Below are positions 1-64,000 of a stretch of DNA of 64,000 nucleotides, in pieces (position 1 is the stretch's first letter; every line of letters begins with the position of its first letter). Source of the stretch: a virus. The notes beneath the pieces were generated by a model that made no database searches, had not been told where the DNA came from, and saw only the letters and a list, made by a program, of their open reading frames with translations. Where the stretch lies: the IMG/VR virus record IMGVR_UViG_3300042691_039521, positions 1 through 64,000 of that record. One strand, given 5' to 3'. Position numbers and translations under genes: made by a program.

Positions 1-204
1 CCCCGCTTGCACTTTTTTGTAAGTTTACACTTGTACACTTGGTTGATTCTTATTTCTGCTTATGTATATCTATTTTCCTCTGTAATGCTCCTAGATTGCG
101 TTCTAAGGGCTTTTATGGTGTAAAAGGTACTGGTATACTGCTCTGGGGGTTGGATCGCTTAGAACGGCTTCTGGGGGCTGCGGGTTTTTGTGGGGAAATA
201 TACT
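1..204. other. Leftmost non-coding stretch, no supported gene
   Basis: I see no convincing gene here. The 65-codon frame at 39-236 has no ribosome-binding site and runs through the promoter at 205-234. The only small-scale structure is a perfect tandem duplication of the octamer TACACTTG at 26-33 and 34-41. Whether this is a genome end, an operator or nothing cannot be told from the window. Confidence 0.5.
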
Positions 205-234
205 TTGACAAAATTTTATGTGATGTAGTATACT
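205..234 (+). promoter_or_regulatory. Sigma-70-type promoter of the left-arm operon
   Basis: TTGACA at 205-210 and TATACT at 229-234 are separated by 18 bases. It lies 35 bases before the first start codon (269), which has a good AAGGAGAAG ribosome-binding site. It should drive the run of overlapping small genes at 269-1631. Confidence 0.8.
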
Positions 235-268
235 AGTTATATATGGTTAATTCGAAAAGGAGAAGATA

Positions 269-439
269 ATGGCCAAGGGATTGGTTTTTGAGAAAGATCC
301 ATTCTGGCTTACCGAGAAAGAGGGGGCAGCGGATCGTCTTGATGATTTTGCTGCGATAGCATTATCAGATGGACGCAAAGATATGTCGAAGCAATTGAAG
401 GCAATTGCTCAGCAACTAAGAGAAAAAAAGTTAATATGA
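269..439 (+). CDS. Small hypothetical protein, first gene of left operon
   Basis: This 56-residue protein (begins MAKGLVFEKD) has no recognisable domain. It is charged, with a Lys/Glu-rich helical C-terminus. The start is set by an AAGGAGAAG ribosome-binding site. The stop overlaps the next start as ATGA, so the two are translationally coupled. It is the first gene after a consensus promoter and so probably expressed early. No function is proposed. Confidence 0.7.
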   Translation: MAKGLVFEKDPFWLTEKEGAADRLDDFAAIALSDGRKDMSKQLKAIAQQLREKKLI

Positions 440-804
440 GTATAGATACACCGGTTTCATTGGATCGGCAAATAGATGAAGAGCCTATGATAAAGATAAC
501 AAAAGTAGGTTGGGCTGGATACATGTGGGATATACCTATTCCAGACACATTATGTCAACTGAGTATTGATCGTATTTATCCCACGAAGAAGTGGGCCTTA
601 TGGGCGGCACGGAGGCATTGGGTAAAGCATCAAAAAGAAATGAAAGTTGAATACTATCTCAGAAACGTGCAGATGCTAGAAGAAGGCCATCCTGATCTAG
701 TGTTAGCTTTCTCAGATAATCTAGAAGAATCCAAAGGAACTGCTATGATGGTAAAGTTAGCTAAAGATGCTGGAGTACCAGTGTATGTGATAGGAAGAGG
801 ATAA
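436..804 (+). CDS. DUF2493/SLOG-like C-terminal half protein
   Basis: This 122-residue protein ends in a pattern typical of the DUF2493 (YspA-type) branch of the SLOG Rossmann superfamily, which is thought to bind nucleotide-like ligands. The pattern runs PDLVLAFSDN, then a Ser...Gly-Thr step (ESKGTAMM), then a hydrophobic strand, AGVPVYVIGRG, at about residues 86-122. The usual N-terminal half with its glycine-rich GSRD loop is not seen; residues 1-60 are rich in Trp and basic residues instead. It is therefore a truncated or diverged family member. Both ends overlap neighbouring genes by 4 bases or fewer. Family assignment is moderate and the function unknown. Confidence 0.6.
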   Translation: MSIDTPVSLDRQIDEEPMIKITKVGWAGYMWDIPIPDTLCQLSIDRIYPTKKWALWAARRHWVKHQKEMKVEYYLRNVQMLEEGHPDLVLAFSDNLEESKGTAMMVKLAKDAGVPVYVIGRG

Positions 805-974
805 TGAAAGTATATGCTATAACCTACTATACAGGAGATGCTGACGTAACTTTTAAAGTTTACAAGAAAAAGAGTACAGCACTACGTGTTCTTAATGTAA
901 TGAACCTAATGGAACCAGCCACCCAACATTCAGGTGGAGATTTTTACAATCTAGTAGAATGGGAAGTAGAATGA
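804..974 (+). CDS. Small hypothetical protein
   Basis: This 56-residue protein (begins MKVYAITYYTGD) starts on the last base of the previous stop (TAATG) and overlaps the next gene by ATGA. It looks like a compact alpha/beta protein with a Lys-rich middle. It has no family I recognise. Its support is the tight coupling inside the operon. Confidence 0.6.
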   Translation: MKVYAITYYTGDADVTFKVYKKKSTALRVLNVMNLMEPATQHSGGDFYNLVEWEVE

Positions 975-1222
975 TTGAAGTAAGTTTATATGAATCAGAT
1001 GTAGAAGTGTTAAAAAGCATCGCACATGGTAACGCACTATTTTCAGGTGGGGCTGGTGATTGGGACCCGAAAGTTGGTTTATCGCTTCTGATAGAGCGTT
1101 GGAACGAACAAGATGATGAAATAGAAAGATTACAGAAAAGAGTTAAAGAACTAGAAGAAAGTATACAACAAGCTTTTAGTGGAACCAAAAAACATGAGAA
1201 AGATATAGAGGCAGGACAATGA
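971..1222 (+). CDS. Small coiled-coil hypothetical protein
   Basis: This is an 83-residue protein read from the ATG at 971, which overlaps the upstream stop as ATGA. An ATG twelve bases earlier (959) is in frame but less favoured because it lies inside the previous gene. The second half (WNEQDDEIERLQKRVKELEE) has heptad spacing of a coiled coil. It is probably a small oligomeric accessory protein, with no identified function. Confidence 0.6.
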   Translation: MIEVSLYESDVEVLKSIAHGNALFSGGAGDWDPKVGLSLLIERWNEQDDEIERLQKRVKELEESIQQAFSGTKKHEKDIEAGQ

Positions 1223-1389
1223 ATAGAATATTAGTAAGAACAAAACCAGAACTAGAAATAGTAGAATACCATGGATGTTCAATAATCCTAGATAACGCTG
1301 ATCGTAGCGTCAGAATTGAAAAAGGAAGCGAAACCGTAGCACACTACGATAAAGACGAATATCTAGTAATAACACAGGAGATAGGATGA
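1219..1389 (+). CDS. Small hypothetical protein
   Basis: This 56-residue beta-rich protein (begins MNRILVRTKPELE) overlaps the neighbouring genes by 4 bases on each side (ATGA). No known domain is visible. From here rightwards, codon choice shifts towards C-ending codons (AAC, TAC, ATC) compared with the T-ending style of the structural genes. Confidence 0.55.
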   Translation: MNRILVRTKPELEIVEYHGCSIILDNADRSVRIEKGSETVAHYDKDEYLVITQEIG

Positions 1390-1631
1390 ACATCATCAAC
1401 ACCACAGTAGAGTTCGAAGAAAGAGAACGAGTAAAAGACCCAAACATGCTAGGCTACGAATGGGGAAACTACGAAGACTACTACTGGTACGGCATCATGA
1501 AAATGAACGGAATACCAATCTTCGAAACAAGAATCAACTACATCTACGACGACGAACAACAAATGCTAGAACAAGTAATTGAAGCCTACGCTAGATACAT
1601 CAAACCATACAAAGAAACAATACTAGCCTAA
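1386..1631 (+). CDS. Small acidic Tyr-rich hypothetical protein
   Basis: This 81-residue protein is rich in Tyr, Glu and Asp (NYEDYYWYGIM near residues 28-38). It starts at an ATGA overlap and is the last gene before a strong terminator hairpin at 1634-1666. It has no recognisable family. The aromatic, acidic make-up is compatible with a small inhibitor of a host protein, but that is only a guess. Confidence 0.6.
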   Translation: MNIINTTVEFEERERVKDPNMLGYEWGNYEDYYWYGIMKMNGIPIFETRINYIYDDEQQMLEQVIEAYARYIKPYKETILA

Positions 1632-1633
1632 GC

Positions 1634-1667
1634 AAACAGGGCACCCGCAAAGGTGTCCTGTTTTTGC
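1634..1667 (+). terminator. Intrinsic terminator after first left-arm operon
   Basis: A GC-rich inverted repeat, ACAGGGCACC paired with AGGTGTCCTGT around a CGCAA loop, is followed by TTTTTG. It lies immediately after the stop at 1631. Confidence 0.8.
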
Positions 1668-1673
1668 GTTACA

Positions 1674-1693
1674 GACGAAATATAAACTAGATT
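1674..1693 (+). promoter_or_regulatory. Candidate sigma-factor-type late promoter motif (site A)
   Basis: GACGAAATATAAACTAGATT sits directly behind the terminator at 1634-1667 and 19 bases before the start codon at 1712. It aligns almost base for base with the site at 40942, including the downstream TCGA and AAAGGAG ribosome-binding site. Here the first block is ACGAAA rather than CGATA, so it is a weaker member of the recurring intergenic motif. Confidence 0.45.
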
Positions 1694-1711
1694 CGACAAA
1701 GGAGAAGCAGA

Positions 1712-2041
1712 ATGAAAGAAAGTATCTTCCTACAAAAAATGGCGAAACTCTACGCCCAAGAAGAAACAATGATGATCATGGAAGGTGACTTCGTGACATT
1801 TGCTGTAGAAGACGAAACAGAAATCGGTCGAGTAGAATACGTCATGACAGAAGGCTACTTCAGCATACCAGAATCAAAATACTACACCGAAGCCACACCA
1901 GAAAACCCAGCACTCCTCATTAGAATCTACGAAGAAAAAGAAGAAACAGAATACATGATAGGCAAACTCTACAGCGAAGTACAACCAGCCAACCTAGACG
2001 AATACGAAGCAAACGAAATGGAAAACGAAGAAGAAGACTAG
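1712..2041 (+). CDS. Acidic hypothetical protein
   Basis: This is a 109-residue, very acidic protein (many Glu, ending ENEEED). A small beta-rich middle (GDFVTFAVEDETEIGRVEYV) suggests an SH3-like barrel. The start has an AAAGGAG ribosome-binding site at a normal distance. It is the first gene after a terminator and a candidate phage promoter. Highly acidic small phage proteins are sometimes DNA mimics, but nothing specific supports that here. Confidence 0.65.
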   Translation: MKESIFLQKMAKLYAQEETMMIMEGDFVTFAVEDETEIGRVEYVMTEGYFSIPESKYYTEATPENPALLIRIYEEKEETEYMIGKLYSEVQPANLDEYEANEMENEEED

Positions 2042-2063
2042 AAACAGGAAACAAGAAAGAAAT

Positions 2064-2597
2064 ATGCATAAAAATCTTAAATTTATATTATTGGCATTAG
2101 CATATTTGGGAGTCATACTTGCAGCAAACTGGGCGCTAGTTACATGGGGAATGATATCAATAGGATTCGGCCTAATGGCACCAGCCGGTGTATTCTTTGC
2201 AGGACTATCATTTGGTCTACGAGATGCATTACAGGAAAGCCATGGAAGGCTATCAACAATAACTCTCATTTTTATTGGAGCAGGACTATCGTGGTTCATT
2301 AGTCCAACGTTCGCTCTCGCATCAGGAATAGCATTTCTTTTTGGAGAACTAGCCGACCTTGCTGTATATACGCCTTTAAGACAAAAACAATGGACCACAG
2401 CAGTAATTGCTTCAAACATAGTAGGATCAATCATAGACTCCATACTTTTCCTTCTCCTAGCTTTCGGAACAGAAGAGCTAACATGGCAAGGACTAGCCGG
2501 ATTAACACTAGGAAAATTTTATATGATCATACCATCCATCTTCATAGTGAAATACTATAGAAATCAGACCAATGATCTACTACGGCAATCCGTGTAA
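2064..2597 (+). CDS. VUT/YhhQ-family queuosine precursor transporter
   Basis: This 177-residue integral membrane protein has about five to six hydrophobic segments. It matches the VUT (YhhQ/QPTR) family: an N-terminal helix ending ANWALVTWG, the loop PAGVFFAGLSFGLRDALQE, and a late FGELADLAVYTPLR stretch with charged residues in the membrane. Family members import 7-deazaguanine precursors (preQ0/preQ1) or related small molecules. The 3' end overlaps the downstream DpdA-type gene by 26 bases in another frame, so the two are tightly coupled. The context suggests it feeds preQ0 or preQ1 taken up from outside to the DNA-modifying enzyme. Confidence 0.8.
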   Translation: MHKNLKFILLALAYLGVILAANWALVTWGMISIGFGLMAPAGVFFAGLSFGLRDALQESHGRLSTITLIFIGAGLSWFISPTFALASGIAFLFGELADLAVYTPLRQKQWTTAVIASNIVGSIIDSILFLLLAFGTEELTWQGLAGLTLGKFYMIIPSIFIVKYYRNQTNDLLRQSV

Positions 2598-3204
2598 CGA
2601 AAAGGTCAAAGATGCTATTTCTGCCGGAACAATAGGATGCATCACACAGCCAGGACAAAGAAACGTCACCTTTCCAGAAGAATGGGACATGATAGCAGAC
2701 AATGGATGTTTCTCAAATAAATGGAACCATCAACACTGGCTCAACTGGATGACAGAACTACCAAGACAAATGAGATTCATGGTAGCGCCAGATGTTTTTC
2801 ACAAAGACGGAACAGAATGTCATGAAGCAACAGTAGAAAAATGGAACTACTATGCCCCCATCATCGAACGACACGGATTCACCCCAGCATTCGTATGCCA
2901 AATAGGCTGCACACCAGACAACATGCCAGACGCCGAAGCATACTTCCTCGGCGGAACAACAGAATGGAAAATAGGAGAACCAGCACAACTCGTCAGCAAA
3001 GAAGCAAAACGACGCGGAGCATGGCTACACATGGGAAGAGTAAACTCACTTAAACGACTACGCATAGCCGCATCATTTGAATGCGACTCGGTAGACGGAA
3101 CATACCTCACATATGGACCCGACAAAAATCTACCACTATTAACAAAATGGATGAACATGGTAAACGAAGAAATAAGAAAAGGAGAAACACATGGAAATAT
3201 ATGA
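2572..3204 (+). CDS. dpdA: DpdA-like 7-deazaguanine DNA transglycosylase
   Basis: This 210-residue protein resembles the short phage branch (DpdA2-type) of the tRNA-guanine transglycosylase superfamily. The recognisable parts are the N-terminal MIYYGNP and CITQPGQ, the MVAPDVFHKDG strand whose Asp corresponds to a TGT active-site region, and FLGGTTEWKIG. They end in WLHMGRVNSLKRLR and CDSVDGTYLTYGPDKNLP. Family members swap guanine in DNA for a 7-deazaguanine, protecting phage DNA from restriction. No preQ0 synthesis genes (folE, queD, queE, queC) are seen in this window, so the base is probably salvaged through the overlapping transporter. Which base is inserted cannot be told. Confidence 0.78.
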   Translation: MIYYGNPCNEKVKDAISAGTIGCITQPGQRNVTFPEEWDMIADNGCFSNKWNHQHWLNWMTELPRQMRFMVAPDVFHKDGTECHEATVEKWNYYAPIIERHGFTPAFVCQIGCTPDNMPDAEAYFLGGTTEWKIGEPAQLVSKEAKRRGAWLHMGRVNSLKRLRIAASFECDSVDGTYLTYGPDKNLPLLTKWMNMVNEEIRKGETHGNI

Positions 3205-3382
3205 AGAAAGACCAACATTCCCCAGTCTCAAAGAAGCAGACACAGCACACAACATCATCCAAAAAATCGTCGCAGGAGCCTACCTCGACCTAGAAGACAA
3301 CACCATCTGCATCGACGGCTGGATACCCATCACCGACAACGAACTCACCTACATCAGAAAAATCGCCGCCCAACAAGCATAA
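3191..3382 (+). CDS. Small hypothetical protein downstream of dpdA
   Basis: This 63-residue acidic protein starts inside the end of the dpdA-like gene (14-base overlap), behind AAAAGGAGAAACAC as ribosome-binding site. It has no recognisable domain. It is the last gene before the terminator at 3436-3464. Confidence 0.6.
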   Translation: MEIYEERPTFPSLKEADTAHNIIQKIVAGAYLDLEDNTICIDGWIPITDNELTYIRKIAAQQA

Positions 3383-3435
3383 TCACCACGAATTAAAAAA
3401 ATAGGGATCAGAAAAAAATATATTGCGGAGAACGA

Positions 3436-3464
3436 CAAAAGCCCCCTCAATTGGGGGCTTTTGC
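3436..3464. terminator. Bidirectional terminator between convergent operons
   Basis: A perfect inverted repeat, CAAAAGCCCCC paired with GGGGGCTTTTG around TCAATT, is flanked by A-tract and T-tract. It separates the + strand left operon from the - strand operon ending at 3466, so it can end both. Confidence 0.88.
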
Positions 3465-3465
3465 T

Positions 3466-3612
3466 TTACGCTGGATTTGTTCTCAGCCAACCACACTTAG
3501 GACACTGATTCACACCTGGAGCTAAAACAAACTTGCATTGCTCACCGTCAGGTTTTTTATGGAAATCAAACGTGAACGTTTTAGGTGGTTGATCAAAAGG
3601 ATCGTCCGTCAT
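3466..3612 (-). CDS. Small CxxC zinc-ribbon-like protein
   Basis: This 48-residue protein (begins MTDDPFDQPP) carries one Cys at about residue 26 and a C-terminal CPKCGW knuckle. Its start overlaps the stop of the lysozyme-like gene by ATGA, so it is the last gene of the - strand operon. It is probably a small zinc-binding protein of unknown role. Confidence 0.6.
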   Translation of the reverse strand: MTDDPFDQPPKTFTFDFHKKPDGEQCKFVLAPGVNQCPKCGWLRTNPA

Positions 3613-4361
3613 AAACGATATGCGTTCAGAATACGGTCAATATATTCGTTAGGTCTACGTTCGATAGTAGACCAAGAAGGTAGCCAAACATCTGGCCGAC
3701 CAGCAGCAATCCACTGCCTAGCTCCACCTATACCAAGGTTATAGGATGCTACTTGATCACGAATATTATCCCCCAAATACAGTGAAGCAGTGTAGAGATA
3801 ATTTTCAATAAAGTCTATCGCCCAATATGGATCAAAAGCTTCTTGCATGGAAACCCTAGGATGAGCAATTGTATTGACTTGTGCCAAGCCCCAATCGTTC
3901 TTATCGGCATATCCAACCGCACCTGGGTCCCAACCACCCTCATAGTACAATATGCCCCAAATGGCGTGCCACTCATCATCATCCTGACCATCTACAACAG
4001 GTAGGAACATTAAAGTTTTCATTGTATTCGGGCCAACAACCCCATCAACTTTAATTGAACCAATTTTCTGTAACTTCTTCACGGCATAATCTGTGTCCGG
4101 ACCAAATACGCCATCAACTTTGATAGAAACACCAAGACCATCACAGTCGTTCAGAAGTCTCTGAATAGCTTTCACACCATAATGAACAGCAAGTTCATCT
4201 AGCGGAATTGGTTGACCATCAATAAAACGGAGAACGGCTGCTAACCCAGGCTTGTTCCATCCTTCGCCTAAAAGATAATATTTGCCGGGAGTTGTGGGGT
4301 TTTTAAGAGTTCCACCTCTACCGTCTGATGGCCACGCTCCACGTCCTTGTCTTTCTAACAT
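3609..4361 (-). CDS. Peptidoglycan-binding lytic transglycosylase-like lysin
   Basis: This is a 250-residue cell-wall enzyme. Residues about 50-115 form a peptidoglycan-binding domain type 1 with the repeated hallmark VDGVFGPDTDYAVKKLQ and VDGVVGPNT. Residues about 130-245 resemble a lysozyme/SLT fold: YYEGGWDPGAVGYADKNDWGLAQVN has the Glu, Gly-Leu-Ala-Gln and aromatic residues of that group, followed by ASYNLGIGGARQWI. There is no signal peptide. A second muralytic gene (CHAP type) lies at 43841, so this one may act in lysis while the other acts in the virion, or the reverse. Confidence 0.8.
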   Translation of the reverse strand: MLERQGRGAWPSDGRGGTLKNPTTPGKYYLLGEGWNKPGLAAVLRFIDGQPIPLDELAVHYGVKAIQRLLNDCDGLGVSIKVDGVFGPDTDYAVKKLQKIGSIKVDGVVGPNTMKTLMFLPVVDGQDDDEWHAIWGILYYEGGWDPGAVGYADKNDWGLAQVNTIAHPRVSMQEAFDPYWAIDFIENYLYTASLYLGDNIRDQVASYNLGIGGARQWIAAGRPDVWLPSWSTIERRPNEYIDRILNAYRL

Positions 4362-4362
4362 T

Positions 4363-4539
4363 TTATCCTACTTTCTTCCAAAAGAATACTGTAATGTATG
4401 GTTTGCCGTCTACGACCTCGGGACCGTTGACGGCAATAAAATCTTTCATACCTTCAAATACGGCTTTTGTTTCTCCTTGCCCAAGAATACCTTGACATGG
4501 AAGTTTGAGCCAAGCTAATTTGTAACTATTCCCACTCAT
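4363..4539 (-). CDS. Small hypothetical protein before lysin
   Basis: This 58-residue protein (begins MSGNSYKLAWLKL) ends one base before the lysin start and overlaps the upstream gene. It has no recognised family. A GGGTAAAAG-like sequence precedes its ATG. It is supported by operon continuity. Confidence 0.55.
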   Translation of the reverse strand: MSGNSYKLAWLKLPCQGILGQGETKAVFEGMKDFIAVNGPEVVDGKPYITVFFWKKVG

Positions 4540-4801
4540 TAACTTTTACCCATTCTGTTATCGTAACCTCTTTAGGGAAAACTGTATATACATTTGACGG
4601 TTCAAAATCTATTTCTGCGTCTCCAGCACCACAGTAATATGTAAAAGCATAAAAGGGTGTCGTCCCATCTTTTGAAGTAAATACAACTTCTTCATCAAAG
4701 CCCCAACGACGTTCGCCTTTATTATTTGTGGCGACAATAACCCATTTATCGGAAGCGTCCTCTGCAATTTTTTCTAGCTCTAGTTCTGAGAACTTAATCA
4801 T
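4526..4801 (-). CDS. Small hypothetical protein
   Basis: This is a 91-residue protein read from the ATG at 4801 (MIKFSELELEK). An in-frame ATG upstream at 4903 would run deep into the previous gene and is not favoured. The protein is aromatic- and acid-rich and probably beta-rich (TPFYAFTYYCGAGDAEIDF). No function is assigned. It overlaps both neighbours by a few bases. Confidence 0.55.
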   Translation of the reverse strand: MIKFSELELEKIAEDASDKWVIVATNNKGERRWGFDEEVVFTSKDGTTPFYAFTYYCGAGDAEIDFEPSNVYTVFPKEVTITEWVKVNEWE

Positions 4802-5045
4802 AGTATTCTTTATCCTCGTCAAATAAATTTGTTTCTTCACCATCTCTAGCATAACGATATCCGCTGAGAATGATTCTATTTCCTTTAATTTCGAATTCAT
4901 CATCGAAATCTATTTCTTCCCAAGCATCTAGGATTTGATCCATTAATATTTTAATACGAGAGTCTTCAAAATCAAATGGATCTTTAATTGTTTTTATTAC
5001 ATGAACTTTTTTCAATTCTCGTTCTACGCTTCTTCTTCTAGCCAT
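4794..5045 (-). CDS. Small charged hypothetical protein
   Basis: This is an 83-residue protein starting MARRRSVEREL at 5045. AGAGGAAAGAAAGAA just before that ATG decides the start over the longer in-frame option at 5087. It has a basic N-terminus, an acidic body, and is probably helical then beta. No domain is recognised. Confidence 0.55.
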   Translation of the reverse strand: MARRRSVERELKKVHVIKTIKDPFDFEDSRIKILMDQILDAWEEIDFDDEFEIKGNRIILSGYRYARDGEETNLFDEDKEYYD

Positions 5046-5206
5046 TTCTTTCTTTCCTCTAAGACTTTCGCTCCAGTATTCATACATTCAACCCAGTGAT
5101 CTACCTCATCTCCAGAGAAGTATTCTGACACAACTTCAAAGATAGTGTAGTTTCCCTCTGCTATGTACCACCGTCTTTCGTGATATATTTTTCTAAAATC
5201 ACCCAT
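5024..5206 (-). CDS. Small hypothetical protein
   Basis: This 60-residue protein (MGDFRKIYHERRW...) is rich in Trp, Glu and Lys. It overlaps the upstream gene by 8 bases and the downstream gene by 22. No family is recognised. Confidence 0.5.
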   Translation of the reverse strand: MGDFRKIYHERRWYIAEGNYTIFEVVSEYFSGDEVDHWVECMNTGAKVLEERKKWLEEEA

Positions 5207-5324
5207 GATGTTTCTCGCAATTCTTGAATAGATGGTTAAGAATTACAGCGTCAGGTTCTTCTGCATCAGAGTATTCTAGCAAAATCCAGCAATCTGGACA
5301 TCTTGTTTTATTGATCTTTTTCAC
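5199..5324 (-). CDS. Very small Cys/His protein with GTG start
   Basis: This 41-residue protein begins VKKINKTRCPDCW. It starts at GTG behind a strong AAAAGGAG ribosome-binding site and ends inside the next start (ATGGGTGA). CPDC near the N-terminus and H..F..NCEKHHG near the C-terminus suggest one zinc-finger-like site. Its small size makes this less certain, but the ribosome-binding site and overlaps fit a real gene. Confidence 0.55.
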   Translation of the reverse strand: MKKINKTRCPDCWILLEYSDAEEPDAVILNHLFKNCEKHHG

Positions 5325-5342
5325 AGGATAAACTCCTTTTAT

Positions 5343-5807
5343 TCACAGGGAAACGCCTATAACGTCTATGTTAGCTTCGTTAAACAGACCTAAAGTAACG
5401 TCTTCTCCAAGACGTTGGAAATCTTCTTTTAGATACACTATTCTAGCACATCCAGAGTTAACAATCAACTTGGCACAGTTGAAACATGGCCAACCGTTGA
5501 CATATAATGTTCCACCTTGACGCTTAAATGGATCTGAAACTGATAGACAGTTTTGTTCAGCATGGTTGGAGTAGCAGAGTCCATCACCATAATCGTATGG
5601 TGTTCCCGATGGAACATTGTTTATTGCTCTTGGACAGCCACCCCAATCACAATGCTCAAACCCTGAAGGTGTCCCATTATACCCTGTTGCGTTGATAATC
5701 CCATATCTATCAACAATTATTGCCATGTATTGTTTTTTGGAACAAGTGGAGAAAATCTTTGCACCATCAATACACCATTGCATCCATTTTAGATCTTTAT
5801 TTTCCAT
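5343..5807 (-). CDS. Deoxycytidylate (dCMP) deaminase
   Basis: This is a 154-residue protein of the zinc cytidine/dCMP deaminase fold. His82-Ala-Glu84 (HAEQN) gives the zinc ligand and proton shuttle, and PCFNC (Cys108, Cys111) gives the other two zinc ligands. GYNGTPSG at about 42-49 is typical of dCMP deaminases. It converts dCMP to dUMP, the substrate of thymidylate synthase. ThyX is encoded at 12132-12920 and ribonucleotide reductase at 17597-20872, which complete a phage dTTP supply. Confidence 0.92.
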   Translation of the reverse strand: MENKDLKWMQWCIDGAKIFSTCSKKQYMAIIVDRYGIINATGYNGTPSGFEHCDWGGCPRAINNVPSGTPYDYGDGLCYSNHAEQNCLSVSDPFKRQGGTLYVNGWPCFNCAKLIVNSGCARIVYLKEDFQRLGEDVTLGLFNEANIDVIGVSL

Positions 5808-6186
5808 ATTGTTGTATAAATTCTACAAAAATGTCCTGTAACTTAATTCCGTTTATTTTCAATTTATCATTACTTAATTTTATTTTAACTGGAAATTTAG
5901 AATAATGAAGATTACGACAGGCTATATACCGATGGTTACCATCAGAAAGAATGATACCATTTTGCCCTATTGTTATCTCTGCGGGGTTTATTAGCCCACG
6001 TCTCTGAATATCAGCCATAAGTTGGCCAATATATATTTTATCCTTAAAGTTGGTTTCATTGGAAATTTTTTGGTCAACAATTTTTTCCATGATAACCATC
6101 GGTATGTAAATATAATCTTTAGGTTTTTCTATTTGTAAATTTTCAGGATTTTCAAACTCTAAAAATTCACAACCCCAATTTTCCAC
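5797..6186 (-). CDS. ParB/sulfiredoxin-fold-like protein
   Basis: This 129-residue protein contains the core ParB N-terminal (sulfiredoxin-like) pattern: GLINPAEITIGQNGIILSDG followed by NHRYIACRNL. The (D/E)GxHR-type strand-turn (SDGNHR, about residues 81-86) is the nucleotide-binding and catalytic signature in that fold. It lacks the helix-turn-helix of plasmid partition proteins, so it is more likely a phage enzyme (CTPase, nuclease or kinase-like) than a partition protein. It overlaps the dCMP deaminase by 11 bases. Confidence 0.65.
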   Translation of the reverse strand: MENWGCEFLEFENPENLQIEKPKDYIYIPMVIMEKIVDQKISNETNFKDKIYIGQLMADIQRRGLINPAEITIGQNGIILSDGNHRYIACRNLHYSKFPVKIKLSNDKLKINGIKLQDIFVEFIQQYGK

Positions 6187-6190
6187 TTAT

Positions 6191-7240
6191 TTAGAGTGTA
6201 ACTGATTTTGGATCAACCATCAGTTGTCGGAACTTGATTAATGCATCACCGGAAAGTGGCACGCCACCATTCAAATTCGTGTCGAAGTAACACGAACCGG
6301 GGGAGCCAATCTCAATAAGATGATTATACCATTCTTGCATTTCTGCTGCGCCCGAGGCTGTATGATCCTTATTGCCCCATTCACCTATTGCAATTCTTAT
6401 ATTTTTTTGCTTACAGAAGGCAAGTGTATTCAACCACATTTGAGTTTTTTGAGTAGTTGAGCTTGCTTCTACGTAATGGTCGATACCCATAAAGTCCCAA
6501 ATACCATCTACCCAATAATCTGCGGGATTCCGCCCACTACGTGTGTCCCAAGTCCATGCCATTAAAATTGGGGCGAATGCTACATTTTTAACTCCGGAAG
6601 CATTAAGCAGTTGACGAATATGTGTTTGCATAGCCCGCCAATCAGGTTCTGTACCCTGTCCCTCATCTGGATATGCTGTGCCGTTTCCACCTTCTGGTTC
6701 GTGATGAACACTAAACCATACAGGTTTTTGTAGAGAACCAAGAGACTTGATTAAAGCGATTAGTTCATTATCTAGTTGTCCTGCTGCAGTGTTTTTCCAA
6801 GAAACACTTACCTTGTTAATATTTGTTAACTTAATTGAAACCCAAGGGAGACGCCCAGCGGTATGATCAGCTTTACATGCTGAAATTAGTGAGCTTGCTT
6901 GATCAAGTCTCCAAAATGTTCTACGAACGCCAACTGGCACCCCGGCCGCTGTTTCGTGTGGAGTTGGAATCCCATTAGACATATAACTACAACCCCAACG
7001 AATCTTTCCCGCACCTGGGTCGCCAGGAAACGTTAATGTTTGTGCAGAAGGTTCGGGAGTGGAAGAATTTTCTAGAAGTCTTAGACGATCCTTAATGTCT
7101 TGCATACCTAAAAGAATATCTCTATTTGATTCTGCTAATCCAGCAATTTGCTGGCTTTGTTCGGTAACAGTTTGGTTTAATTCATTGATTTGCTTTTGTT
7201 TTTCCTCTAAGAGAGGGAAAATATCTGGATCAACGCCCAT
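6191..7240 (-). CDS. GH26-like glycoside hydrolase with N-terminal coiled coil
   Basis: This is a 349-residue protein read from the ATG at 7240, which has AAAGGAGAAAAA before it; a longer frame to 7333 would run through the promoter. Residues about 10-60 form a coiled coil (heptads of I/L with Gln and Glu) and suggest trimerisation. The rest matches a (beta/alpha)8 glycosidase of the GH26 type. WFSVHHEPE near residue 178 should carry the acid/base Glu and IAIGEWG near 285 the nucleophile Glu. GH26 enzymes cut beta-mannans and related polymers. There is no signal peptide. It could be a tail-associated or released depolymerase. It is first in the operon from the 7271-7299 promoter. Confidence 0.72.
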   Translation of the reverse strand: MGVDPDIFPLLEEKQKQINELNQTVTEQSQQIAGLAESNRDILLGMQDIKDRLRLLENSSTPEPSAQTLTFPGDPGAGKIRWGCSYMSNGIPTPHETAAGVPVGVRRTFWRLDQASSLISACKADHTAGRLPWVSIKLTNINKVSVSWKNTAAGQLDNELIALIKSLGSLQKPVWFSVHHEPEGGNGTAYPDEGQGTEPDWRAMQTHIRQLLNASGVKNVAFAPILMAWTWDTRSGRNPADYWVDGIWDFMGIDHYVEASSTTQKTQMWLNTLAFCKQKNIRIAIGEWGNKDHTASGAAEMQEWYNHLIEIGSPGSCYFDTNLNGGVPLSGDALIKFRQLMVDPKSVTL

Positions 7241-7270
7241 TTTTTCTCCTTTATGATTAGTTCTATATAC

Positions 7271-7299
7271 AGTATATCGTATAAGTTCCATTTTGTCAA
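7271..7299 (-). promoter_or_regulatory. Consensus sigma-70 promoter, leftward
   Basis: On the - strand, TTGACA (7299-7294) and TATACT (7276-7271) are separated by 17 bases. It is placed to start transcription about 25 bases before the ribosome-binding site of the gene starting at 7240 and to drive the whole leftward operon down to 3466. Confidence 0.88.
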
Positions 7300-7301
7300 C
7301 T

Positions 7302-7321
7302 GACGATATTTGAATTGACAA
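7302..7321 (+). promoter_or_regulatory. Candidate WhiG/FliA-type promoter before phoH (site B)
   Basis: GACGATAT at 7302-7309 resembles the GCCGATAA -10 of WhiG/FliA sigma factors. A TAAG-type -35 (TAAGTTCC from 7282) lies 16 bases upstream, the spacing known for WhiG promoters. The second block, TGACAA, is a poor match to TAGGA. It lies 30 bases before the phoH start. I saw no sigma-70 promoter for this gene. Confidence 0.45.
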
Positions 7322-7351
7322 TCTATTTCCCAAGCGAAGGAGGGCGTTATT

Positions 7352-8617
7352 TTGCTCTATGTATTGGATACTTCAGTTATTCTTGCCGACCCGAAATGCT
7401 TAGAAAGGTTGTCTAACAAAAATATTATTATTCCACTTATAGTTTTAACAGAGTTGGAGGCTAAAAGAAATCATCCAGATCTTGGTTTTGCTGCTCGGTC
7501 TGCTTTAAGAAAACTTGAAGAATATAGAAAAATTAGAAACTTAACTGAAGAAATCCAAACAGAAAATGGTGGAACTTTACGAATTGAAGTTAATCATATT
7601 GATGAGTCTGGTTTACCGAAAGCCTTGCAGGTTCCAGAAAATGATAATAGGATTTTAGCAGTTGCATCTAATCTTTCAAAGAAATATGATGTTACCCTTT
7701 TAACAAAAGATTTACCTTTAAGATTAAAGGCTTCTATTGCCGGCCTTGAGGCTTCTGATTACAGAACAGATAACATTGATGTTGACTGGAGTGGTCTAGT
7801 TGAGGTTAGTGTATCAGAATATTTAATAGATGATTTGTATGAACATGGTTCTGTTTTCGTACATGATCTTGTTAAATATCCGGTGAATACAGGTATAATT
7901 TTGAAGTCTAGTAATTCTTCTAGTTCAGCTTTAGCGAGGCTAACTAAAAAGGGTGACGTTAAATTAGTTAGAGATACTCATTTATTTGATGTGAGAGGTC
8001 GAAGTGCTGAACAAAGAATCGCTTTGGACATTCTATCTGATGATAGCGTCGGAATTGTTTCTCTTGCCGGAAAAGCTGGTACAGGAAAATCACTTCTCGC
8101 TATCGCCGCTGGACTTGAATCAGTGGTTGAGAAAAGGTCTAAAAATAAAGTTACAGTGTTTCGACCACTTTATGCAGTCGGGGGACAAGATATCGGTTTT
8201 CTCCCAGGAACTGCTGAGGAAAAAATGGAACCATGGACCGCTGCAGTATTCGACGCTCTTGAAGCCTTCTGCGGACCAGAAGTTATCGAACAAGTAATTG
8301 AGGAAGAATTATTAGAAGTTTTACCTTTGACTTATATACGAGGAAGAACATTAAATAACAGTTTCATCATCATTGACGAAGCACAAAATTTATCAGAGAT
8401 GGTTCTTTTGACAGCATTAAGTAGAACAGGAAATAATGCAAAAGTAGTTATGACCCATGATGTTGGGCAAAGAGATAATCTCAGGGTGGGGAAATATGAT
8501 GGGATTTCGGCGGTTGTAAATAAGTTATCAGGAAATGAATTATTCGCACATATTACATTGAGAAAGAGCGAAAGATCGCCTATTGCCGAATTAGTTTCCA
8601 GCGTATTGGAAGGATAG
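7352..8617 (+). CDS. phoH: PIN-PhoH family ATPase
   Basis: This is a 421-residue fusion. Residues 1-150 are a PIN nuclease domain with VLDTSVILADP, an LTELEAKR strand, and the NRILAVA and LLTKDLPLR elements that supply the acidic residues. Residues 210-420 are a PhoH ATPase with Walker A GKAGTGKS (about 241-248) and Walker B FIIIDEAQN (about 338-346). The domain order matches bacterial YlaK/PhoH2 proteins, which couple RNA cleavage to helicase activity. PhoH is common in phages but its role is unclear. The start is TTG behind GAAGGAGGGCG; no ATG would keep the PIN N-terminus. Confidence 0.9.
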   Translation: MLYVLDTSVILADPKCLERLSNKNIIIPLIVLTELEAKRNHPDLGFAARSALRKLEEYRKIRNLTEEIQTENGGTLRIEVNHIDESGLPKALQVPENDNRILAVASNLSKKYDVTLLTKDLPLRLKASIAGLEASDYRTDNIDVDWSGLVEVSVSEYLIDDLYEHGSVFVHDLVKYPVNTGIILKSSNSSSSALARLTKKGDVKLVRDTHLFDVRGRSAEQRIALDILSDDSVGIVSLAGKAGTGKSLLAIAAGLESVVEKRSKNKVTVFRPLYAVGGQDIGFLPGTAEEKMEPWTAAVFDALEAFCGPEVIEQVIEEELLEVLPLTYIRGRTLNNSFIIIDEAQNLSEMVLLTALSRTGNNAKVVMTHDVGQRDNLRVGKYDGISAVVNKLSGNELFAHITLRKSERSPIAELVSSVLEG

Positions 8618-8619
8618 AG

Positions 8620-9522
8620 ATGAATTGGTATAAATTTCTTAAAAGCATTTTTGGAACAAAAACGGCTGATAAACTAACCAATTATCAGTATTGGACAATT
8701 CCGATGGCGGAAAACATCGACCCCCCTCGTATTAGAGATAAGGTATCTCCAGATGGATCAATAAATTGGGAACCAGAGGTCGTTGATCTATACGTAGATT
8801 TTCGCGGTCGCCCTATGGCTGATGGTGTAATGACCGGTAATGCTGCTCAGCTAGGCACGGATCAGTATCGCTCTCTTACGTGGGGTTATGCAATTTGGGG
8901 TCAGATTGGAGCGCAAAATCCTGAATATAAGACTAGAATCCCCAGACCAAAGAGTGGCTGGTACTGGATAACTGGTCATCCGGTTCCATCTTATGATGAG
9001 GGTTGCATTATTACAGAGCCTCATGCAACCCAAAAGATCATTCATGAGATGGTTCAGTTTGATCCAAATCAGCCAGAGAATGTATTGTCAAATCAAGCCT
9101 TGACATGGGGCAAATGGGTTAATGGTGATCTTGTAGCCGGTAAATCAAGTTCTGCTACTGGTGGTTCTATATCCACATATTTATGGACTCCTTGGTCAAA
9201 AGAGAATCCTCACCGTTTGTCAATAGTTGTTTGGGACTATATTGGTGCCGATGGCACTTATGTAGACAAGGGTGTTGAGGCGGGTCGCCTCATTATGCTT
9301 GATCCAAATAGTGAATCTTACAAGAATATGGTTGCTCTTGGTGGAGAATGTGCAGCTATTGCAAAGGCTGCAGCAGAGTTTGGTGTGTTGGTTGCTGATC
9401 GTAGAGTTGGAGTAGCGACCCCACAGGGTGGTTCTTTCAGAATTCAACCCGGTGGTCAGTGGCAGTCCACGAACCTTAATCAATTAAAGATTAAGCATAG
9501 CGATTTCGTGTACGCAAAATGA
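8620..9522 (+). CDS. Hypothetical protein of 300 residues
   Basis: I do not recognise this protein. It starts two bases after the phoH stop behind GGAAGGATAGAG and overlaps the next start (ATGA). It has no signal peptide or membrane segment. Trp, Tyr, Gly and Asp are abundant and beta-strand-like stretches dominate (SGWYWITGHPVPSYDEGCII, YLWTPWSKENPHRLSIVVWD). This looks like an extracellular or virion protein, perhaps carbohydrate-binding. It sits between PhoH and a lipoprotein gene, outside the structural module. Confidence 0.6.
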   Translation: MNWYKFLKSIFGTKTADKLTNYQYWTIPMAENIDPPRIRDKVSPDGSINWEPEVVDLYVDFRGRPMADGVMTGNAAQLGTDQYRSLTWGYAIWGQIGAQNPEYKTRIPRPKSGWYWITGHPVPSYDEGCIITEPHATQKIIHEMVQFDPNQPENVLSNQALTWGKWVNGDLVAGKSSSATGGSISTYLWTPWSKENPHRLSIVVWDYIGADGTYVDKGVEAGRLIMLDPNSESYKNMVALGGECAAIAKAAAEFGVLVADRRVGVATPQGGSFRIQPGGQWQSTNLNQLKIKHSDFVYAK

Positions 9523-10418
9523 AAAAGATAATTATTCTTATGGCGGCAATTTTGCTTATTGTAAGTTGTCAACCTTCTCCGACAGATGCACGGCGACCAA
9601 AGCCTACAACAACAAGTAGCACCACAACATCAACTACTACCACAAGTATAACTACGACAACAATTGTCGGCTCTGATTCAACTGCTGCTTTGCAAGCAGA
9701 CTTGAATGACGGGTCACTGTTTGTTGATCGTCAGTACATTGTGAATGGTATGCTGAAGCCGCCTGCTAACTCCATTATTACTTTTGGAACAAACGGTTCT
9801 TTTGTTAGAACCATTATCCCCACAGCAAATACCACGCCATTTATTATGATGGAGCAATCTGGTGTTACTATTAGAAATGCTCGGATTACTGGTACAAATC
9901 CATGCTACTGGACAAATACTATTACATATAATCCGGCTTCGATAGGAGAAAAGTATTCTCAGTGGGCCGCTGCTTCAGAGGAACAGGCAGCGTTCTATGT
10001 CAAAAACAAGGCCGGAAATATTATTATTGAGAATGCTATAGTCCGTGATGTATGGGGTGATGCCGTCACCTTATTAGATGCTGGATCTAATATTACTATT
10101 ACCAATCTTGACGCAAGATGTCTAGGTCGCTCAGGTATCTCTAATGTGAATTCAGATAGAGTAACGGTAACAGGAGGAAAAGTATCAGGTGCATTTTGGT
10201 GGGCGCTGAATATTGAGCCATTTAATACTCGCGTGGTATCGAATTACCGTGTAAGTGGAATGGAAATTGGTTACTCTAGAAACTATTGGCTTTTTGTTGG
10301 TGGTCCATATTTTAACTGTCAAGTATTTAATGTAGATGCTACTGGAAATACTTTATTACCAACAAGCAGTAGACCAGCACAAGTAAATAGTTGTGCTGTT
10401 TCTCAGGTGAAATATTAA
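9519..10418 (+). CDS. Phage-encoded lipoprotein with beta-helix domain
   Basis: This is a 299-residue predicted lipoprotein. A short basic N-terminus and a hydrophobic helix end in lipobox LIVSC, with lipidation at Cys17. A Thr/Ser-only linker at about 30-50 probably spans the cell wall and could be glycosylated. The rest has repeated short strands (SGVTIRNARITG, NIIIENAIVRDV, SNITITNLDARC, DRVTVTGGKVSG) typical of a right-handed parallel beta-helix, as in pectate lyases and tail spikes. It should be displayed on the infected host surface. Candidate roles are superinfection exclusion, receptor masking or glycan cleavage; none is shown. Confidence 0.75.
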   Translation: MKKIIILMAAILLIVSCQPSPTDARRPKPTTTSSTTTSTTTTSITTTTIVGSDSTAALQADLNDGSLFVDRQYIVNGMLKPPANSIITFGTNGSFVRTIIPTANTTPFIMMEQSGVTIRNARITGTNPCYWTNTITYNPASIGEKYSQWAAASEEQAAFYVKNKAGNIIIENAIVRDVWGDAVTLLDAGSNITITNLDARCLGRSGISNVNSDRVTVTGGKVSGAFWWALNIEPFNTRVVSNYRVSGMEIGYSRNYWLFVGGPYFNCQVFNVDATGNTLLPTSSRPAQVNSCAVSQVKY

Positions 10419-10627
10419 TGAAAATCAAAACTCATTTTCCATTAGATTTGCCACATATACCCTTAATGCCAAAACATCATGTAGATAAAATTGTTAAAAA
10501 AGTTCTAAAAGAACAAGTTGGAAAAGTTGTTGAAATAGAAATTGATGGCGAATCTTTCGAAGCAACTATCATAAAAATTATTAAAGTAGATGGTGGCTTT
10601 GATACAACAATTGAATATGAAGATTAA
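10418..10627 (+). CDS. Small basic hypothetical protein
   Basis: This is a 69-residue protein read from the ATG at 10418 (MKIKTHFPL), which overlaps the previous TAA by one base. A start at 10391 is possible but lies inside the lipoprotein gene. The sequence (Lys-rich helix, then KVVEIEIDGESFEATIIKI) looks like a small beta-barrel. Its stop overlaps that of the converging gene at 10624. Confidence 0.55.
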   Translation: MKIKTHFPLDLPHIPLMPKHHVDKIVKKVLKEQVGKVVEIEIDGESFEATIIKIIKVDGGFDTTIEYED

Positions 10628-10779
10628 TCCTCTTTAAAGAATTCTTCCCAGCCTTCTTTTTTAATTACATGTTCATATCTAACAGTAAAGCCTCCACCCT
10701 TTCTTGGTGTGAGGCTTCTTACTATTATCTCATAAACTTTTGGTTTCCCTGGCTGATCTTCTGAATCTGTTACTCTCAA
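10624..10779 (-). CDS. Small hypothetical protein with TTG start
   Basis: This 51-residue protein (begins LRVTDSEDQP) reads from a TTG that overlaps the glycosyltransferase stop (TTGA), with TAAGGACC upstream. It resembles the converging small gene at 10418-10627 in size and beta-rich character. The two genes share the four bases TTAA at their stops. No family is known. Confidence 0.45.
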   Translation of the reverse strand: MRVTDSEDQPGKPKVYEIIVRSLTPRKGGGFTVRYEHVIKKEGWEEFFKED

Positions 10780-11945
10780 TAGTTGGTCCTTACTCCATAT
10801 CTCAAACTAAGATTTCCGCTCCAATCAGAGTAGAATCCTCCACCATTGTATAGATCAATAAGTTGTTGAAAATAGTTATCATATTTCCATTTAACAACTT
10901 CTGTTGAAAAATTATTAACTGCATACTTTCTTACGTCTGCTGGCCGCAAATGACTAGCATATTCCGCTGCCTTTGTGGCTTCTCCTATTGTTCTAAACCT
11001 GAAGCCGGAAATATCTGGAATCACTGTTTCAGTAAAAGCTCCAAAATCTGAAGCGACAACCGGAGTTCCGCAGAGCATTGATTCAATTGAAACACCACCA
11101 AAGGGTTCAATATATGTTGTAGGCACGAAAGTTGCCAAAGCTCCACCCATTAACTGAGAACGCTGTGCTGGTTCAACGGAACCAATATGTTCGATATGAT
11201 CACCCTCATATCTCATTCCATCTTCAGCCACAACATAACCATCACCTTGCTCAAGAACGCCTTGTCCAGCCATGATAAGCTTTTTACCAAGTCGCCTAGT
11301 GGCCTCAACAGCTATTTCGGCTCCTTTTCGCTGTATGAGTCTACCAATAAAAAGGTAGTAATCTTCTTTATTTAATTGTAATTCAAAATCATTTAGATCA
11401 AAATAATTTGGAATTACAGAATCATAGAATTTACCATCGTCTGTATGAAGACTACCATAAACCCAATGCATGTGAGAATATGATTCGAAAACTTTAAAGT
11501 TTGCAAATACACCAGTATAACCTATACCATATTCTACAACTATTGCGTCAGGAAAAGCATCTGCTATTTGTTTTTGACAATGCCCAGCGATTAGGCAAAT
11601 AATATCATTTTTTTGATATCTTTTTCGAATTTCTTCAATAGCTTTATTATTACCTTTCACCCAATGTTCATCACCTGGATTCCAAGTAATATTATAGAAT
11701 TTAGTCTTATAGTCGTGGTTGCCGAACCATTTCTCTTGGTCCGCATCTGAATAAATGGTAATATGTTCTTTTGCATCCATCTCTGGATGCTCGCCATGAT
11801 ATGAGTATATATCATATCCAATAGACGCCATCATATTACAAAAATTATAGTGCTTCATCGTGTAAGCACAAAGAGAATGTTTTTTACTTGCCTGTGTATG
11901 AGGGAGTCCTACAACATGTAGGCCAGACTTACCCAACATAAGCAT
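10776..11945 (-). CDS. Glycosyltransferase, GT4/GT-B fold
   Basis: This 389-residue protein has the C-terminal half of GT4 enzymes. YYLFIGRLIQRKGAEIAVEA gives the sugar-nucleotide domain start. EPFGGVSIESMLCGTPVVAS is the E-x7-E motif that binds the nucleotide-sugar phosphate and ribose, and ETVIPDISGFRFRT follows. The N-terminal half has HTQASKKHSLCAYT and an EYGIGYTG element. It transfers a sugar from a nucleotide sugar to an unknown acceptor (DNA, protein or wall glycan). It lies apart from the glycan cassette at 22-28 kb. ATGs at 11945 and 11939 are both possible starts. Confidence 0.82.
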   Translation of the reverse strand: MLMLGKSGLHVVGLPHTQASKKHSLCAYTMKHYNFCNMMASIGYDIYSYHGEHPEMDAKEHITIYSDADQEKWFGNHDYKTKFYNITWNPGDEHWVKGNNKAIEEIRKRYQKNDIICLIAGHCQKQIADAFPDAIVVEYGIGYTGVFANFKVFESYSHMHWVYGSLHTDDGKFYDSVIPNYFDLNDFELQLNKEDYYLFIGRLIQRKGAEIAVEATRRLGKKLIMAGQGVLEQGDGYVVAEDGMRYEGDHIEHIGSVEPAQRSQLMGGALATFVPTTYIEPFGGVSIESMLCGTPVVASDFGAFTETVIPDISGFRFRTIGEATKAAEYASHLRPADVRKYAVNNFSTEVVKWKYDNYFQQLIDLYNGGGFYSDWSGNLSLRYGVRTNY

Positions 11946-12123
11946 CTACAACAATGCCGTCTTCTATTTGCATTGAAACACGGTCATCTTTTGTATCAGT
12001 ATTTCTAATGAAAAATTCGTTATCTTTTCTTGTAATGCGCCAAAAATATTGATTCTTTTCAATCACATTTTTAGCATCCTGTTCTTTTAATCCAATTATT
12101 GATGATGGTCTAAAAATTCTCAT
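11929..12123 (-). CDS. Peptidase inhibitor I78-like small protein
   Basis: This is a 64-residue protein read from the ATG at 12123, which has ATAAGGAAAG before it; the longer frame from 12159 overlaps thyX. It fits the I78/potato-inhibitor-I pattern: Gly-Leu with an adjacent helix (LKEQDAKNVIEKN), a central strand WRITRKDNE, a reactive-loop Thr-Asp region (NTDTKDDRVSMQIEDG), and the closing VVDAYVG. Family members inhibit serine proteases. A phage protein could block a host protease, but the target is unknown. It overlaps the glycosyltransferase start. Confidence 0.6.
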   Translation of the reverse strand: MRIFRPSSIIGLKEQDAKNVIEKNQYFWRITRKDNEFFIRNTDTKDDRVSMQIEDGIVVDAYVG

Positions 12124-12131
12124 ATCTTTCC

Positions 12132-12920
12132 TTATATCATATGTCGTAATTGTTTCCAACCGTTAAGATTTCCCTGCGGAGCAAACATTCCGGCTGGTGT
12201 TGCAATCATTTCATATGGAGCATAATGTTTAGGATCTGCATTAAAAAGTCTTTCTTCTAGTTCAAGATCTTTTTCTATATCCCATCCACCCTGGTTGCCA
12301 TATGATGTTTTTGCTACCCTAGCCACAGAAGCCTTTTTTAATAGCTCTATAGTGTATTCACTTTTCTCTTGTTCGGTAATATATGGTAGATGCCACTCAC
12401 CAACTTCTACAAGTTTTGGTTCAGAATTTTCAAGAGCTTCTTTTATTTTCTCTGCCAATACCTTAAATTCTGGTTGAGCATCTGAATGTATGCGTTGCCG
12501 AAACATGTTTTCCCAATCTACAGAAGATATAACGTTTGTTTGCCATAGATATGGTTCTAATATTCTTGCTGCCGTTTGTTTGTGCACATTCATTTTTTGT
12601 AGATATGTTGCATAATCTACCGCAGCGTTTGCTGATTCTATCCAAACAGATTCAGCTTCTATTCTTTCTTCTTCGCTGAGTTCTTCTTCGGCTACCATGC
12701 CTCTTTGATTTTTACCCCAATATACGGGTATAGCTGGATTTTGTTTTACTTCCTTTATTCTTTTAGTTAAAGGAATAGCTCTAGAAGATTGTGCTGACCT
12801 TGACCACATTCTATATGTATTTACTTCTGGTAAAATGAAGCGATGAAATGTACATTCTATGGTTGTTAGCCTATAATCTTCTGGTGATATACTGTCAAGT
12901 ATAATAGTTGCATTAATCAT
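12132..12920 (-). CDS. thyX: FAD-dependent thymidylate synthase ThyX
   Basis: This is a 262-residue enzyme of the flavin-dependent thymidylate synthase family, which methylates dUMP to dTMP with methylene-tetrahydrofolate and NADPH. The signature, usually RHRxxSxNxxSxR, is present as YRMWSRSAQSSR at residues 36-47. The first His-Arg is changed to Tyr-Arg-Met and the invariant active Asn to Ser-Ala. The C-terminus has NGWKQLRHM and a PQGNLNGWKQ loop. These changes mean activity should be tested. With dCMP deaminase (5343) and ribonucleotide reductase (17597) it forms the phage dTTP route. Confidence 0.87.
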   Translation of the reverse strand: MINATIILDSISPEDYRLTTIECTFHRFILPEVNTYRMWSRSAQSSRAIPLTKRIKEVKQNPAIPVYWGKNQRGMVAEEELSEEERIEAESVWIESANAAVDYATYLQKMNVHKQTAARILEPYLWQTNVISSVDWENMFRQRIHSDAQPEFKVLAEKIKEALENSEPKLVEVGEWHLPYITEQEKSEYTIELLKKASVARVAKTSYGNQGGWDIEKDLELEERLFNADPKHYAPYEMIATPAGMFAPQGNLNGWKQLRHMI

Positions 12921-13023
12921 CTCGTTTTAAAACATTCCAATTCTGTAGTAGCCAAATAGTAAATATCACAACACCTAATACAACAATTATATCAGAAATA
13001 ACATCTAACCACAATATCAGCAT
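12913..13023 (-). CDS. Single-pass small membrane protein
   Basis: This 36-residue protein (begins MLILWLDVIS) is almost entirely one hydrophobic helix followed by a basic/acidic tail, KRDD. It starts on the last base of the stop of the GC-rich gene upstream (TAATG) and overlaps the thyX start. It lies exactly at the left edge of the GC-rich island. It could be a small regulator of a membrane process. It is short, so only moderately supported. Confidence 0.5.
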   Translation of the reverse strand: MLILWLDVISDIIVVLGVVIFTIWLLQNWNVLKRDD

Positions 13024-13490
13024 TATTTTTTCCTGTCGGGGGAGTGCCACGAGTCGGGTGCCTTCTGGCTTGGCGAGATGCCCCAGTGACGATCGGCGCA
13101 CGGCTGTTCCATGCTCTCGGAGTCGTCGCTCCCGCACGTCGGGCAGACCGACGGCCGAGCGGGGCGCACGGTGTCCTTCGTGCCTGAGATGCGGACGGCG
13201 TGGCGCAGTGCATCAGGCAGACGCTGGGCAGCCTCTCGCGCCTGCTGCAACCCGTCACTGATCGGCGTCTCCCCCTCGGGGTCCACCGACCCCACCGCAG
13301 CGGCCAGAGCGTCGGCAAGGATCTGTCGCACCCCGGCGGCGCCGGTTGAGTGCATCGCTTCCTCAACTGCAAGGGCGAGCGCCCGCAGGCGTGCGGCGGC
13401 GTCCACGGCCTCGTCCCGTTCGCGCTTCACCTCGGCGTAGCGTTCGGCCCAGTGATGCGGAGCCGGGTCCTCAGGCGTGGCGTCACTCAC
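13023..13490 (-). CDS. GC-rich-island coiled-coil protein with Cys motif
   Basis: This is a 155-residue protein read from the GTG at 13490, which overlaps the upstream stop (GTGA). An Ala/Arg/Glu-rich helical region (about 15-60) is followed by CPTCGSDD and later single Cys, His and Trp residues (EQPCADRHW, DSWHSPD). Composition and style are those of proteins from high-GC actinophages, and nearly every third codon base is G or C, unlike all neighbours. It is probably a recent transfer. Function is unknown; the Cys pattern suggests zinc. Confidence 0.65.
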   Translation of the reverse strand: MSDATPEDPAPHHWAERYAEVKRERDEAVDAAARLRALALAVEEAMHSTGAAGVRQILADALAAAVGSVDPEGETPISDGLQQAREAAQRLPDALRHAVRISGTKDTVRPARPSVCPTCGSDDSESMEQPCADRHWGISPSQKAPDSWHSPDRKK

Positions 13491-13622
13491 AGCGCCCTCT
13501 CCTTGGCGTAACAGGTCGAGCAGATGTAGGTGTTCCGCTTCGGGAACGGGCGCAGCTCCACGTTGAGTGGCAGGCCACGGCCACAGGTCCGGCAAGCGGG
13601 TGTGGCGTCACCCATCGGTCCC
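13035..13622. other. GC-rich island within AT-rich phage DNA
   Basis: Roughly 590 bases are about two-thirds G+C by eye, against about 40% on both sides. The change is abrupt: AT-rich sequence returns within about 15 bases at both ends. The island holds two complete - strand genes (13023-13490 and 13487-13615) whose starts and stops overlap the AT-rich neighbours. It looks like a cleanly inserted module from a high-GC relative. Confidence 0.8.
13487..13615 (-). CDS. Small zinc-ribbon protein of the GC-rich island
   Basis: This 42-residue protein (begins MGDATPACRTCGRG) has two CxxC knuckles: C8-x2-C11 and C32-x2-C35. That is a minimal zinc ribbon, a common small protein in actinophages. The ATG lies inside the stop of the AT-rich upstream gene (ATGGGTGA) and the stop overlaps the next GTG. 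Coupling is therefore perfect although the base composition changes here. Confidence 0.65.
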   Translation of the reverse strand: MGDATPACRTCGRGLPLNVELRPFPKRNTYICSTCYAKERAL

Positions 13623-13880
13623 CTCCGCTTGCATTGTTTCTAATGTTTTTAACTGTTCAGTCCAACCGAGTTCTTCAAGTTCTCTGAAGATTTTGCCGTT
13701 CATAATTTCGTTCAACTTTAAAGCTAAAGCATAGAAATCTTCAGAGTCTCTTTTCATTCTTGGTGTTTTGCCCTTATCGTCATTGACATAACAGTAGTTA
13801 TTTTTTAATGGAATGATCCGGCGCAAATCTCCAGACCATTCATATTCACCTTTTTTGCTTTTAGATTTTTTAGCACCCAT
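13608..13880 (-). CDS. Small basic hypothetical protein
   Basis: This 90-residue protein starts MGAKKSKSKKGEYEW. It has a Lys-rich N-terminus and a helical C-terminus (FRELEELGWTEQLKTLETM). It could bind nucleic acid, but no domain is recognised. It is the first gene after the leftward promoter at 13917-13946. Its stop overlaps the zinc-ribbon gene of the GC-rich island. Confidence 0.6.
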   Translation of the reverse strand: MGAKKSKSKKGEYEWSGDLRRIIPLKNNYCYVNDDKGKTPRMKRDSEDFYALALKLNEIMNGKIFRELEELGWTEQLKTLETMQAEGTDG

Positions 13881-13906
13881 AATAACTCTTTCTCACGTAA
13901 ATTAAA

Positions 13907-13926
13907 GACGATACATATTGTAGCAC
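13907..13926 (+). promoter_or_regulatory. Candidate sigma-factor-type promoter motif (site C)
   Basis: GACGATACATATTGTAGCAC has ACGATA, seven bases, then TAG, matching the recurring + strand motif, and lies 30 bases before the leader start at 13956. No good -35 is visible. It overlaps the -10 of the leftward promoter at 13917-13946, so the two may interfere. Confidence 0.4.
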
Positions 13927-13946
13927 ATAAGCTATTCAATAGTCAA
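13917..13946 (-). promoter_or_regulatory. Sigma-70-type promoter, leftward
   Basis: On the - strand, TTGACT (13946-13941) and TACAAT (13922-13917) are separated by 18 bases. It drives the leftward operon 13880-10624, which includes thyX and the glycosyltransferase. Confidence 0.75.
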
Positions 13947-13955
13947 GGAGAAAAG

Positions 13956-13997
13956 ATGATTTATAAAGATCTTTACACTAGGAACGATAAGGGCTGA
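13956..13997 (+). CDS. 13-residue leader peptide upstream of DUF192 gene
   Basis: A strong AAGGAGAAAAG ribosome-binding site stands before an ATG encoding only MIYKDLYTRNDKG. The stop overlaps the next start as TGATG. The next gene has no ribosome-binding site of its own, so the leader probably serves translational coupling or control. Confidence 0.5.
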   Translation: MIYKDLYTRNDKG

Positions 13998-14392
13998 TGG
14001 ATCTAGCTCAGGTACTTGATAACATTTCTGAATCTTACCGGTTTCTTGCGGGCTTAAATGTTATAGATATTGACTTTGAATCAGGGCATTCCCTAGAAGT
14101 TTATGTTGCTTTGAGTCCTCATGAAAAGAAAAGGGGATTAGCTCATCTTGATTCTATAGATGCTGACGGAATGCTTTTCTGTTATGATACTCCAACATAT
14201 TCTCCTTTTACAATGAGAGATATGAAATTTGATCTTGATATAGCATGGTTTGATGCTTCGGGTGCCTTGATTGGTAATCAAACCTGGGTTGCTGGTTCTA
14301 AACTGCCAATGGTATGTCATCGCTCCTTTTCTTACGCTTTAGAGGTTCCTGCTGGAACTCTTCCTGTCTCAAACTTGAAGATTCATGGCTGA
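13997..14392 (+). CDS. DUF192 family protein
   Basis: This 131-residue protein shows the DUF192 pattern: a relay of SPHEKKRGLAHL, then DGMLFCYD, then PFTMRDMKFDLDIAWFDASG. This corresponds to the family's RxxGLM, GMLF and FWMxNT-LDi-F blocks. The family's function is not established. Translation probably depends on the 13-residue leader. The stop overlaps the next small gene by 8 bases. Confidence 0.75.
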   Translation: MDLAQVLDNISESYRFLAGLNVIDIDFESGHSLEVYVALSPHEKKRGLAHLDSIDADGMLFCYDTPTYSPFTMRDMKFDLDIAWFDASGALIGNQTWVAGSKLPMVCHRSFSYALEVPAGTLPVSNLKIHG

Positions 14393-14531
14393 AGAAAAAG
14401 ATTGGATGGATGATCATTGTTGCGCTGAATGCGGTGATCCTCACTACGAACCGTCCAAGGTGAAGGGGCTATGCATATATTGTTGCCCAATAGGAGTTCC
14501 TAAAAAGGAAGAACCCCAGCATTTACGCTGA
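14385..14531 (+). CDS. Small Cys-rich zinc-finger-like protein
   Basis: This 48-residue protein (begins MAEEKDWMDDH) has CCAECGD at about 12-18 and CIYCC at about 30-34, a two-knuckle zinc-binding arrangement. Its last codons are inside the terminator stem at 14505-14546 and overlap the converging gene. Confidence 0.6.
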   Translation: MAEEKDWMDDHCCAECGDPHYEPSKVKGLCIYCCPIGVPKKEEPQHLR

Positions 14532-14546
14532 GGTTCTGGTCTTTTT
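14505..14546. terminator. Bidirectional terminator between convergent genes
   Basis: GAACCCCAGC pairs with GCTGAGGTTC around ATTTAC with one mismatch, flanked by AAAAAGG on the left and TGGTCTTTTT on the right. It overlaps the 3' ends of both converging genes. Confidence 0.7.
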
Positions 14547-14816
14547 ACCTATTGCTCTTATGGGTTCATATTTCCGTATCTGTTCCGGAAAAAACCAGTC
14601 GAACAGATGAAACGTTACCAATCCCCATATCAATATGACTGGCCATCTTTTTATTGGATGGGCTAATGCATACCTGAAAGATGTCGACATTGTGCAGTAT
14701 TGCTCTTTTCCCTTTCTTTCTTGTACTATAAGAAAGGTATCTGCGGTTACAACATAAATACTGAGTCCTAGCCAGCACCAACCTGCTGGACGTAGTTTAG
14801 TCGCTAAAGTCTTCAT
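14523..14816 (-). CDS. Small two-helix membrane protein
   Basis: This 97-residue protein has two hydrophobic segments, WCWLGLSIYVVTADTFLIV near 13-31 and WPVILIWGLVTFHLFDW near 58-74. The intervening stretch (TMSTSFRYALAHPIKRWP) is of a kind I have seen in actinophage membrane proteins. Function is unknown; it may be a host-membrane effector. It overlaps the upstream gene by 20 bases. Confidence 0.6.
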   Translation of the reverse strand: MKTLATKLRPAGWCWLGLSIYVVTADTFLIVQERKGKEQYCTMSTSFRYALAHPIKRWPVILIWGLVTFHLFDWFFPEQIRKYEPIRAIGKKTRTSA

Positions 14817-15036
14817 CTTCGTTGATGTAAAGATCTGAGACTACAGTTTTTCCTTGATATTTAATCGTTGGAAAGGGAATAACTTCTTCTAGCGCTTCTA
14901 TTGCTTTAGCAAAAATTACTATAGCAATATGTGGGGGGCAATTATCTAGGTCTATTCTGGGAGCTATTTCAGTTTCGTCCATGACTATAGTAATTACTGT
15001 TATACCAGTACCGAGGTCGTGCTCTTCTTGTGCCAT
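14797..15036 (-). CDS. Small hypothetical protein
   Basis: This is a 79-residue acidic protein read from the ATG at 15036 (MAQEEHDLGTG), which has AAAGGAG seven bases before it; the longer frame from 15081 overlaps the phosphoesterase gene. Mixed alpha/beta. No known domain. Confidence 0.6.
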   Translation of the reverse strand: MAQEEHDLGTGITVITIVMDETEIAPRIDLDNCPPHIAIVIFAKAIEALEEVIPFPTIKYQGKTVVSDLYINEDEDFSD

Positions 15037-15073
15037 GAAGACTCCTTTGTTAGACCATATATTTAATCTAACG

Positions 15074-16186
15074 TCATGCATACATCCTTTTAAGTTTTTC
15101 TATAGAAATAAACTGTGGGTTTTCGCACGATCCGTTGTCTATATCATGTAGTACGATGATTCCACGCCAATATCCTGTACCCTGTGGACCCATGTAATGT
15201 TCTTGATGTTCATAGAATGAACCTGCTGCTATGCCAATTTGTTGTTTTTCTTGGATGTAGCGTGCAGCAAATTTTAGTCCTTGTTGATGACCCATCACGA
15301 AGGATCTTCCTATTGTTTTGAGTCTACCTTCTATTTCTCCACCGTATGGCTTTGATGTTGTTGGGTTATAGAAATAATGGGAGTAGGCTATTCCATCTAA
15401 ATCAACGATGTCAAGAAAATTGTGACGCTGCCAATCCATCGTATCACAATGTTCTGTGGTAAGTAAGCCATCTAACTGAATATCGTTTTCTACTGCTTTG
15501 TTGATTCTGTTTTCGTGGTTGCCGAACAGAAAGTGTTTGTCAAACTTTTTGTCGACTAGTTCACAATTGAGAGCTTTGAATCCTTCGTTGCCAGAGTTGA
15601 TGTCTGCAAGATATCTTCTTCCCTCCATATATCCCTTTCCTCTGTCATAGGAGGATAGGGAACCCATGTTCCAGTGGTCGCCTAGGTGAATTAGTCTCAC
15701 TACGTCATTGTCAACATGATCATTGATATAGGCGGAGGCCCACCATAGATGATCTATGGGCCTTCCTGGCTCTACCTGCGTGTCGGGAATAATGACATGG
15801 GTGACATTACCAGAAGATGATTTACTCTTCTTAGACGGCTTTCTAGGAGCCTTAGGAATGGATTGAAGTATTTCAACCTGTTCATCTGGTAACTTTGGTG
15901 TTACAGAAATAGAATAACCTGTTTTACTCAAGCTTATTCTTGTTATAATACCAAGATCCTCTGCTTCTTGAAGTTTAATATCTAAATCTGTTAAATCTAG
16001 ATCGCCCTCTTTTTTTTCTGTCCAGTTCCTTTGGCCGTACTTTCCCAAAGCTTTATAGGAGACTGTTGGCAGGTTATGTTCCTCAAGATATGTAATAATC
16101 TTCTTGGCTCTCATTCCCTGGTTTCTCCACAGATCTTCCATCAGGTCTTTATTTGGATGATCTGCTACTCCTGTTATTTTAGGCAA
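15074..16186 (-). CDS. Calcineurin-like metallophosphoesterase
   Basis: This is a 370-residue protein. The first 130 residues include a possible helix-turn-helix (KKIITYLEEHNLPTVSYKAL). The rest has metallophosphoesterase motifs in order: VIIPDTQVEPG (Asp), LIHLGDHWNMGS (GD), FLFGNHENR (GNHE), and later His motifs YSHYFYN and FVMGHQQG. Phage members are often annotated as DNA repair exonuclease-like. The start is probably the TTG at 16186 with GAAAGGAAAG; the TTG at 16234 lies at the transcription start expected from the 16241-16270 promoter. Confidence 0.82.
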   Translation of the reverse strand: MPKITGVADHPNKDLMEDLWRNQGMRAKKIITYLEEHNLPTVSYKALGKYGQRNWTEKKEGDLDLTDLDIKLQEAEDLGIITRISLSKTGYSISVTPKLPDEQVEILQSIPKAPRKPSKKSKSSSGNVTHVIIPDTQVEPGRPIDHLWWASAYINDHVDNDVVRLIHLGDHWNMGSLSSYDRGKGYMEGRRYLADINSGNEGFKALNCELVDKKFDKHFLFGNHENRINKAVENDIQLDGLLTTEHCDTMDWQRHNFLDIVDLDGIAYSHYFYNPTTSKPYGGEIEGRLKTIGRSFVMGHQQGLKFAARYIQEKQQIGIAAGSFYEHQEHYMGPQGTGYWRGIIVLHDIDNGSCENPQFISIEKLKRMYA

Positions 16187-16240
16187 AATCTTTCCTTTCG
16201 TCGCAGCGACTGTCGTTAGAATAGATAACGACAAGAAGAT

Positions 16241-16270
16241 ATTATATCACTTATCTTATTTTTCTGTCAA
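16241..16270 (-). promoter_or_regulatory. Consensus sigma-70 promoter, leftward
   Basis: On the - strand, TTGACA (16270-16265) and TATAAT (16246-16241) are separated by 18 bases. It drives the phosphoesterase operon. Its -35 is half of the inverted repeat shared with the rightward promoter at 16273. Confidence 0.88.
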
Positions 16271-16272
16271 AC

Positions 16273-16301
16273 TTGACAGGAAGTAAATAGTGTTATATAC
16301 T
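16273..16301 (+). promoter_or_regulatory. Consensus sigma-70 promoter of the non-coding RNA
   Basis: TTGACA (16273-16278) and TATACT (16296-16301) are separated by 17 bases. It points at a stretch of more than 400 bases without any gene. CTGTCAA and TTGACAG (16264-16279) are perfect inverted repeats with a 2-base gap, so the divergent promoters share a palindrome. Confidence 0.85.
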
Positions 16302-16307
16302 TGAAAA

Positions 16308-16625
16308 CGGAAATAAGTTTAAGCTAATTTACGAGAGCAGAGTGTCGTACCTCTGTCGGGCATCACGACGTTTGTGAGGCACATTCATGTGTAGGGCTAG
16401 CTTCGTCCTTAAGCACCAGTAAGCACCCAGATATAGAATCCGGCTTGTAACGGCAGACCTGGAAAGCATCTTGAACACGGATTCTATGATACCGTGATCG
16501 CTCCAACGATTCGATGTTCCGTCCTGACGCTGTTCCGGCGTATTTGGTTAGGCTCCCTTCAGGTGATGGCTCTAAAAAGAATGACCAAATCTCTCTTATG
16601 AGAATGCTTTTTTTCTCATGAGGGG
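16308..16625 (+). ncRNA. Candidate structured non-coding RNA, about 320 nt
   Basis: No reading frame of useful length exists here, but the region has its own perfect promoter. It is full of inverted repeats. AAGCTA (16321) pairs with TAGCTT (16398) around hairpins CAGAG/CTCTG, TCAC/GTGA and CACA-TTCA-TGTG. TAGAATCCG (16434) pairs with CGGATTCTA (16478), a perfect 9-bp stem. ATTTGGT (16542) pairs with ACCAAAT (16584). A terminal hairpin, CTTATGAGA/TCTCATGAG, lies at 16594-16622. The septamer AAGCACC is repeated at 16411 and 16421. I do not recognise it as tmRNA, RNase P RNA, 6S RNA or a cobalamin riboswitch. Confidence 0.5.
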
Positions 16626-16705
16626 GATTTAATTATTCACCGCTTAGGTTCCAGATAAAAAGAATAAGTCAGTATGTTTGTGCTGTCAATTCAACGGTTT
16701 GCGGT

Positions 16706-16734
16706 TTGACTGAGTGCGAATTTTGTGCTATAAT
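16706..16734 (+). promoter_or_regulatory. Extended -10 promoter of the sigma-factor gene
   Basis: TTGACT (16706-16711) and TATAAT (16729-16734) are 17 bases apart, with TGC just before the -10 (extended -10). It is 33 bases before the sigma factor start codon and so separates that gene from the non-coding RNA. Confidence 0.85.
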
Positions 16735-16766
16735 ATTGTGTAGTTTATTTGTTGAAAGGAGTATTC

Positions 16767-17549
16767 TTGATCTTAAAAAATAAGAAGAAATACTCTGAGC
16801 AGGAAAAAGAAATTCTTTGGAATAGATATAGGGAAGATAGAAATAATGTAAAAGTTTTTAATGAACTTTTGGAAGCGTATCTTCCTTTGTTGGAAGTTAT
16901 TGCTTCCAAATCCAAGTCGAATCTTCCTTCTCAGATCGAAATTGGTGATTTGTTGAATGATGGGTTTTTTGGTTTAGTTGACGCTATTGAGCGTTTTGAT
17001 GAAACTAAGGGCTGGAAATTTGAGACGTATGCTTCTAACCGTATTCGTGGAGAAATCAACGATCGTCTTCGTGATTATGATTGGGTTTCTCGTTATTCTC
17101 GTTTGAAGTTTAAGCAGGTTTCTCAAACGGAAACTTTTTTGGTGGAAGAGTTGCAGCGCCAACCGACTTTACAGGATATTGCTGACCGTTTGGGTTGGGA
17201 TGTATCTGAAGTGAGTAAGGTTCAGGCAGCTTTTAATAATTCTTATTCTATCAATATTGATGAGTATATTTCAGATTCAACTCATGAATCATTTTCTTTG
17301 AGCGAGATGATTCCTGATAGTTCTGCCGGTCAGGCTGGTTTTGATCTGGATGTTGATGATTTAACAAAAATTATTGAAAGAAAGATGTTTTCTCTTGCTG
17401 AACATGAATCTATTGTTGTTTTTCTTTATATTTATGAGAATATGACGTTTGAGGAAATTGCTGAGGCCACTGATTCTAAAGCATCGAAGGTTATGAAGAT
17501 TTTCAATGAAGCTATTTCTAGTTTGAGAGAAAATCTTGGGGTTTATTGA
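16767..17549 (+). CDS. WhiG/FliA-type sigma-70 family factor
   Basis: This is a 260-residue sigma factor of the group 3 (FliA/WhiG/SigF-like) type. Region 2 reads LWNRYRED, LLEAYLPLLEVIASK, IGDLLNDGFFGLVDAIERFDETKGWKFETYASNRIRG (too long to be chance), then the group's hallmark DYDWVSRYSR. Region 3 has RQPTLQDIADRLGW. Region 4 ends FLYIYENMTFEEIAEATDSKASKVMKIFNEAI, a helix-turn-helix for the -35. It should redirect host RNA polymerase to phage promoters with GCCGATAA-like -10s; such sites recur upstream of the head and tail genes. The start is the TTG at 16767 behind GAAAGGAG; a TTG six codons earlier overlaps that site. Confidence 0.88.
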   Translation: MILKNKKKYSEQEKEILWNRYREDRNNVKVFNELLEAYLPLLEVIASKSKSNLPSQIEIGDLLNDGFFGLVDAIERFDETKGWKFETYASNRIRGEINDRLRDYDWVSRYSRLKFKQVSQTETFLVEELQRQPTLQDIADRLGWDVSEVSKVQAAFNNSYSINIDEYISDSTHESFSLSEMIPDSSAGQAGFDLDVDDLTKIIERKMFSLAEHESIVVFLYIYENMTFEEIAEATDSKASKVMKIFNEAISSLRENLGVY

Positions 17550-17567
17550 CGATAAATGATCTACACT
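17548..17567 (+). promoter_or_regulatory. Candidate sigma-factor-type promoter motif (site D)
   Basis: GACGATAAATGATCTACACT follows the sigma gene stop directly and lies 30 bases before the nrdA start. GACGATAA is one base from the FliA/WhiG -10. A GAAA element 15 bases upstream (17530) could be a weak -35. Confidence 0.6.
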
Positions 17568-17596
17568 ATTAATATATTTTTAGCAGGGGAGTTGAA

Positions 17597-19447
17597 TTGA
17601 GTATTATCAAAAAAGGTGCTGATCCGGATTATATCAATGATTTTTCGATGGCCTTATTGGATGGATTTTATTTATTAGAAGGAGAAACTTTTGATGACGC
17701 TATAGCTCGGGCGGCTGAGGCGTTTTGTTTCGGAGATTATCAACTTGCTCAAAGAATTTATGAAGCGGCTTGGAACGGTTGGTTCATGTTCGCTAGCCCT
17801 ATTCTAAGTAACGCCCCTAAGGGTTCTTGGTCGATGGATATGACAGAGGCTTGGAAAGAAGGCGGCTTATTGACTAATGGTTTCGTTGGTGAGCACACCA
17901 AAGCTATGCCTATTAGTTGTTTCAGCATGTATATTCCTGACACTATTGATGGTCAGATGGATGCAAATAAGGAACTTGCCGCCCTTTCTGTTGCCGGTGG
18001 CGGTGTAGGTTTGCACAACGGTATTCGTGCTACATCGAATAAGGCACCGGGACCAATTCCATACATGAAAACTATGGATGGTTTGATTGGGTACTATCAG
18101 CAGTCAAAGAATCGCCGTGGTGCTTGTGCTTATTATATGGATGTTTCTCATCCTGATATCATTGAACATATTCGTTTTCGCGTGCCATCTGGTGGGGATT
18201 CTGCTCGTAAGTCAGATAATCGCACACAGTTTCACTCTGCTGTGAACATCACAGAAGATTTCATTCAAGCTGTTTTGGCTGATGAAGATTTTGATCTTGT
18301 ATGTCCTCACACCAAAGAGGTTCGTGAAACCGTTCCTGCTCGTATGATTTGGGAAGAGATTCTTGAAACCCGTGCGTTAACAGGTGAGCCATATCTTTTC
18401 AAGATTGATACAACGAACAAAGCTCTTCCTAAAGCCCAGAAAAAACTTGGCTTAAAAGTTAATGGATCAAATATTTGCAGTGAGATTACTCTTCCCACTA
18501 GCGATGAAAGAACTTTTGTTTGTTGCCTATCTTCCTTGAACCTAGAAAAGTATGATGAGTGGGCTGATACAACCCTAGTTTCTGATTTGATCAGATATCT
18601 AGATAATGTTATTCAATATTTTATCGAACAAGCTCCGGACGCTCTATCTAAGGCCGTGTATTCTGCTGGTCGTGAACGTGCTCTCGGTTTGGGTACGATG
18701 GGCTGGCACTACTATCTTCAATCAAAGGGTATTCCTTTTGAGGGCGGCGGTTTCGGTTCCGCTATTCAGGAAACACACATGATTTTCAAGAAGATCAAAC
18801 AACAAGCCATAGCTGAATCAGAAAAGCTTGCTGTGGAACGGGGAGAAGCTCCCGATATGATCGGTACTGGTCGGCGTAACAGTCACCTTTTAGCTATAGC
18901 CCCAAATGCCAACAATTCTGTTATCGTTGGCACGTCGGCCAGTATCGAACCTGTTTCCGGTAACACGTATGCTCACTCTACTAGAGCGGGAACTTTTGTT
19001 GTGAAGAATCCTTACCTTCAGAGAATCTTTGAGTTTGCTGCTTGGGTCAAATTCTTAGAAGAAGATGAACGAGAGGCTTGGATAGAAGAACAATGGCGTG
19101 ATGTTATAGCTCATGATGGCTCAGTTCAGCATCTTGATTTCTTAACCATTGAGGAAAAAGAAGTATTCAAAACAGCTTTCGAGATTGATCAACATTGGTT
19201 GATCGAACAGGCTGACGCACGCCAGCAGTATGTGTGTCAGTCACAGAGTCTCAACATCTTCTTCCCAGCGGGTGTTGATAGAACATACTTCAACTCTGTT
19301 CATCTAAAAGCTATGACAGCAGAGTATGTTAAAGGTTTATACTATTCAAGAATGAAGAGAGGCGTTAATGCAGACGTTGTTAAAGAGATTGAAAGAAAAG
19401 TTATCGAAGACTGGGCCGGAGAAGACTGCGTGAGTTGCCATGGATAG
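17597..19447 (+). CDS. nrdA: Class Ia ribonucleotide reductase alpha subunit
   Basis: This 616-residue catalytic subunit reduces ribonucleoside diphosphates to dNDPs. The catalytic Asn292-Ile-Cys294-Ser-Glu296 is present. The redox pair Cys is at Cys108 (PISCFS) and at Cys309/310 (FVCCLSS). The ribose loop region AGGGVGLHNGIR and the C-terminal CVSCHG, which re-reduces the active site, are also present. It lacks the N-terminal ATP-cone of cellular NrdA, so it is probably not shut off by dATP. The start is TTG behind AGGGGAG. The stop overlaps an HNH gene that separates it from nrdB. Confidence 0.93.
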   Translation: MSIIKKGADPDYINDFSMALLDGFYLLEGETFDDAIARAAEAFCFGDYQLAQRIYEAAWNGWFMFASPILSNAPKGSWSMDMTEAWKEGGLLTNGFVGEHTKAMPISCFSMYIPDTIDGQMDANKELAALSVAGGGVGLHNGIRATSNKAPGPIPYMKTMDGLIGYYQQSKNRRGACAYYMDVSHPDIIEHIRFRVPSGGDSARKSDNRTQFHSAVNITEDFIQAVLADEDFDLVCPHTKEVRETVPARMIWEEILETRALTGEPYLFKIDTTNKALPKAQKKLGLKVNGSNICSEITLPTSDERTFVCCLSSLNLEKYDEWADTTLVSDLIRYLDNVIQYFIEQAPDALSKAVYSAGRERALGLGTMGWHYYLQSKGIPFEGGGFGSAIQETHMIFKKIKQQAIAESEKLAVERGEAPDMIGTGRRNSHLLAIAPNANNSVIVGTSASIEPVSGNTYAHSTRAGTFVVKNPYLQRIFEFAAWVKFLEEDEREAWIEEQWRDVIAHDGSVQHLDFLTIEEKEVFKTAFEIDQHWLIEQADARQQYVCQSQSLNIFFPAGVDRTYFNSVHLKAMTAEYVKGLYYSRMKRGVNADVVKEIERKVIEDWAGEDCVSCHG

Positions 19448-19901
19448 GTTAGAGTTGTTTGAAGCTAAAATATCCAAAGGACCTGATTGTTGGATTTGGG
19501 ATGGAGCAAGGTCTGGTAGGTACGGATCATTTCATTTCCCAGAGTATCCATATCCTCGTAAAATGGTTTCAGCACATAAGGCTAGTCTATATCTGTATGA
19601 AGGTATAGCAACCTCTCCAGAACAGAATGTTATGCATTCTTGTGATAATGGATTTTGTGTTAATCCAGATCATTTATCAGTTGGTACAAGATCTGATAAT
19701 ATGAAAGATATGGTTTCTAAGGGTAGACATGTTATTCCAACTCAAAAACTAGATCAGGCAGACGTAATATGCGCCAGACAAATGCGTAGAAGCGGAGTTC
19801 AAGTGAAAGAAATTGCAGAGGTTTTTAATATATCACCATCGCAAATGACTAGATTAACATCTGGGGTTTTGCCTAAATGGACAAGGAATGCATGGGTATG
19901 A
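19440..19901 (+). CDS. HNH endonuclease between nrdA and nrdB
   Basis: This 153-residue free-standing HNH protein has an N-terminal GPDCWIWDGARSGRYGSF. The HNH core is VMHSCDNGFCVNPDHLSVGTRSDNMKDM at about 63-90, with His, Cys-Cys and Asn-His ligands. A helix-turn-helix follows at 118-140 (KEIAEVFNISPSQMTRLTSG) for DNA binding. Such genes are homing endonucleases that often sit in nrd operons. Its start overlaps the nrdA stop and its stop overlaps the nrdB start (ATGA), so the operon is not interrupted. Confidence 0.88.
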   Translation: MDRLELFEAKISKGPDCWIWDGARSGRYGSFHFPEYPYPRKMVSAHKASLYLYEGIATSPEQNVMHSCDNGFCVNPDHLSVGTRSDNMKDMVSKGRHVIPTQKLDQADVICARQMRRSGVQVKEIAEVFNISPSQMTRLTSGVLPKWTRNAWV

Positions 19902-20872
19902 GTCTAACTAAATATTCAGAAGTATATACTCCAACATATGTGCAGTTTGTCGAGTTAACTGTCAAGCACGAAAAAGTACACTGGTTCGAATCGGAAGCTA
20001 AACTTGGTGCTGATGTGACACAGTGGAAGAACGGTAAAATCACTGATGAGGAAAAGAATCTTATTTCTAATATTCTTAGACTCTTCACACAATCTGATGT
20101 TTCGGTTGGACAGGGCTACTATGAGAAACTGATTCCGGTCATCAAAAATAATGAGGCCAGAAACATGTTGGGTTCTTTTGCCGCCCGTGAAGCTATCCAT
20201 CAGCGGGCATATGCGCTTCTATCTGATACCCTCGGTTTCGGAGAGGACTTCTATTTCGAGTTTCTTGACTACAAAGAAATGAAAGATAAACACGAATTCA
20301 TGATCGAAGACATAGGTAAGACACAGAAAGACTTTGCTGTTTACCTCGCTAAGCAGACACTTATAGAGGGCGTAACCCTTTTCGCTAGCTTCGCTATGCT
20401 ACTGAACTTTGATCGCTTAGGGAAGCTTCCAGGCATGTGTGACGTGGTTCGCTGGTCAATGGTAGACGAGTCAATTCACATTGAAGGCAACTGTGCCTTA
20501 TTCAGAGAGTTTTTAGAAGAACACCCTAATATTGTTGACGATGATTTCAAAAAAGAGATATATGAAACAGCAAGAAAACTTGTAAAACTAGAAGACTCCT
20601 TTATTGATAGGGCTTTTAAGCTCGGTGGCGTCGATAACTTAGATAAGGAAGACATTAAAAAATATGTGAGATATGTTGCTGATTATCGACTGAATCAATT
20701 AGGCTTTAAAAAGAATTGGCACGTTAAGACAAACCCACTAGATTGGATTGATGGACTTATGGGAACAACACACGGAAACTTCTTTGAACGCTCTATTTCC
20801 GAGTATCAGAAAGCTAATTTGGATGGATCATTTTTAGAAGCCTATGGAATGTATGTGAAAGAAAATGCCTAG
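19898..20872 (+). CDS. nrdB: Class I ribonucleotide reductase beta subunit
   Basis: This is a 324-residue radical-generating subunit that pairs with the NrdA at 17597. EAIHQRAY (Glu98, His101, Tyr105) supplies two di-iron ligands and the expected radical tyrosine. SMVDESIHIEG (Glu and His) supplies the second metal site, and WFESEAKLG the first. The start at 19898 (ATGA overlap with the HNH stop) is chosen over an in-frame ATG at 19877 inside the HNH gene. Confidence 0.92.
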   Translation: MSLTKYSEVYTPTYVQFVELTVKHEKVHWFESEAKLGADVTQWKNGKITDEEKNLISNILRLFTQSDVSVGQGYYEKLIPVIKNNEARNMLGSFAAREAIHQRAYALLSDTLGFGEDFYFEFLDYKEMKDKHEFMIEDIGKTQKDFAVYLAKQTLIEGVTLFASFAMLLNFDRLGKLPGMCDVVRWSMVDESIHIEGNCALFREFLEEHPNIVDDDFKKEIYETARKLVKLEDSFIDRAFKLGGVDNLDKEDIKKYVRYVADYRLNQLGFKKNWHVKTNPLDWIDGLMGTTHGNFFERSISEYQKANLDGSFLEAYGMYVKENA

Positions 20873-21227
20873 AGAATATTCACCCTTTCTATCTGAGTTA
20901 CAACCAACGGAAAAGACAACCGGTAAAAGAACTTATGATCCAAAACAAATCTATCAATATCTATTTGACAATACGGACAGATATGGTATAATTATATATA
21001 CGCAAGCAGAGCTAGCGGAAGCCATTAAGATAAGATATGAAACTATGAATTATATTATAAGTGATTTTATATCTGTTGGCTTTATAGAAAAAGTTAATAA
21101 AAAAACCTTTAGAATTTTACAACATCCTGATAAAATTGAATGGACAGAAGAACTGTACAAGAGATTATCTGAATTGCGTAAAACACATCAAACATATTAT
21201 AGAAGAAAAAACAAACAAGGAGAATAA
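20865..21227 (+). CDS. Small winged-helix-like protein
   Basis: This 120-residue basic protein overlaps the nrdB stop by 8 bases. The middle (IYTQAELAEAIKIRYETMNYIISDFISVGFIEKVNKKTFRI) has the spacing of a helix-turn-helix followed by a beta-wing. It is probably a DNA-binding regulator, such as of the nrd operon or late genes, but that is inference. Confidence 0.55.
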   Translation: MPREYSPFLSELQPTEKTTGKRTYDPKQIYQYLFDNTDRYGIIIYTQAELAEAIKIRYETMNYIISDFISVGFIEKVNKKTFRILQHPDKIEWTEELYKRLSELRKTHQTYYRRKNKQGE

Positions 21228-21229
21228 AT

Positions 21230-21535
21230 ATGACAGAAGCACTTAATGCGGTAGCCTCTTGGCTTCCTATTGTAGCATTCTTTCTGCCACTAATTGTTGG
21301 GTTGGTTTCAAAATCAACACTATCATCTTCTGGTAAGGCTGTAGTCATGCTCGTGCTTACGGGTGTTGCTGCATTAGCTAGCCAGGTAGATACTAATTCA
21401 GGTATCTTGACTCTAGAGATGGCAACAACATGGATTGGTACAATGATTGTTACCGTAGCCTCATACTATGGCGTATGGAACCCACTCGGGGCTGGCAACA
21501 TTGCCCCAGAAGTAGGTATTGGTCCTTCATCTTGA
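21230..21535 (+). CDS. Holin-like small membrane protein
   Basis: This 101-residue protein has three hydrophobic segments (WLPIVAFFLPLIVGLV, AVVMLVLTGVAALA, TTWIGTMIVTVASYYGVW) and short charged ends, the size and layout of a phage holin. There is a good ribosome-binding site (AAGGAG). No lysin is adjacent, and both lysin genes are far away, so the holin role rests on topology only. A hairpin follows at 21547-21567. Confidence 0.6.
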   Translation: MTEALNAVASWLPIVAFFLPLIVGLVSKSTLSSSGKAVVMLVLTGVAALASQVDTNSGILTLEMATTWIGTMIVTVASYYGVWNPLGAGNIAPEVGIGPSS

Positions 21536-21546
21536 GGAAAGGAGGT

Positions 21547-21572
21547 AAGGGGGTGAAAAGCCCCCTTATTTC
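21547..21572 (+). terminator. Hairpin after holin gene, weak terminator or attenuator
   Basis: AAGGGGG pairs with CCCCCTT around TGAAAAG, followed by ATTTCTATTT rather than a pure T-tract. The hairpin contains the GTG of a possible leader (21553) and sits just downstream of the ribosome-binding site AAAGGAGG. Confidence 0.55.
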
Positions 21573-21591
21573 TATTTGGATGCTAAAATAG
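21553..21591 (+). CDS. 12-residue leader peptide within hairpin
   Basis: AGGAGG at 21540-21545 is placed seven bases before a GTG encoding VKSPLISIWMLK, which ends inside the start of the next gene. The best ribosome-binding site in the region thus serves a mini-gene that overlaps the hairpin, suggesting attenuation or coupling. This could equally be chance. Confidence 0.35.
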   Translation: MKSPLISIWMLK

Positions 21592-21908
21592 TTCTAACAA
21601 AAGCAATAGACTCTATGACTGAAGCCCTTGATTCAATAGGGCTTTATGTGATTGACTGCAATATGCTCATTCAGAGTACAAAACACTATTCAAATCTTGA
21701 GGATCTGAAAAGTGATGTATTAAACAAACAAGCTTCTATTATTCTAGATGTTGATTGCTTCATGGGAAATGCCGCTTGGAGACAGGACGCTCCCTTTATG
21801 CCAGAAATTTTAAATCCAACAGATTTTCTTAATGAAGTTATGTCTATAGATATTGGTGACATAGCTTCGATTTTGAAAGAAAAGAAAAATGAAACCTTCG
21901 ACGGCTAA
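21576..21908 (+). CDS. Small hypothetical protein
   Basis: This is a 110-residue acidic protein if started at the TTG at 21576; an in-frame ATG at 21615 would give 97 residues. Neither start has its own good ribosome-binding site. It may be read by coupling from the leader at 21553. It is probably helical (MTEALDSIGLYVIDCNMLI). No domain is recognised. Its end overlaps the nuclease-like gene by 20 bases. Confidence 0.5.
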   Translation: MDAKIVLTKAIDSMTEALDSIGLYVIDCNMLIQSTKHYSNLEDLKSDVLNKQASIILDVDCFMGNAAWRQDAPFMPEILNPTDFLNEVMSIDIGDIASILKEKKNETFDG

Positions 21909-22257
21909 AACTAAGGGCGCAAAAACTGAAGCAGATTTTGTTGACTGGATCAAATTACGTGGTGTTCCAAATGCTGAACGCAGACATTTATCTGGTCAGT
22001 ACGATAAAGGTGACGTTGCTGGTTGGGTTAAGGGAAATGGTGAAAAAAGTGTTTGTGTTGAAGTTAAATCAGGTGGTTCTCTGAAGATTCCTGCTTGGAT
22101 AAAGGAGCTTGACGCAGAGGTAAAAAATGCACAGGCTGATATTGGTTTCATTGCAATTCGTCCTAGTGGAAAACCAAAGGTTGAAGACTGGTGGGCTGTT
22201 CTCCCAATTCCGGAAATGATGCGCCTTCTTGAAGAAGCAGGATATATTCCAACATGA
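21889..22257 (+). CDS. PD-(D/E)XK nuclease, Holliday junction resolvase-like
   Basis: This 122-residue protein has the fold pattern of phage and archaeal Hjc-type resolvases. KTEADFVDWIKLRG is the N-terminal helix with Glu, followed by AERRHLSGQYDKGDVAGW with the catalytic Asp, CVEVKSGGSLKIPAWIKELD with the E-V-K motif, and a DWWAVLP end. It could resolve recombination branches before packaging. Confidence 0.75.
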   Translation: MKPSTAKTKGAKTEADFVDWIKLRGVPNAERRHLSGQYDKGDVAGWVKGNGEKSVCVEVKSGGSLKIPAWIKELDAEVKNAQADIGFIAIRPSGKPKVEDWWAVLPIPEMMRLLEEAGYIPT

Positions 22258-22952
22258 AGATTGTTGTTGGCTGTCCCACCAGAAATAGAACATGGATTCT
22301 AGAAAAATGGCGCGACCATGTAGAGTTAGCAACCCCAGGTAATTGGGATTTAGAGTACTTATTTGTTGTTGGCGATAATGATCGTGAAACTATAGAGATG
22401 CTCTCTTCTTGGAAGAGAGCAAATATTATCTATGTTGAAGAACAAGATCCAGGCATGAAGCGAACTTGGAATTCTAGTCGATATGATCACATGGTTTTTT
22501 TGAGAAACACTCTTTTGGATTCGGTGCGACACATTAATCCAGATCTTTTTCTCAGCCTTGATTCGGATATTCTACTTGGACAAAACACTCTAAGAGAGAT
22601 GTACGAAACTGCTGTAGAGTATGAATTTGACGCTGTAGGCGGCTTGACTTGGTTGGACCCAATCGACCCTAAGTGTACAAATATTGCTTCTTGGGTTGGT
22701 TCAGATATGAAAGGCTTTAAGAGGGTTATCTCTAGGGGACATCATAAAGTTGATATCATAATGGCTATAAAACTGATGCTACCTTCAGCATATAATGTAG
22801 AGTATGCTTATCATAGAATGGGTGAAGATCTGGGTTGGAGTAAGAATATGTTTTTGAATCAAAAACGCATTGGAATGGATGGAAGAACTCCAAGTAAACA
22901 CATTATGAAACCCGAGTATTTGAATATGATTGATAAAAGGCTTTCTTGGTGA
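22254..22952 (+). CDS. GT-A fold glycosyltransferase
   Basis: This 232-residue protein starts MKIVVGCPTRNRTWIL, the first strand and nucleotide loop of a GT-A enzyme. A DxD-like metal site follows in LFLSLDSDILLG. It has no membrane segment. It opens the glycan cassette with a 4-base overlap and probably transfers a sugar to a protein or glycan acceptor. Confidence 0.75.
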   Translation: MKIVVGCPTRNRTWILEKWRDHVELATPGNWDLEYLFVVGDNDRETIEMLSSWKRANIIYVEEQDPGMKRTWNSSRYDHMVFLRNTLLDSVRHINPDLFLSLDSDILLGQNTLREMYETAVEYEFDAVGGLTWLDPIDPKCTNIASWVGSDMKGFKRVISRGHHKVDIIMAIKLMLPSAYNVEYAYHRMGEDLGWSKNMFLNQKRIGMDGRTPSKHIMKPEYLNMIDKRLSW

Positions 22953-23701
22953 AATTATTCTTGATGTTAGTGACCAAAAATGAATCATCAAGATATCTTC
23001 AAAAGTTTATAGAACACCACAACTTCTTTGATGATGTTTTCGTCTACGACGATAGATCGGATGATCAAACAGTTGAACTCGCTCGCTCAGCGGGCTGGAG
23101 GGTTGTGATTAGGCAAGAAGATGAACCCTCCTTTATGGAGCACGAAGGAAAGTTTAGATTTAATTCGTGGAAAAGCTTTGAAGAAAATATGCATCCCGAA
23201 TATGGCGACTGGATACTTTCAATAGATGCAGATGAATTTATTATCACAGAATCTGATTTAACAATTAAAGAAAATATACTAGAAGAAATAAAGAAAGCCG
23301 AAGATGCTAATCATCATTTAATTAGAATTCTCCGACGAGAAATTTGGAAAATGGATGAAACAGGTTGCTTCTTAAGGGTTGACGGATTCTGGAAAAATGA
23401 TATAATATATAGATTGTTTAAATACAAAGAAAATGGAACCTGGAGTAAAAAGCCCATGGGCTGTGGATCTGCTCCAACATATGTGGGAATGAATGGACGG
23501 CTTAGCCAGAATCTTTTTGTGCTTCATTTTGGTTATACTAATTCGGATGATAGACAAACTAGATATGATAGATATATTTCACTTCCAGATCATGGGCATA
23601 ACGATCAACACATTAAATCAATCATAAAGAATCCGGTGCTAAAGAAGTATTCAGGACCTAAACCGGAATGGGTAGATAGGGAGATAAGTGAAGCAGTATA
23701 G
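22949..23701 (+). CDS. GT2-like glycosyltransferase
   Basis: This 250-residue protein is read from the GTG at 22949 that overlaps the previous stop. LMLVTKNESSRYLQKFIEHH at the N-terminus, YDDRSDDQTVELA and the metal-binding SIDADEF identify the glycosyltransferase family 2 (or GT92-like) fold. Donor and acceptor are unknown. It belongs to the glycan cassette. Confidence 0.8.
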   Translation: MKLFLMLVTKNESSRYLQKFIEHHNFFDDVFVYDDRSDDQTVELARSAGWRVVIRQEDEPSFMEHEGKFRFNSWKSFEENMHPEYGDWILSIDADEFIITESDLTIKENILEEIKKAEDANHHLIRILRREIWKMDETGCFLRVDGFWKNDIIYRLFKYKENGTWSKKPMGCGSAPTYVGMNGRLSQNLFVLHFGYTNSDDRQTRYDRYISLPDHGHNDQHIKSIIKNPVLKKYSGPKPEWVDREISEAV

Positions 23702-24500
23702 CTTTAAACAACTTGGTGATGTAGGTAGATTGGGTAATCAGCTATTCCAAATAGCTTGGACATATGCACAAGCTAAGGCTCATGGTGGAGATGTCTGTAT
23801 TATTCCTAATTGGGATTATAAGCCATTCTTTAGAATTCCAGAAGAATTCTATAGGGAAGCTGGACCAAGATCTATAGATGGAGGAAGAGAGTTTTACCAA
23901 GATTTAGATTATTGGAATGGATATCATCAAGATATATGGCATATGTTTCAACCTTCTAATGAAGCAATGGATAGAGTTATAGACTCTTTTGGTCTTGATC
24001 TATTCTCAACATTTGATGGAGCATGTTCTGTGCATTATCGACGCGGCGATTATCTAAACAACCCAAATCATTTCCCCACCTTACCAGATTCATATTATGA
24101 ATCTGCAATGAAAAAGGTCTTAGAAAAAAGGGAAGATACAATATTTTGGGTATTTTCTGATGGTATACCTTTTGTGCGAAATGCTCACTTACAATCTGAT
24201 TTTACAAAATCATTACTTGAGAATGATCAGATTATGTACTATCAAGGAGTCGTAACGCCAATACCCCCAAGTCAGAGAACCAGTGAGCCTTTAGACTGGA
24301 TAGATATGTTTGCCATGTCGTTTTGTAAGGATCACATAATAGCCAACTCCACATTTTCGTGGTGGTCAGCTTTTCTTTCTGGCCCAGGAGAAACTTTTTT
24401 CCCATCCAAATGGTTTGGGACCCACCCGGCAGTAAGAGATATACCATGGAGAAAAATGATACCAGAAGAATGGAGTGAATGTAATGTTGATGGACTTTAA
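23688..24500 (+). CDS. GT11 alpha-1,2-fucosyltransferase-like protein
   Basis: This 270-residue protein resembles family GT11: GRLGNQLFQIAWTYAQAKA at the N-terminus, the GDP-fucose-binding HYRRGDYLNN, and IIANSTFSWWSAFLSGP near the C-terminus. GT11 enzymes add L-fucose in alpha-1,2 linkage. With a GDP-mannose-3,5-epimerase-like gene at 27179 the donor here may be GDP-L-galactose instead. The start is GTG inside the end of the previous gene. Confidence 0.85.
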   Translation: MKQYSFKQLGDVGRLGNQLFQIAWTYAQAKAHGGDVCIIPNWDYKPFFRIPEEFYREAGPRSIDGGREFYQDLDYWNGYHQDIWHMFQPSNEAMDRVIDSFGLDLFSTFDGACSVHYRRGDYLNNPNHFPTLPDSYYESAMKKVLEKREDTIFWVFSDGIPFVRNAHLQSDFTKSLLENDQIMYYQGVVTPIPPSQRTSEPLDWIDMFAMSFCKDHIIANSTFSWWSAFLSGPGETFFPSKWFGTHPAVRDIPWRKMIPEEWSECNVDGL

Positions 24501-25119
24501 TCAAGTTTATAAAAAATACAAGTTGCAAATAAATGGGGTACTACATGTTGGCGCACATTATGCCGAGGAAGCCAAGTTATATTCAGACCATAAAACTGGT
24601 CCAGTATGGTGGATAGAAGCTAATCCCGAGGTCCAGAGCCTCATTAAGAATAACCTTAGAGGTTTTCCTAACCAAACATTAATTGAAGCTTTAGTTTTTT
24701 CTGAGGATGGGATAGAGAAGAATTTTAATGTTACAAACTATGGTGGAATGTCATCTTCTATATACGAGTTTGGAACACATACGTCCTTTAGTCCAGATAT
24801 TCATTTTGAAAAGACTCTAAAATTGAAGACTAAAACTATTGATTCTATATGGAAAGAAAATAAGATAGAAGCAAACTTTATGAACATGGATCTACAAGGA
24901 GCAGAGGGGCCAGCCTTGCGAGGGGCTGTAGATTCTATTCCAAAACTTGACTACGTAATGACAGAGGTAAACAAAGCAGAAGTATACGTAGGTTGTACTC
25001 AGATCGGTGAAATAGACGAGATTCTATCTGATTTTAAACGGGTTGAAACATTCTGGGTTGGGAACCAAGGTTGGGGTGACGCTCTTTATATACGCAAAAC
25101 ACTATTGGGAGGCAAATAA
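24484..25119 (+). CDS. FkbM-family methyltransferase
   Basis: This 211-residue protein matches the FkbM (Methyltransf_21) family. GVLHVGAHYAEEAKLY is the SAM-binding first strand (V-G-A-H, then acid), WIEANPE the second, and FMNMDLQGAEGPALRGA the catalytic D-x-Q-G-A-E region. Family members put methyl groups on sugar hydroxyls. It sits among the glycosyltransferases and may cap the glycan. ATGs at 24484 and 24490 are possible starts; GGAG favours 24484. Confidence 0.85.
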   Translation: MLMDFNQVYKKYKLQINGVLHVGAHYAEEAKLYSDHKTGPVWWIEANPEVQSLIKNNLRGFPNQTLIEALVFSEDGIEKNFNVTNYGGMSSSIYEFGTHTSFSPDIHFEKTLKLKTKTIDSIWKENKIEANFMNMDLQGAEGPALRGAVDSIPKLDYVMTEVNKAEVYVGCTQIGEIDEILSDFKRVETFWVGNQGWGDALYIRKTLLGGK

Positions 25120-25862
25120 TGATGACAGATATTCACGTTTTGATTCCTTCGTACAACTGCTTGGAATGGATCGAAAGATGCCTAGACTCACTCTATAGTC
25201 AAACCACGCAGCCAGTGAAAGTTTTGGTTATAGACGATGCTTCAACAGAAGAGGGGTATGCGGAAAAGGCTCTAGAGGAATGTCAGAAACATGGGTATAT
25301 GTATCTACGCAATGATGTGAATGAAAAGTGTCCATATAACCTTTGGCTCGGAGCTAAGATTCTGAATCCTAATCCAGATGATGTTATTTTTCTTTTAGAT
25401 GGAGATGATTTTCTCCCTCACGAAAATGTGCTATCTCGGATTCAAGAAGTATATCAAGATCCAGATGTTTGGATGACATATGGAAATTATGTTCCATATC
25501 CAAAGAATACAGGGCAAACCCTAGCCTCAGCTTATCCTCCAAAAATTATTAAGAATAGAGATTTTCGTACAGGGGGTAACCATTTTAATCATCCAATTAC
25601 TTTCCGTAGATTCTTATTTGATGAGATTACAGAAGAAGATTTAAAAACAAATGATGGAAGATGGTTTCGTGGCGGCTATGATTATGCTATTATTGTGCCA
25701 ATGTTAGAAATGGCAACTGGCGAGCACTATAGATTCTTAAACGAAGTTCTCTATAGCTATAATGCTGTTAACCCAATTTCTGATTCGAAAGTAAATATTG
25801 ACTTAATTCATGAGACAAATCAACTAGTTAATCGGCCAAAAAGAGAGGTTCTTAATAGATGA
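25119..25862 (+). CDS. GT2 family glycosyltransferase
   Basis: This 247-residue GT-A enzyme has HVLIPSYNCLEWIERCLDSL at the N-terminus, VLVIDDAST, and the metal site FLLDGDDFLPH. It starts at the TAATG overlap. It is the third GT-A enzyme of the cassette, so the glycan probably has several sugars. Confidence 0.85.
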   Translation: MMTDIHVLIPSYNCLEWIERCLDSLYSQTTQPVKVLVIDDASTEEGYAEKALEECQKHGYMYLRNDVNEKCPYNLWLGAKILNPNPDDVIFLLDGDDFLPHENVLSRIQEVYQDPDVWMTYGNYVPYPKNTGQTLASAYPPKIIKNRDFRTGGNHFNHPITFRRFLFDEITEEDLKTNDGRWFRGGYDYAIIVPMLEMATGEHYRFLNEVLYSYNAVNPISDSKVNIDLIHETNQLVNRPKREVLNR

Positions 25863-26560
25863 ATTTATTCAAGGATTCCGTTGAGAAGTTTCCTAATTAT
25901 AATTCACAGCACGGTGAAGATAAAATTATTGCAGGTATATTTGATCGTATAGGCGAGGGACAAAAAAGATGTATGGAATTTGGTGCTGCAGATGGAGTAT
26001 TTTGTTCTAACACCTATCCTCTATGGCATATGCGTGGATGGTCTGCTACCTTGATTGAGTCAGATGAAGCACTATTTAGTCAGTTGAAAGATAGGGTTGA
26101 CGGTAATGATAAAATTGAAATCATTAATGCCGAGGTGAATAACGTTGATGATTTTGTAGATTATGAATTAGATTTATTATCTATTGATGTTGACGGCGAA
26201 GACTATGACATATGGGATGCTACAACAATTCGTCACAGAGTTGTTGTGATAGAGCACAACCCCACGTTCCCACTACATGTTTGGTATCATGGCGGAAGAT
26301 GGCAGGGTTGCTCTGCTAGGTCTTTGCATCACTTAGCTGTTTCAAAGGGTTATAGATTAGTATCTGCAACCAAGACTAATCTAATCTTCGTAAGAGAAGA
26401 GGAAGCTTCTTTTATGAATGAGTTCGATGATACACTTGAAGCGAATTTTGATGACAGTCAATTAAATTACGTTATTACAGATTATCAAGGAAATTTTGAT
26501 GTAGTTGGAGAGCTTCCTTACGGGATGATTCACAGAGAAAAGATGGGGTTTCATGTCTGA
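25859..26560 (+). CDS. SAM-dependent methyltransferase-like protein
   Basis: This 233-residue protein has the beginning of a FkbM-like or related fold: SQHGEDKIIAGIF, then CMEFGAADGVFCSNTYPL as the SAM loop, TLIESDEALF as strand 2, and LLSIDVDGEDYDIWD as the acidic catalytic strand. The target is unknown; the cassette suggests a sugar. Overlaps with both neighbours are 4 to 8 bases. Confidence 0.7.
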   Translation: MNLFKDSVEKFPNYNSQHGEDKIIAGIFDRIGEGQKRCMEFGAADGVFCSNTYPLWHMRGWSATLIESDEALFSQLKDRVDGNDKIEIINAEVNNVDDFVDYELDLLSIDVDGEDYDIWDATTIRHRVVVIEHNPTFPLHVWYHGGRWQGCSARSLHHLAVSKGYRLVSATKTNLIFVREEEASFMNEFDDTLEANFDDSQLNYVITDYQGNFDVVGELPYGMIHREKMGFHV

Positions 26561-27182
26561 TTATAAACAAGAATACGAACAATGGAAAGAAGATGGGGCG
26601 ATTGTTACAAAAAGATCTGTACCAGAAGAGGTAAAATGGTTTCTTATTTTAGATTATGCAAAACGTTTTAATCTAGATACACTTATCGAAACTGGAACAG
26701 CAGTTGCTGATACGCTTATTCATGTGGGTCATCAGTTTGAAAATATTTATTCATTTGAGTTAATGGAAACTTATTGGACTGTTGCGAAGCAGAATTTACA
26801 AGAAGCAAAAATTGATGCACATGTATTTAATGAGTCTTCTGCTGGGCAGTCGTTTATAAACCTAGTTAAGACCATTGACCAACCAGCCCTATTCTATTTA
26901 GATGCACACTATTCTGGAGAGGGGACTGGTAGTGACCCTTCACTTTCCACACCACACGTTCCCGTCAGGCAGGAGCTTAAAGTTATAACAACACATTCTC
27001 CTTACAATAATAGAAATGTTATTATTGTTGATGATGCTCGTTGCTTTAAGGGACAAGAATTTCATTCTGATGAATATAGTGGATACCCATCCATGGAAGA
27101 ACTGCAAGAAATTGTAAAAGGAACTCATATTGTAACACGTCAAGCAGATGCTTTTGTATTAACACCTAAGGATGTATCATGA
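26553..27182 (+). CDS. Class I methyltransferase-like protein
   Basis: This 209-residue protein has LIETGTAVADTLIHV as the glycine-poor SAM loop and IYSFELMETYWTVAK as strand 2. A PALFYLDAHYSG metal-like site is of the sort found in macrocin-O-methyltransferase-like enzymes. It is the third methyltransferase-like gene in a row. Assignment is by pattern only. Confidence 0.65.
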   Translation: MSDYKQEYEQWKEDGAIVTKRSVPEEVKWFLILDYAKRFNLDTLIETGTAVADTLIHVGHQFENIYSFELMETYWTVAKQNLQEAKIDAHVFNESSAGQSFINLVKTIDQPALFYLDAHYSGEGTGSDPSLSTPHVPVRQELKVITTHSPYNNRNVIIVDDARCFKGQEFHSDEYSGYPSMEELQEIVKGTHIVTRQADAFVLTPKDVS

Positions 27183-28150
27183 ATATACTAGTTGCTGGAG
27201 CGGGTGGGTTTATTGGGGGTCATCTTGCTCGTAGATTACTTGCAGAAGGTCATGATGTATGTGGAGTTGATATCAAACCAGAGTGGGATTGGTATCAGCT
27301 TAATACAGATTATGAAGATAATTATAGAAGATTCTGCCTTGATCTTAGAGATTACGGAAATTGTATTGATGTAACTCGTTGGAGTGGAGCGGAACGAGTT
27401 TATAATCTAGCAGCAGACATGGGGGGCATGGGCTTTATTGCAACTCACCGGGTTGATTGTATGCAATCTGCTCTGGTAACGATTAATATATTACGAGCAG
27501 CTGATCGGTTCGGAGTTGATCAGGTCTTCTATTCTTCATCTGCTTGTGTTTATAACGATAAACTACAGCAAGATACGGAGGTATCTCTTAAGGAGGATGA
27601 TGCATGGCCAGCAGATCCAGAGCCAGGATATGGTATGGAGAAACTTTTCGGAGAAGAAATTGCTAAATTCTATCGTGAAGAAACTGGTCTACGTACAGTG
27701 GTGGCTCGTTTCCACAACATTTTTGGTCCTAATGGCACCTTTGCTGGTGGTCGAGAAAAGGCTCCGGCTGCGATTTGTAGAAAGGTTATAGAAGCTAAGC
27801 TTAGTGGTAATTATGAGATTGAAATTTGGGGTGATGGAGAACAAACTAGATCATTCTTATATGTTGATGAGTGCTTAGAGGGTGTACAGAAAATGATTGA
27901 TGCCGACGTTGATTTTCCGCTCAATCTCGGTAGTTCAGAGCTTGTTTCAATTAATGATCTTGTTTCCATGGTAGAAGATATTGCGGGAATTAAACTGCAT
28001 CGAAACTATGATCTTTCAGCCCCTCAGGGCGTTCGTGGTCGAAATAGTGATAACACAAAAATTCAAGAAGTTCTAGGTTGGACTCCAACCGAATCTCTCT
28101 ATTCTGGTTTAGAAAAAACATATGAGTGGATTTATAATAAGCTTATATGA
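27179..28150 (+). CDS. GDP-mannose 3,5-epimerase-like SDR enzyme
   Basis: This 323-residue extended short-chain dehydrogenase has the NAD loop GAGGFIGGHL at 7-16. ADMGGMGFI (about 79-87) is a hallmark of GDP-mannose-3,5-epimerase. SSSACVY carries the catalytic Cys region, GYGMEKLFGEE the Tyr-x3-Lys, and RFHNIFGPNGT follows. The enzyme converts GDP-D-mannose to GDP-L-galactose and GDP-L-gulose. It is the only nucleotide-sugar enzyme in the cassette, so it probably makes the donor for the GT11-like enzyme. Confidence 0.78.
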   Translation: MNILVAGAGGFIGGHLARRLLAEGHDVCGVDIKPEWDWYQLNTDYEDNYRRFCLDLRDYGNCIDVTRWSGAERVYNLAADMGGMGFIATHRVDCMQSALVTINILRAADRFGVDQVFYSSSACVYNDKLQQDTEVSLKEDDAWPADPEPGYGMEKLFGEEIAKFYREETGLRTVVARFHNIFGPNGTFAGGREKAPAAICRKVIEAKLSGNYEIEIWGDGEQTRSFLYVDECLEGVQKMIDADVDFPLNLGSSELVSINDLVSMVEDIAGIKLHRNYDLSAPQGVRGRNSDNTKIQEVLGWTPTESLYSGLEKTYEWIYNKLI

Positions 28151-28158
28151 TGTTTTTT

Positions 28159-28178
28159 GTCGATAAACATAATAGACG
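28159..28178 (+). promoter_or_regulatory. Candidate late promoter of packaging genes (site E)
   Basis: GTCGATAAACATAATAGACG has TCGATA, seven bases and TAGACG. It lies 20 bases before the packaging operon start at 28200. A TAAG element is 17 bases upstream of GTCGATAA (28138). Confidence 0.6.
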
Positions 28179-28199
28179 TTTACGAAAGGAAAACATAAA

Positions 28200-28874
28200 T
28201 TGCCACCCAAGGTCACTAATTTTAATACCGGTGAAGAAGTAGACATTACAGAAATAGAGGAAATAGAACAATATAAAGGAGTTACGGTTAAGACCCCATC
28301 AGGGGCGGAAATCTCCTTGTTAACAGATGATGAAGCTAGATTCTACAATCAAATAGCTAAACAATATCAAGAACATAATAAGTTTACAAATATTTCCGAT
28401 CTATTAGAGCTAGATAGGGTTTTGAATTTAGAAGTTTTATGTTTTCGTCAATCAACTTGGGCGTTGCTTGAGTCTGATTATGACGGTAAGCCTGTCTCCA
28501 AAGACTTGCAAAAGAACATAAAAGAGCTTTCAAGAGAGATTCGTGATATTAAAACAGGTCTTGGAATAGATAAAAAAACGAGAGACTTAGGCAAGGGCGA
28601 TACGATTGCAGAAAAATGGGAAAATCTAAAGAGACGTGCTCTTGAGTTTGGGTATATGAGAAATGAACAACTCATTAAATCTCATACCAATTGGAAAGAG
28701 TTGGAAGCAAGAATAACTGCATACAAGAATTCAACCGATGTTGAAAGAACTCAATTTGATTTACATCTTGAAGATATTGTTGAATGGTTAGAGGAAAAGT
28801 TTGTAGAATTTAATGAGATAGATGAAGCGTTTAGAGAGAGTCAGGCTATGTGGATTAGGGAGTTTAAGGCTTGA
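28200..28874 (+). CDS. Packaging-associated protein, possible terminase small subunit
   Basis: This 224-residue largely helical, charged protein is read from TTG (PPKVTN...) behind GAAAGGAAAA. Its position directly before an HTH protein and the large terminase suggests a small-terminase or packaging accessory role. No domain is recognised. The long helices at 95-125 and 180-224 could oligomerise. Confidence 0.5.
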   Translation: MPPKVTNFNTGEEVDITEIEEIEQYKGVTVKTPSGAEISLLTDDEARFYNQIAKQYQEHNKFTNISDLLELDRVLNLEVLCFRQSTWALLESDYDGKPVSKDLQKNIKELSREIRDIKTGLGIDKKTRDLGKGDTIAEKWENLKRRALEFGYMRNEQLIKSHTNWKELEARITAYKNSTDVERTQFDLHLEDIVEWLEEKFVEFNEIDEAFRESQAMWIREFKA

Positions 28875-29386
28875 GCAAGAAAAAAGAGTTACACGAAAAG
28901 ATCATTTCTCTTAAAGAGAAAAAATTTCCTCAACTCCAAGAAATAGATTGGTCTGAAGTTTTAAGAAAAAATCCTGATGTTTTAGAGAATATTGTCGGAG
29001 ACATTGTTAAAGTAGAGGGAGCGCGTAGAAAAGTTGAACGCTCTAAGGCTACTCGCAGGATTAGTGCTATCTATAACATTGATCACTCTGAGAGAGAGTT
29101 CAAAGAGTCTTTTTCGATTCTAACTGGCTCGGAAAGTCTTAGAAAAACAGCTTCTAAAATAGACGTTTCCCCAGCTTATGTTCATAACCTTAAGCTTGGG
29201 AAAGCACAACCAACATTGGAAATCATGGAAGCAATAGCCTATGCATATGATCGTCACCCATCATTTTTTCTTGAGTATAGAATTCATTATGTTTTAGAAT
29301 CTATTTCTTCTTTTTTAGTAAAGAACCCAGAAACGGCTACTGCTTGGTTTTCTAAGGTAACAAACGGGATATCTCTTCATGATTGA
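28871..29386 (+). CDS. HTH protein, candidate terminase small subunit
   Basis: This 171-residue protein starts at TTG (TTGA overlap). A helix-turn-helix of the XRE type lies at about 90-130 (SLRKTASKIDVSPAYVHNLKLGKAQPTLEIMEAI). A Lys/Arg-rich N-terminal helix comes first. A DNA-binding protein immediately before terL is the usual place of the small terminase, which recognises the packaging site. It could equally be a late regulator. Confidence 0.6.
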   Translation: MSKKKELHEKIISLKEKKFPQLQEIDWSEVLRKNPDVLENIVGDIVKVEGARRKVERSKATRRISAIYNIDHSEREFKESFSILTGSESLRKTASKIDVSPAYVHNLKLGKAQPTLEIMEAIAYAYDRHPSFFLEYRIHYVLESISSFLVKNPETATAWFSKVTNGISLHD

Positions 29387-31001
29387 TTCAGATCTTACAG
29401 AGGAAGAGGCAATGTTGTTTGCTTTACTTATGGATGAATCCGGTGTTGATCACATGGAATTTTTGTGGGCAGATAATACGAGTGACGACGGCTTGTTCAG
29501 AACTTGGCCAATCCAAATGGCTTGGTGGAGAACGCCGGGGCAAAAAATTCTTTCTGCTGGAAGTAGATCTATTGGAAAAAGTCTTTCAATTTTAGGAAGA
29601 TCATTTTCATTTCCGTTCGTAGCGTCTGGTGAAGAAATGGTTATTACCGCTCCTGATGGCGATCGTTTGGGTGCTATTACCGATAAGGTTGAAACACTTT
29701 TTCTCAATAATGTCATAGCGGAAGCGATGTTAGCTCCTGGTACCAGAGGAAGAATTAAACATAGACCATTTCATATTTCTTTTGCTAATGGCGCTCGTAT
29801 TATGGGTCGTATCCCGCGACTTGACGGCACCGGCATTCAGGGTACTCACCCTTTGTGGTTAGAACATGACGAGGCCAGTACCTATCCGGAGAGAGGCTGG
29901 AAGGAAATTGTTGAAACTGTAAAGATTCAGAATCCCCGTGCCCGCTGGAGATGCCACGGTGTAACGATGGGTCCCGGTAACACTTTCGATGATAAGGTTT
30001 CTGGTAATGACCCAACTTGGATTGTTAAAAAACTTCCAGCTATGTATAGACCCAACTGGACAGAGAAGGAACGTCAAGATAAAATCATTGAATATGGTGG
30101 ATATGAATCTTTGGATTATAAGCGCAACATTCTTGGAACAGCAGAAGGTGCTGATAGTTCGCTTTTAGTTCTATCTCGTTTGATGGCCAATACAGATATT
30201 GACGAATTAAGCGAATTTAATGTATCTGAATATTATAGTGTCTCTGTTACAGACGCTCTTCTTGCAGAGGCAGATGATATTTTAGAACTTGTTGATCCAC
30301 CTATTTCTCATACTGAGTATAAGAAAGTATGGATGGGAATGGATTATGGCTTAACAACTTCTCTATCTTGTATTTTAGTTTTTACTGAAGTGCAATTACC
30401 GGGTGAAAAGTTTGGTAGATTGAAGCTTGTTTCTAGAATCATGATGTCAAAGATTCCCACTGAGCAACAGGTAAGAGTCATCAAGCATTTAATGTCTATC
30501 TACCGACCTATAGCAATAGCCTTCGATGCTCACGGCGTTGGGCAGCCAGCTTATGAATGGCTACAGAAAGAGGTTCGTGAAGATTCATCTATTTCATGGA
30601 TGCTTGATAGAGTTAAGGGATACTCATTTTCTGAGAATATAGTTGTTGATTTCGATGAGAAAGTTGATATCAACACTGATATAAAAGAGGATTGGAAAAG
30701 AGCGGTTATTACTAGAAAGACTAGTGATGCTTCATTAGATATACTTAGACTAGTTGTCGACACTGGCCGAATATGGCTACCTTATGACAAGGAATTGATT
30801 GGTGAGCTTCAGTCAATTCCAAGAAAAGAATTAATGACATTAGACGAATATGGTAAACCTCGCAGAAAAAAGGGTCAACATATGCTTGACGCCTTTAGGT
30901 TTGCTTTATTAGCCTGGAAGCAACAGCCAATAGAAGAGGTTGTTAGCAAGTATGAAAACTCATGGGAACCCCCTTCAATGATCATTATGGATTATTTATG
31001 A
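29379..31001 (+). CDS. terL: Terminase large subunit
   Basis: This is a 540-residue packaging motor. Walker A is GSRSIGKS (about 62-69), Walker B WLEHDEAS (about 158-165). The RNase H-like nuclease has MGMDYG (about 321-326), AFDAHGVG (about 384-391) and HMLDAFRFALLAW (about 503-515) for metal binding. It packages concatemeric DNA into proheads and cuts it. It is followed by a 97-residue gene and then the portal. Confidence 0.93.
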   Translation: MIDSDLTEEEAMLFALLMDESGVDHMEFLWADNTSDDGLFRTWPIQMAWWRTPGQKILSAGSRSIGKSLSILGRSFSFPFVASGEEMVITAPDGDRLGAITDKVETLFLNNVIAEAMLAPGTRGRIKHRPFHISFANGARIMGRIPRLDGTGIQGTHPLWLEHDEASTYPERGWKEIVETVKIQNPRARWRCHGVTMGPGNTFDDKVSGNDPTWIVKKLPAMYRPNWTEKERQDKIIEYGGYESLDYKRNILGTAEGADSSLLVLSRLMANTDIDELSEFNVSEYYSVSVTDALLAEADDILELVDPPISHTEYKKVWMGMDYGLTTSLSCILVFTEVQLPGEKFGRLKLVSRIMMSKIPTEQQVRVIKHLMSIYRPIAIAFDAHGVGQPAYEWLQKEVREDSSISWMLDRVKGYSFSENIVVDFDEKVDINTDIKEDWKRAVITRKTSDASLDILRLVVDTGRIWLPYDKELIGELQSIPRKELMTLDEYGKPRRKKGQHMLDAFRFALLAWKQQPIEEVVSKYENSWEPPSMIIMDYL

Positions 31002-31038
31002 TCACAGTAGACGTAATATTAGGAGAAAGGCAGTTAAT

Positions 31039-31332
31039 TTGACTTCAGATGAGGTTCTTGGACAATGGCGACCAGAAATACTTGGTTATCTAAAAGAAAT
31101 GTATACCTTTAAAGATGAAACAGATTCAAGAGAAATACTCAGGACTCTCTCAGCATTCTCTGCTAGAGCATCTTGGATGAGAAACCTTGCTATTCGTTCA
31201 TCACAGAATGATATTATTCGTTTTAGGCTAGATGAACTTGATCCATTTCTAGATGAGGTTGAAAGACAATTTAAGATATATAGCCGTCTAATCTCGGCTA
31301 ACCAATTTGAATTAGATCTTACCACAAAGTGA
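31039..31332 (+). CDS. Small helical protein between terL and portal
   Basis: This 97-residue protein is read from TTG behind AGGAGAAAGG. It is helical and charged, with no recognised family. The 5' region (31008-31018) has TAGACGTAAT, which resembles the start region of the late promoter sites, but no CGATA block precedes it. Confidence 0.55.
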   Translation: MTSDEVLGQWRPEILGYLKEMYTFKDETDSREILRTLSAFSARASWMRNLAIRSSQNDIIRFRLDELDPFLDEVERQFKIYSRLISANQFELDLTTK

Positions 31333-31338
31333 GGATAG

Positions 31339-33036
31339 ATGACTAACGTTGATACTGGAATTTTAGAAGAACTCGGAGATGAGTCCGAGGTTCTATGGAT
31401 TAATGAAACCGATGTTGAGAATAGACTGATAGCAGAAGCCGTTCGTGAACAGGTTCCAGAATTAGCGTATCTAACCAGAAGCCTGAATCAATGGACTAAC
31501 GATTACTCTGGAAAGTCACGACCCGGTGGCCTATTCAGTCAGAATAAATATGTTGCTCCAGATAATATCTTCGATGAATTTAGATTAGCAGCAGAAGCTG
31601 CTCGTAACGATGATATTGTTTCAAATGCTGTAGAAACTACAGAGCAATTAGCGTTTAAAAGAATTATGGTTGAGTCACAGAATGATGATGAAACAACTAT
31701 TTGGGCACAAATCAAAGATGATCTTAACTTAGAAACCAGAATGAGAGAAATTTGGCGTGAGCTTTTCGTCGTTTCGCAGTGCTATGTCGCTGTGTTATGG
31801 GATAGAAAAGATTATAGAGTTAAAGGATTCACTGAATCTGGTAAAAAATCTAAAAAAGTATATAGAAACCTTTTGGTTCCAAAAGGCATCACTTTGTTAG
31901 ATCCATGTAAAGTTTTTCCTGTTGGTAATTTCATGTTTAATCAGGAAGAATTAGTTTATATTGCTGATGAGAGTGAAGCAAGATTATTCCACGAGACACT
32001 TGCTGGCCTGAATAGCTCCGATCTTATTGTTAAACAATTATTTTTGAAACCATATAAGGCTTCACCAGCTTTTATTTCGCAAATGCAGAACCTTACAGGT
32101 CAATATGCTTTAGCTGATAGATTGTTCCTACTTAATCCAGAGAATGTTTGGCGCATTACCTCTACTCGTCCTCAATACCAGATGTTTGCTGATGTCCGTA
32201 TGCGATCGGTTTTTGAACTTCTTGATATGAAGCATAATCTGAGAGAGATGGATCGTGCGGACATTCTTGGCAATCTTAACGCTATTATTTTAGTTAAGAA
32301 GGGTTCAAAGGAACGCCCAGCAACCCAGAACGAATTACAGCAAGCCTCTGCTCAGGTACAGAACTCTGCCCGTATTCCCATTATTGTTTCTGACGATCGT
32401 ATGGAAATTGAGATTATCACAAGAAAGACAGATAATACTCTTCGTCCAGAAAGATACAATAACCTTGATTCTAGAATTACCTCTAGATTATTCCAGATTC
32501 TTTCAACCGGTGCATATTCATCAGGTACGGCACTTGATAATTCGACAGGACTCTTTAAGGTTATTGCAGCCTCCATGGAAGCGCGAAGAGATAATATTCG
32601 ACAGGCTCTCATGGATAATATCTTTGATAAGATATACGAGCGTAATGATCAGATCCTTGATGAACCCGTGATGAACTTCTACCCAAGAAGAATCGCTTTG
32701 GAGTTTGACCCTCACTTTGCACAATACGTTTACGACCTGTTTATTCAGGGACAGATTTCTCATGAGACTGCTCTCGCTGAAATTGATATTACTCTATCTG
32801 AGGAAGCAGCGAAGAAACGTAAAGAAGAAGAGTTGTATGATGATATCTTTGATCCACCTAGACCACCTGGAGCGGCCGGTGGTGGTACCGGCGATCAGAA
32901 AACTGACGGAAGAACCGGTGGTGGCAATAATAATGGTGGAGGAACTAATCAGGAATCATTTAACTCTAATCCAAGAAGTGGTTCTCCTAATGAAGAGGAA
33001 ACAGCCGAAGCCGAAGAGGAAACAGCCGAAAATTAA
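31339..33036 (+). CDS. Portal protein
   Basis: This 565-residue protein lies between terL and the head maturation genes, the canonical portal position. The N-terminal body, the long central helix region (MKHNLREMDRADILGNLNAIIL) and the ARMEVEII-type strands fit phage portal proteins of siphoviruses. The last 70 residues are disordered, Gly/Asn-rich then Glu-rich (EEETAEAEEETAEN). It forms the dodecameric DNA channel. Confidence 0.82.
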   Translation: MTNVDTGILEELGDESEVLWINETDVENRLIAEAVREQVPELAYLTRSLNQWTNDYSGKSRPGGLFSQNKYVAPDNIFDEFRLAAEAARNDDIVSNAVETTEQLAFKRIMVESQNDDETTIWAQIKDDLNLETRMREIWRELFVVSQCYVAVLWDRKDYRVKGFTESGKKSKKVYRNLLVPKGITLLDPCKVFPVGNFMFNQEELVYIADESEARLFHETLAGLNSSDLIVKQLFLKPYKASPAFISQMQNLTGQYALADRLFLLNPENVWRITSTRPQYQMFADVRMRSVFELLDMKHNLREMDRADILGNLNAIILVKKGSKERPATQNELQQASAQVQNSARIPIIVSDDRMEIEIITRKTDNTLRPERYNNLDSRITSRLFQILSTGAYSSGTALDNSTGLFKVIAASMEARRDNIRQALMDNIFDKIYERNDQILDEPVMNFYPRRIALEFDPHFAQYVYDLFIQGQISHETALAEIDITLSEEAAKKRKEEELYDDIFDPPRPPGAAGGGTGDQKTDGRTGGGNNNGGGTNQESFNSNPRSGSPNEEETAEAEEETAEN

Positions 33037-33066
33037 TATAGAAGCATTAGAAAGGATGGTTGCTGC

Positions 33067-33837
33067 ATGACTATTTTAACGGAGGGTGAGAAGTCTTTCT
33101 TTTTGACTACCCCTGCAATTCTCATTGATGAATCTAAAGACGTAGCTTCCAACTGGGCTTCTGATCATATTAAGCCGAATCCAGCCTTGAAGTGGGTTCT
33201 TGGTAAATATGTTGAAGCTGATAACGCTAACTCTAATGGTCAATATTGGACTCTTGATGATTTGCGTATCTCAAGTCCTACAATTAATCATTCACCAATG
33301 AACATAGATCATCATTCGAATGAAATTGTTGGAACATGGGTGGCCTCAGAACTTCTATATCCTACCGAAGATAAGTCTAATATTACAAATCCTTACGTTG
33401 AAGTTCTTGGTGTCTTCTGGAAAGCTTATTTTCCAGAGATGCTAGATAAAGTTCAGGAAGCATTTGATTCTGGTACTCTCCATATTTCGATGGAATGTGT
33501 TGGTGAAACGGTTACCTGTGTCGGAACAGATAACGCTTGTGGGCAAACTTTTGAGTATGCTGGATCTTTCAGTGATACTTACTGTGAGCATATTCAGAAT
33601 CGTGAATCATATCGACAAATCAATAAACCACACTTCCTTGGTGGAGCATTAATTGTTCCACCAAACCGTCCCGGTTGGAAAGATGCTTCGGTGAATGAAA
33701 TAGCTAATCTAACAACCGATGAAGATGCTGATGCAATGATTAAAGAAATTGCACAAGGTTCTCCAGAAGGCTCCCCAGAAGAATGGGAAGCCATTATGTG
33801 GGAAATACAATTACGGAAATTCACTCAGATAAGTTAA
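33067..33837 (+). CDS. Candidate capsid maturation protease
   Basis: This 256-residue protein has NHSPMNIDHHSNEIVGTWV followed by YVEVLGVFWKAYFPEM and SGTLHISMECVGETVTC. The His-plus-strand and later Ser in a GTLHIS(M) context match prohead proteases of the S78/S14-like group. A GTDNACGQTFEY Cys-pair is unusual. Position before the scaffold supports the role. Not proven by a complete catalytic triad. Confidence 0.6.
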   Translation: MTILTEGEKSFFLTTPAILIDESKDVASNWASDHIKPNPALKWVLGKYVEADNANSNGQYWTLDDLRISSPTINHSPMNIDHHSNEIVGTWVASELLYPTEDKSNITNPYVEVLGVFWKAYFPEMLDKVQEAFDSGTLHISMECVGETVTCVGTDNACGQTFEYAGSFSDTYCEHIQNRESYRQINKPHFLGGALIVPPNRPGWKDASVNEIANLTTDEDADAMIKEIAQGSPEGSPEEWEAIMWEIQLRKFTQIS

Positions 33838-33872
33838 TGTTTTTCAAAAAAATACTCTTATTTTTGTAAAGT

Positions 33873-33892
33873 GCCGATAATTTTTGTAGACG
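33873..33892 (+). promoter_or_regulatory. Candidate late promoter of scaffold and capsid genes (site F)
   Basis: GCCGATAATTTTTGTAGACG contains the exact FliA/WhiG -10 octamer GCCGATAA, then TAGACG after the standard seven-base gap. It lies 19 bases before the scaffold start codon. No -35 is obvious. Confidence 0.65.
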
Positions 33893-33910
33893 TAGAAAGG
33901 GGTTTAATTC

Positions 33911-34654
33911 ATGGATGAATTAAAGAAACTACATGATGAACATCTAGCGAACAAACCCGACTCTATGTCGGACGAGGACTATGCCTCAGTTATTGAGCAG
34001 CATAAAACCAATTGTCCATTTTGTAATGATCAAGCGATTTCCGATAACGATCCCGAAGAAGGGGGTGACATGGATACATTTACTCAAGAAGAATTAGATG
34101 CCGCTGTAGAAGCAGCCGTTGCCCCTATTCAAGCTGAGCTTAAGGGTCTTAAAGATTCTGCTGCTGAGTCAGAGGTAGACACCCGTGTTGCTGAGGCTAA
34201 GGCTGAAGCAGACGAGCGTGTGGCTGAACTACAGGCCCAATTAGAAGCAGCGGTTCTTGAAGCCCAAACGGCTAAAGATGAACTAGCTAATCTAAACTCT
34301 TACCTAGAGTCAGAAAAAGAAGCTGCCGAGCTAGCAGAACTTTACGAAGCTGTTAAGGCTGATCGTAAGGCAAAGATTGCTGAAGTAGCAAATTTCCCAG
34401 AAGACTTCCTAGAAGCAAATCTAGACCGTTGGTGCGCGGAAGATGAAGAATCTTTTGCTGCTCGCCTAGAAGAGTGGAAAATTTCTTCAAGCAAGAAAGA
34501 AGAAGTTGTAGAAGAAGCAAGCCTCAGCAATGAAGCTATCCGCTCTACTGCAATGAATTCCGTAAGACCTGTAGAGACAGAAGCGAAGATCAAGGGTGAC
34601 CTTGCTAATCTATTCGCTGCTGGCACTGCTGGTTATGATATTAAGAAACTATAA
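33911..34654 (+). CDS. Scaffolding protein
   Basis: This 247-residue, highly acidic, mostly helical protein has long coiled-coil stretches (ERVAELQAQLEAAVLEAQTAKDEL), directly before decoration and major capsid genes. This is the typical scaffolding position and make-up. The first 53 residues carry a CPFCND knuckle and differ in character. An internal ATG at 34070 with GGGGGTGAC could start a second, shorter form. Confidence 0.78.
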   Translation: MDELKKLHDEHLANKPDSMSDEDYASVIEQHKTNCPFCNDQAISDNDPEEGGDMDTFTQEELDAAVEAAVAPIQAELKGLKDSAAESEVDTRVAEAKAEADERVAELQAQLEAAVLEAQTAKDELANLNSYLESEKEAAELAELYEAVKADRKAKIAEVANFPEDFLEANLDRWCAEDEESFAARLEEWKISSSKKEEVVEEASLSNEAIRSTAMNSVRPVETEAKIKGDLANLFAAGTAGYDIKKL

Positions 34655-34668
34655 GAAAGGGGTAACAC

Positions 34669-35238
34669 ATGAATACTCGTAATTTTCAGTTCCGTGTATC
34701 TCCCCTAGATGGCGAGCGGGGAAGCCGCTTTGTTCTAGATTCTGAGTCCGATGCTCTACCACAGGGCGTTCCAGTAGTAGCAACCGGCGAGTTCGACGCT
34801 ACTGGTCGTGCTATTGTAGAACTAGCTACCGATGACGGTGGCAACCTTGACAAGCCTAAGGCTGGTCAAGGTGGGATTCTTGTTTACGAACAATTCCGCT
34901 ACGATGGGACAGATACTGCTATTACCACATACTCTGACATGGACACAGTTCCTGCTGGCCGTGGTGTTCAAGTTGTAACCGGTGAAAACCGTGTGAAGGT
35001 TGCATACAAGACCACTGATGCTACAGCGTTCTACAACCGTGCAAACTACCCAACTGCTCGTGTAATGGTTGCTGGCGCAGGCGCCACTCCTACCGTTGCA
35101 GTAGGTGACTACCTAACCCCAGGCACCGGCTCTGATGTTGCTGGCTACTGGAAAGAAACTTCAGATGCAGCCGAAGCTTGGTTAGTTGTAACATCCGTCG
35201 ATTCAAACGGCTGGGTTGAAGCCGTTCTAAACTTCTGA
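34669..35238 (+). CDS. Candidate capsid decoration protein
   Basis: This 189-residue beta-rich protein has a good ribosome-binding site (AAAGGGG). The position between scaffold and major capsid, and codons matched to high expression (many C-ending, like the capsid gene), fit a head decoration or stabilisation protein. No family name is certain. Confidence 0.65.
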   Translation: MNTRNFQFRVSPLDGERGSRFVLDSESDALPQGVPVVATGEFDATGRAIVELATDDGGNLDKPKAGQGGILVYEQFRYDGTDTAITTYSDMDTVPAGRGVQVVTGENRVKVAYKTTDATAFYNRANYPTARVMVAGAGATPTVAVGDYLTPGTGSDVAGYWKETSDAAEAWLVVTSVDSNGWVEAVLNF

Positions 35239-35252
35239 GAGGGGGTCAACAA

Positions 35253-36191
35253 ATGAGTACACTATTTTCTAAAACAGATCCTCTAGTAGAAGAAATGAAG
35301 GCTATTAAGGCTCGCGTTAATGAAGAAGCAGCAGCAAAATTCTATGATGACAAATGGCGTCGTGATGTTGCTCAGGAAATCACTGATGGTATCGAACAAG
35401 GTTTCGAAACTAACAACATCATTGACCTCTTCAGCGAAACCCTTAACCTAGAACTAGATGGTCGATTCGTAATCGAAGAACTTCGTGGTCTACAAGCCTT
35501 CTGGCATGGCCGTGGTGGTTACATTGAGGAAAGCGATCTATGGAAAGATGCATACGAAATTCTACCTGACACAATTGGCTTCCACGTCACTCAGTCAGAA
35601 GATCGTCTTCGTACAAACTTTGCTGAAACCGCTGAAACCCTAGTTCGTCTAGGTACCAAGCGTGTTATCGCTGAAATCAACAATCGTGTTCTAGCCGTAT
35701 ATCAGGCAGCTATTCAGTCTGGTGACGACTCCTACATTGGGGCTGGCTCCCTTTCTCTAGCGAACCTTAACTCCGCTCTAGCGGGTGTTCGGGACGCTTC
35801 AGAAAACTCCAACCCAGTAATCATTGGTCGTTCAACAATGACCGAGAAGATCATTGATCTTCTTACCGTAGGTAACACTTACCAGATGTTTACCCCCGAA
35901 ACCAACGAGAGCATTCTCGCCACTGGTGTTCGCGGTGTCTACCGTGGCGCTCAGGTTATCACTCTAAACAATTACACTGATGCTGATGGAAATTCAACTT
36001 TCCCAGCGAATGAAATCTTTGTTCTTGATAGAAGTGCTGGCAAGACCGCTTTCTTCGGTGGTCCTCAGTTCAAGGAATACCTTGAGCCTAACAACTGGAA
36101 CTGGCACTACATTGCACGTTGGGATGTCGCTTCGACTCTCATCTACAAGGATCGTGTCCGTCGTATCGTTGTTGGTGACGTAGCTCCTTGA
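35253..36191 (+). CDS. Major capsid protein
   Basis: This 312-residue protein with strongly biased codons, followed by a strong terminator, is the expected major capsid protein. After a helical N-terminal arm, beta-rich parts include VIIGRSTMTEKIIDLL and a closing ARWDVASTLIYKDRVRRIVVGD. The HK97-type fold is inferred from position and pattern, not from a clear signature. No long N-terminal delta domain is visible; scaffold is separate. Confidence 0.85.
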   Translation: MSTLFSKTDPLVEEMKAIKARVNEEAAAKFYDDKWRRDVAQEITDGIEQGFETNNIIDLFSETLNLELDGRFVIEELRGLQAFWHGRGGYIEESDLWKDAYEILPDTIGFHVTQSEDRLRTNFAETAETLVRLGTKRVIAEINNRVLAVYQAAIQSGDDSYIGAGSLSLANLNSALAGVRDASENSNPVIIGRSTMTEKIIDLLTVGNTYQMFTPETNESILATGVRGVYRGAQVITLNNYTDADGNSTFPANEIFVLDRSAGKTAFFGGPQFKEYLEPNNWNWHYIARWDVASTLIYKDRVRRIVVGDVAP

Positions 36192-36217
36192 TAAGCTTTT
36201 AACCTAAGGTTCTAATT

Positions 36218-36254
36218 AAGCCGCCTTGCTCATATTGGCAGGGCGGCTTTTTTA
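36218..36254 (+). terminator. Terminator after the major capsid gene
   Basis: AAGCCGCCTTGC pairs with GCAGGGCGGCTT (one bulge) followed by TTTTTTAG. It partly isolates the capsid gene; a candidate late promoter follows at 36273. Confidence 0.88.
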
Positions 36255-36272
36255 GTTCTTTTCTTTATATCA

Positions 36273-36292
36273 TCCGATGTATATTATAGGAA
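36273..36292 (+). promoter_or_regulatory. Candidate late promoter after capsid terminator (site G)
   Basis: TCCGATGTATATTATAGGAA shows CCGATG, seven bases and TAGGAA. It is 27 bases before the start at 36319 and directly behind the capsid terminator. Confidence 0.65.
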
Positions 36293-36318
36293 TCGTTTTT
36301 ATACAAAGGAGAAAAGAT

Positions 36319-36843
36319 ATGCCACGTAGAGAAGATTTAGAAGTTTGGGAAAACCGTAATCGTAGCGAATTTTGGGTCATGAAAGAAGATCTATCCGGTG
36401 ATGTCGTACCAGTTCGTGTTCCCCCAGGCAAGCAGATTGAGATTTCAACCTACGACCGCCAGCGGAATCAGGAACAAACAATCGACCCTAAATTTGATTG
36501 GTTCACTAATGGGGCTTTGTCAAGAGTTAGGCTTGTTGATACAGCCGAAGACATTGAAGAGATTGAGGCCAACCCCAATGCTAAGTCAGAAAAAGAACTG
36601 ATTGCGCTTCTTAATCTTAATGCCAATGAATTAAAAAAGGAACTTGCTGAGATTACAAGTCCATTGGTACTAGCTCGACTCAAAGAATTCATTGAATCCG
36701 ATGATGCAGATAAAATCGAAAGCCTCACCGTTGCTAAGAACAAAGCTGTTATTAGTAGATATGAAGAACTTCATCCACCTGTGACGGGCAAGGTTTTTGA
36801 TACATACGAAGAAGCTATTGCCAAACCCAAGAAGCTATCGTAA
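36319..36843 (+). CDS. Hypothetical head-proximal protein
   Basis: This 174-residue protein is read from the ATG at 36319, which has AAAGGAGAAAAG before it; a longer frame from 36277 would start within the promoter. The N-terminal half is beta-rich and the C-terminal half helical and charged (NELKKELAEITSPLVLARLKEFI). Position suggests a head or connector-associated role. No family. Confidence 0.6.
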   Translation: MPRREDLEVWENRNRSEFWVMKEDLSGDVVPVRVPPGKQIEISTYDRQRNQEQTIDPKFDWFTNGALSRVRLVDTAEDIEEIEANPNAKSEKELIALLNLNANELKKELAEITSPLVLARLKEFIESDDADKIESLTVAKNKAVISRYEELHPPVTGKVFDTYEEAIAKPKKLS

Positions 36844-36863
36844 TCCGATATATTTGTTAGTAT
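36844..36863 (+). promoter_or_regulatory. Candidate late promoter (site H)
   Basis: TCCGATATATTTGTTAGTAT: CCGATA, seven bases, TAGTAT. It begins right after the stop of the previous gene, 24 bases before the connector gene start at 36887. Confidence 0.55.
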
Positions 36864-36886
36864 TCTTTAAACTTGGAGGTAGTTAA

Positions 36887-37390
36887 ATGGCGTCAATCGA
36901 CTTAGAGGATCTCGTTCCAGATTTAGTGATTGAGCTAAATACTCCTGGTGCTAACATATATGGATCTGTTTCCAACGAAGAGTGGGTATCAAGACTGAGG
37001 AATGCTTTCTGGGAAGCCCATCTCAATGGGTTCATGGATGGGTGGACAGAATCAGATGGGATTGTATCAAAACTCAACGACCCTAGTGCCAACGCCATGA
37101 CTCGTGATCAACAACAGTTAATTATTTTACATGCAGGCATGAATGTTATTCGTGCCGAACTCAGAACGCTAAATACATCTGAATCATATAAAGCTGGACC
37201 CGTTGCTTATGAGGTACAAAAGTCTTCACAGGTTCTTAGGGCTTTGTTAGACGATATGACAAAAAGAATGAACTATCTATTGCAGCGACTAGCTGACATG
37301 GGTATAGCTAGAGATATTTACTACATCAATAGTTATATTGCCCGTCAAGATGCTATTAACTCTGGTGCAACTCCTTGGGTCGGTAACTGA
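36887..37390 (+). CDS. Head-tail connector (adaptor-like) protein
   Basis: This 167-residue mainly helical protein in the gene order portal-capsid-connectors suggests a head-tail adaptor (gp6/gp15-like). The RDIYYINSYIARQDAINSG C-terminus is typical of helical adaptors. It overlaps the next start by one base (TGATG). Confidence 0.6.
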   Translation: MASIDLEDLVPDLVIELNTPGANIYGSVSNEEWVSRLRNAFWEAHLNGFMDGWTESDGIVSKLNDPSANAMTRDQQQLIILHAGMNVIRAELRTLNTSESYKAGPVAYEVQKSSQVLRALLDDMTKRMNYLLQRLADMGIARDIYYINSYIARQDAINSGATPWVGN

Positions 37391-37842
37391 TGGCTACGGT
37401 GCCGGGTTTTGGAGAGGGATTTCCTTCTACTGTTTTCAGAAATAATATTAAGAATGTTATGAGAATGGGTGCCCCCAGTGCTGTAGAACAGAGGGTTACA
37501 TTCCGATGGCCTTCAAAAAAAACTTTTGTTGGTAAAACAGACCCATCGGGTCGACCCTACGACTTAGCTTCAGCAACATCTTCTGTTGTCCAGAAAGAAG
37601 ATGTGCAGATTGATTGCGCTGTGGAGATTTTGGATAGGAACCCAACTGGAACACCTATTGGTGAATTCAATAATCCAAGAGCAACCATAACTGTTTTAGA
37701 TGTTGATTATGAAACAATTAAAGGCTCAACAATAGTTTTGATAGGTGGAAACACTTATAACGTAAACTATGTTGAGCCTGTTGGTTTGTTTGATGTAACT
37801 ATTTATACATTACATTGTCAGGCGGTGGATGAAGCAGCATGA
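37390..37842 (+). CDS. Head-closure-like connector protein
   Basis: This 150-residue beta-barrel-like protein is Pro/Val-rich. The stretch STIVLIGGNTYNVNYVEPVGLFD is the kind seen in head-closure (gp16/Hc1-like) proteins. It sits between adaptor and tail-completion genes. Confidence 0.6.
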   Translation: MATVPGFGEGFPSTVFRNNIKNVMRMGAPSAVEQRVTFRWPSKKTFVGKTDPSGRPYDLASATSSVVQKEDVQIDCAVEILDRNPTGTPIGEFNNPRATITVLDVDYETIKGSTIVLIGGNTYNVNYVEPVGLFDVTIYTLHCQAVDEAA

Positions 37843-38360
37843 GTGAGATAGTAGGTGGTCTAAGACGCAGACTTATTAAAGACAATCTTTATTATATGAT
37901 TCATAACTCTATGGATCAACTCAACTGGTTTAGTGGAGATTTAAGCAATGACCCAGTTGAACTCATTTCAGAGCAGATTGATTCATCAAAGGAGATTAAA
38001 CCAAACAAGATTTCTATTTCGGCAGAAGATCTAAATACCAGAGAATGGGAAATGGGTTCTACTTTAGATGAATATGCTTGGGAGATATATATAGATATCT
38101 TTGCTGAAGATGAATCTGTGGGCATTCATCTATCTGGCGATATATACGATATATTAACAGGAAAATTTACTTCTCTTGGTCGCTCAGATAATAGATTTAA
38201 TGTATATAATCTCGCTGTCGATGGCGAACCTTTTTTGTTTAGTTGTGAATTAAGAAACGTTGAGATTGGTAGAGTTAGAGAGTGGAACAAACCCTTCAAT
38301 AAATATTGGTGGGTTATAGGCGTAACAGTTGTAGATTACTATTATGGAGATGGAGGCTAA
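37839..38360 (+). CDS. Tail completion/neck-like protein
   Basis: This 173-residue protein in the connector order (adaptor, closure, completion) overlaps the previous gene by 4 bases. It is alpha/beta with a DEYAWEIYIDIFAEDESVG strand. A WNKPFNKYWWVIGVTVVDYYYG end is typical of tail-completion proteins that cap the tube. Assignment is by position mainly. Confidence 0.6.
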   Translation: MSEIVGGLRRRLIKDNLYYMIHNSMDQLNWFSGDLSNDPVELISEQIDSSKEIKPNKISISAEDLNTREWEMGSTLDEYAWEIYIDIFAEDESVGIHLSGDIYDILTGKFTSLGRSDNRFNVYNLAVDGEPFLFSCELRNVEIGRVREWNKPFNKYWWVIGVTVVDYYYGDGG

Positions 38361-38362
38361 TA

Positions 38363-38719
38363 ATGGCTACCGTATTTAACAATATTGATAGAGTAGCAGG
38401 TGACCCTTTAGTCTCTGTTAATGTAACGATTGAATTAGTTTGGGACACTTCTGTTAGCGCTTTAGCTAAAATTGCTGATGAAGATACTGTTGTTCGTGGT
38501 TTGTATGGAACAACAACTGATGCAGATGGCTATTGGGAAGTCGATTTGGTTTCAAATGATAATATTACTCCCGATGATTCTCTATATAAAATTACTGAAA
38601 GACTTTCTATTAGCAATGATTCTGTAACATATTATATTTCTGTTCCCGATGCAGCAACTCCAACATCTTGGATTGGTGACATTGTTGTTGATCCCGACGA
38701 CCTACCTACATGGGTGTGA
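38363..38719 (+). CDS. Small Ig/transthyretin-like structural protein
   Basis: This 118-residue protein is read from the ATG at 38363; a longer frame from 38306 lies inside the previous gene. Alternating strands and the GYWEVDLVSNDNITP region suggest a beta-sandwich of the prealbumin type. It lies before collagen-like fibres and could be a small fibre base or tail decoration. Confidence 0.55.
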   Translation: MATVFNNIDRVAGDPLVSVNVTIELVWDTSVSALAKIADEDTVVRGLYGTTTDADGYWEVDLVSNDNITPDDSLYKITERLSISNDSVTYYISVPDAATPTSWIGDIVVDPDDLPTWV

Positions 38720-38722
38720 TGC

Positions 38723-39109
38723 GTGATGACTCCTATTAAGAAGGATTTAGAAATTTGGCAGGGTAAAACCTATGATGAGCCTTGGATTTTTGGTCGAGCC
38801 ATCAAAGATGAAACTGGTCAAGTTGTAGATACCGAGGTCACCAACCTTGGTGGCTATACTGGAAAGATGCAGTTAAGAGAATCTGTTGATTCAGAAGAAC
38901 CAACTTTAGAGCTTACTACCGAGAATGGACGTATTCTTATTGATGCAGAACATGGTGAGGTGAGATTGTTTCTTACTGCAGAAGAAACAGCCGCTTTACC
39001 TGTTGGATCTTATAAATATGATTTAGAGCTTATTACCGCTTCGGGTCGTGTTTATGGTCCGCTTTATGGAAAAGTTAAGGTTAGAGCAGAGGTAACACGC
39101 GATGCCTAA
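38723..39109 (+). CDS. BppU-like N-terminal-domain small tail protein
   Basis: This 128-residue protein has [69 protein letters not shown]. This pattern is common in small phage proteins related to baseplate upper protein (BppU) N-termini. It probably attaches fibres to the virion. It overlaps the collagen-like gene by 8 bases. Either of two ATGs can start it. Confidence 0.65.
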
Positions 39110-40694
39110 TTATATAGAAGATGATGACAATGAAATCATTTTCTTGGGCGAAGACGTAGAGACTACCGAAACACTTATTCCTGGTGAACCGGAAACTCTA
39201 TTCGTGCAAATGGGTCTACAAGGACCAGAGGGAGCGCAGGGTCCTGCTGGCGATGGTGGTACCGGGCCAACAGGCCCAAGCGGTCCCACAGGCCCACAGG
39301 GCGATCCTGGCGGCCCCACGGGGGCGACCGGTCCATTTGGGGCAACCGGACCATTAGGAGCGACTGGGGCGACTGGGGCTATAGGAGCAACCGGAGCAAC
39401 CGGTATACAGGGCGCTACTGGTGCCGCTGGTGAAGTTGGCTACACTGGACCAGTAGGTGCGAGTGGTGGCCAAGGAGCAACCGGTTCGGTCGGTGCTACT
39501 GGTGCTACTGGAGCACATGGTGCTACTGGTTCAATAGGTTTACAAGGATTTACTGGACCCGCTGGTCCGGCCGGCGCTACCGGCGTTCAGGGTGAGATTG
39601 GTGAAGTTGGAAATACTGGTCCGAGTGGTGCTACGGGAAATCAGGGTTTTACTGGCGCAATCGGATCAACTGGCGCAACCGGGCCACAGGGTTCAACTGG
39701 CGCAACCGGTCTTGATGGCATAACAGGAGCGACCGGTGCTTCGGGTCCACAGGGTGATATTGGTGCTACCGGTCCTGCCGGAGCAACTGGAATAGCTGGA
39801 TCTACTGGGGTGATGGGAGCAACTGGTTCGCAGGGAGCAACAGGCGCAACTGGCCCAGCAGGTGCAACCGGCTCCCAAGGAAACGCTGGTTTTACCGGAG
39901 TCCAAGGAGCAACTGGTCCGATCGGTCCAGATGGAGCCACTGGTTCGGTCGGTGCTACTGGTGCTACTGGAGTTTCTGGTCTAGTGGGAGCCACTGGCGC
40001 ACAAGGTCCTACCGGATCAACTGGACCCATTGGCGAAACTGGCGCTACGGGGGTTGGTTCTGCTGGTGCGACTGGTGCTACCGGTCCAGACGGTGCGACC
40101 GGACCACAGGGTACTTCCATTATCACTAATGCTTCTACGTATTCTAGCAACTTAGGCTATCATTTACCCGGCGTACTCTGGGATAGTCTTAATAATGCTG
40201 TTGCGGTTACCGCTAACACAATTCGTTATGTTCCATTTCTAATTAGGGCTGGGACATTGACGGTAGATCGTATTTGTTTTGAGGTGACCACTCTTCAGGC
40301 TAATAGTAATGCGAGAGTTGGGGTTTATACTGCTGACTCAACATGGCAACCAACTGGTGCTGCTCTTATTGACGCCACGGCAACAACTGCGACTACAGGG
40401 GCTAAAAATATTACTGTATCAGGGACATTGCCTGCTGGGCGCTATCTTGCATGTATAGTTTCCGATGCCAACATCAGCGTAAGATCTGGAGCAGCTAGAC
40501 CAACATGGGGAACTGATCACGCCGCTACAGTTGTGACCGCTCCATCTTCTGCTCAAATTATTACTAGTCGTAGTACCTCGCTTACCTATCCATCTTCATT
40601 ACCAAATTCGGGGCCAGCTTGGAACGCTATATCTGGTTCTGCAACTAATCCAAATACTGATCCACTTATCTTACTAAGGGGCACTTACTCATGA
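39102..40694 (+). CDS. Collagen-like fibre protein with long Gly-X-Thr region
   Basis: This is a 530-residue protein. After about 35 residues of N-terminal head comes about 300 residues of Gly-X-Y triplets (roughly 39210-40113), largely GAT, GPT and GPA, forming a collagen-like triple helix. The C-terminal 190 residues are beta-rich ([25 protein letters not shown]) and probably the globular tip. Thr at Y positions can be O-glycosylated, as in Bacillus BclA; the phage carries a glycan cassette. Likely a tail fibre or capsid fibre. Confidence 0.82.
39210..40113 (+). repeat. Collagen-coding Gly-X-Y repeat DNA
   Basis: Nine-base periodicity built from GGNGCNACN-type units codes for about 100 collagen triplets. 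It creates spurious antisense frames. It is also a hotspot for length change by recombination and for misassembly. Confidence 0.8.
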
Positions 40695-40936
40695 TAACTC
40701 TTCGTACTGATATAGATATAGAAGGCAATGAAACAGATATTTGGTATGTGCCCGATGGTGGAATAACCATTTGGCATAATGGCGTAGACACTGGTGAACC
40801 TTATGTGCCAATAGAAATAGAATCTGCTTTAGATGCAGAACAAGCATTAGCCTTAATGGTGCTATGTATTGCCGATAATGATATGGAAGGTGCTCAAGAA
40901 GCTGCCCAAATGTGGAAGACGGCCGTAGGATTATAA
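40691..40936 (+). CDS. Small acidic protein after collagen fibre
   Basis: This 81-residue acidic protein ([15 protein letters not shown]...) starts at ATGA overlap with the fibre stop. It is likely a chaperone or small fibre component; no domain is recognised. It ends just before the promoter motif at 40942. Confidence 0.55.
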
Positions 40937-40941
40937 CGTTT

Positions 40942-40961
40942 GACGTTATATTAAATAGGAT
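40942..40961 (+). promoter_or_regulatory. Candidate late promoter of large fibre gene (site I)
   Basis: GACGTTATATTAAATAGGAT: ACGTTA, seven bases, TAGGAT. It is 18 bases before the TTG start at 40979. A nearly identical site lies at 63424. Confidence 0.55.
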
Positions 40962-40978
40962 CGAATAAAGGAGATAAG

Positions 40979-43690
40979 TTGTCTACTACTTATATTGTAC
41001 AAGGTAAACAAGGACCAGAAGGCGCCCAAGGGGCAACTGGTCCACAGGGTGCAACTGGACCTGCTGGTGGTGGGACAGAAGGTCTTTTTCGATCCCAGTA
41101 TCATTCTCTCTTAGAGGGAGAATATATTCTAGATGACGAAGATGGGGTTATTGGTGGCGCTGGAACAATCATTTTACCAGCGATTTCAGAAGACGAACAA
41201 GATCCTAGAGTCTGGGTTATATCCGCTTATAGTGGTGATATAATTCTTCAGACCGAAAATGAAGCACCTATATTTATTCTGGATAATCAAAGTCAGCAGC
41301 CATACACCATTTCGCAGAATTCTGTTATTCATCTTTTAAGATATGTTGGTGTATGGAGAATTATTTATGATTCTTCTGTAATTGGCGACGCTAACCCTAG
41401 TGCATCTGTTATTCCAGCATCTGTTATTTTATATTGTCCAACACTCACGGCTGAAGACCTAACACCAGCAGAAAATGATGTTATGTACTGGGTTGAGCGT
41501 ACCCCTAATCTAGTAACACCAGATCCAGATACTGGTTTATCTGACTGGACAACTCGACAGGTCTTTTCTTGGACAGAGGGTTGGGCCACGGATAATGATC
41601 CCATTAATGTCTTGATGATGGTCGATTCAGATAGTTGGTTCCCAACAATATTGGCAGAGGTTGTGCCTGATGGTTTTAGCGCCATTGAAGTTTCTGGCGG
41701 TCAGCCAATTGTTCTTGGTTGTGGCGGATCTGCTGATCCATCCGGTTCTATATGGTCGGGATGGAATGTTGGAGATAATATGGCTGGTGCTATTGATCCC
41801 ATGGAGCCAGCAACTCATATTATCCCAGTTGGTTTAACAGCGGATTTAATCAGGTTAGTAGATCGTTTTGGTTCTGGTGATCATGAAAATCTAGCCGATT
41901 GGTATAGTGCTGTCAATGAGGCTCTCAAACCATCTAATTCAATTACTAAAGATAGTGATATTTGGTATTTAAATAATACTTCCCTTCCAGTGGATCAGAT
42001 TTCTGTTTCTGTAGAGAGAAATATTATTGCAACTCACGAAGAACTTGTTGATGCTGGATTAGAAGCTTATTTTGATGGTTCTAGTGGCGGTTATATTAAA
42101 GATTTAAGAGGTAAAGTTTGGAATGCCAATTTTATGTCCTCTGAACAAAGCGGGTTTGTTCCCATTGTTGATGGAATCTTTATTTTCTCTGATGCAGAAA
42201 CCATTCCTATTTCTAATTTACCAGAGGGATATTTAGGTTCTGGTGGACCAATATATGATATTGGTAATGGTACCGGCATGATGATTCTTCACTTAGAGGG
42301 CGCTTATTATCAAAAATTAGCAGCAGCCAAAGTTGTTATGGATGCAAATGGTCCTGTTTCAGTAACATATCTTGGTGATATTTACACTTCATATATGACA
42401 GAATCAGCAGTTCAAGCTTTAGAAGATTGGATAGCTTCTGCTGGCTCTGGTATTTTCACTATTTTCAATGATTATATGTATGTGTATGGTGTTGATTATT
42501 TGGATTCTAGTGGCGTTCCAATTTATACTGTTGCCCGCTGCTCAACTTCGGATATAGTTAATGCAATTTCCAGTGACCAAGCACCACTTTTCTATAAGTA
42601 TTATAACGATGAGTGGACAGAACTTGGCCTTGGTGGAAATGCTTTTGATTTAGGACTTGATAGCCCAAGAGGTAATGGAGATATTGTTATTCTCCCCGAT
42701 GGTCGTTATCTTTGGGTAGGAATTAATAGTCCACTTGGAGATAATGTCTTAGCTTATTCAACTTCTTTAGATGGAATTGATTGGTCCCCATGGTACAATC
42801 TATTTGACCCAGAGCCAGCGACTGTAGAATGGATTTATTCTACTATTTGGACGGGAGATGAACAATTTACAAACGAACACAAAGTCACTGGTTCTCAGAT
42901 AAAAGTTATGATTGTTGAAGCAGATCTTGCTGATCGCTGGGGTACCAATCAAATTCTTGAATTCACACTTAGACCAGCCGTTGCTAATGTAAATCTCATA
43001 GACATGCAAGAATCTATAGATACGATTGAAGATAGCATAGCTGATCTTACGGGCTATGATCAAATGTTATTTAGAGAACTTAGACTTGGTAGTGCATCGG
43101 TTTCTCCTGGTGGTGAGACTATTGGATATATGGCAGCTATGGCTGGGGCATTATTCCTTTCCGAACCATATACAGATTCCCTAATTGATACGTCATTATT
43201 AGGCGATCCAGTAGCAACTGCTTGGGATGTTAGTTCTGATCTTAGTCCCTCTGCTCCTGATCCATATTCTTTGGTTTTTGACTGGGGAGCGCCAGGTGAG
43301 GGTCCAGGCGTTGATGGAGCTTGGAAGTCATCAATGGCCTTTGTTATCCCTCAGACCCCATCAGGATTAGATTTTGTTGGATTCAGACTTTTGGGAGTTG
43401 TATATGATGTTCAGGAACCATTAATTTATAATTCTCTAACAATTGCAGCGGTTATTCTTAATTTTGACGATTTTAGTCTTTCTCCAGGGGCAATGGAGGG
43501 TTATAGTGGGTCTTATTCTACATATGTGATGGTCGTTGATAAACCTGTTCCCGCTGGAGTTCCTGAAATTGGAGTATCTGGTAAGACGGCAGTTGTTGAG
43601 TTTAACTGGAATAATACTGATTTCACTCCTCCTGGGAGCTTAACGATCGACGCAATAGAACTTCTTTATAGAAACCAAATAGTCATTTAA
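40979..43690 (+). CDS. Large tail fibre / receptor-binding protein with short collagen motif
   Basis: This 903-residue protein is read from TTG behind AAAGGAGATAAG. Residues about 9-30 are a short Gly-X-Y collagen stretch ([13 protein letters not shown]...), a feature of fibre trimers. The long middle has repeated beta-rich blades (DDEDGVIGGAGTIILPAIS; DGRYLWVGINSPLGD; YSTSLDGIDWSPWYN) that resemble BNR/propeller-type binding domains. The C-terminal 180 residues are beta-rich (FDWGAPGEGPG...). It is probably the main host-binding fibre. Confidence 0.72.
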   Translation: MSTTYIVQGKQGPEGAQGATGPQGATGPAGGGTEGLFRSQYHSLLEGEYILDDEDGVIGGAGTIILPAISEDEQDPRVWVISAYSGDIILQTENEAPIFILDNQSQQPYTISQNSVIHLLRYVGVWRIIYDSSVIGDANPSASVIPASVILYCPTLTAEDLTPAENDVMYWVERTPNLVTPDPDTGLSDWTTRQVFSWTEGWATDNDPINVLMMVDSDSWFPTILAEVVPDGFSAIEVSGGQPIVLGCGGSADPSGSIWSGWNVGDNMAGAIDPMEPATHIIPVGLTADLIRLVDRFGSGDHENLADWYSAVNEALKPSNSITKDSDIWYLNNTSLPVDQISVSVERNIIATHEELVDAGLEAYFDGSSGGYIKDLRGKVWNANFMSSEQSGFVPIVDGIFIFSDAETIPISNLPEGYLGSGGPIYDIGNGTGMMILHLEGAYYQKLAAAKVVMDANGPVSVTYLGDIYTSYMTESAVQALEDWIASAGSGIFTIFNDYMYVYGVDYLDSSGVPIYTVARCSTSDIVNAISSDQAPLFYKYYNDEWTELGLGGNAFDLGLDSPRGNGDIVILPDGRYLWVGINSPLGDNVLAYSTSLDGIDWSPWYNLFDPEPATVEWIYSTIWTGDEQFTNEHKVTGSQIKVMIVEADLADRWGTNQILEFTLRPAVANVNLIDMQESIDTIEDSIADLTGYDQMLFRELRLGSASVSPGGETIGYMAAMAGALFLSEPYTDSLIDTSLLGDPVATAWDVSSDLSPSAPDPYSLVFDWGAPGEGPGVDGAWKSSMAFVIPQTPSGLDFVGFRLLGVVYDVQEPLIYNSLTIAAVILNFDDFSLSPGAMEGYSGSYSTYVMVVDKPVPAGVPEIGVSGKTAVVEFNWNNTDFTPPGSLTIDAIELLYRNQIVI

Positions 43691-43706
43691 TAGAAGGAAA
43701 AAGGAT

Positions 43707-43844
43707 ATGGATGCAGAATTTTTAGCAATGGTATTAGCGCCAGAGAATACACCTAAAGACTTAATGGAAGAAGATGGCGACCAACCATTTCACCCAGAAA
43801 TTTTAGTTGAATATGGGATAGAAGTACCCGAGGATCTACTATGA
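43707..43844 (+). CDS. Small acidic protein before CHAP lysin
   Basis: This 45-residue acidic protein (begins MDAEFLAMVL, ends IEVPEDLL) has a good ribosome-binding site (AAGGAAAAAGG). Its stop overlaps the endolysin start by ATGA. Translational coupling suggests it modulates or helps the lysin. No family. Confidence 0.55.
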   Translation: MDAEFLAMVLAPENTPKDLMEEDGDQPFHPEILVEYGIEVPEDLL

Positions 43845-44626
43845 CTTTTCAAGGTGATTTATCTAAGGTTGTAAATATAGCCCGTTCACAGATTGGCGTT
43901 GTTGAAAAACCAGTTAATAAAACGATGTATGGAGAATGGTTTGGATGGAATGGTGTTGCTTGGTGTGCTATTTTTGTAAGCTGGGTATTTGATAAAGCGG
44001 GTAATCGTATTCCCCCACTTCAGACCTCTAAGGGTTGTGCTTATGTTCCAACTTTCGTGCAACACGCTAAAGCAACTGGGCAGTGGCGTCCGAGGGGAAC
44101 ATATACCCCTAAAGCTGGTGATTTAATTATATTCCAGTTCACTAATCGACCAGACCATATCGGTATTGTTCAGTCTGTATTGCCAGATGGCAGAATTCTT
44201 ACTGTCGAAGGAAATACTAATGCTGCCGGTTCGCGGACTGGTGGTATGGTTGCTCAGCTTCACCGCCGTTCTGGTATTATTGGCTTTGTCGACGTAAGAC
44301 CAACTGCTCCGGTTATTGATTGGGCTGCAATTCGTAGATGGAATGCTGGTGTAGTTCTATCTAAACTACAGGGAGTGAGAACTCCATTAGATAGTAAGGG
44401 CTGGTCGGAAGATATCAAGATTCTTCAGCAGGCTTTGAATATCGTTCAGAATGCTGGTCTTACTGTTGATGGAATCTATGGTCCATCCACGTTCTTGAAT
44501 GTGGCCGGATTCCAGAACAACTGTAAGAAACTCGGATTAAAGATGAGCGATCCGGTGGGGATAATGGGTGATTCCACTAAGTGGTGGCTCTGCACCAATC
44601 TTCAGAATATTAGGGACGGAAGATAA
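43841..44626 (+). CDS. CHAP-domain endolysin with peptidoglycan-binding domain
   Basis: This 261-residue muralytic enzyme has CHAP catalytic residues Cys42 (WCAIFVSWVF), His106 (DHIGIVQ) and Glu123 (VEGNTN). It has a C-terminal peptidoglycan-binding region (about 175-255, VDGIYGPSTFLNVAGFQ). It cleaves peptide bonds of peptidoglycan. No signal peptide. Being placed among tail fibre genes, it could act either in lysis or as a virion-associated hydrolase. Confidence 0.9.
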   Translation: MTFQGDLSKVVNIARSQIGVVEKPVNKTMYGEWFGWNGVAWCAIFVSWVFDKAGNRIPPLQTSKGCAYVPTFVQHAKATGQWRPRGTYTPKAGDLIIFQFTNRPDHIGIVQSVLPDGRILTVEGNTNAAGSRTGGMVAQLHRRSGIIGFVDVRPTAPVIDWAAIRRWNAGVVLSKLQGVRTPLDSKGWSEDIKILQQALNIVQNAGLTVDGIYGPSTFLNVAGFQNNCKKLGLKMSDPVGIMGDSTKWWLCTNLQNIRDGR

Positions 44627-44648
44627 ACTATAAAAAGGAAAAAGGGAT

Positions 44649-44888
44649 ATGTTTAATGCAAACAAAGATTTTTTAGGAAAACGTCGAGATAGAGCTATAG
44701 CAACAATTTTAAGCTTTAAAGAAAAAGAATGTGATACTTATCTTCCACAAGATGTTTCATATGAATTAAGAAAAATTATTCTTGATCAAATCAATGATGT
44801 TGTTGATTTAGCTTATGATTTAATCAATGACGATATTGTTATTAATGAAGCTTTCTTGCAAAGGTTAGACGAGATTTTAAACATGTAG
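44649..44888 (+). CDS. Small helical hypothetical protein
   Basis: This 79-residue protein starts behind AAAAAGGAAAAAGGG and is helical and acidic at the end. It lies between lysin and a tail-assembly-like gene. No domain recognised. Confidence 0.55.
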   Translation: MFNANKDFLGKRRDRAIATILSFKEKECDTYLPQDVSYELRKIILDQINDVVDLAYDLINDDIVINEAFLQRLDEILNM

Positions 44889-44897
44889 GGGTTTCTT

Positions 44898-45731
44898 ATG
44901 GCTAAGAATAGAAGACTTAGCGCTCAAGCGCAGGCTAGGTTACGTAATCGTGGAGGCCAGTTTGCTCGTCAAACTGGTGCTTCCTTTTTTCGTGTTGATG
45001 ATATTATGCGTGACGTTACGGATCAGGTATCTAAAGATCTTGCTGATAAGTTGACTTTTTGGGCTAATAATATTAAAACTAATGCTGAGAGAAGGGCTGG
45101 CTTAAGAGAGGTTAACTCAACTATTGCTAGAGAAACAATGAGTTTTGTTATCAATGCATATGAGAACAGAGGCTCTGAAGGCACTCCCGCCTACAGATAC
45201 GAAGACCCTGATGATGGACCACCACGGCAGTTTAAAAGATATTCTAATGGAGCTATGTTAAGGGCGTTAAGCGACCCTAATAACTATACGTTTTCACCTA
45301 GAGAGTTTTCTTTCATTAATTTTGAGATTATGGACTCTCATGCGAAACAATGGTATCGTTTGAACTTCGGTACAAAAGATCGGCCTGGAGACTCTCCTTC
45401 TGGTCCAAATATGAAATTTATGGGGGTTGAGACTTCAAGAAAAATAACCCTAGATCAATGGAAGCCATCTGATTATGTTGCCATGCCTAAGGGTTTTTGG
45501 TCTAAAACATTCGCTGCACAAACAGAGGGAACTCTTTTGAAGAGAGGACGTGGAGCTTTTTATCCAGCAACTCTTAATCCAGAATCTGGTGCAGCGAAGC
45601 CAGTTAACTTTAGAAAAGTTAAAGGTATTGAAGGTAAGCACTTCCTTGATCAAGGAGCTATTTTCATTAATAAGAGATACCCAGAATTACTTGAGAACAT
45701 GGTTGAAGACTGGATGAAAAGAGGTCTTTAA
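44898..45731 (+). CDS. Structural protein near the major tail gene
   Basis: This 277-residue basic protein (begins MAKNRRLSAQAQARLRNRGGQ) has a long N-terminal helix and a globular body. Position just before the major tail protein fits a tail terminator/neck or HK97 gp10-like factor, but I see no decisive signature. The stop is followed by a candidate late promoter at 45741. Confidence 0.5.
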   Translation: MAKNRRLSAQAQARLRNRGGQFARQTGASFFRVDDIMRDVTDQVSKDLADKLTFWANNIKTNAERRAGLREVNSTIARETMSFVINAYENRGSEGTPAYRYEDPDDGPPRQFKRYSNGAMLRALSDPNNYTFSPREFSFINFEIMDSHAKQWYRLNFGTKDRPGDSPSGPNMKFMGVETSRKITLDQWKPSDYVAMPKGFWSKTFAAQTEGTLLKRGRGAFYPATLNPESGAAKPVNFRKVKGIEGKHFLDQGAIFINKRYPELLENMVEDWMKRGL

Positions 45732-45740
45732 AAACTTTAG

Positions 45741-45760
45741 TCCGATAAATATTATAGGAA
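45741..45760 (+). promoter_or_regulatory. Candidate late promoter of major tail gene (site J)
   Basis: TCCGATAAATATTATAGGAA: CCGATA, seven bases, TAGGAA, the best match to the recurring consensus. It starts 100 bases before the ribosome-binding site of the major tail protein gene; the leader is unusually long and contains hairpins. Confidence 0.7.
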
Positions 45761-45852
45761 CTAACCCATAGTGTTGGTTTATATTATAATAAGCGGCCTC
45801 CCTGTAGGCTAATTGGAAAAAAGAAATAAATATTAGCTTACCTATAAAGGAG
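45761..45852 (+). promoter_or_regulatory. Structured leader of the major tail protein mRNA
   Basis: A roughly 100-base leader follows the promoter. It has AACC/GGTT (around 45764-45780) and GCTAAT/ATTAGC (about 45807/45834) inverted repeats before AAAGGAGGG. The second stem ends ten bases before the ribosome-binding site. It could stabilise the transcript of a highly expressed gene or control its translation. Confidence 0.4.
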
Positions 45853-45859
45853 GGTAAAT

Positions 45860-47143
45860 ATGGCAATTAAAGGTGGACAGATTCTACACTCATCTGGCAC
45901 ATATGTACTTGACCGTATTCAGTCAAGCGGTCCAGGTGACCTAAACATCCCCGAGGAAAAGATTTACGAACTTGGTAACTACGAATCAGTTGCTACCGTT
46001 CGTGACATTCCCGAAATTTCATTCGATCTAGAGTCATATGATATGACTACAGAGTTTGAGTGCATTCTTACCAACAAAGATCCAGTATCTTTCTCAAGCT
46101 CAGTTGGTTCAAACGATATTGATTTTGGCGATGCTGTTCCAATTGATATTATTTCACCTTGGAAATCACGTCGTGGTCAGTTCGACATTGTTAAGGGTGT
46201 AATTATTCCTTATCTAACCCTAGAGTCAGCTTCATACCGTTTCGGTGTTGGCGAAAACTCTTCACAGAGCTTCAGCCTTCGTGGCGATTCAATCTTCTAT
46301 ACCCCAGGTCAGCCCTGGTATGAAGAATTCACAAACACTGGCATTGGTCCATACACTCTAGAAAACAGCAATGTTGCAACCGTTTACAACGTTGGTCTTG
46401 ATAACATTTATGTTCTTTCTGTATGTCTAGTGGATTCAACCACAAACGCTTACAAGAGACTTTTCTTTGATGACACAGTTGACGGTACAACCGATTCAGG
46501 TTTCGGTGGTTACACTAACACCACAACTAGCGTTACACTACCTAATGATGAATCAGCAACTTACGACACTGTAAGAATCACTTACGGTACTGATGCTGGT
46601 ACATTTGATTACACTCAGACCGGTAACAACTTTGATGGTGATCAGCTAGTTCACCAGAACACCACAGTAAAGCCTGCCGCTATCCGTGGTAAGGACATTG
46701 ATATCTACATCGGTATTGGCGCCACTCCTGCTTGGACTCGTCTGAACTCAGTTCAGAACGTCGAAGTAACTTGGACTGCCAATCTAGAAAACGATGAGGA
46801 ACTCGGCAACGAACGCTATGTTTCAACAGAATATGACGTTCCAGAGGTTAATGGTTCAATCGGCGTAAAGCCTTTCGATCCAGCGGACCTTTTCGCTAAG
46901 ATTTCTCAGATTACCGGTGTTGATGATACTAAGGTTATCGGTCCTAACGTAACTACTCCAGTTGCTCTAGAAATCAGAATTAATCACCCAGATTCCGGCG
47001 CACGACTAAAGACTCTATACATCCCAGATGCAAGATTCTCAGTTCCCGGTTACAGTGGTCAGGCTAACACCACACTTGAAACCTCAATGAGCTTCACCTC
47101 TGATGGTGGTAACCTCACTGTTTACAACGGTTCAAGAGTCTGA
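45860..47143 (+). CDS. Major tail protein (tail tube)
   Basis: This 427-residue beta-rich protein has C-ending codon bias like the capsid gene, a strong ribosome-binding site (AAAGGAGGG) and a terminator after it. Early residues VLDRIQSSGPGDLNIPEEKIYELGNYESV and late PGYSGQANTTLETSMSFTSDGGNLTVYNG are typical of siphovirus tail-tube proteins with an extra domain. It is located before the tail chaperones and tape measure. Confidence 0.82.
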   Translation: MAIKGGQILHSSGTYVLDRIQSSGPGDLNIPEEKIYELGNYESVATVRDIPEISFDLESYDMTTEFECILTNKDPVSFSSSVGSNDIDFGDAVPIDIISPWKSRRGQFDIVKGVIIPYLTLESASYRFGVGENSSQSFSLRGDSIFYTPGQPWYEEFTNTGIGPYTLENSNVATVYNVGLDNIYVLSVCLVDSTTNAYKRLFFDDTVDGTTDSGFGGYTNTTTSVTLPNDESATYDTVRITYGTDAGTFDYTQTGNNFDGDQLVHQNTTVKPAAIRGKDIDIYIGIGATPAWTRLNSVQNVEVTWTANLENDEELGNERYVSTEYDVPEVNGSIGVKPFDPADLFAKISQITGVDDTKVIGPNVTTPVALEIRINHPDSGARLKTLYIPDARFSVPGYSGQANTTLETSMSFTSDGGNLTVYNGSRV

Positions 47144-47184
47144 TAAAAACCTTATGGGAGTCCATGTGGATTTCCTCTTCTAAG

Positions 47185-47220
47185 AGAAAGGTCGCTCTCG
47201 CAAGGGAGCGGCCTTTCTTG
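47185..47220 (+). terminator. Terminator after the major tail gene
   Basis: AGAAAGGTCGCTC pairs with GAGCGGCCTTTCT around TCGCAAGG and is followed by TG. It lies between the major tail gene and the late promoter at 47228. Confidence 0.82.
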
Positions 47221-47227
47221 ATGTTGT

Positions 47228-47247
47228 GCCGATATATGAAATAGGAC
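47228..47247 (+). promoter_or_regulatory. Candidate late promoter of tail chaperone genes (site K)
   Basis: GCCGATATATGAAATAGGAC contains CCGATA, seven bases, TAGGAC. It is directly behind the terminator at 47185-47220 and 31 bases before the start at 47279. Confidence 0.68.
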
Positions 47248-47278
47248 TGTAGATATAATCAAGGTATAGGAGAAAAGA

Positions 47279-48064
47279 ATGGCTAAAAAGAATGATGAAG
47301 TTATTGCGCCCGTAAAGCGCAGACTATCCGATCTGTTCGTCACAGGCGAAGAGGTAGTTTTTGATGATGGAGATGGCGATGCTCTTACTGTTTGGGTTCA
47401 AAAATTAACTCCAGCAGAAACCCAACTTGCTGTTGAGAGGTCGCGACCATCTAAAACTAAAATTATTTCTATCAAAAAGCTTCCTGATGACCACCACCTA
47501 AAGCTTCGTTATCTTGACGAACTAGAATCCGCTGGATTCGAAGAAAAAATTGATTTCATTAAATTCTTGATTAGATCAAAACTTGATGAAGCAAGAATCT
47601 CAGCACAGGAACGCGTAGCTGCAGAAGAAGAGTGGTCCAAAGATGATTATCTTGTTGGGCTTCAGGAGGCTTGGAATGAAGAATTGCAAGCTAAATGGGT
47701 AGACTCTGGTGACGAGGATGATGATGCTAACAGAGTTTATAATGAACTGAAACGGTATACGGATCAGGTTATGAATGAAGTAAAGACGGCGGAACAGGAA
47801 CTTATTAATGAACTTGACGATCTTTCACTAGAAGCGCTTCAGCGTCGAGCGGTAAACCGTTTAATAGAAACACATGGAGATAACGCTCTCATCGCTGAGT
47901 TCAGAAAGCAACAGTTATTCTATGCTGTCCGTGAGGGAGATAATCATAAAAAGAGATATTTTGAGAACATAGAAGAAATAGATACCTTACCCGGTGTTAT
48001 TTACACACGTTTGCTTAACACATACAGCGAGCTTTCTGTTGATTCTTTTGAGGGAAAAGACTAG
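47279..48064 (+). CDS. Tail assembly chaperone, unshifted form (G-like)
   Basis: This 261-residue acidic helical protein lies between major tail protein and tape measure. It has the site of a programmed -1 frameshift near the end (GGGAAAA at 48052-48058). Most ribosomes stop at 48062-48064 and make this form; the rest continue into the -1 frame. Both forms should bind the tape measure during tail assembly. Confidence 0.88.
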   Translation: MAKKNDEVIAPVKRRLSDLFVTGEEVVFDDGDGDALTVWVQKLTPAETQLAVERSRPSKTKIISIKKLPDDHHLKLRYLDELESAGFEEKIDFIKFLIRSKLDEARISAQERVAAEEEWSKDDYLVGLQEAWNEELQAKWVDSGDEDDDANRVYNELKRYTDQVMNEVKTAEQELINELDDLSLEALQRRAVNRLIETHGDNALIAEFRKQQLFYAVREGDNHKKRYFENIEEIDTLPGVIYTRLLNTYSELSVDSFEGKD

Positions 48065-48420
48065 GAGGCTCATCCTTTTTTGTGAGAATGGCCTCCTTCG
48101 CTAAGTCCACTGGTTCGGGTAAATCTATACTTCCAAAGGGTATAGATTTACATAATATTACAAATGACCTATTTATTGCAATAGAACACTCTTTGAGGAT
48201 TCTATCGTGGCAAGAAAACCTTCCTTCGGATGAATGTCCTCCAGCATGGATGTGGCCTCTTGATTGGGAGATTGATGAATGGTTTAAGAAATTGAAGATT
48301 GAAAGAGATAACAAGTACGGTAGATCTTCATCTAGTAGCTACAATGATGAAGGCGACAGTCTATTTGATGAAAACGTTTACTTTGAACGATTGAAGACAG
48401 AAGGGTCTTTATTTGAATAA
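47279..48420 (+). CDS. Tail assembly chaperone fusion made by -1 frameshift (GT-like)
   Basis: Joined reading of the 47279 frame to GGGAAAA at 48052-48058 then the -1 frame (AGA at 48058 ... stop 48420). The -1 frame is open from the slip site through GTG 48082 to the C-terminal 112 residues (WMWPLDWEIDEWFKKLKIERDNKYG). The spacer of 5 bases and the stem GGAGGC (48064-48069) pairing with GCCTCC (48091-48096) are the usual stimulators. Predicted fusion: about 380 residues. Confidence 0.85.
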
Positions 48421-48421
48421 A

Positions 48422-48441
48422 GCCGATATCTAACATAGGAT
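48422..48441 (+). promoter_or_regulatory. Candidate late promoter of tape measure gene (site L)
   Basis: GCCGATATCTAACATAGGAT: CCGATA, seven bases, TAGGAT. It begins after the chaperone stop and lies 25 bases before the tape measure start at 48466. Confidence 0.68.
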
Positions 48442-48465
48442 ACTGTGTAGAAAAAGGGGTTAGCT

Positions 48466-51400
48466 ATGGATGGAAATAAGTTTCTTATTGAGGTAGGCGT
48501 TGACACTTCCCCTGCCGAAAAAGATCTTGCTGCCTTCATGAACAAGCTGAATTCCATGAGAGAGAAGGCTGCCTCTCAGGATTCTGGCTCATCTTCTGCC
48601 CAGTTACCTCCACAGGTAGCTAGTGCAGCATTTAGTGACGCTCCTATTGATCTTTCAAAACAAACCTCTGATTTAAAAGAACAGGCAAAGATTCAAAGAC
48701 AAATTGTTCAAGACAGAGGTAAACTAGTTGGGCTTCTACAAGAAGAAGCTCGCATTTCTGGTTCTATAGGATCTGGGGATCTGCAAAACATTAGAAAGGG
48801 AGCGGAAGACGCTCTTGCCGCCGCCTTTGGATCAGATAAATTAAGCTCTTCTTTGAAGGGTGTTTTAACTAAAGCTATTAATCAAACAGTAGCAGAGGTG
48901 CGTACACCAGAAGGCAAGGTTACTCAAGCTCAAGCTTTGAGTGCCAAGAACGCTCCCGCTCCACCAGAAAGATTTGCTACTAGATCAACCGCTGTTCTAA
49001 AAACTGTTGGCATTGACGCTCCAACCGTCGTTAGACCAAATGTTGATATTCTAAAAGATTTCAATAAAGCTGTTCAAGCAAATCAGGGTGACATCATTGG
49101 TGTGTTAAACTCTATTTCTTCCAGCCTTCAATCAGTTGTCAAAGGGGCCGAGTCTCTAGCTGGTAACTTTACTTCTGCGGCTCAAGATCAAGGTAAAGCC
49201 CTTGACGATATGACAGACAGTATGACTGAAACAGCAAAGTCTGTTGGAAAAGTCAATGATGAGATTCTTAAATCGCTTGCCGATAAAGCTAAAAAGGCTG
49301 CTATTGATTCTCAGAAGAGCTTCGGTGGCCGTCAGAAAGAAGTTTTAAAAACAGTTGTTGATAATCCTGGCATCACCTATGAAGAGCTAAAAGCTACTGG
49401 TGCTCCACCTCAGACAATTCAGTCGCTTACAAACAGGGGTTTAAAAAGAACTGGTGATAAATTTGATTTAGACACCTCCGCTCTCACTAATTTTAATACC
49501 GAATTAACAGGGGTATTAACAGATTTCATTGGTACAAGTGCTGGTAGTATCAACGAAATACAAAAATTAGAAAAAGCTATAAACAACTTAATTGCTGGGG
49601 TCGATTCCGTTACCGCAGAAGTAGAGGGTACCGCTACGGCGGTCGCTCAGGACGGTCTATTTGGAGAGAAGGGTAAGACTGAAGCCGTTCGCAAGGGATC
49701 TGTTCCACAGGATGAACCCGCACCTGCTAAGAAAGAAAAGTTTGTTCAAACAGATTTTCTTGCACAAGAACAAACAATTGAAGATGCGTTAGCTGCTGAA
49801 GCTGAAGTTATTGAAGAAACTGTTGATGTTAGAAAACAAGCTTTAGAGTTACAAAAACAAGCTGTTCAAGCTCGCCTTGCCTCATCCAAGGCAGAGGGTG
49901 AATTCTACGATAAGTTTGATTCTATTATCCGTAAATATGGTGGCGACCCAGAGGGTGATGCTATAGTTAATAGAGACGTTGTTTTTGAAGACACAACAAA
50001 AGAACCTAAAGAAATAACAATGGCAGAATGGGAAACCCTTGGTTCGTTTGAGAGAAACTGGGAAAGACTTCACGAGGCAGCACTTGAAGCAACTAGGGCT
50101 TTAGAAGTATTTGTTCAAGCCAATAAGGTTTCTACTAAGGATTTGTTTGTAGAATCAGAGGGAAATGAGCCACAGAAACTTCTTGATAGTCTCAAGGCTG
50201 AATATGAAAGACTAAAATCTGTCCAGGGAGAGCAACTTAGTGCTGCGGCAGCGGCTGGTCTAAAAATAGATACAGAAAATCGTCGTGGCGAATTTGGTGG
50301 CGAAGGTCCAAGACAAGAAGTTATCGCTCAATATGAAGCAGAACTTGAAGCTTCTAAAGAGGCTGTGAGTGAAACATCAGCTAAATTACGTTCAGTATCG
50401 GCTAAGATCACTGAGCTAGAAAAATCCTTAGGTCTTGAAGTCTCCGCTCTTGAGCTTACAACTAAGGCTTCAGTTAATCTTACGAAAGCTCAGGTTGCTG
50501 CTATTCAAGAGATTTCTAAAGATGCTGCTTTTGGGCAGACCACTCTTAATGCAAAGGGTACTGGTGGTTTGTTCACATATGACAAAGCTGACGCAGAAAG
50601 AGTTGGAAGATTTGCACAAGGAGTTCTTGAGGACCCTCAATCTTCTGCTGTAGAAAAACGTGCTGCCACAAGAATCTCTGAATCAGTAGATATAACTCTT
50701 CAAGAAATAGAAAGAGCTAATACCGCTAGGTCTGAGATAGCTGACATTTTAGAAGATACTACAGAATATTTAGATGAATCAGCGCAATGGGAAAAAGAAA
50801 GAGCAGAACGAGCGAAAGTAAGGGCGCAAGAAGTTGCTGATGCTGTTGCGGCGGCAGAAGCGAAAGGATTAAAGACTATTCCTATCGCTTCCCAGGATGC
50901 GACTAATCTACAAAGATCTAGACTTACATTTGCTAAAGATAAATTCCTAGATCCACTAGGAAAAGACCAATACCCAGCTTCTGGTAAAGTAGAAAATGAT
51001 TTCAATTTTGATACAGCATTAATTTATGATCCAAATGATTTAGATTTAATTAGATCTAGAATTAAAGAGGTTATCAACGGCCTTACTAGCGATATAGCTT
51101 CAGTTGAAGCTGGTTCTGGATCAGTTTCTACTCCGCTTAAGTTTCTTCGTGAGCGTCTTGAATCTGTTGAAAAAATAGCTTCTGAAATTTTTGCCAATGA
51201 AGGTCAAACATTAAATCTAAATACACTTGAAATAATTAATGATAAAATTACAGACTTAACATCTGAAGCTGAGGAATCTGCTCAAATAACTAGAGAGCAG
51301 AATGCTATTGGTGGACAAATTACTGCAGCGATGGAGCAGGAGCTTAAAGCTCGTCGCGAGGCTGCTGACGCAGCGGCTAAGGCTCCGTTGAGCGATGCCG

Positions 51401-54400
51401 ATAAACAAGCATTGGCTAACGCAGAACAGCCTACTTTACTTTCTTCAAATTCTACACTTGATCCATCTCTTTCTGAACTTGAGAAACAGTTAATTCTTGC
51501 TGCTGAAAGAGTCAAGGCTATTGTCTCTGTTCCGGTAGAGCAACTTGAGGCAGGGGATGAAATTTGGCGTAACTCTGGCGCTGGTACGCTCTTGCGGAAA
51601 CTTCAGAATCCAATTGGTGGAAGAGAAGGAGTTCCGCAGGTTGTTGACTATGTACCAGAAACTAATTATCCAATTCTTGGTGACGCCACGCAGGGTGATG
51701 CAATTAAGGTTCTGAAAAAAGTTGATGCAGAGAGACTCGCCAACGGAGAAACGGCTCTTTCTGTAGAGGAAGCAAGAACCATCATTGCCCAAAAACTACT
51801 AGAAGTAGAAGCGGAACTTGTTCCGATGATGGCAGCGTATAAGACAGAAGAAGAAAAGGCTCTTGTTTTAAAGAAAGAGTTAAACGACTTTCTACAAAAG
51901 AAACTTGATGAACAGGGAGTCAATGTTAATGCTGAGGATGTAAGGGTAGTCAGTCCCACTGGATCGGTTTTTAAAAAATCTGGACCCGGCAGTAAGAGTC
52001 CATTATTTAAACTATCAGATACAGATTACGAAGAGTATATTAACAGATTGCACAAAATCCCTCAGTTAAGTGCTGCAAGGTTTAATAGAGAAGGCTACAA
52101 TCCCGTAGGTCTAGGAAGTGATTTTCCACGCGATGATTCGGTTCCTAGATCACTTAATCAGGTTAGTAGCGACTACGAGGCTCTATCTGACATTATTCGT
52201 AGGCAGGTTGATTCTTCCTTTGAAGCTTCTGTAACTCTTGATCAATTAAATGATCTTTTAAGTTCAACCGCTTTAAGTCAAGAGGAAATTAATAAAGTTA
52301 GTCTCATAATACTAGACAAGCAAAGAAAATCATTAGAATCATATCTAGTTAATAATCCTAACAGAACTGATACTGATGCTAATCCAAATGACCAATCTAT
52401 ACGTCAACAGGCTGAGCTTTCTAAAACATTAGAAGACATAAATACTATTCTTGGTTTAAGAAAAGAAGCAGAGCAGAAAGTTGTTGACGCTGTAGAACAA
52501 CAGGCTGCTGCTCAAGAAGATATAACTAGAGAAATCTTGAAGCCTGATGCCGTTATTCAGCCATCCAGACTTCCAGCCGAAGTTCGTGGACCAAAAATTC
52601 CAACTGCTCCACCGGAAATTATTGATGTTCAATCTGCTTCGGATGAAGATAAATTAGCTAAGAGATTAGCTAATCAAGAATATGCTCGACAAAAGCTAGC
52701 CCGATCAGCCGCTGGCACGATTGGGACCGAGCCAATTGAAGGTGTCGAAAAAAGTGCTGAACGTCTTTCCGCAACAATGGATGAGAGTCTTACATCCATT
52801 AAAGGCATGTCTCAAGCGATGCTTCAGATTATTGATCTTCTTGAAAAGAATCCTGATCTTGGGCTTGCAGAGTTTAAGCAGATTACCGGTGGAACAAAGG
52901 GTATGGGGCCAAGGGGCGCTTCTCTTAAGGCGTTACAGGATCGTGGTATTGTTACTTATGACGAACGATCTAAGTTAAAAGTTGCTGCCCGTGAAGATAT
53001 CCCAGGGTTGTTTAAAGCTTCTTCTGATAGAAGAGTGGAAAGCAAAAGGACAGCAGATGCCGAGCTTATTGCTCAAGCCCAAGCTGAACTAGAAGCTCAA
53101 ATCGAAGAATATGGAGCAGATGTTGTAGACGCATTCAGCGACAATCTTTCCGACCTTACTCAGCAGTACGTTGATTTACTCAAGGGGAGAATTGAGGCTC
53201 TAGAGTTTAGTCTTGGGAATGAAGATGGCGTTATTGGCGCTGTTGGTGACATTCCAACTCCTTTAATCAATAAAGATCTTTATGAAAGATTTGGTGAAGC
53301 AATTGGTCCTGAATGGGATTTCTATGTTGAAGCCTTTTTAGCTGAAAATTCTCCAGGTCTTCTAAATTTTCGGGGAACTAATTTTAGTAAGAGTGATATT
53401 GATTCCCTTCTTTTCTCGGAGGATGATCCTCAAAAGCAAATAACTAATGCTGCTAATGACATTAGGGATAGAATTGAAAAGTCTCAATCTAGAATTCCTG
53501 GTGATTCTACGTCAATTGGCTTTGAAGATTTCCTTTCTGAAACACCTAATCTCAGAGAAGCAAACCTAACCATTAGTGAATATGTAACCCAGTTGTTAGA
53601 GTTAGTATCTCTTTCTGAAGAGGTCACCAACATTTCTAATGGGCTTGCTGGCCTAGATCTTTCTACAGCCATGGCGCTGTTCGGGGGTCAATTGGAGAGC
53701 ATGGCTGCTGAGTCAGTCGTGCTCAGCGAAAATATAGCAAATGCGGCTAGGGAAGAAACTATCGCTAAGCTAGAAGCTATTTCACAAAACAAAGCTGCAT
53801 TAAGAGCATATAAGCAGGCTTTTGTTGAGGTTAGCGATGAAAGCTTTGCTGATTTGTCTATTGACTTCCAAGAGGTGCTACAAGAGCAGTTGCGACAGGC
53901 GGCAGAGAATGCTAGTGCGACTTTGCGAGGCAACGAGTCAATTCTTGGGGAGGCTTCAACAGCTAGAACAATCAATGTTGATGAAGGTCAAGCTATCGAC
54001 AATCTCCTTGGTATACAGAATGCTTTAGAGGCTAAGATCTTTAGGGAAGGTACGTTTAACTTACCTCCAACCGAAACGACGCCAAGTGTTGCTCCCGCAG
54101 CAGAAGCACAAGATTCATTAGTTAACGAGGTTTTTGAAGGCGCAAAGATTGAAGCCGAGACAAACACTCAAAGACGTAAGAATCTTGAAAAAACCAAACA
54201 AGAGGTTAATGCAGAACCCCTTAATTCGGAAGTCTTTGTTCAAGAAGAACAGGGTCTTGTTAGTGCTTTGGCAAGAAAGATTGAAGCTCTTGATCAACAA
54301 TCTTCTCTCTTAGAAAATATCTATCCTTCATTTGAGGAAGCTGAACGTCAGCTTGTTATAGCGCTGAATCGTAAGCGTTTACTTTTAAATGCTCAGGCTG

Positions 54401-57400
54401 ATGCGCTAGAAAATAACGGGGTTAGTTTAGCCCCAATTTCTGCTATTGATCCATTCCAGTCTGGCGGAGCAGATGGTGGTCCTAAGTATGGAGTAAATCC
54501 TTATGACACCATGAACCCTGGTGGCGGTGGTGGCGGTGGTGGCGGTGGTTATGTTGGTGAAGAGGGCGAGGGATTCGATCCAGTTGAAGCTGCTAAAGCC
54601 AGAGTAGAAGCTGCTCAAAATGAACTATTAATCAACATTGCTCTCTTTACTCAAATTTATGAGAAAACCACTCTTCTTCTTTCTGAAAAACTAGCCGAAC
54701 TACAGGCTGGAATCAAAGGATTCGATGAAAAACTAAAGGGCATGACCCTTCAAAGTATCATTGATCAAGGAGATGTTTTCAAAGATGTAACAGAAGGTAA
54801 GGCTGAGCAAAAGTCTGCTAAGGCTATGATTGATGCGGGAGCCGCAGAAGCACTTCTCGCAAATGATGATCTGTTGTTCAACTTTGTTGCAGGCCAAAAA
54901 CTACTGGCCGAAGCCATGGAGAAAATCTCTCAACAGATTTTCGATAAAAACCTTGAAGCAAACAAGCGTATTAATGCTGCTTGGGAAAAGGCTGCTGTAG
55001 CCTATGAGATTCTTACCGAAACAAACGCTGGTGCTGGGGAAAGTTTAGCTGAACTATTCAGTAAGTATTCTGGCGCCTTAAGCGTATTTAATCAACAGTT
55101 AACGGCTCTCACTAAAGAGGGGGTTACTGGTGATCCAGTGAGTTTACAGGCTATGGGCGAAGCAAAGGGCAGAACCCGTATAGCTGACACGGTTATATCG
55201 AATCAAACTAATCAGTCTATTCTTGATACTATTAACAATGATCCGAATGACCCTAATGGTGAACGTAATCTTGTTGAAGAACTCTTAGATGCTCAGGTTG
55301 CTCTGATTCGTTCAACATCAGAACTTGCTGAACTACGCAACCAACAGGTCGAGTTAACTGGTGATGTTATTAAGCAGTTAGCTGAAGAAGATACCTCTAT
55401 TCTCAATCTCAAGAACGCTCGCGAGGCTGCTGCTCAAGCTCTATTTGATAATCTTCCGGCTGGGGCACTGAAGGATAAACTAGCTCTTCAGAGAAGGGTT
55501 GGTCAAAGAGAGCTTAACGTTAATGATCCACAATACATTTCGTTGAGAAGACGTGAGAATCAGCTTAGGCAGCAAGAGGCTAGAGCTATTGTTGGCGAAA
55601 AACAGGCTCCAGGTTTAACTGGTAAGATTACCAGATACTTTGATTACCAGCCAGACCGTGGTGGCGCTGGCTTCAAGCAGTTCTTTGGTGGCGGTGCGCT
55701 TGCCGCTCTCCGCTATGGTTTACCAGGGCAGATTATGCGAAGCGGTGGTTCTCAGATTGTTAACACAATCAAAGAAGCAGAAGAACTTCAGTTCGCTTTA
55801 GCTCGTTTAGAAGGACAGTTCAAAACAGCCTTCCCAACAGAAAACTTTGAAGAAGTTCGTGCCAATATTAAAGCGGTCGCCGCTGAAACCGGTCTTGCAG
55901 CAGATGAGATTGCTAACTTCCAGATTCAGATTACAGGCGCCTTCTCTGATACGGAAATCAAGGGTGTTGGTGGAACTGATCTAATTGAGAAACAAGTTGA
56001 GTCTGCAGCTAAGCTTGCTCAAACGGTGGGACTACCATTGGCTGAAATTACCGATGGTTTAACTGCTGCTTCTCTTGCCTTTGGTGAAGACTTCGAACGT
56101 ATCGGTGATGTTGCTGTTCGTCTAGAAGAACGCTCTGGTGTTCTCGCTAAAGAAACTATTGCATTCATTGGTGACATTGCTCCCGTTGCCGAAGAAGCTG
56201 GCTATTCTATTGAAGAGTTCGCCGCACTTGCTGCTGTTGCTCAGCAAAGGTCTGGTCGTTCTGGAGCCGCCCTAGCTGAATCATTTGGTCGTGTGATCCC
56301 AGCGTTGAGTGAGCAAAAAGATAAACTTATGGAGTTGGCTCAGATCACTCCATCATTACAAAATCCTGGATTCATTGATGCTATTCGTCAATCTGACTCT
56401 AAGGAGATTCTTAACCAGATCGGTCAAGCATATCAGAGCATGGGTAAGGATGCTCAGCAGGCTACGATAGCTATTCTTGGTGGTCGTCGTGAAGCTCAGG
56501 CTCTTATTCCAGCACTAGCCAATCAGGAACTTGTTGCCAGATTACAGAAAGATGCAGAGAACTCTGTTGGTAGTTTGGATAAGAGATTTGAAGACATTCA
56601 AAAGACATTAACAAACTCTCTTGCTCGTTTAGGCGAATCTGTGAGACAGTTTGGTGTTGAACTTCTTGAATCAGGTTTGACAGATACATTTGAGCTAGCT
56701 ATCAGTTTAGCAGAGAAACTATTAGGAGTATTAACCCCTATTGCTGGTGTGTTTGCTGATATTAATAAACTTCTTGGTGGAGTTCCCGCTGCTGTTGCCG
56801 CTTTGTCTGCGGTTGGTGTGGCCTTCAAGTCATTTGCTTTCAAGGACCAAACAGAAATAGTTACCGATCCATTGACAGGTGTTGAAAGCGAAAATGTGAT
56901 AGGTAGACAGTTCATAGGAACTGACTTCATACAACAAATTGTTGGAAATATTAAAGAAGATTTTGCTGCCGGTTTCGTCGACTCGGGAAGAACCAGCGTA
57001 GAGAGAAGAACTGGTCAAGCGCTACCTGTTGGACCTTTCGCTGCTGGTCAGGGTATTCCAGAAACTGCTCAGCTTCTTACAGCGGGTGAAAAACTTAAGG
57101 CTGGTGGCACAGGGTTGTTAACGGCTGTTGGTGGCGGTTCCGCAGCACTCGGTGCAGGTGTTATCGGAATTGCAGCCCTAAGTACGGCTTACGGAGCTAT
57201 TCAGGGTCAAATTAATGCAACCAAGCAGGCTTTGGACGACCTTATTTTAGAAACTAAGAATGATATTGCGTCTACAGACCTTGATGTTGATGGGGCAAGA
57301 CAGAGGCTAACTGAAAACCTTCAAACACAAGCCGATGATGCTAGAAAAGCTTATGATGGCTGGACGGAGTTTTGGGGTGAACTTGGGAATAGCTTAAATC

Positions 57401-60400
57401 CTGGTGACTACCTTGAGGGGCAGGCCAATGTTATTGGCTCTTCGGATAAATTTAGAGATGCTTTAAAGATTTTTGAGTCTTCTGATTCTTTGCGTAAAGA
57501 TATATTTGATGAATATAAGGTTACGCTTGGTAAGAGTACCGGTGGACTTAGAGATATTGCTAAAAGCTATAAGGATAGTATTGAGGCGACAGACGGCTAT
57601 ATTGAAAAAGATGCTGAAGGAGCTTATAGACTATACAATGAGGCTGGCCAGGAGATGGCCAACGTTGCTCTTGAGGGTCAAGATGCCAAATACGTAGAGA
57701 ACTTAGCGTCTCAACTGGGCATTGATCCTACTGAACTTGATTTTGGTTTCGTTGAAGCCACACTGCAGAAAGACTCAAGTTCGGAAATTCTGAATTTAGC
57801 TAAGGGTGAAGAAGAGCAACTCAATAAATATGGATTAGAGGCACAGGAACAGGCTATAAGATATGTTGAAGTTATATCTGGTGTTGCTAGAACCAGTGAT
57901 GAATTCGGCGCAGAGATAGATAAGTTATTAGAAGATCTTGGTAAACTTCCCCCATTAGAATCAAATAAACTTAAGGGTGAAGAATTAAAGGCAGCATATG
58001 ATGTCGGTCTTCTTTCTTTTGAAGAATATTCTACTAGACTATTAGAAAATATAGAAGCTAGAAGAAACATTCTTGAAAATAGTGATCAAACCGAGGCATC
58101 TGAACTTGAGCTTTTGCAACTGAAGCAGCAGGAACAGGCTGCATATAAAGAGTTTGCTGAAATAATTATTGCAAGACAAGAAGAAAGATTAAGATTTGAG
58201 ACGGCCTTTAGCGGCTTGAGTGAGACTCAGGTAGCTGAGAGAACTAGACAAAACAATCTAGCTAATTTAGCTAACCCTAACTTTAATGATAGAGACTTAA
58301 GAGAACAAGCTGCGCTTGATATCATTGAAGCAGATAAACAAAACGCTATTAATATGGCAATAGCTGCTGGTTCGGCAGCCGAGGTAGCAAAACTTCTTTC
58401 GGAAGGAGTTGACGTTTCGCCTGTAGTCCAGGCCATTGGTTTAATTGATTCTCTTGAGGAAACTGATGCATGGAAAGAAACTAGAGACAAAATGCTCAGT
58501 GTCTTCAAGAAGCTTTTTGATATAGATCTTGATGAAGATGATATAACAAATTGGTATGAAAAAATATTAACAGATGCTTATGATGATGGACAATTAAGTG
58601 AGGTTAATAAACAAAATATTCTATCTAGATTAAATAGTAATCTAGGTGCTCTTAACGCTGCTTCTTTCGATAATCTTAGCCCTGATGAGCAAGAAGCTTT
58701 AGAGGATAGTTTTGAGCAACTCATTATGCTTCTCGCTGTTGGTGGAGTTAAGAGAGAAGAACTACTTGCCATTTTGAAGCGTAATGAACAATTTGCTAAC
58801 ATGACACCAGAAGAACTTGATGCGGCTCTTACGGGCATATTGGCTGGAAGTCCTTATGGAACTCCTGAAGATCAAGCTAAAATTAATTACAACCAAGCAA
58901 AAGATGCAAACGCTGCTATTGCTGACACACAGGTTACCAATGCGAAGGATAACAAGATTGCTATTGCTCAAGCTAAAAAGGCTGAAGCAGATGCTAATTT
59001 ATTAGCTGCCGAGGCTAGTGGTGATCCTAAGTTAATTCAAGAGGCTAAAAATGCCCAGGTGCGAGCAGAAAGAGAACTTCAGAAGGCATACAACAGCGCT
59101 CAGGTAGCTAAGTTAGAATATTATGCTACTATAGCAGAAATTAACGGTGACCTTATAGGCTCCATTGAATTAAATATTCAGGCTTTGGAAGCACAGTTGG
59201 CTCTAGCTAGACAAAATAATGATGAGGAAGCCATAGCGGCTCTTGAGGGTCAGATTGCTAGAGAGAGAGATAATTTAAGAAAGCAAGCTGTAACTGACGC
59301 AAATGCTCTTTCTAGACTATACGGGGGACTTGCAACTCTTCGTGGCGATCTGGTTGAGGCAGCACTGTTTGCCATAGAAGAAGCAAATAGAAATATGGAC
59401 GCGGCAAGAACACCAGAAGAAAAAGCGAATGCGGCTTTGGCTCAGGCTCAAGCTAATGCCGATCTGATCAAGGCGCAATTCAGTGAAAGAGCACGAGATT
59501 TCGATTTGTTTGCTGCATATCTATCTTCTAATGGTGACAGCTATGGCGCAGCGAAGACACAGCTAGTTAAGGCTCAAGAAGCTTTAGCGGCGGCTCTTCG
59601 TGGTGGAAATAAAGATGAGATTAATCAGGCAAGAATTGAACTCTTAAACCAAGAAGCCGCCTTCCGTCAGGCTGCTGGAGCTAAACGTGATGGTGAGTTT
59701 GCATTGTTGTCATCCATTATTGCTGGCGATGATCCTGTGAAGCAGGCTATTCTTGAACAGGCTGCTGCTCAAGAGGCTTTCGCTCGTGCAGTTGGTCCAG
59801 ATGAGATTCGTGATGCGACGATACGATTAAATGAGGCTAATAGGGCCGTAGCTAACGCTCAGAATGACGTTCGCATAGCTATGATGGGTCTGCGCCAAGC
59901 GGAATTAGAAGCCGTAGAAGACAGTGTAGGCTCCGCTCAGCTTGGTGTAGAAATTGCTCGACAGCAGTTGAATGATCTTATTAAAGCCGGTGCAGGTGAT
60001 GCTGCAATAGCAAACGCTAGAGCCGCACTGATCAGCGCAGATAAAGCCGCAAAGGATGCTGCTTTCCAAGAGCGTCAAGATGAATACAAGTGGCTTCTTG
60101 ACATGGGTAGAATTACAAAATCTCAATACATTAACTATCTTGAAGGACTCAAGAACACACTTCTCCCTGGAACAAGACAGTTCAAAGATTTAGAATTGGC
60201 AATTAAACAGTTAAAGAGTGATATTGGTGGCGACCTACAAGCCAATTTACCAACATCTTTGGCTCTTCCTACGTTATATGAAGTAAGAAGATTTAATCAA
60301 TCTCAAGGAGACTACAGTTCTAGAGCATCTGGCCAAGTAACAAACAACAATAATGAATCCAATCTGTATATTGAACAGGTTGTTCTACCACAGAACACTG

Positions 60401-60477
60401 GTCTGGCAGCTTTCGAAGATCTACTCTACAAGTTCTTTGCTCCAAGATCACAAGGCTTTGGAACTAGGAGAACATAA
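48466..60477 (+). CDS. Tape measure protein, 4003 residues
   Basis: This very long coiled-coil protein sets tail length. A TP901-type core (FEEVRANIKAVAAETGL onward) lies near residue 2460, followed by a hydrophobic segment around 2768-2790 and another at 2880-2912. Two winged-helix-like stretches occur (about 285-340 and 1445-1510). A Gly-only run (GGGGGGGGG) is near 2020, and Ala/Gln/Lys-rich heptads lie at about 3480-3880. At about 1.5 angstrom per residue the tail should be near 600 nm. Its ATG follows AAAAAGGGG. Confidence 0.92.
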   Translation: MDGNKFLIEVGVDTSPAEKDLAAFMNKLNSMREKAASQDSGSSSAQLPPQVASAAFSDAPIDLSKQTSDLKEQAKIQRQIVQDRGKLVGLLQEEARISGSIGSGDLQNIRKGAEDALAAAFGSDKLSSSLKGVLTKAINQTVAEVRTPEGKVTQAQALSAKNAPAPPERFATRSTAVLKTVGIDAPTVVRPNVDILKDFNKAVQANQGDIIGVLNSISSSLQSVVKGAESLAGNFTSAAQDQGKALDDMTDSMTETAKSVGKVNDEILKSLADKAKKAAIDSQKSFGGRQKEVLKTVVDNPGITYEELKATGAPPQTIQSLTNRGLKRTGDKFDLDTSALTNFNTELTGVLTDFIGTSAGSINEIQKLEKAINNLIAGVDSVTAEVEGTATAVAQDGLFGEKGKTEAVRKGSVPQDEPAPAKKEKFVQTDFLAQEQTIEDALAAEAEVIEETVDVRKQALELQKQAVQARLASSKAEGEFYDKFDSIIRKYGGDPEGDAIVNRDVVFEDTTKEPKEITMAEWETLGSFERNWERLHEAALEATRALEVFVQANKVSTKDLFVESEGNEPQKLLDSLKAEYERLKSVQGEQLSAAAAAGLKIDTENRRGEFGGEGPRQEVIAQYEAELEASKEAVSETSAKLRSVSAKITELEKSLGLEVSALELTTKASVNLTKAQVAAIQEISKDAAFGQTTLNAKGTGGLFTYDKADAERVGRFAQGVLEDPQSSAVEKRAATRISESVDITLQEIERANTARSEIADILEDTTEYLDESAQWEKERAERAKVRAQEVADAVAAAEAKGLKTIPIASQDATNLQRSRLTFAKDKFLDPLGKDQYPASGKVENDFNFDTALIYDPNDLDLIRSRIKEVINGLTSDIASVEAGSGSVSTPLKFLRERLESVEKIASEIFANEGQTLNLNTLEIINDKITDLTSEAEESAQITREQNAIGGQITAAMEQELKARREAADAAAKAPLSDADKQALANAEQPTLLSSNSTLDPSLSELEKQLILAAERVKAIVSVPVEQLEAGDEIWRNSGAGTLLRKLQNPIGGREGVPQVVDYVPETNYPILGDATQGDAIKVLKKVDAERLANGETALSVEEARTIIAQKLLEVEAELVPMMAAYKTEEEKALVLKKELNDFLQKKLDEQGVNVNAEDVRVVSPTGSVFKKSGPGSKSPLFKLSDTDYEEYINRLHKIPQLSAARFNREGYNPVGLGSDFPRDDSVPRSLNQVSSDYEALSDIIRRQVDSSFEASVTLDQLNDLLSSTALSQEEINKVSLIILDKQRKSLESYLVNNPNRTDTDANPNDQSIRQQAELSKTLEDINTILGLRKEAEQKVVDAVEQQAAAQEDITREILKPDAVIQPSRLPAEVRGPKIPTAPPEIIDVQSASDEDKLAKRLANQEYARQKLARSAAGTIGTEPIEGVEKSAERLSATMDESLTSIKGMSQAMLQIIDLLEKNPDLGLAEFKQITGGTKGMGPRGASLKALQDRGIVTYDERSKLKVAAREDIPGLFKASSDRRVESKRTADAELIAQAQAELEAQIEEYGADVVDAFSDNLSDLTQQYVDLLKGRIEALEFSLGNEDGVIGAVGDIPTPLINKDLYERFGEAIGPEWDFYVEAFLAENSPGLLNFRGTNFSKSDIDSLLFSEDDPQKQITNAANDIRDRIEKSQSRIPGDSTSIGFEDFLSETPNLREANLTISEYVTQLLELVSLSEEVTNISNGLAGLDLSTAMALFGGQLESMAAESVVLSENIANAAREETIAKLEAISQNKAALRAYKQAFVEVSDESFADLSIDFQEVLQEQLRQAAENASATLRGNESILGEASTARTINVDEGQAIDNLLGIQNALEAKIFREGTFNLPPTETTPSVAPAAEAQDSLVNEVFEGAKIEAETNTQRRKNLEKTKQEVNAEPLNSEVFVQEEQGLVSALARKIEALDQQSSLLENIYPSFEEAERQLVIALNRKRLLLNAQADALENNGVSLAPISAIDPFQSGGADGGPKYGVNPYDTMNPGGGGGGGGGGYVGEEGEGFDPVEAAKARVEAAQNELLINIALFTQIYEKTTLLLSEKLAELQAGIKGFDEKLKGMTLQSIIDQGDVFKDVTEGKAEQKSAKAMIDAGAAEALLANDDLLFNFVAGQKLLAEAMEKISQQIFDKNLEANKRINAAWEKAAVAYEILTETNAGAGESLAELFSKYSGALSVFNQQLTALTKEGVTGDPVSLQAMGEAKGRTRIADTVISNQTNQSILDTINNDPNDPNGERNLVEELLDAQVALIRSTSELAELRNQQVELTGDVIKQLAEEDTSILNLKNAREAAAQALFDNLPAGALKDKLALQRRVGQRELNVNDPQYISLRRRENQLRQQEARAIVGEKQAPGLTGKITRYFDYQPDRGGAGFKQFFGGGALAALRYGLPGQIMRSGGSQIVNTIKEAEELQFALARLEGQFKTAFPTENFEEVRANIKAVAAETGLAADEIANFQIQITGAFSDTEIKGVGGTDLIEKQVESAAKLAQTVGLPLAEITDGLTAASLAFGEDFERIGDVAVRLEERSGVLAKETIAFIGDIAPVAEEAGYSIEEFAALAAVAQQRSGRSGAALAESFGRVIPALSEQKDKLMELAQITPSLQNPGFIDAIRQSDSKEILNQIGQAYQSMGKDAQQATIAILGGRREAQALIPALANQELVARLQKDAENSVGSLDKRFEDIQKTLTNSLARLGESVRQFGVELLESGLTDTFELAISLAEKLLGVLTPIAGVFADINKLLGGVPAAVAALSAVGVAFKSFAFKDQTEIVTDPLTGVESENVIGRQFIGTDFIQQIVGNIKEDFAAGFVDSGRTSVERRTGQALPVGPFAAGQGIPETAQLLTAGEKLKAGGTGLLTAVGGGSAALGAGVIGIAALSTAYGAIQGQINATKQALDDLILETKNDIASTDLDVDGARQRLTENLQTQADDARKAYDGWTEFWGELGNSLNPGDYLEGQANVIGSSDKFRDALKIFESSDSLRKDIFDEYKVTLGKSTGGLRDIAKSYKDSIEATDGYIEKDAEGAYRLYNEAGQEMANVALEGQDAKYVENLASQLGIDPTELDFGFVEATLQKDSSSEILNLAKGEEEQLNKYGLEAQEQAIRYVEVISGVARTSDEFGAEIDKLLEDLGKLPPLESNKLKGEELKAAYDVGLLSFEEYSTRLLENIEARRNILENSDQTEASELELLQLKQQEQAAYKEFAEIIIARQEERLRFETAFSGLSETQVAERTRQNNLANLANPNFNDRDLREQAALDIIEADKQNAINMAIAAGSAAEVAKLLSEGVDVSPVVQAIGLIDSLEETDAWKETRDKMLSVFKKLFDIDLDEDDITNWYEKILTDAYDDGQLSEVNKQNILSRLNSNLGALNAASFDNLSPDEQEALEDSFEQLIMLLAVGGVKREELLAILKRNEQFANMTPEELDAALTGILAGSPYGTPEDQAKINYNQAKDANAAIADTQVTNAKDNKIAIAQAKKAEADANLLAAEASGDPKLIQEAKNAQVRAERELQKAYNSAQVAKLEYYATIAEINGDLIGSIELNIQALEAQLALARQNNDEEAIAALEGQIARERDNLRKQAVTDANALSRLYGGLATLRGDLVEAALFAIEEANRNMDAARTPEEKANAALAQAQANADLIKAQFSERARDFDLFAAYLSSNGDSYGAAKTQLVKAQEALAAALRGGNKDEINQARIELLNQEAAFRQAAGAKRDGEFALLSSIIAGDDPVKQAILEQAAAQEAFARAVGPDEIRDATIRLNEANRAVANAQNDVRIAMMGLRQAELEAVEDSVGSAQLGVEIARQQLNDLIKAGAGDAAIANARAALISADKAAKDAAFQERQDEYKWLLDMGRITKSQYINYLEGLKNTLLPGTRQFKDLELAIKQLKSDIGGDLQANLPTSLALPTLYEVRRFNQSQGDYSSRASGQVTNNNNESNLYIEQVVLPQNTGLAAFEDLLYKFFAPRSQGFGTRRT

Positions 60478-60887
60478 TGGCAAAATGGAAACTATATGAC
60501 CCAGAAGAAGATCAATATTTTTCTTTTGAATACAACCCATCTAAAGATGATGGATCATTTGCTTTAAATAAATCTACTGCCTATCAGGTTAATGCTGGTT
60601 CTTATAGAGATAATTCTAATAGAGACAATATAGCTAATATTATTTTTGAGAGCCATAAAGAGGTTAAGAAATTTTCATTCAGTGGAAATATTTATAATAA
60701 AGATGAATTTGATAGATTAGAGCTATGGTTTTCTAAAAAATATGATCTGATTCTCACAGATGATTTGAATAGAAATTTTAGAATTTATGTTAGCAGTTTC
60801 AGCCCGAGTAGAATTCGTTCTCGACAGTTTCCATATAAACATTCTTACACTGTTAAAGGCATTGTACACGAAGAGATTTTTGAGTAA
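60477..60887 (+). CDS. Distal-tail-like protein, paralogue 1
   Basis: This 136-residue protein directly follows the tape measure (stop/start overlap TAATGG). It shares with 62973-63425 the pattern K-FSFSG...Wf.K...I-L-DDL...I-Y...FSP-R...H-Y. Position after the tape measure fits a distal tail (Dit-like) component. The two copies probably come from one duplicated gene. Confidence 0.68.
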   Translation: MAKWKLYDPEEDQYFSFEYNPSKDDGSFALNKSTAYQVNAGSYRDNSNRDNIANIIFESHKEVKKFSFSGNIYNKDEFDRLELWFSKKYDLILTDDLNRNFRIYVSSFSPSRIRSRQFPYKHSYTVKGIVHEEIFE

Positions 60888-60901
60888 GGAGTTAAGATAG
60901 A

Positions 60902-62968
60902 ATGGCATTTCCACCACCAAATTATCCATATCAAGATAATGTGCATGATGTTGTTGCTGTTATTGTGAACGAGATTATTGCTGAGATTCAAGCTCACGAA
61001 GCCTCTCAGGTGAACGTTCATGGGATAACAAACACAGCTAATTTAGTCACCACAGCGTCTCTTACAGAGCTTGTGCAGGATATTGTGGCTGCACAATTTT
61101 CTGCTGGCACCCATGTAGGCGCAACAATCACATATAATGATGGTGATGGTTCACTTGATGTTGAAATAAGTGCGACTGGCGCTACTGGCCCACAGGGACC
61201 AATGGGATATACTGGACCCTCTGGCGCTACTGGCCCCGCTGGCGTTGGTGTTATTGGTGCAACTGGTTCTTCTGGACCCTCTGGCGCCACTGGCCCCGCT
61301 GGATCTACCGGAGCAACCGGTTCCGGTGTTACTGGCGCTACCGGAGCACAGGGTCCCGTAGGTGCAACTGGTTCTCGTGGCGCAACTGGTGCCACCGGCG
61401 CAGGAGCGACCGGTTCCACCGGGGCGACTGGGCCTGTCGGAGTAACCGGTGCAACAGGTGCTGGCTTTACCGGGGCGACCGGTGTTGCTGGCCCCACTGG
61501 TTCAGCGGGCGCAACTGGCGCTACCGGCGTTCAGGGAAATGACGGAATTGCGGGTCCAACAGGTGCGACCGGCCCGGCTGGTTCTCCTGGTGGAGCAACC
61601 GGACCCACTGGTCCAGTGGGGGCTACTGGCGCAGGCGCAACTGGTGCCACTGGTCCGCAAGGTCCAATTGGAGCAACAGGTGTAGCGGGTTCACCGGGTG
61701 GAGCAACGGGGGCAACTGGGCCAGTTGGGGCAACCGGCGCTGGCGGTGGTGGTGGGGTTGAATATTTTGAAATGACCACTACCGATCTTGATTTAGACCC
61801 TTCTTTATTTAGTGCTTATAATATTATCGTGGTTAAGTACAATGCAACCAAAAAAGCTTTTAGACTGCCGATGGCCAACGAGGTTCCAGCCGGAACTGTT
61901 TTTCATTTTTTCCAACACTGCGTAGATGGTCCAGCGCCAGATACTAACGTTTACGATGATCTTGCTGAGGTTGGCGAATGTTATATTGTTAGAAATGACG
62001 CCGGAACCGCTGCTCCATATTATCTTACAAGCCCTGTCGGTATTTGGGGTGATACTTTAAACGGAAATAACTGGTATGTCCAAGATTTTACTAGATCTAG
62101 TATTGGCGGAAGTTTAAGGCAAACAATTTTTATATCTGATGGCGCAAGTAATTGGACTAATCCTTTTGGAGAGTACATTACAAAACATCCCGAGTTTAAC
62201 TCTTCTTCGCTTGTTACTGCTACTGGTGGCTATACTCCAGAAATGGCGTTGGACCCAGCGGTTTTTGCTGTTAACAAGCCTGGGGCTTATGTTTTGGGTT
62301 CTGGTGGATATAATCCTATTGATTGGATTCCACAGCCAAATAGAACAGCGCTAGCTAGACCAACTACCTCAATTGAGGGTGTTTTTGGTGGAACCCCTGT
62401 TTACCCAGATTTTCCCGATATATGGAATGGCACCGATACCTTTGCTGTGCCCGGGGTGAACTTAACATCTATTGGCACTGTTTCTATCGGAACTAGAAGA
62501 TATTATTCGCCAATGAGGCTTGATATGCCAACGGGAATACAAGAGATAATGCTTGAGGTTACCAGTGCTGGCACTGAAACAGAAATTAAAGTAAGATTAT
62601 TTAAGGCCGATCGACACTGGCAACCAGATAATTTTTGGGAATATGATTATTTTTGGGATCTTGGCACTTTCAATGTTGTTGGCAATGGGGTTAAAAAGCT
62701 TCCTGTTGGTGGCTATTATAATGCTGGAAATTATATTATAGCTTATCAAGCTAATAATAGAGGAAGCTGTACCGTAAGAGAATGGAGGGGTTCTATGCCT
62801 GGATGGGGCGTAATTGGAACGGGTGGATCTACTAGTTTTATATCTCGTGGTAAATTTGATACCACAATCAGTAATGAGGATATTACCGACCAACCCTGGT
62901 CAGCATATGATACATCTAGTTATGGTCTATCTTGCCCTATTCTCTTTAGATATTCTTACGGGAGATAA
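60902..62968 (+). CDS. Collagen-like tail fibre protein
   Basis: This is a 688-residue protein. The N-terminal 85 residues are alpha/beta, followed by a Gly-X-Y region of about 190 residues (about 61170-61745) with GAGATG-type interruptions. The C-terminal 400 residues are beta-rich and Gly/Asn/Trp-rich ([28 protein letters not shown]), probably the receptor-binding tip. It sits between two distal-tail-like paralogues, so it is likely a side or central fibre. Confidence 0.78.
61170..61745 (+). repeat. Second collagen-coding Gly-X-Y repeat region
   Basis: GGNNCNACN-type codon repeats, partly shared with the repeat at 39210-40113 (many GGTGCTACTGG-like units). The two arrays are a possible substrate for recombination between fibre genes. 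Confidence 0.7.
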
Positions 62969-62972
62969 TTTT

Positions 62973-63425
62973 ATGGCAAGGTTTAACACCTTTCTTTTCA
63001 GTGAAGAAACATTTGGTTCCTCTGGTCAGCTACCAATAGAAGTTTCCGGAGAGAGAGTGCCATGGATTTTTATAGACCTATCAAGTGGAGATGAATACGA
63101 ATTTGCGGTCAATCCTTTAGATTGCTCGTTTTCGGGGAATGAAGAAACTCTTACTGAGAATTATAGTAGTGCTGGCTCTCCTATTTTATTTGGTGGTAGA
63201 CAAACCCCTAAAACCTTATCCTTTAGCGGGACAATTTTATATGAAGAGCATTTTCGAGCCATGGAAGAATGGTTTGAAAAGAATACTCAAATTACTCTTA
63301 TTGATGATTTGGGCAATAACTACAGCATTTACCTTCAGAATTTTTCTCCCACCAGGGCTTATGTCTCACAATACCCTTGGAGACATGAATATAATGCAAA
63401 CGCTGTTATTTTATCTTGGACTTGA
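62973..63425 (+). CDS. Distal-tail-like protein, paralogue 2
   Basis: This 150-residue protein is read from the ATG at 62973; a longer frame from 62814 overlaps the fibre. It shares TLSFSGTILYEE...WFEKNTQITLIDDLGNNYSIYLQNFSPTR and H-Y-N with the gene at 60477. The extra N-terminal 40 residues are unique. Probably a tail-tip or distal tail paralogue. Confidence 0.66.
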   Translation: MARFNTFLFSEETFGSSGQLPIEVSGERVPWIFIDLSSGDEYEFAVNPLDCSFSGNEETLTENYSSAGSPILFGGRQTPKTLSFSGTILYEEHFRAMEEWFEKNTQITLIDDLGNNYSIYLQNFSPTRAYVSQYPWRHEYNANAVILSWT

Positions 63426-63442
63426 CGTTATATTAAAAAGGA
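63424..63442 (+). promoter_or_regulatory. Candidate late promoter (site M)
   Basis: GACGTTATATTAAAAAGGA differs by one base from site I at 40942 over 19 bases. It begins at the stop of the previous gene, 26 bases before the start at 63468. Confidence 0.5.
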
Positions 63443-63467
63443 AACAGGATGTATCTGAAAGGGAAGC

Positions 63468-64000
63468 ATGAAATATATTCCGGAGTTATTTGAGAAAGCT
63501 ACGAGCGGTAACTTCTTGGGCAATCGTGCGGCTAATGGACGTGTAACGGTTGAGCCAAATTGGAAAATTCAGGAAACAGCACCCATATATGGTAATTCTA
63601 TACGTGGACCATTTCGTTATTATACAGATGGTAACCCCGAAGAGTACGAGGTCCCGGCAATTCAGAACATTCAATGGAACAGATCATTTGGCCAAGATTT
63701 AGGTACGGCACAAATTACTATTTATAACTCTTGGCATAATCTTAATAATGAAGACCCCGAGATGACCGATAAGATTGGTAAACCGGGTTACTTCTGGCCA
63801 AGACGTGGTGAGGGTGATTCATTTTTAACTTGGAAACAGAACCCTGGCAAAGGTGCATATAAAAAGGATGGAACCTGGGACCCTAATTTTTCATGGAAAG
63901 ATATTCTTGTTCCAGATGCCCTTTTGAGAACCTATGAGGGATGGGGCGGTAAACCCACAGACGGTGGTTATGTTTCTGTTGATCAGAATATTACTGATAA
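63468..64000 (+). CDS. Tail protein, cut by window end
   Basis: This frame is open from the ATG at 63468 (MKYIPELFEKATSGN) through the window end, 177 full codons. GPFRYYTDGNPEEYEVPAIQNI and QDLGTAQITIYNSWHNL resemble baseplate hub/minor tail proteins with a beta-rich tail-tip fold. The start follows GAAAGGGAAGC. The end is not visible, so length and domains are unknown. Confidence 0.65.
   Translation, partial: MKYIPELFEKATSGNFLGNRAANGRVTVEPNWKIQETAPIYGNSIRGPFRYYTDGNPEEYEVPAIQNIQWNRSFGQDLGTAQITIYNSWHNLNNEDPEMTDKIGKPGYFWPRRGEGDSFLTWKQNPGKGAYKKDGTWDPNFSWKDILVPDALLRTYEGWGGKPTDGGYVSVDQNITD

Follow-up and report, generated by a model that had tools for sequence, protein, structure and literature searches.

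A candidate structured RNA with compensatory base changes upstream of a phage sigma factor gene

Genomic context

What might a phage encode in a long stretch of DNA that carries promoters and no sizeable open reading frame? The question is raised by positions 16235–16748 of the sequence studied here (bases 1–64000 of IMG/VR virus record IMGVR_UViG_3300042691_039521, 80,527 bases in total; this whole 64,000-base stretch is called the window), which form its longest internal stretch in which no ORF reaches 75 amino acids. The ORFs inside it measure only 35–49 amino acids and none of them recurs in the related contig L002 (see below), the alignment with which shows frame-breaking indels and no conserved reading frame. 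An earlier note, made from the window alone, had rightly described more than 400 bases from 16302 onward as lacking a useful frame.

To the left of 16.2 kb the genes run leftward (metallophosphoesterase, ThyX-like thymidylate synthase). To the right they run rightward, beginning with a phage sigma factor gene (16767–17549, + strand; Sigma70 regions 2, 3 and 4) that has an inferred TTG start codon after AAAGGAG, and continuing with the large and small subunits of ribonucleotide reductase (nrdA and nrdB, with an HNH-type ORF between them), followed by glycosyltransferase-like and virion genes. Collagen-like GATG repeat proteins are found among the latter (39102–40694, 40979–43690 and 60902–62968). 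Elsewhere in the window, a block of about 600–690 bases with sharp edges (12921–13607) has 64–72% G+C in a phage of ~40% G+C, and no phage match was obtained for its 190-aa ORF; since its two flanking genes adjoin in a second related contig, L003, the block has the appearance of inserted DNA or of an assembly chimera.

Both contigs were found by searching with the sigma factor protein, which is 66% identical to its L002 and 57% identical to its L003 counterpart. L002 repeats the gene order of the window, with the metallophosphoesterase pointing left and the RNA, sigma factor, nrdA and nrdB pointing right. By inspection, L002 also carries intein-like insertions in endolysin-like, metallophosphoesterase and nrdA genes (574–2394, 3479–5362 and 6827–9658), which are missing from the metallophosphoesterase and nrdA of the window.

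Promoters and boundaries

The gap opens with a pair of divergent sigma-70-type promoters, as the earlier note had proposed. The leftward one, on the metallophosphoesterase side (16270–16241, - strand; TTGACA-18-TATAAT), matches the consensus at 12/12 bases and has its equivalent at 5476–5448 of L002. The rightward one, facing the ORF-poor stretch (16273–16301, + strand; TTGACA-17-TATACT), had been called perfect and is in fact one base short (11/12); its hexamers and spacing are identical in L002 (5478–5506). The -35 boxes of the pair form the inverted repeat CTGTCAA-AC-TTGACAG. Judging from the position of the -10 box, an RNA made from the rightward promoter would start at about 16307–16309. 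A further promoter, also anticipated, serves the sigma gene separately (16706–16734, + strand; TTGACT-17-TATAAT), with 12/12 equivalents in L002 and L003. Another inverted repeat, GTCGTTA-n7-TAACGAC, lies where the metallophosphoesterase transcript begins (16211–16233); it is kept in L003 (5203–5223) and nearly so in L002 (near 5408–5428), and may be an operator or a 5'-end hairpin.

Conservation and structure of the RNA

The minimum-energy fold of the window RNA does not clearly exceed what chance would give (z -1.77; 5 of 100 shuffled sequences folded as well), so a single sequence cannot settle the structure and the comparison with L002 carries the evidence. The RNA region aligns with it over its full length (16302–16667, + strand, against L002:5513–5863) at 63% identity, with blocks of 81–92%, and the conserved stretch thus reaches slightly further than the end at 16640 given before. 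The conserved blocks lie mostly in loops and linkers, which are nearly invariant, and the paired strands change together. In this one pairwise comparison, all that a family of two members allows, the core of the RNA has 12 double compensatory pairs against 2.4–2.5 in shuffled alignments, and the whole RNA 18 against 7.5–8.1; none of 200 column shuffles, which preserve the local identity pattern, reached either count. No significant excess was found in five coding windows or in the spacer between the RNA and the sigma gene (55% identical), used as controls.

Folding energies are less telling. Taken singly, the two sequences have weak minimum-energy z-scores (-1.8 and -0.6). The core favours the + strand (z -5.0, against -3.4 on the - strand), and one control window within the sigma coding sequence reached -4.1 with no excess of compensatory pairs; energy alone therefore does not discriminate and we have relied on the pair counts. 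Compensatory changes in a related phage were part of what the earlier note had staked its proposal on; having been sought against L002 and found, they leave it standing, and the non-coding stretch very probably gives rise to a real, folded RNA.

Near its 5' end come three predicted hairpins, P2 (16337–16356; GCAGAG/CTCTGT, in L002 TCTGGG/CCTAGA after a one-base loop shift), P3 (16379–16392; GCACA-TTCA-TGTGT, in L002 GCATC-TTCG-GATGT, two double changes) and P4 (16393–16409; AGGGC/GTCCT, in L002 AGGGG/CTCCT, one double change), the last with an invariant loop TAGCTTC. A conserved linker, CCTTAAGnACCAGnAAGCAC(n)CCAGA (16407–16431), follows and contains TAAGCACC twice, at 16410 and 16420, the positions of the repeated AAGCACC noticed earlier. 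The main stem, P5 (16432–16488; arms 16432–16441 and 16479–16488), has changed in step from TATAGAATCC/GGATTCTATG in the window to CATAATCAAC/GTTGATTATG in L002, with five double changes, a count that no shuffle out of 200 attained. It includes the perfect stem TAGAATCCG/CGGATTCTA, first described as 9 bp long and here given 10-bp arms (16433–16442/16478–16487), an inner stem P5a (16443–16446/16464–16467; two double changes) and a conserved loop, TGTAAnGGCAGACCTGG. A putative pseudoknot joins 16317–16323 to 16470–16476 inside the P5 loop; it has 7 bp in both phages and four double changes, equalled in 1 of 200 shuffles.

Downstream of P5, the alignment places a 23-nt insertion relative to L002 (16493–16515) which, reading from the sequence, may form a hairpin of its own (GATCG/CGATT). 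Hairpin P7 (16527–16541; ACGCTG/CGGCGT) has two double changes, its core pairing going from ACGCT/GGCGT to ACAGC/GCTGT in L002, and is flanked by the conserved GTTCCGTCCTGAC and GTATTTG..TAGGCTCC.TTCAG. The terminal hairpin of the earlier description is the long P8 (16579–16638; arms 16579–16604/16613–16638), in which the 3' strand is conserved (GGGGGATTTAAyTATTCACCG) and the diverged 5' strand mostly still pairs in L002. We considered P8 as an intrinsic terminator and ruled it out, since its T run sits in the loop and not 3' of the stem. Beyond it, GAATAA (16662–16667) can pair with 16633–16638 in place of 16579–16584, as can the corresponding CTATTC/GAATAG in L002, possibly giving an alternative fold.

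Searches for known families and further homologues

None of the 4227 families of Rfam 15, among them tmRNA, 6S RNA, RNase P, riboswitches, GOLLD and ROOL, matched the window at the gathering cut-off, nor did any match L002 or the 515-base gap stretch of L003 described below; permissive matches in the window (E 0.8–3.8) were to unrelated families below the cut-off and were discarded. Together with the compensatory stems, this supports the original suggestion of a structured RNA outside the described families.

Searches of the viral, genome, phage and plasmid collections brought up no third homologue. Apart from L002, three DNA patterns built on the conserved blocks gave only chance matches in viral sequences (12 and 53 stretches for the first two, and at least 120 for the third, the statement holding there for the matches listed), and all 16 stretches matched in genomes were due to chance. 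Searching phages and plasmids with the RNA by blastn gave no match, and a covariance model of the core found no second copy in the genome of the window or the L002 contig and no match in L003, distant sigma relatives or the terminase relative GX15bay. Protein searches were equally sparse. The sigma factor (as single sequence and profile) and a small conserved neighbour protein recovered only L002 and L003 among viral contigs, and the sigma profile had no relative among genomes; the putative terminase led to one fragment, and the metallophosphoesterase also led to L005, from which the RNA is absent by blastn and covariance model.

L003 has the sigma gene, and by both sequence and covariance-model search the RNA is missing upstream of it. 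What stands beside its sigma gene is a stretch of 515 ORF-poor bases behind a promoter-like site (5436–5950, - strand), which folds strongly (z -4.3). In being long, structured and ORF-poor, and in occupying the corresponding gene gap of a related phage, it resembles the window RNA, from which it differs in lying on the opposite strand and in having no similarity by sequence or model. A twister-P1 match within it (5685–5629, E 0.054) was rejected, since it scored far below the cut-off and the sequence expected at the cleavage site was missing. That an unrelated structured stretch should occupy this place is a hint that the site itself may have a general role.

Possible roles

The reading that we prefer, with a probability of about one half, is that of an early, free-standing structured RNA of ~340 nt which presents invariant elements to a partner. 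Host RNA polymerase would transcribe it early in infection from the near-consensus promoter, which points away from the metallophosphoesterase operon, and the RNA, up to its putative 3' end, would act on its own as a compact scaffold made of P2, P3, P4, the pseudoknotted P5 domain, P7 and the long P8. Displayed on this scaffold would be the invariant loops and linkers, namely TAGCTTC, CTTAAGnACCAGnAAGCAC, TGTAAnGGCAGACCTGG, GTTCCGTCCTGAC and the conserved strand of P8, and the partner binding them might be a protein, another RNA or further copies of the RNA itself. Three observations favour a free-standing molecule: a strong promoter dedicated to the sigma gene is present in all three phages, conservation ends before that promoter, and L003 manages without the RNA.

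The closest competitor, tentative and clearly behind but to be taken seriously, would make the RNA a long leader at the 5' end of the sigma mRNA, setting how much of the early transcript extends into the sigma gene or is translated to sigma factor; the gene would then have a second, internal promoter. The RNA lies directly upstream of the sigma gene and in the same orientation in both the window and L002, and no conserved intrinsic terminator separates it from that gene, into which transcription may continue. Moreover, YTATTC (16633–16638) can pair with either an upstream GAATGR or a downstream GAATAR in both phages, with matching changes, and the two conserved GAAT motifs flanking TATTCACCG could give alternative folds. 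It is this pairing and the missing terminator that keep a leader in play. Against it, the conserved block ends at about 16640–16667 and the sigma promoter begins only at 16706 (the distance is ~70–110 nt in L002), the spacer between them falls outside any conserved structure, and the sigma gene of L003 has no such RNA.

Much less probable is a replication element, with an origin region where the leftward and rightward operons part and a transcript that would form an R-loop or primer RNA. The RNA does lie where gene direction switches and where cumulative GC skew turns from flat to steadily rising, and a structured stretch occupies the operon divergence of L003 as well; however, the skew follows gene strand anyway and has its minimum near 7 kb rather than at the RNA, the structure favours one RNA strand, no iteron-like repeats were found, and the primase-like genes (named by sequence inspection only) are ~57 kb distant. 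A ColE1-like pair of primer and antisense RNA was also considered and rejected, as the promoter-like site on the - strand (16689–16661) is missing at the corresponding place in L002. Weakest of all, and very improbable, is the reading as conserved promoter or operator DNA with chance inverted repeats and no functional RNA, which would suit fold energies near the shuffled mean in each sequence but not 12 compensatory pairs where 2.5 are expected (0/200 shuffles, and controls without excess), nor conserved blocks that lie mainly in loops and linkers.

A bolder extension of the free-standing scaffold, which we regard as unlikely, though less so than a replication element, is that it represents a new class of phage RNA machine, retained beside the sigma gene in this group of phages and swapped in a relative for an unrelated structured RNA on the opposite strand. 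If true, the site would be a slot for ornate RNAs active in early infection, for instance on host RNA polymerase or host defence. In any case, the conserved promoter, clear stems, invariant loops and fixed gene neighbour make of this RNA a defined object to express, to probe and to pull partners with.

Comparison with known RNAs

Riboswitch-like structured leaders of bacterial or phage regulators resemble this RNA in preceding a regulatory gene and running in line with it, but here a separate promoter follows the structure and no known riboswitch family matches. 6S RNA would fit a link to sigma factors and RNA polymerase; apart from the missing Rfam match, the conserved helices of the window RNA make up several short hairpins and one stem with a pseudoknot, not a long hairpin with a single large central bubble. 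The phi29-type pRNA is an early phage non-coding RNA with hairpins and loop pairing, traits that our RNA would share if it is early as proposed. Ours is nevertheless larger, has no Rfam match and, instead of a genome end, occupies a point inside the genome where operons diverge, with the putative terminase gene ~13 kb away.

Few large structured RNAs of phages are known, most of them with no assigned function, and it is with these that we sort the present one, not as something categorically new, because its action is so far deduced. ROOL and GOLLD are large, ornate RNAs of phages and prophages, many GOLLD members exceeding 800 nt, which are frequently, not universally, found near tRNA genes and assemble into homo-oligomeric cages (PMC12286853). 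The earlier suggestion of a GOLLD- or ROOL-like RNA holds only as an analogy: the window RNA has no match to them in Rfam, is ~340 nt long, has no tRNA genes nearby (none in the window or in L002) and sits upstream of a sigma gene. Like them, it appears to be a phage-encoded non-coding RNA of unknown function with many stems and a pseudoknot, and in spirit, if not by homology, they are its nearest counterparts.
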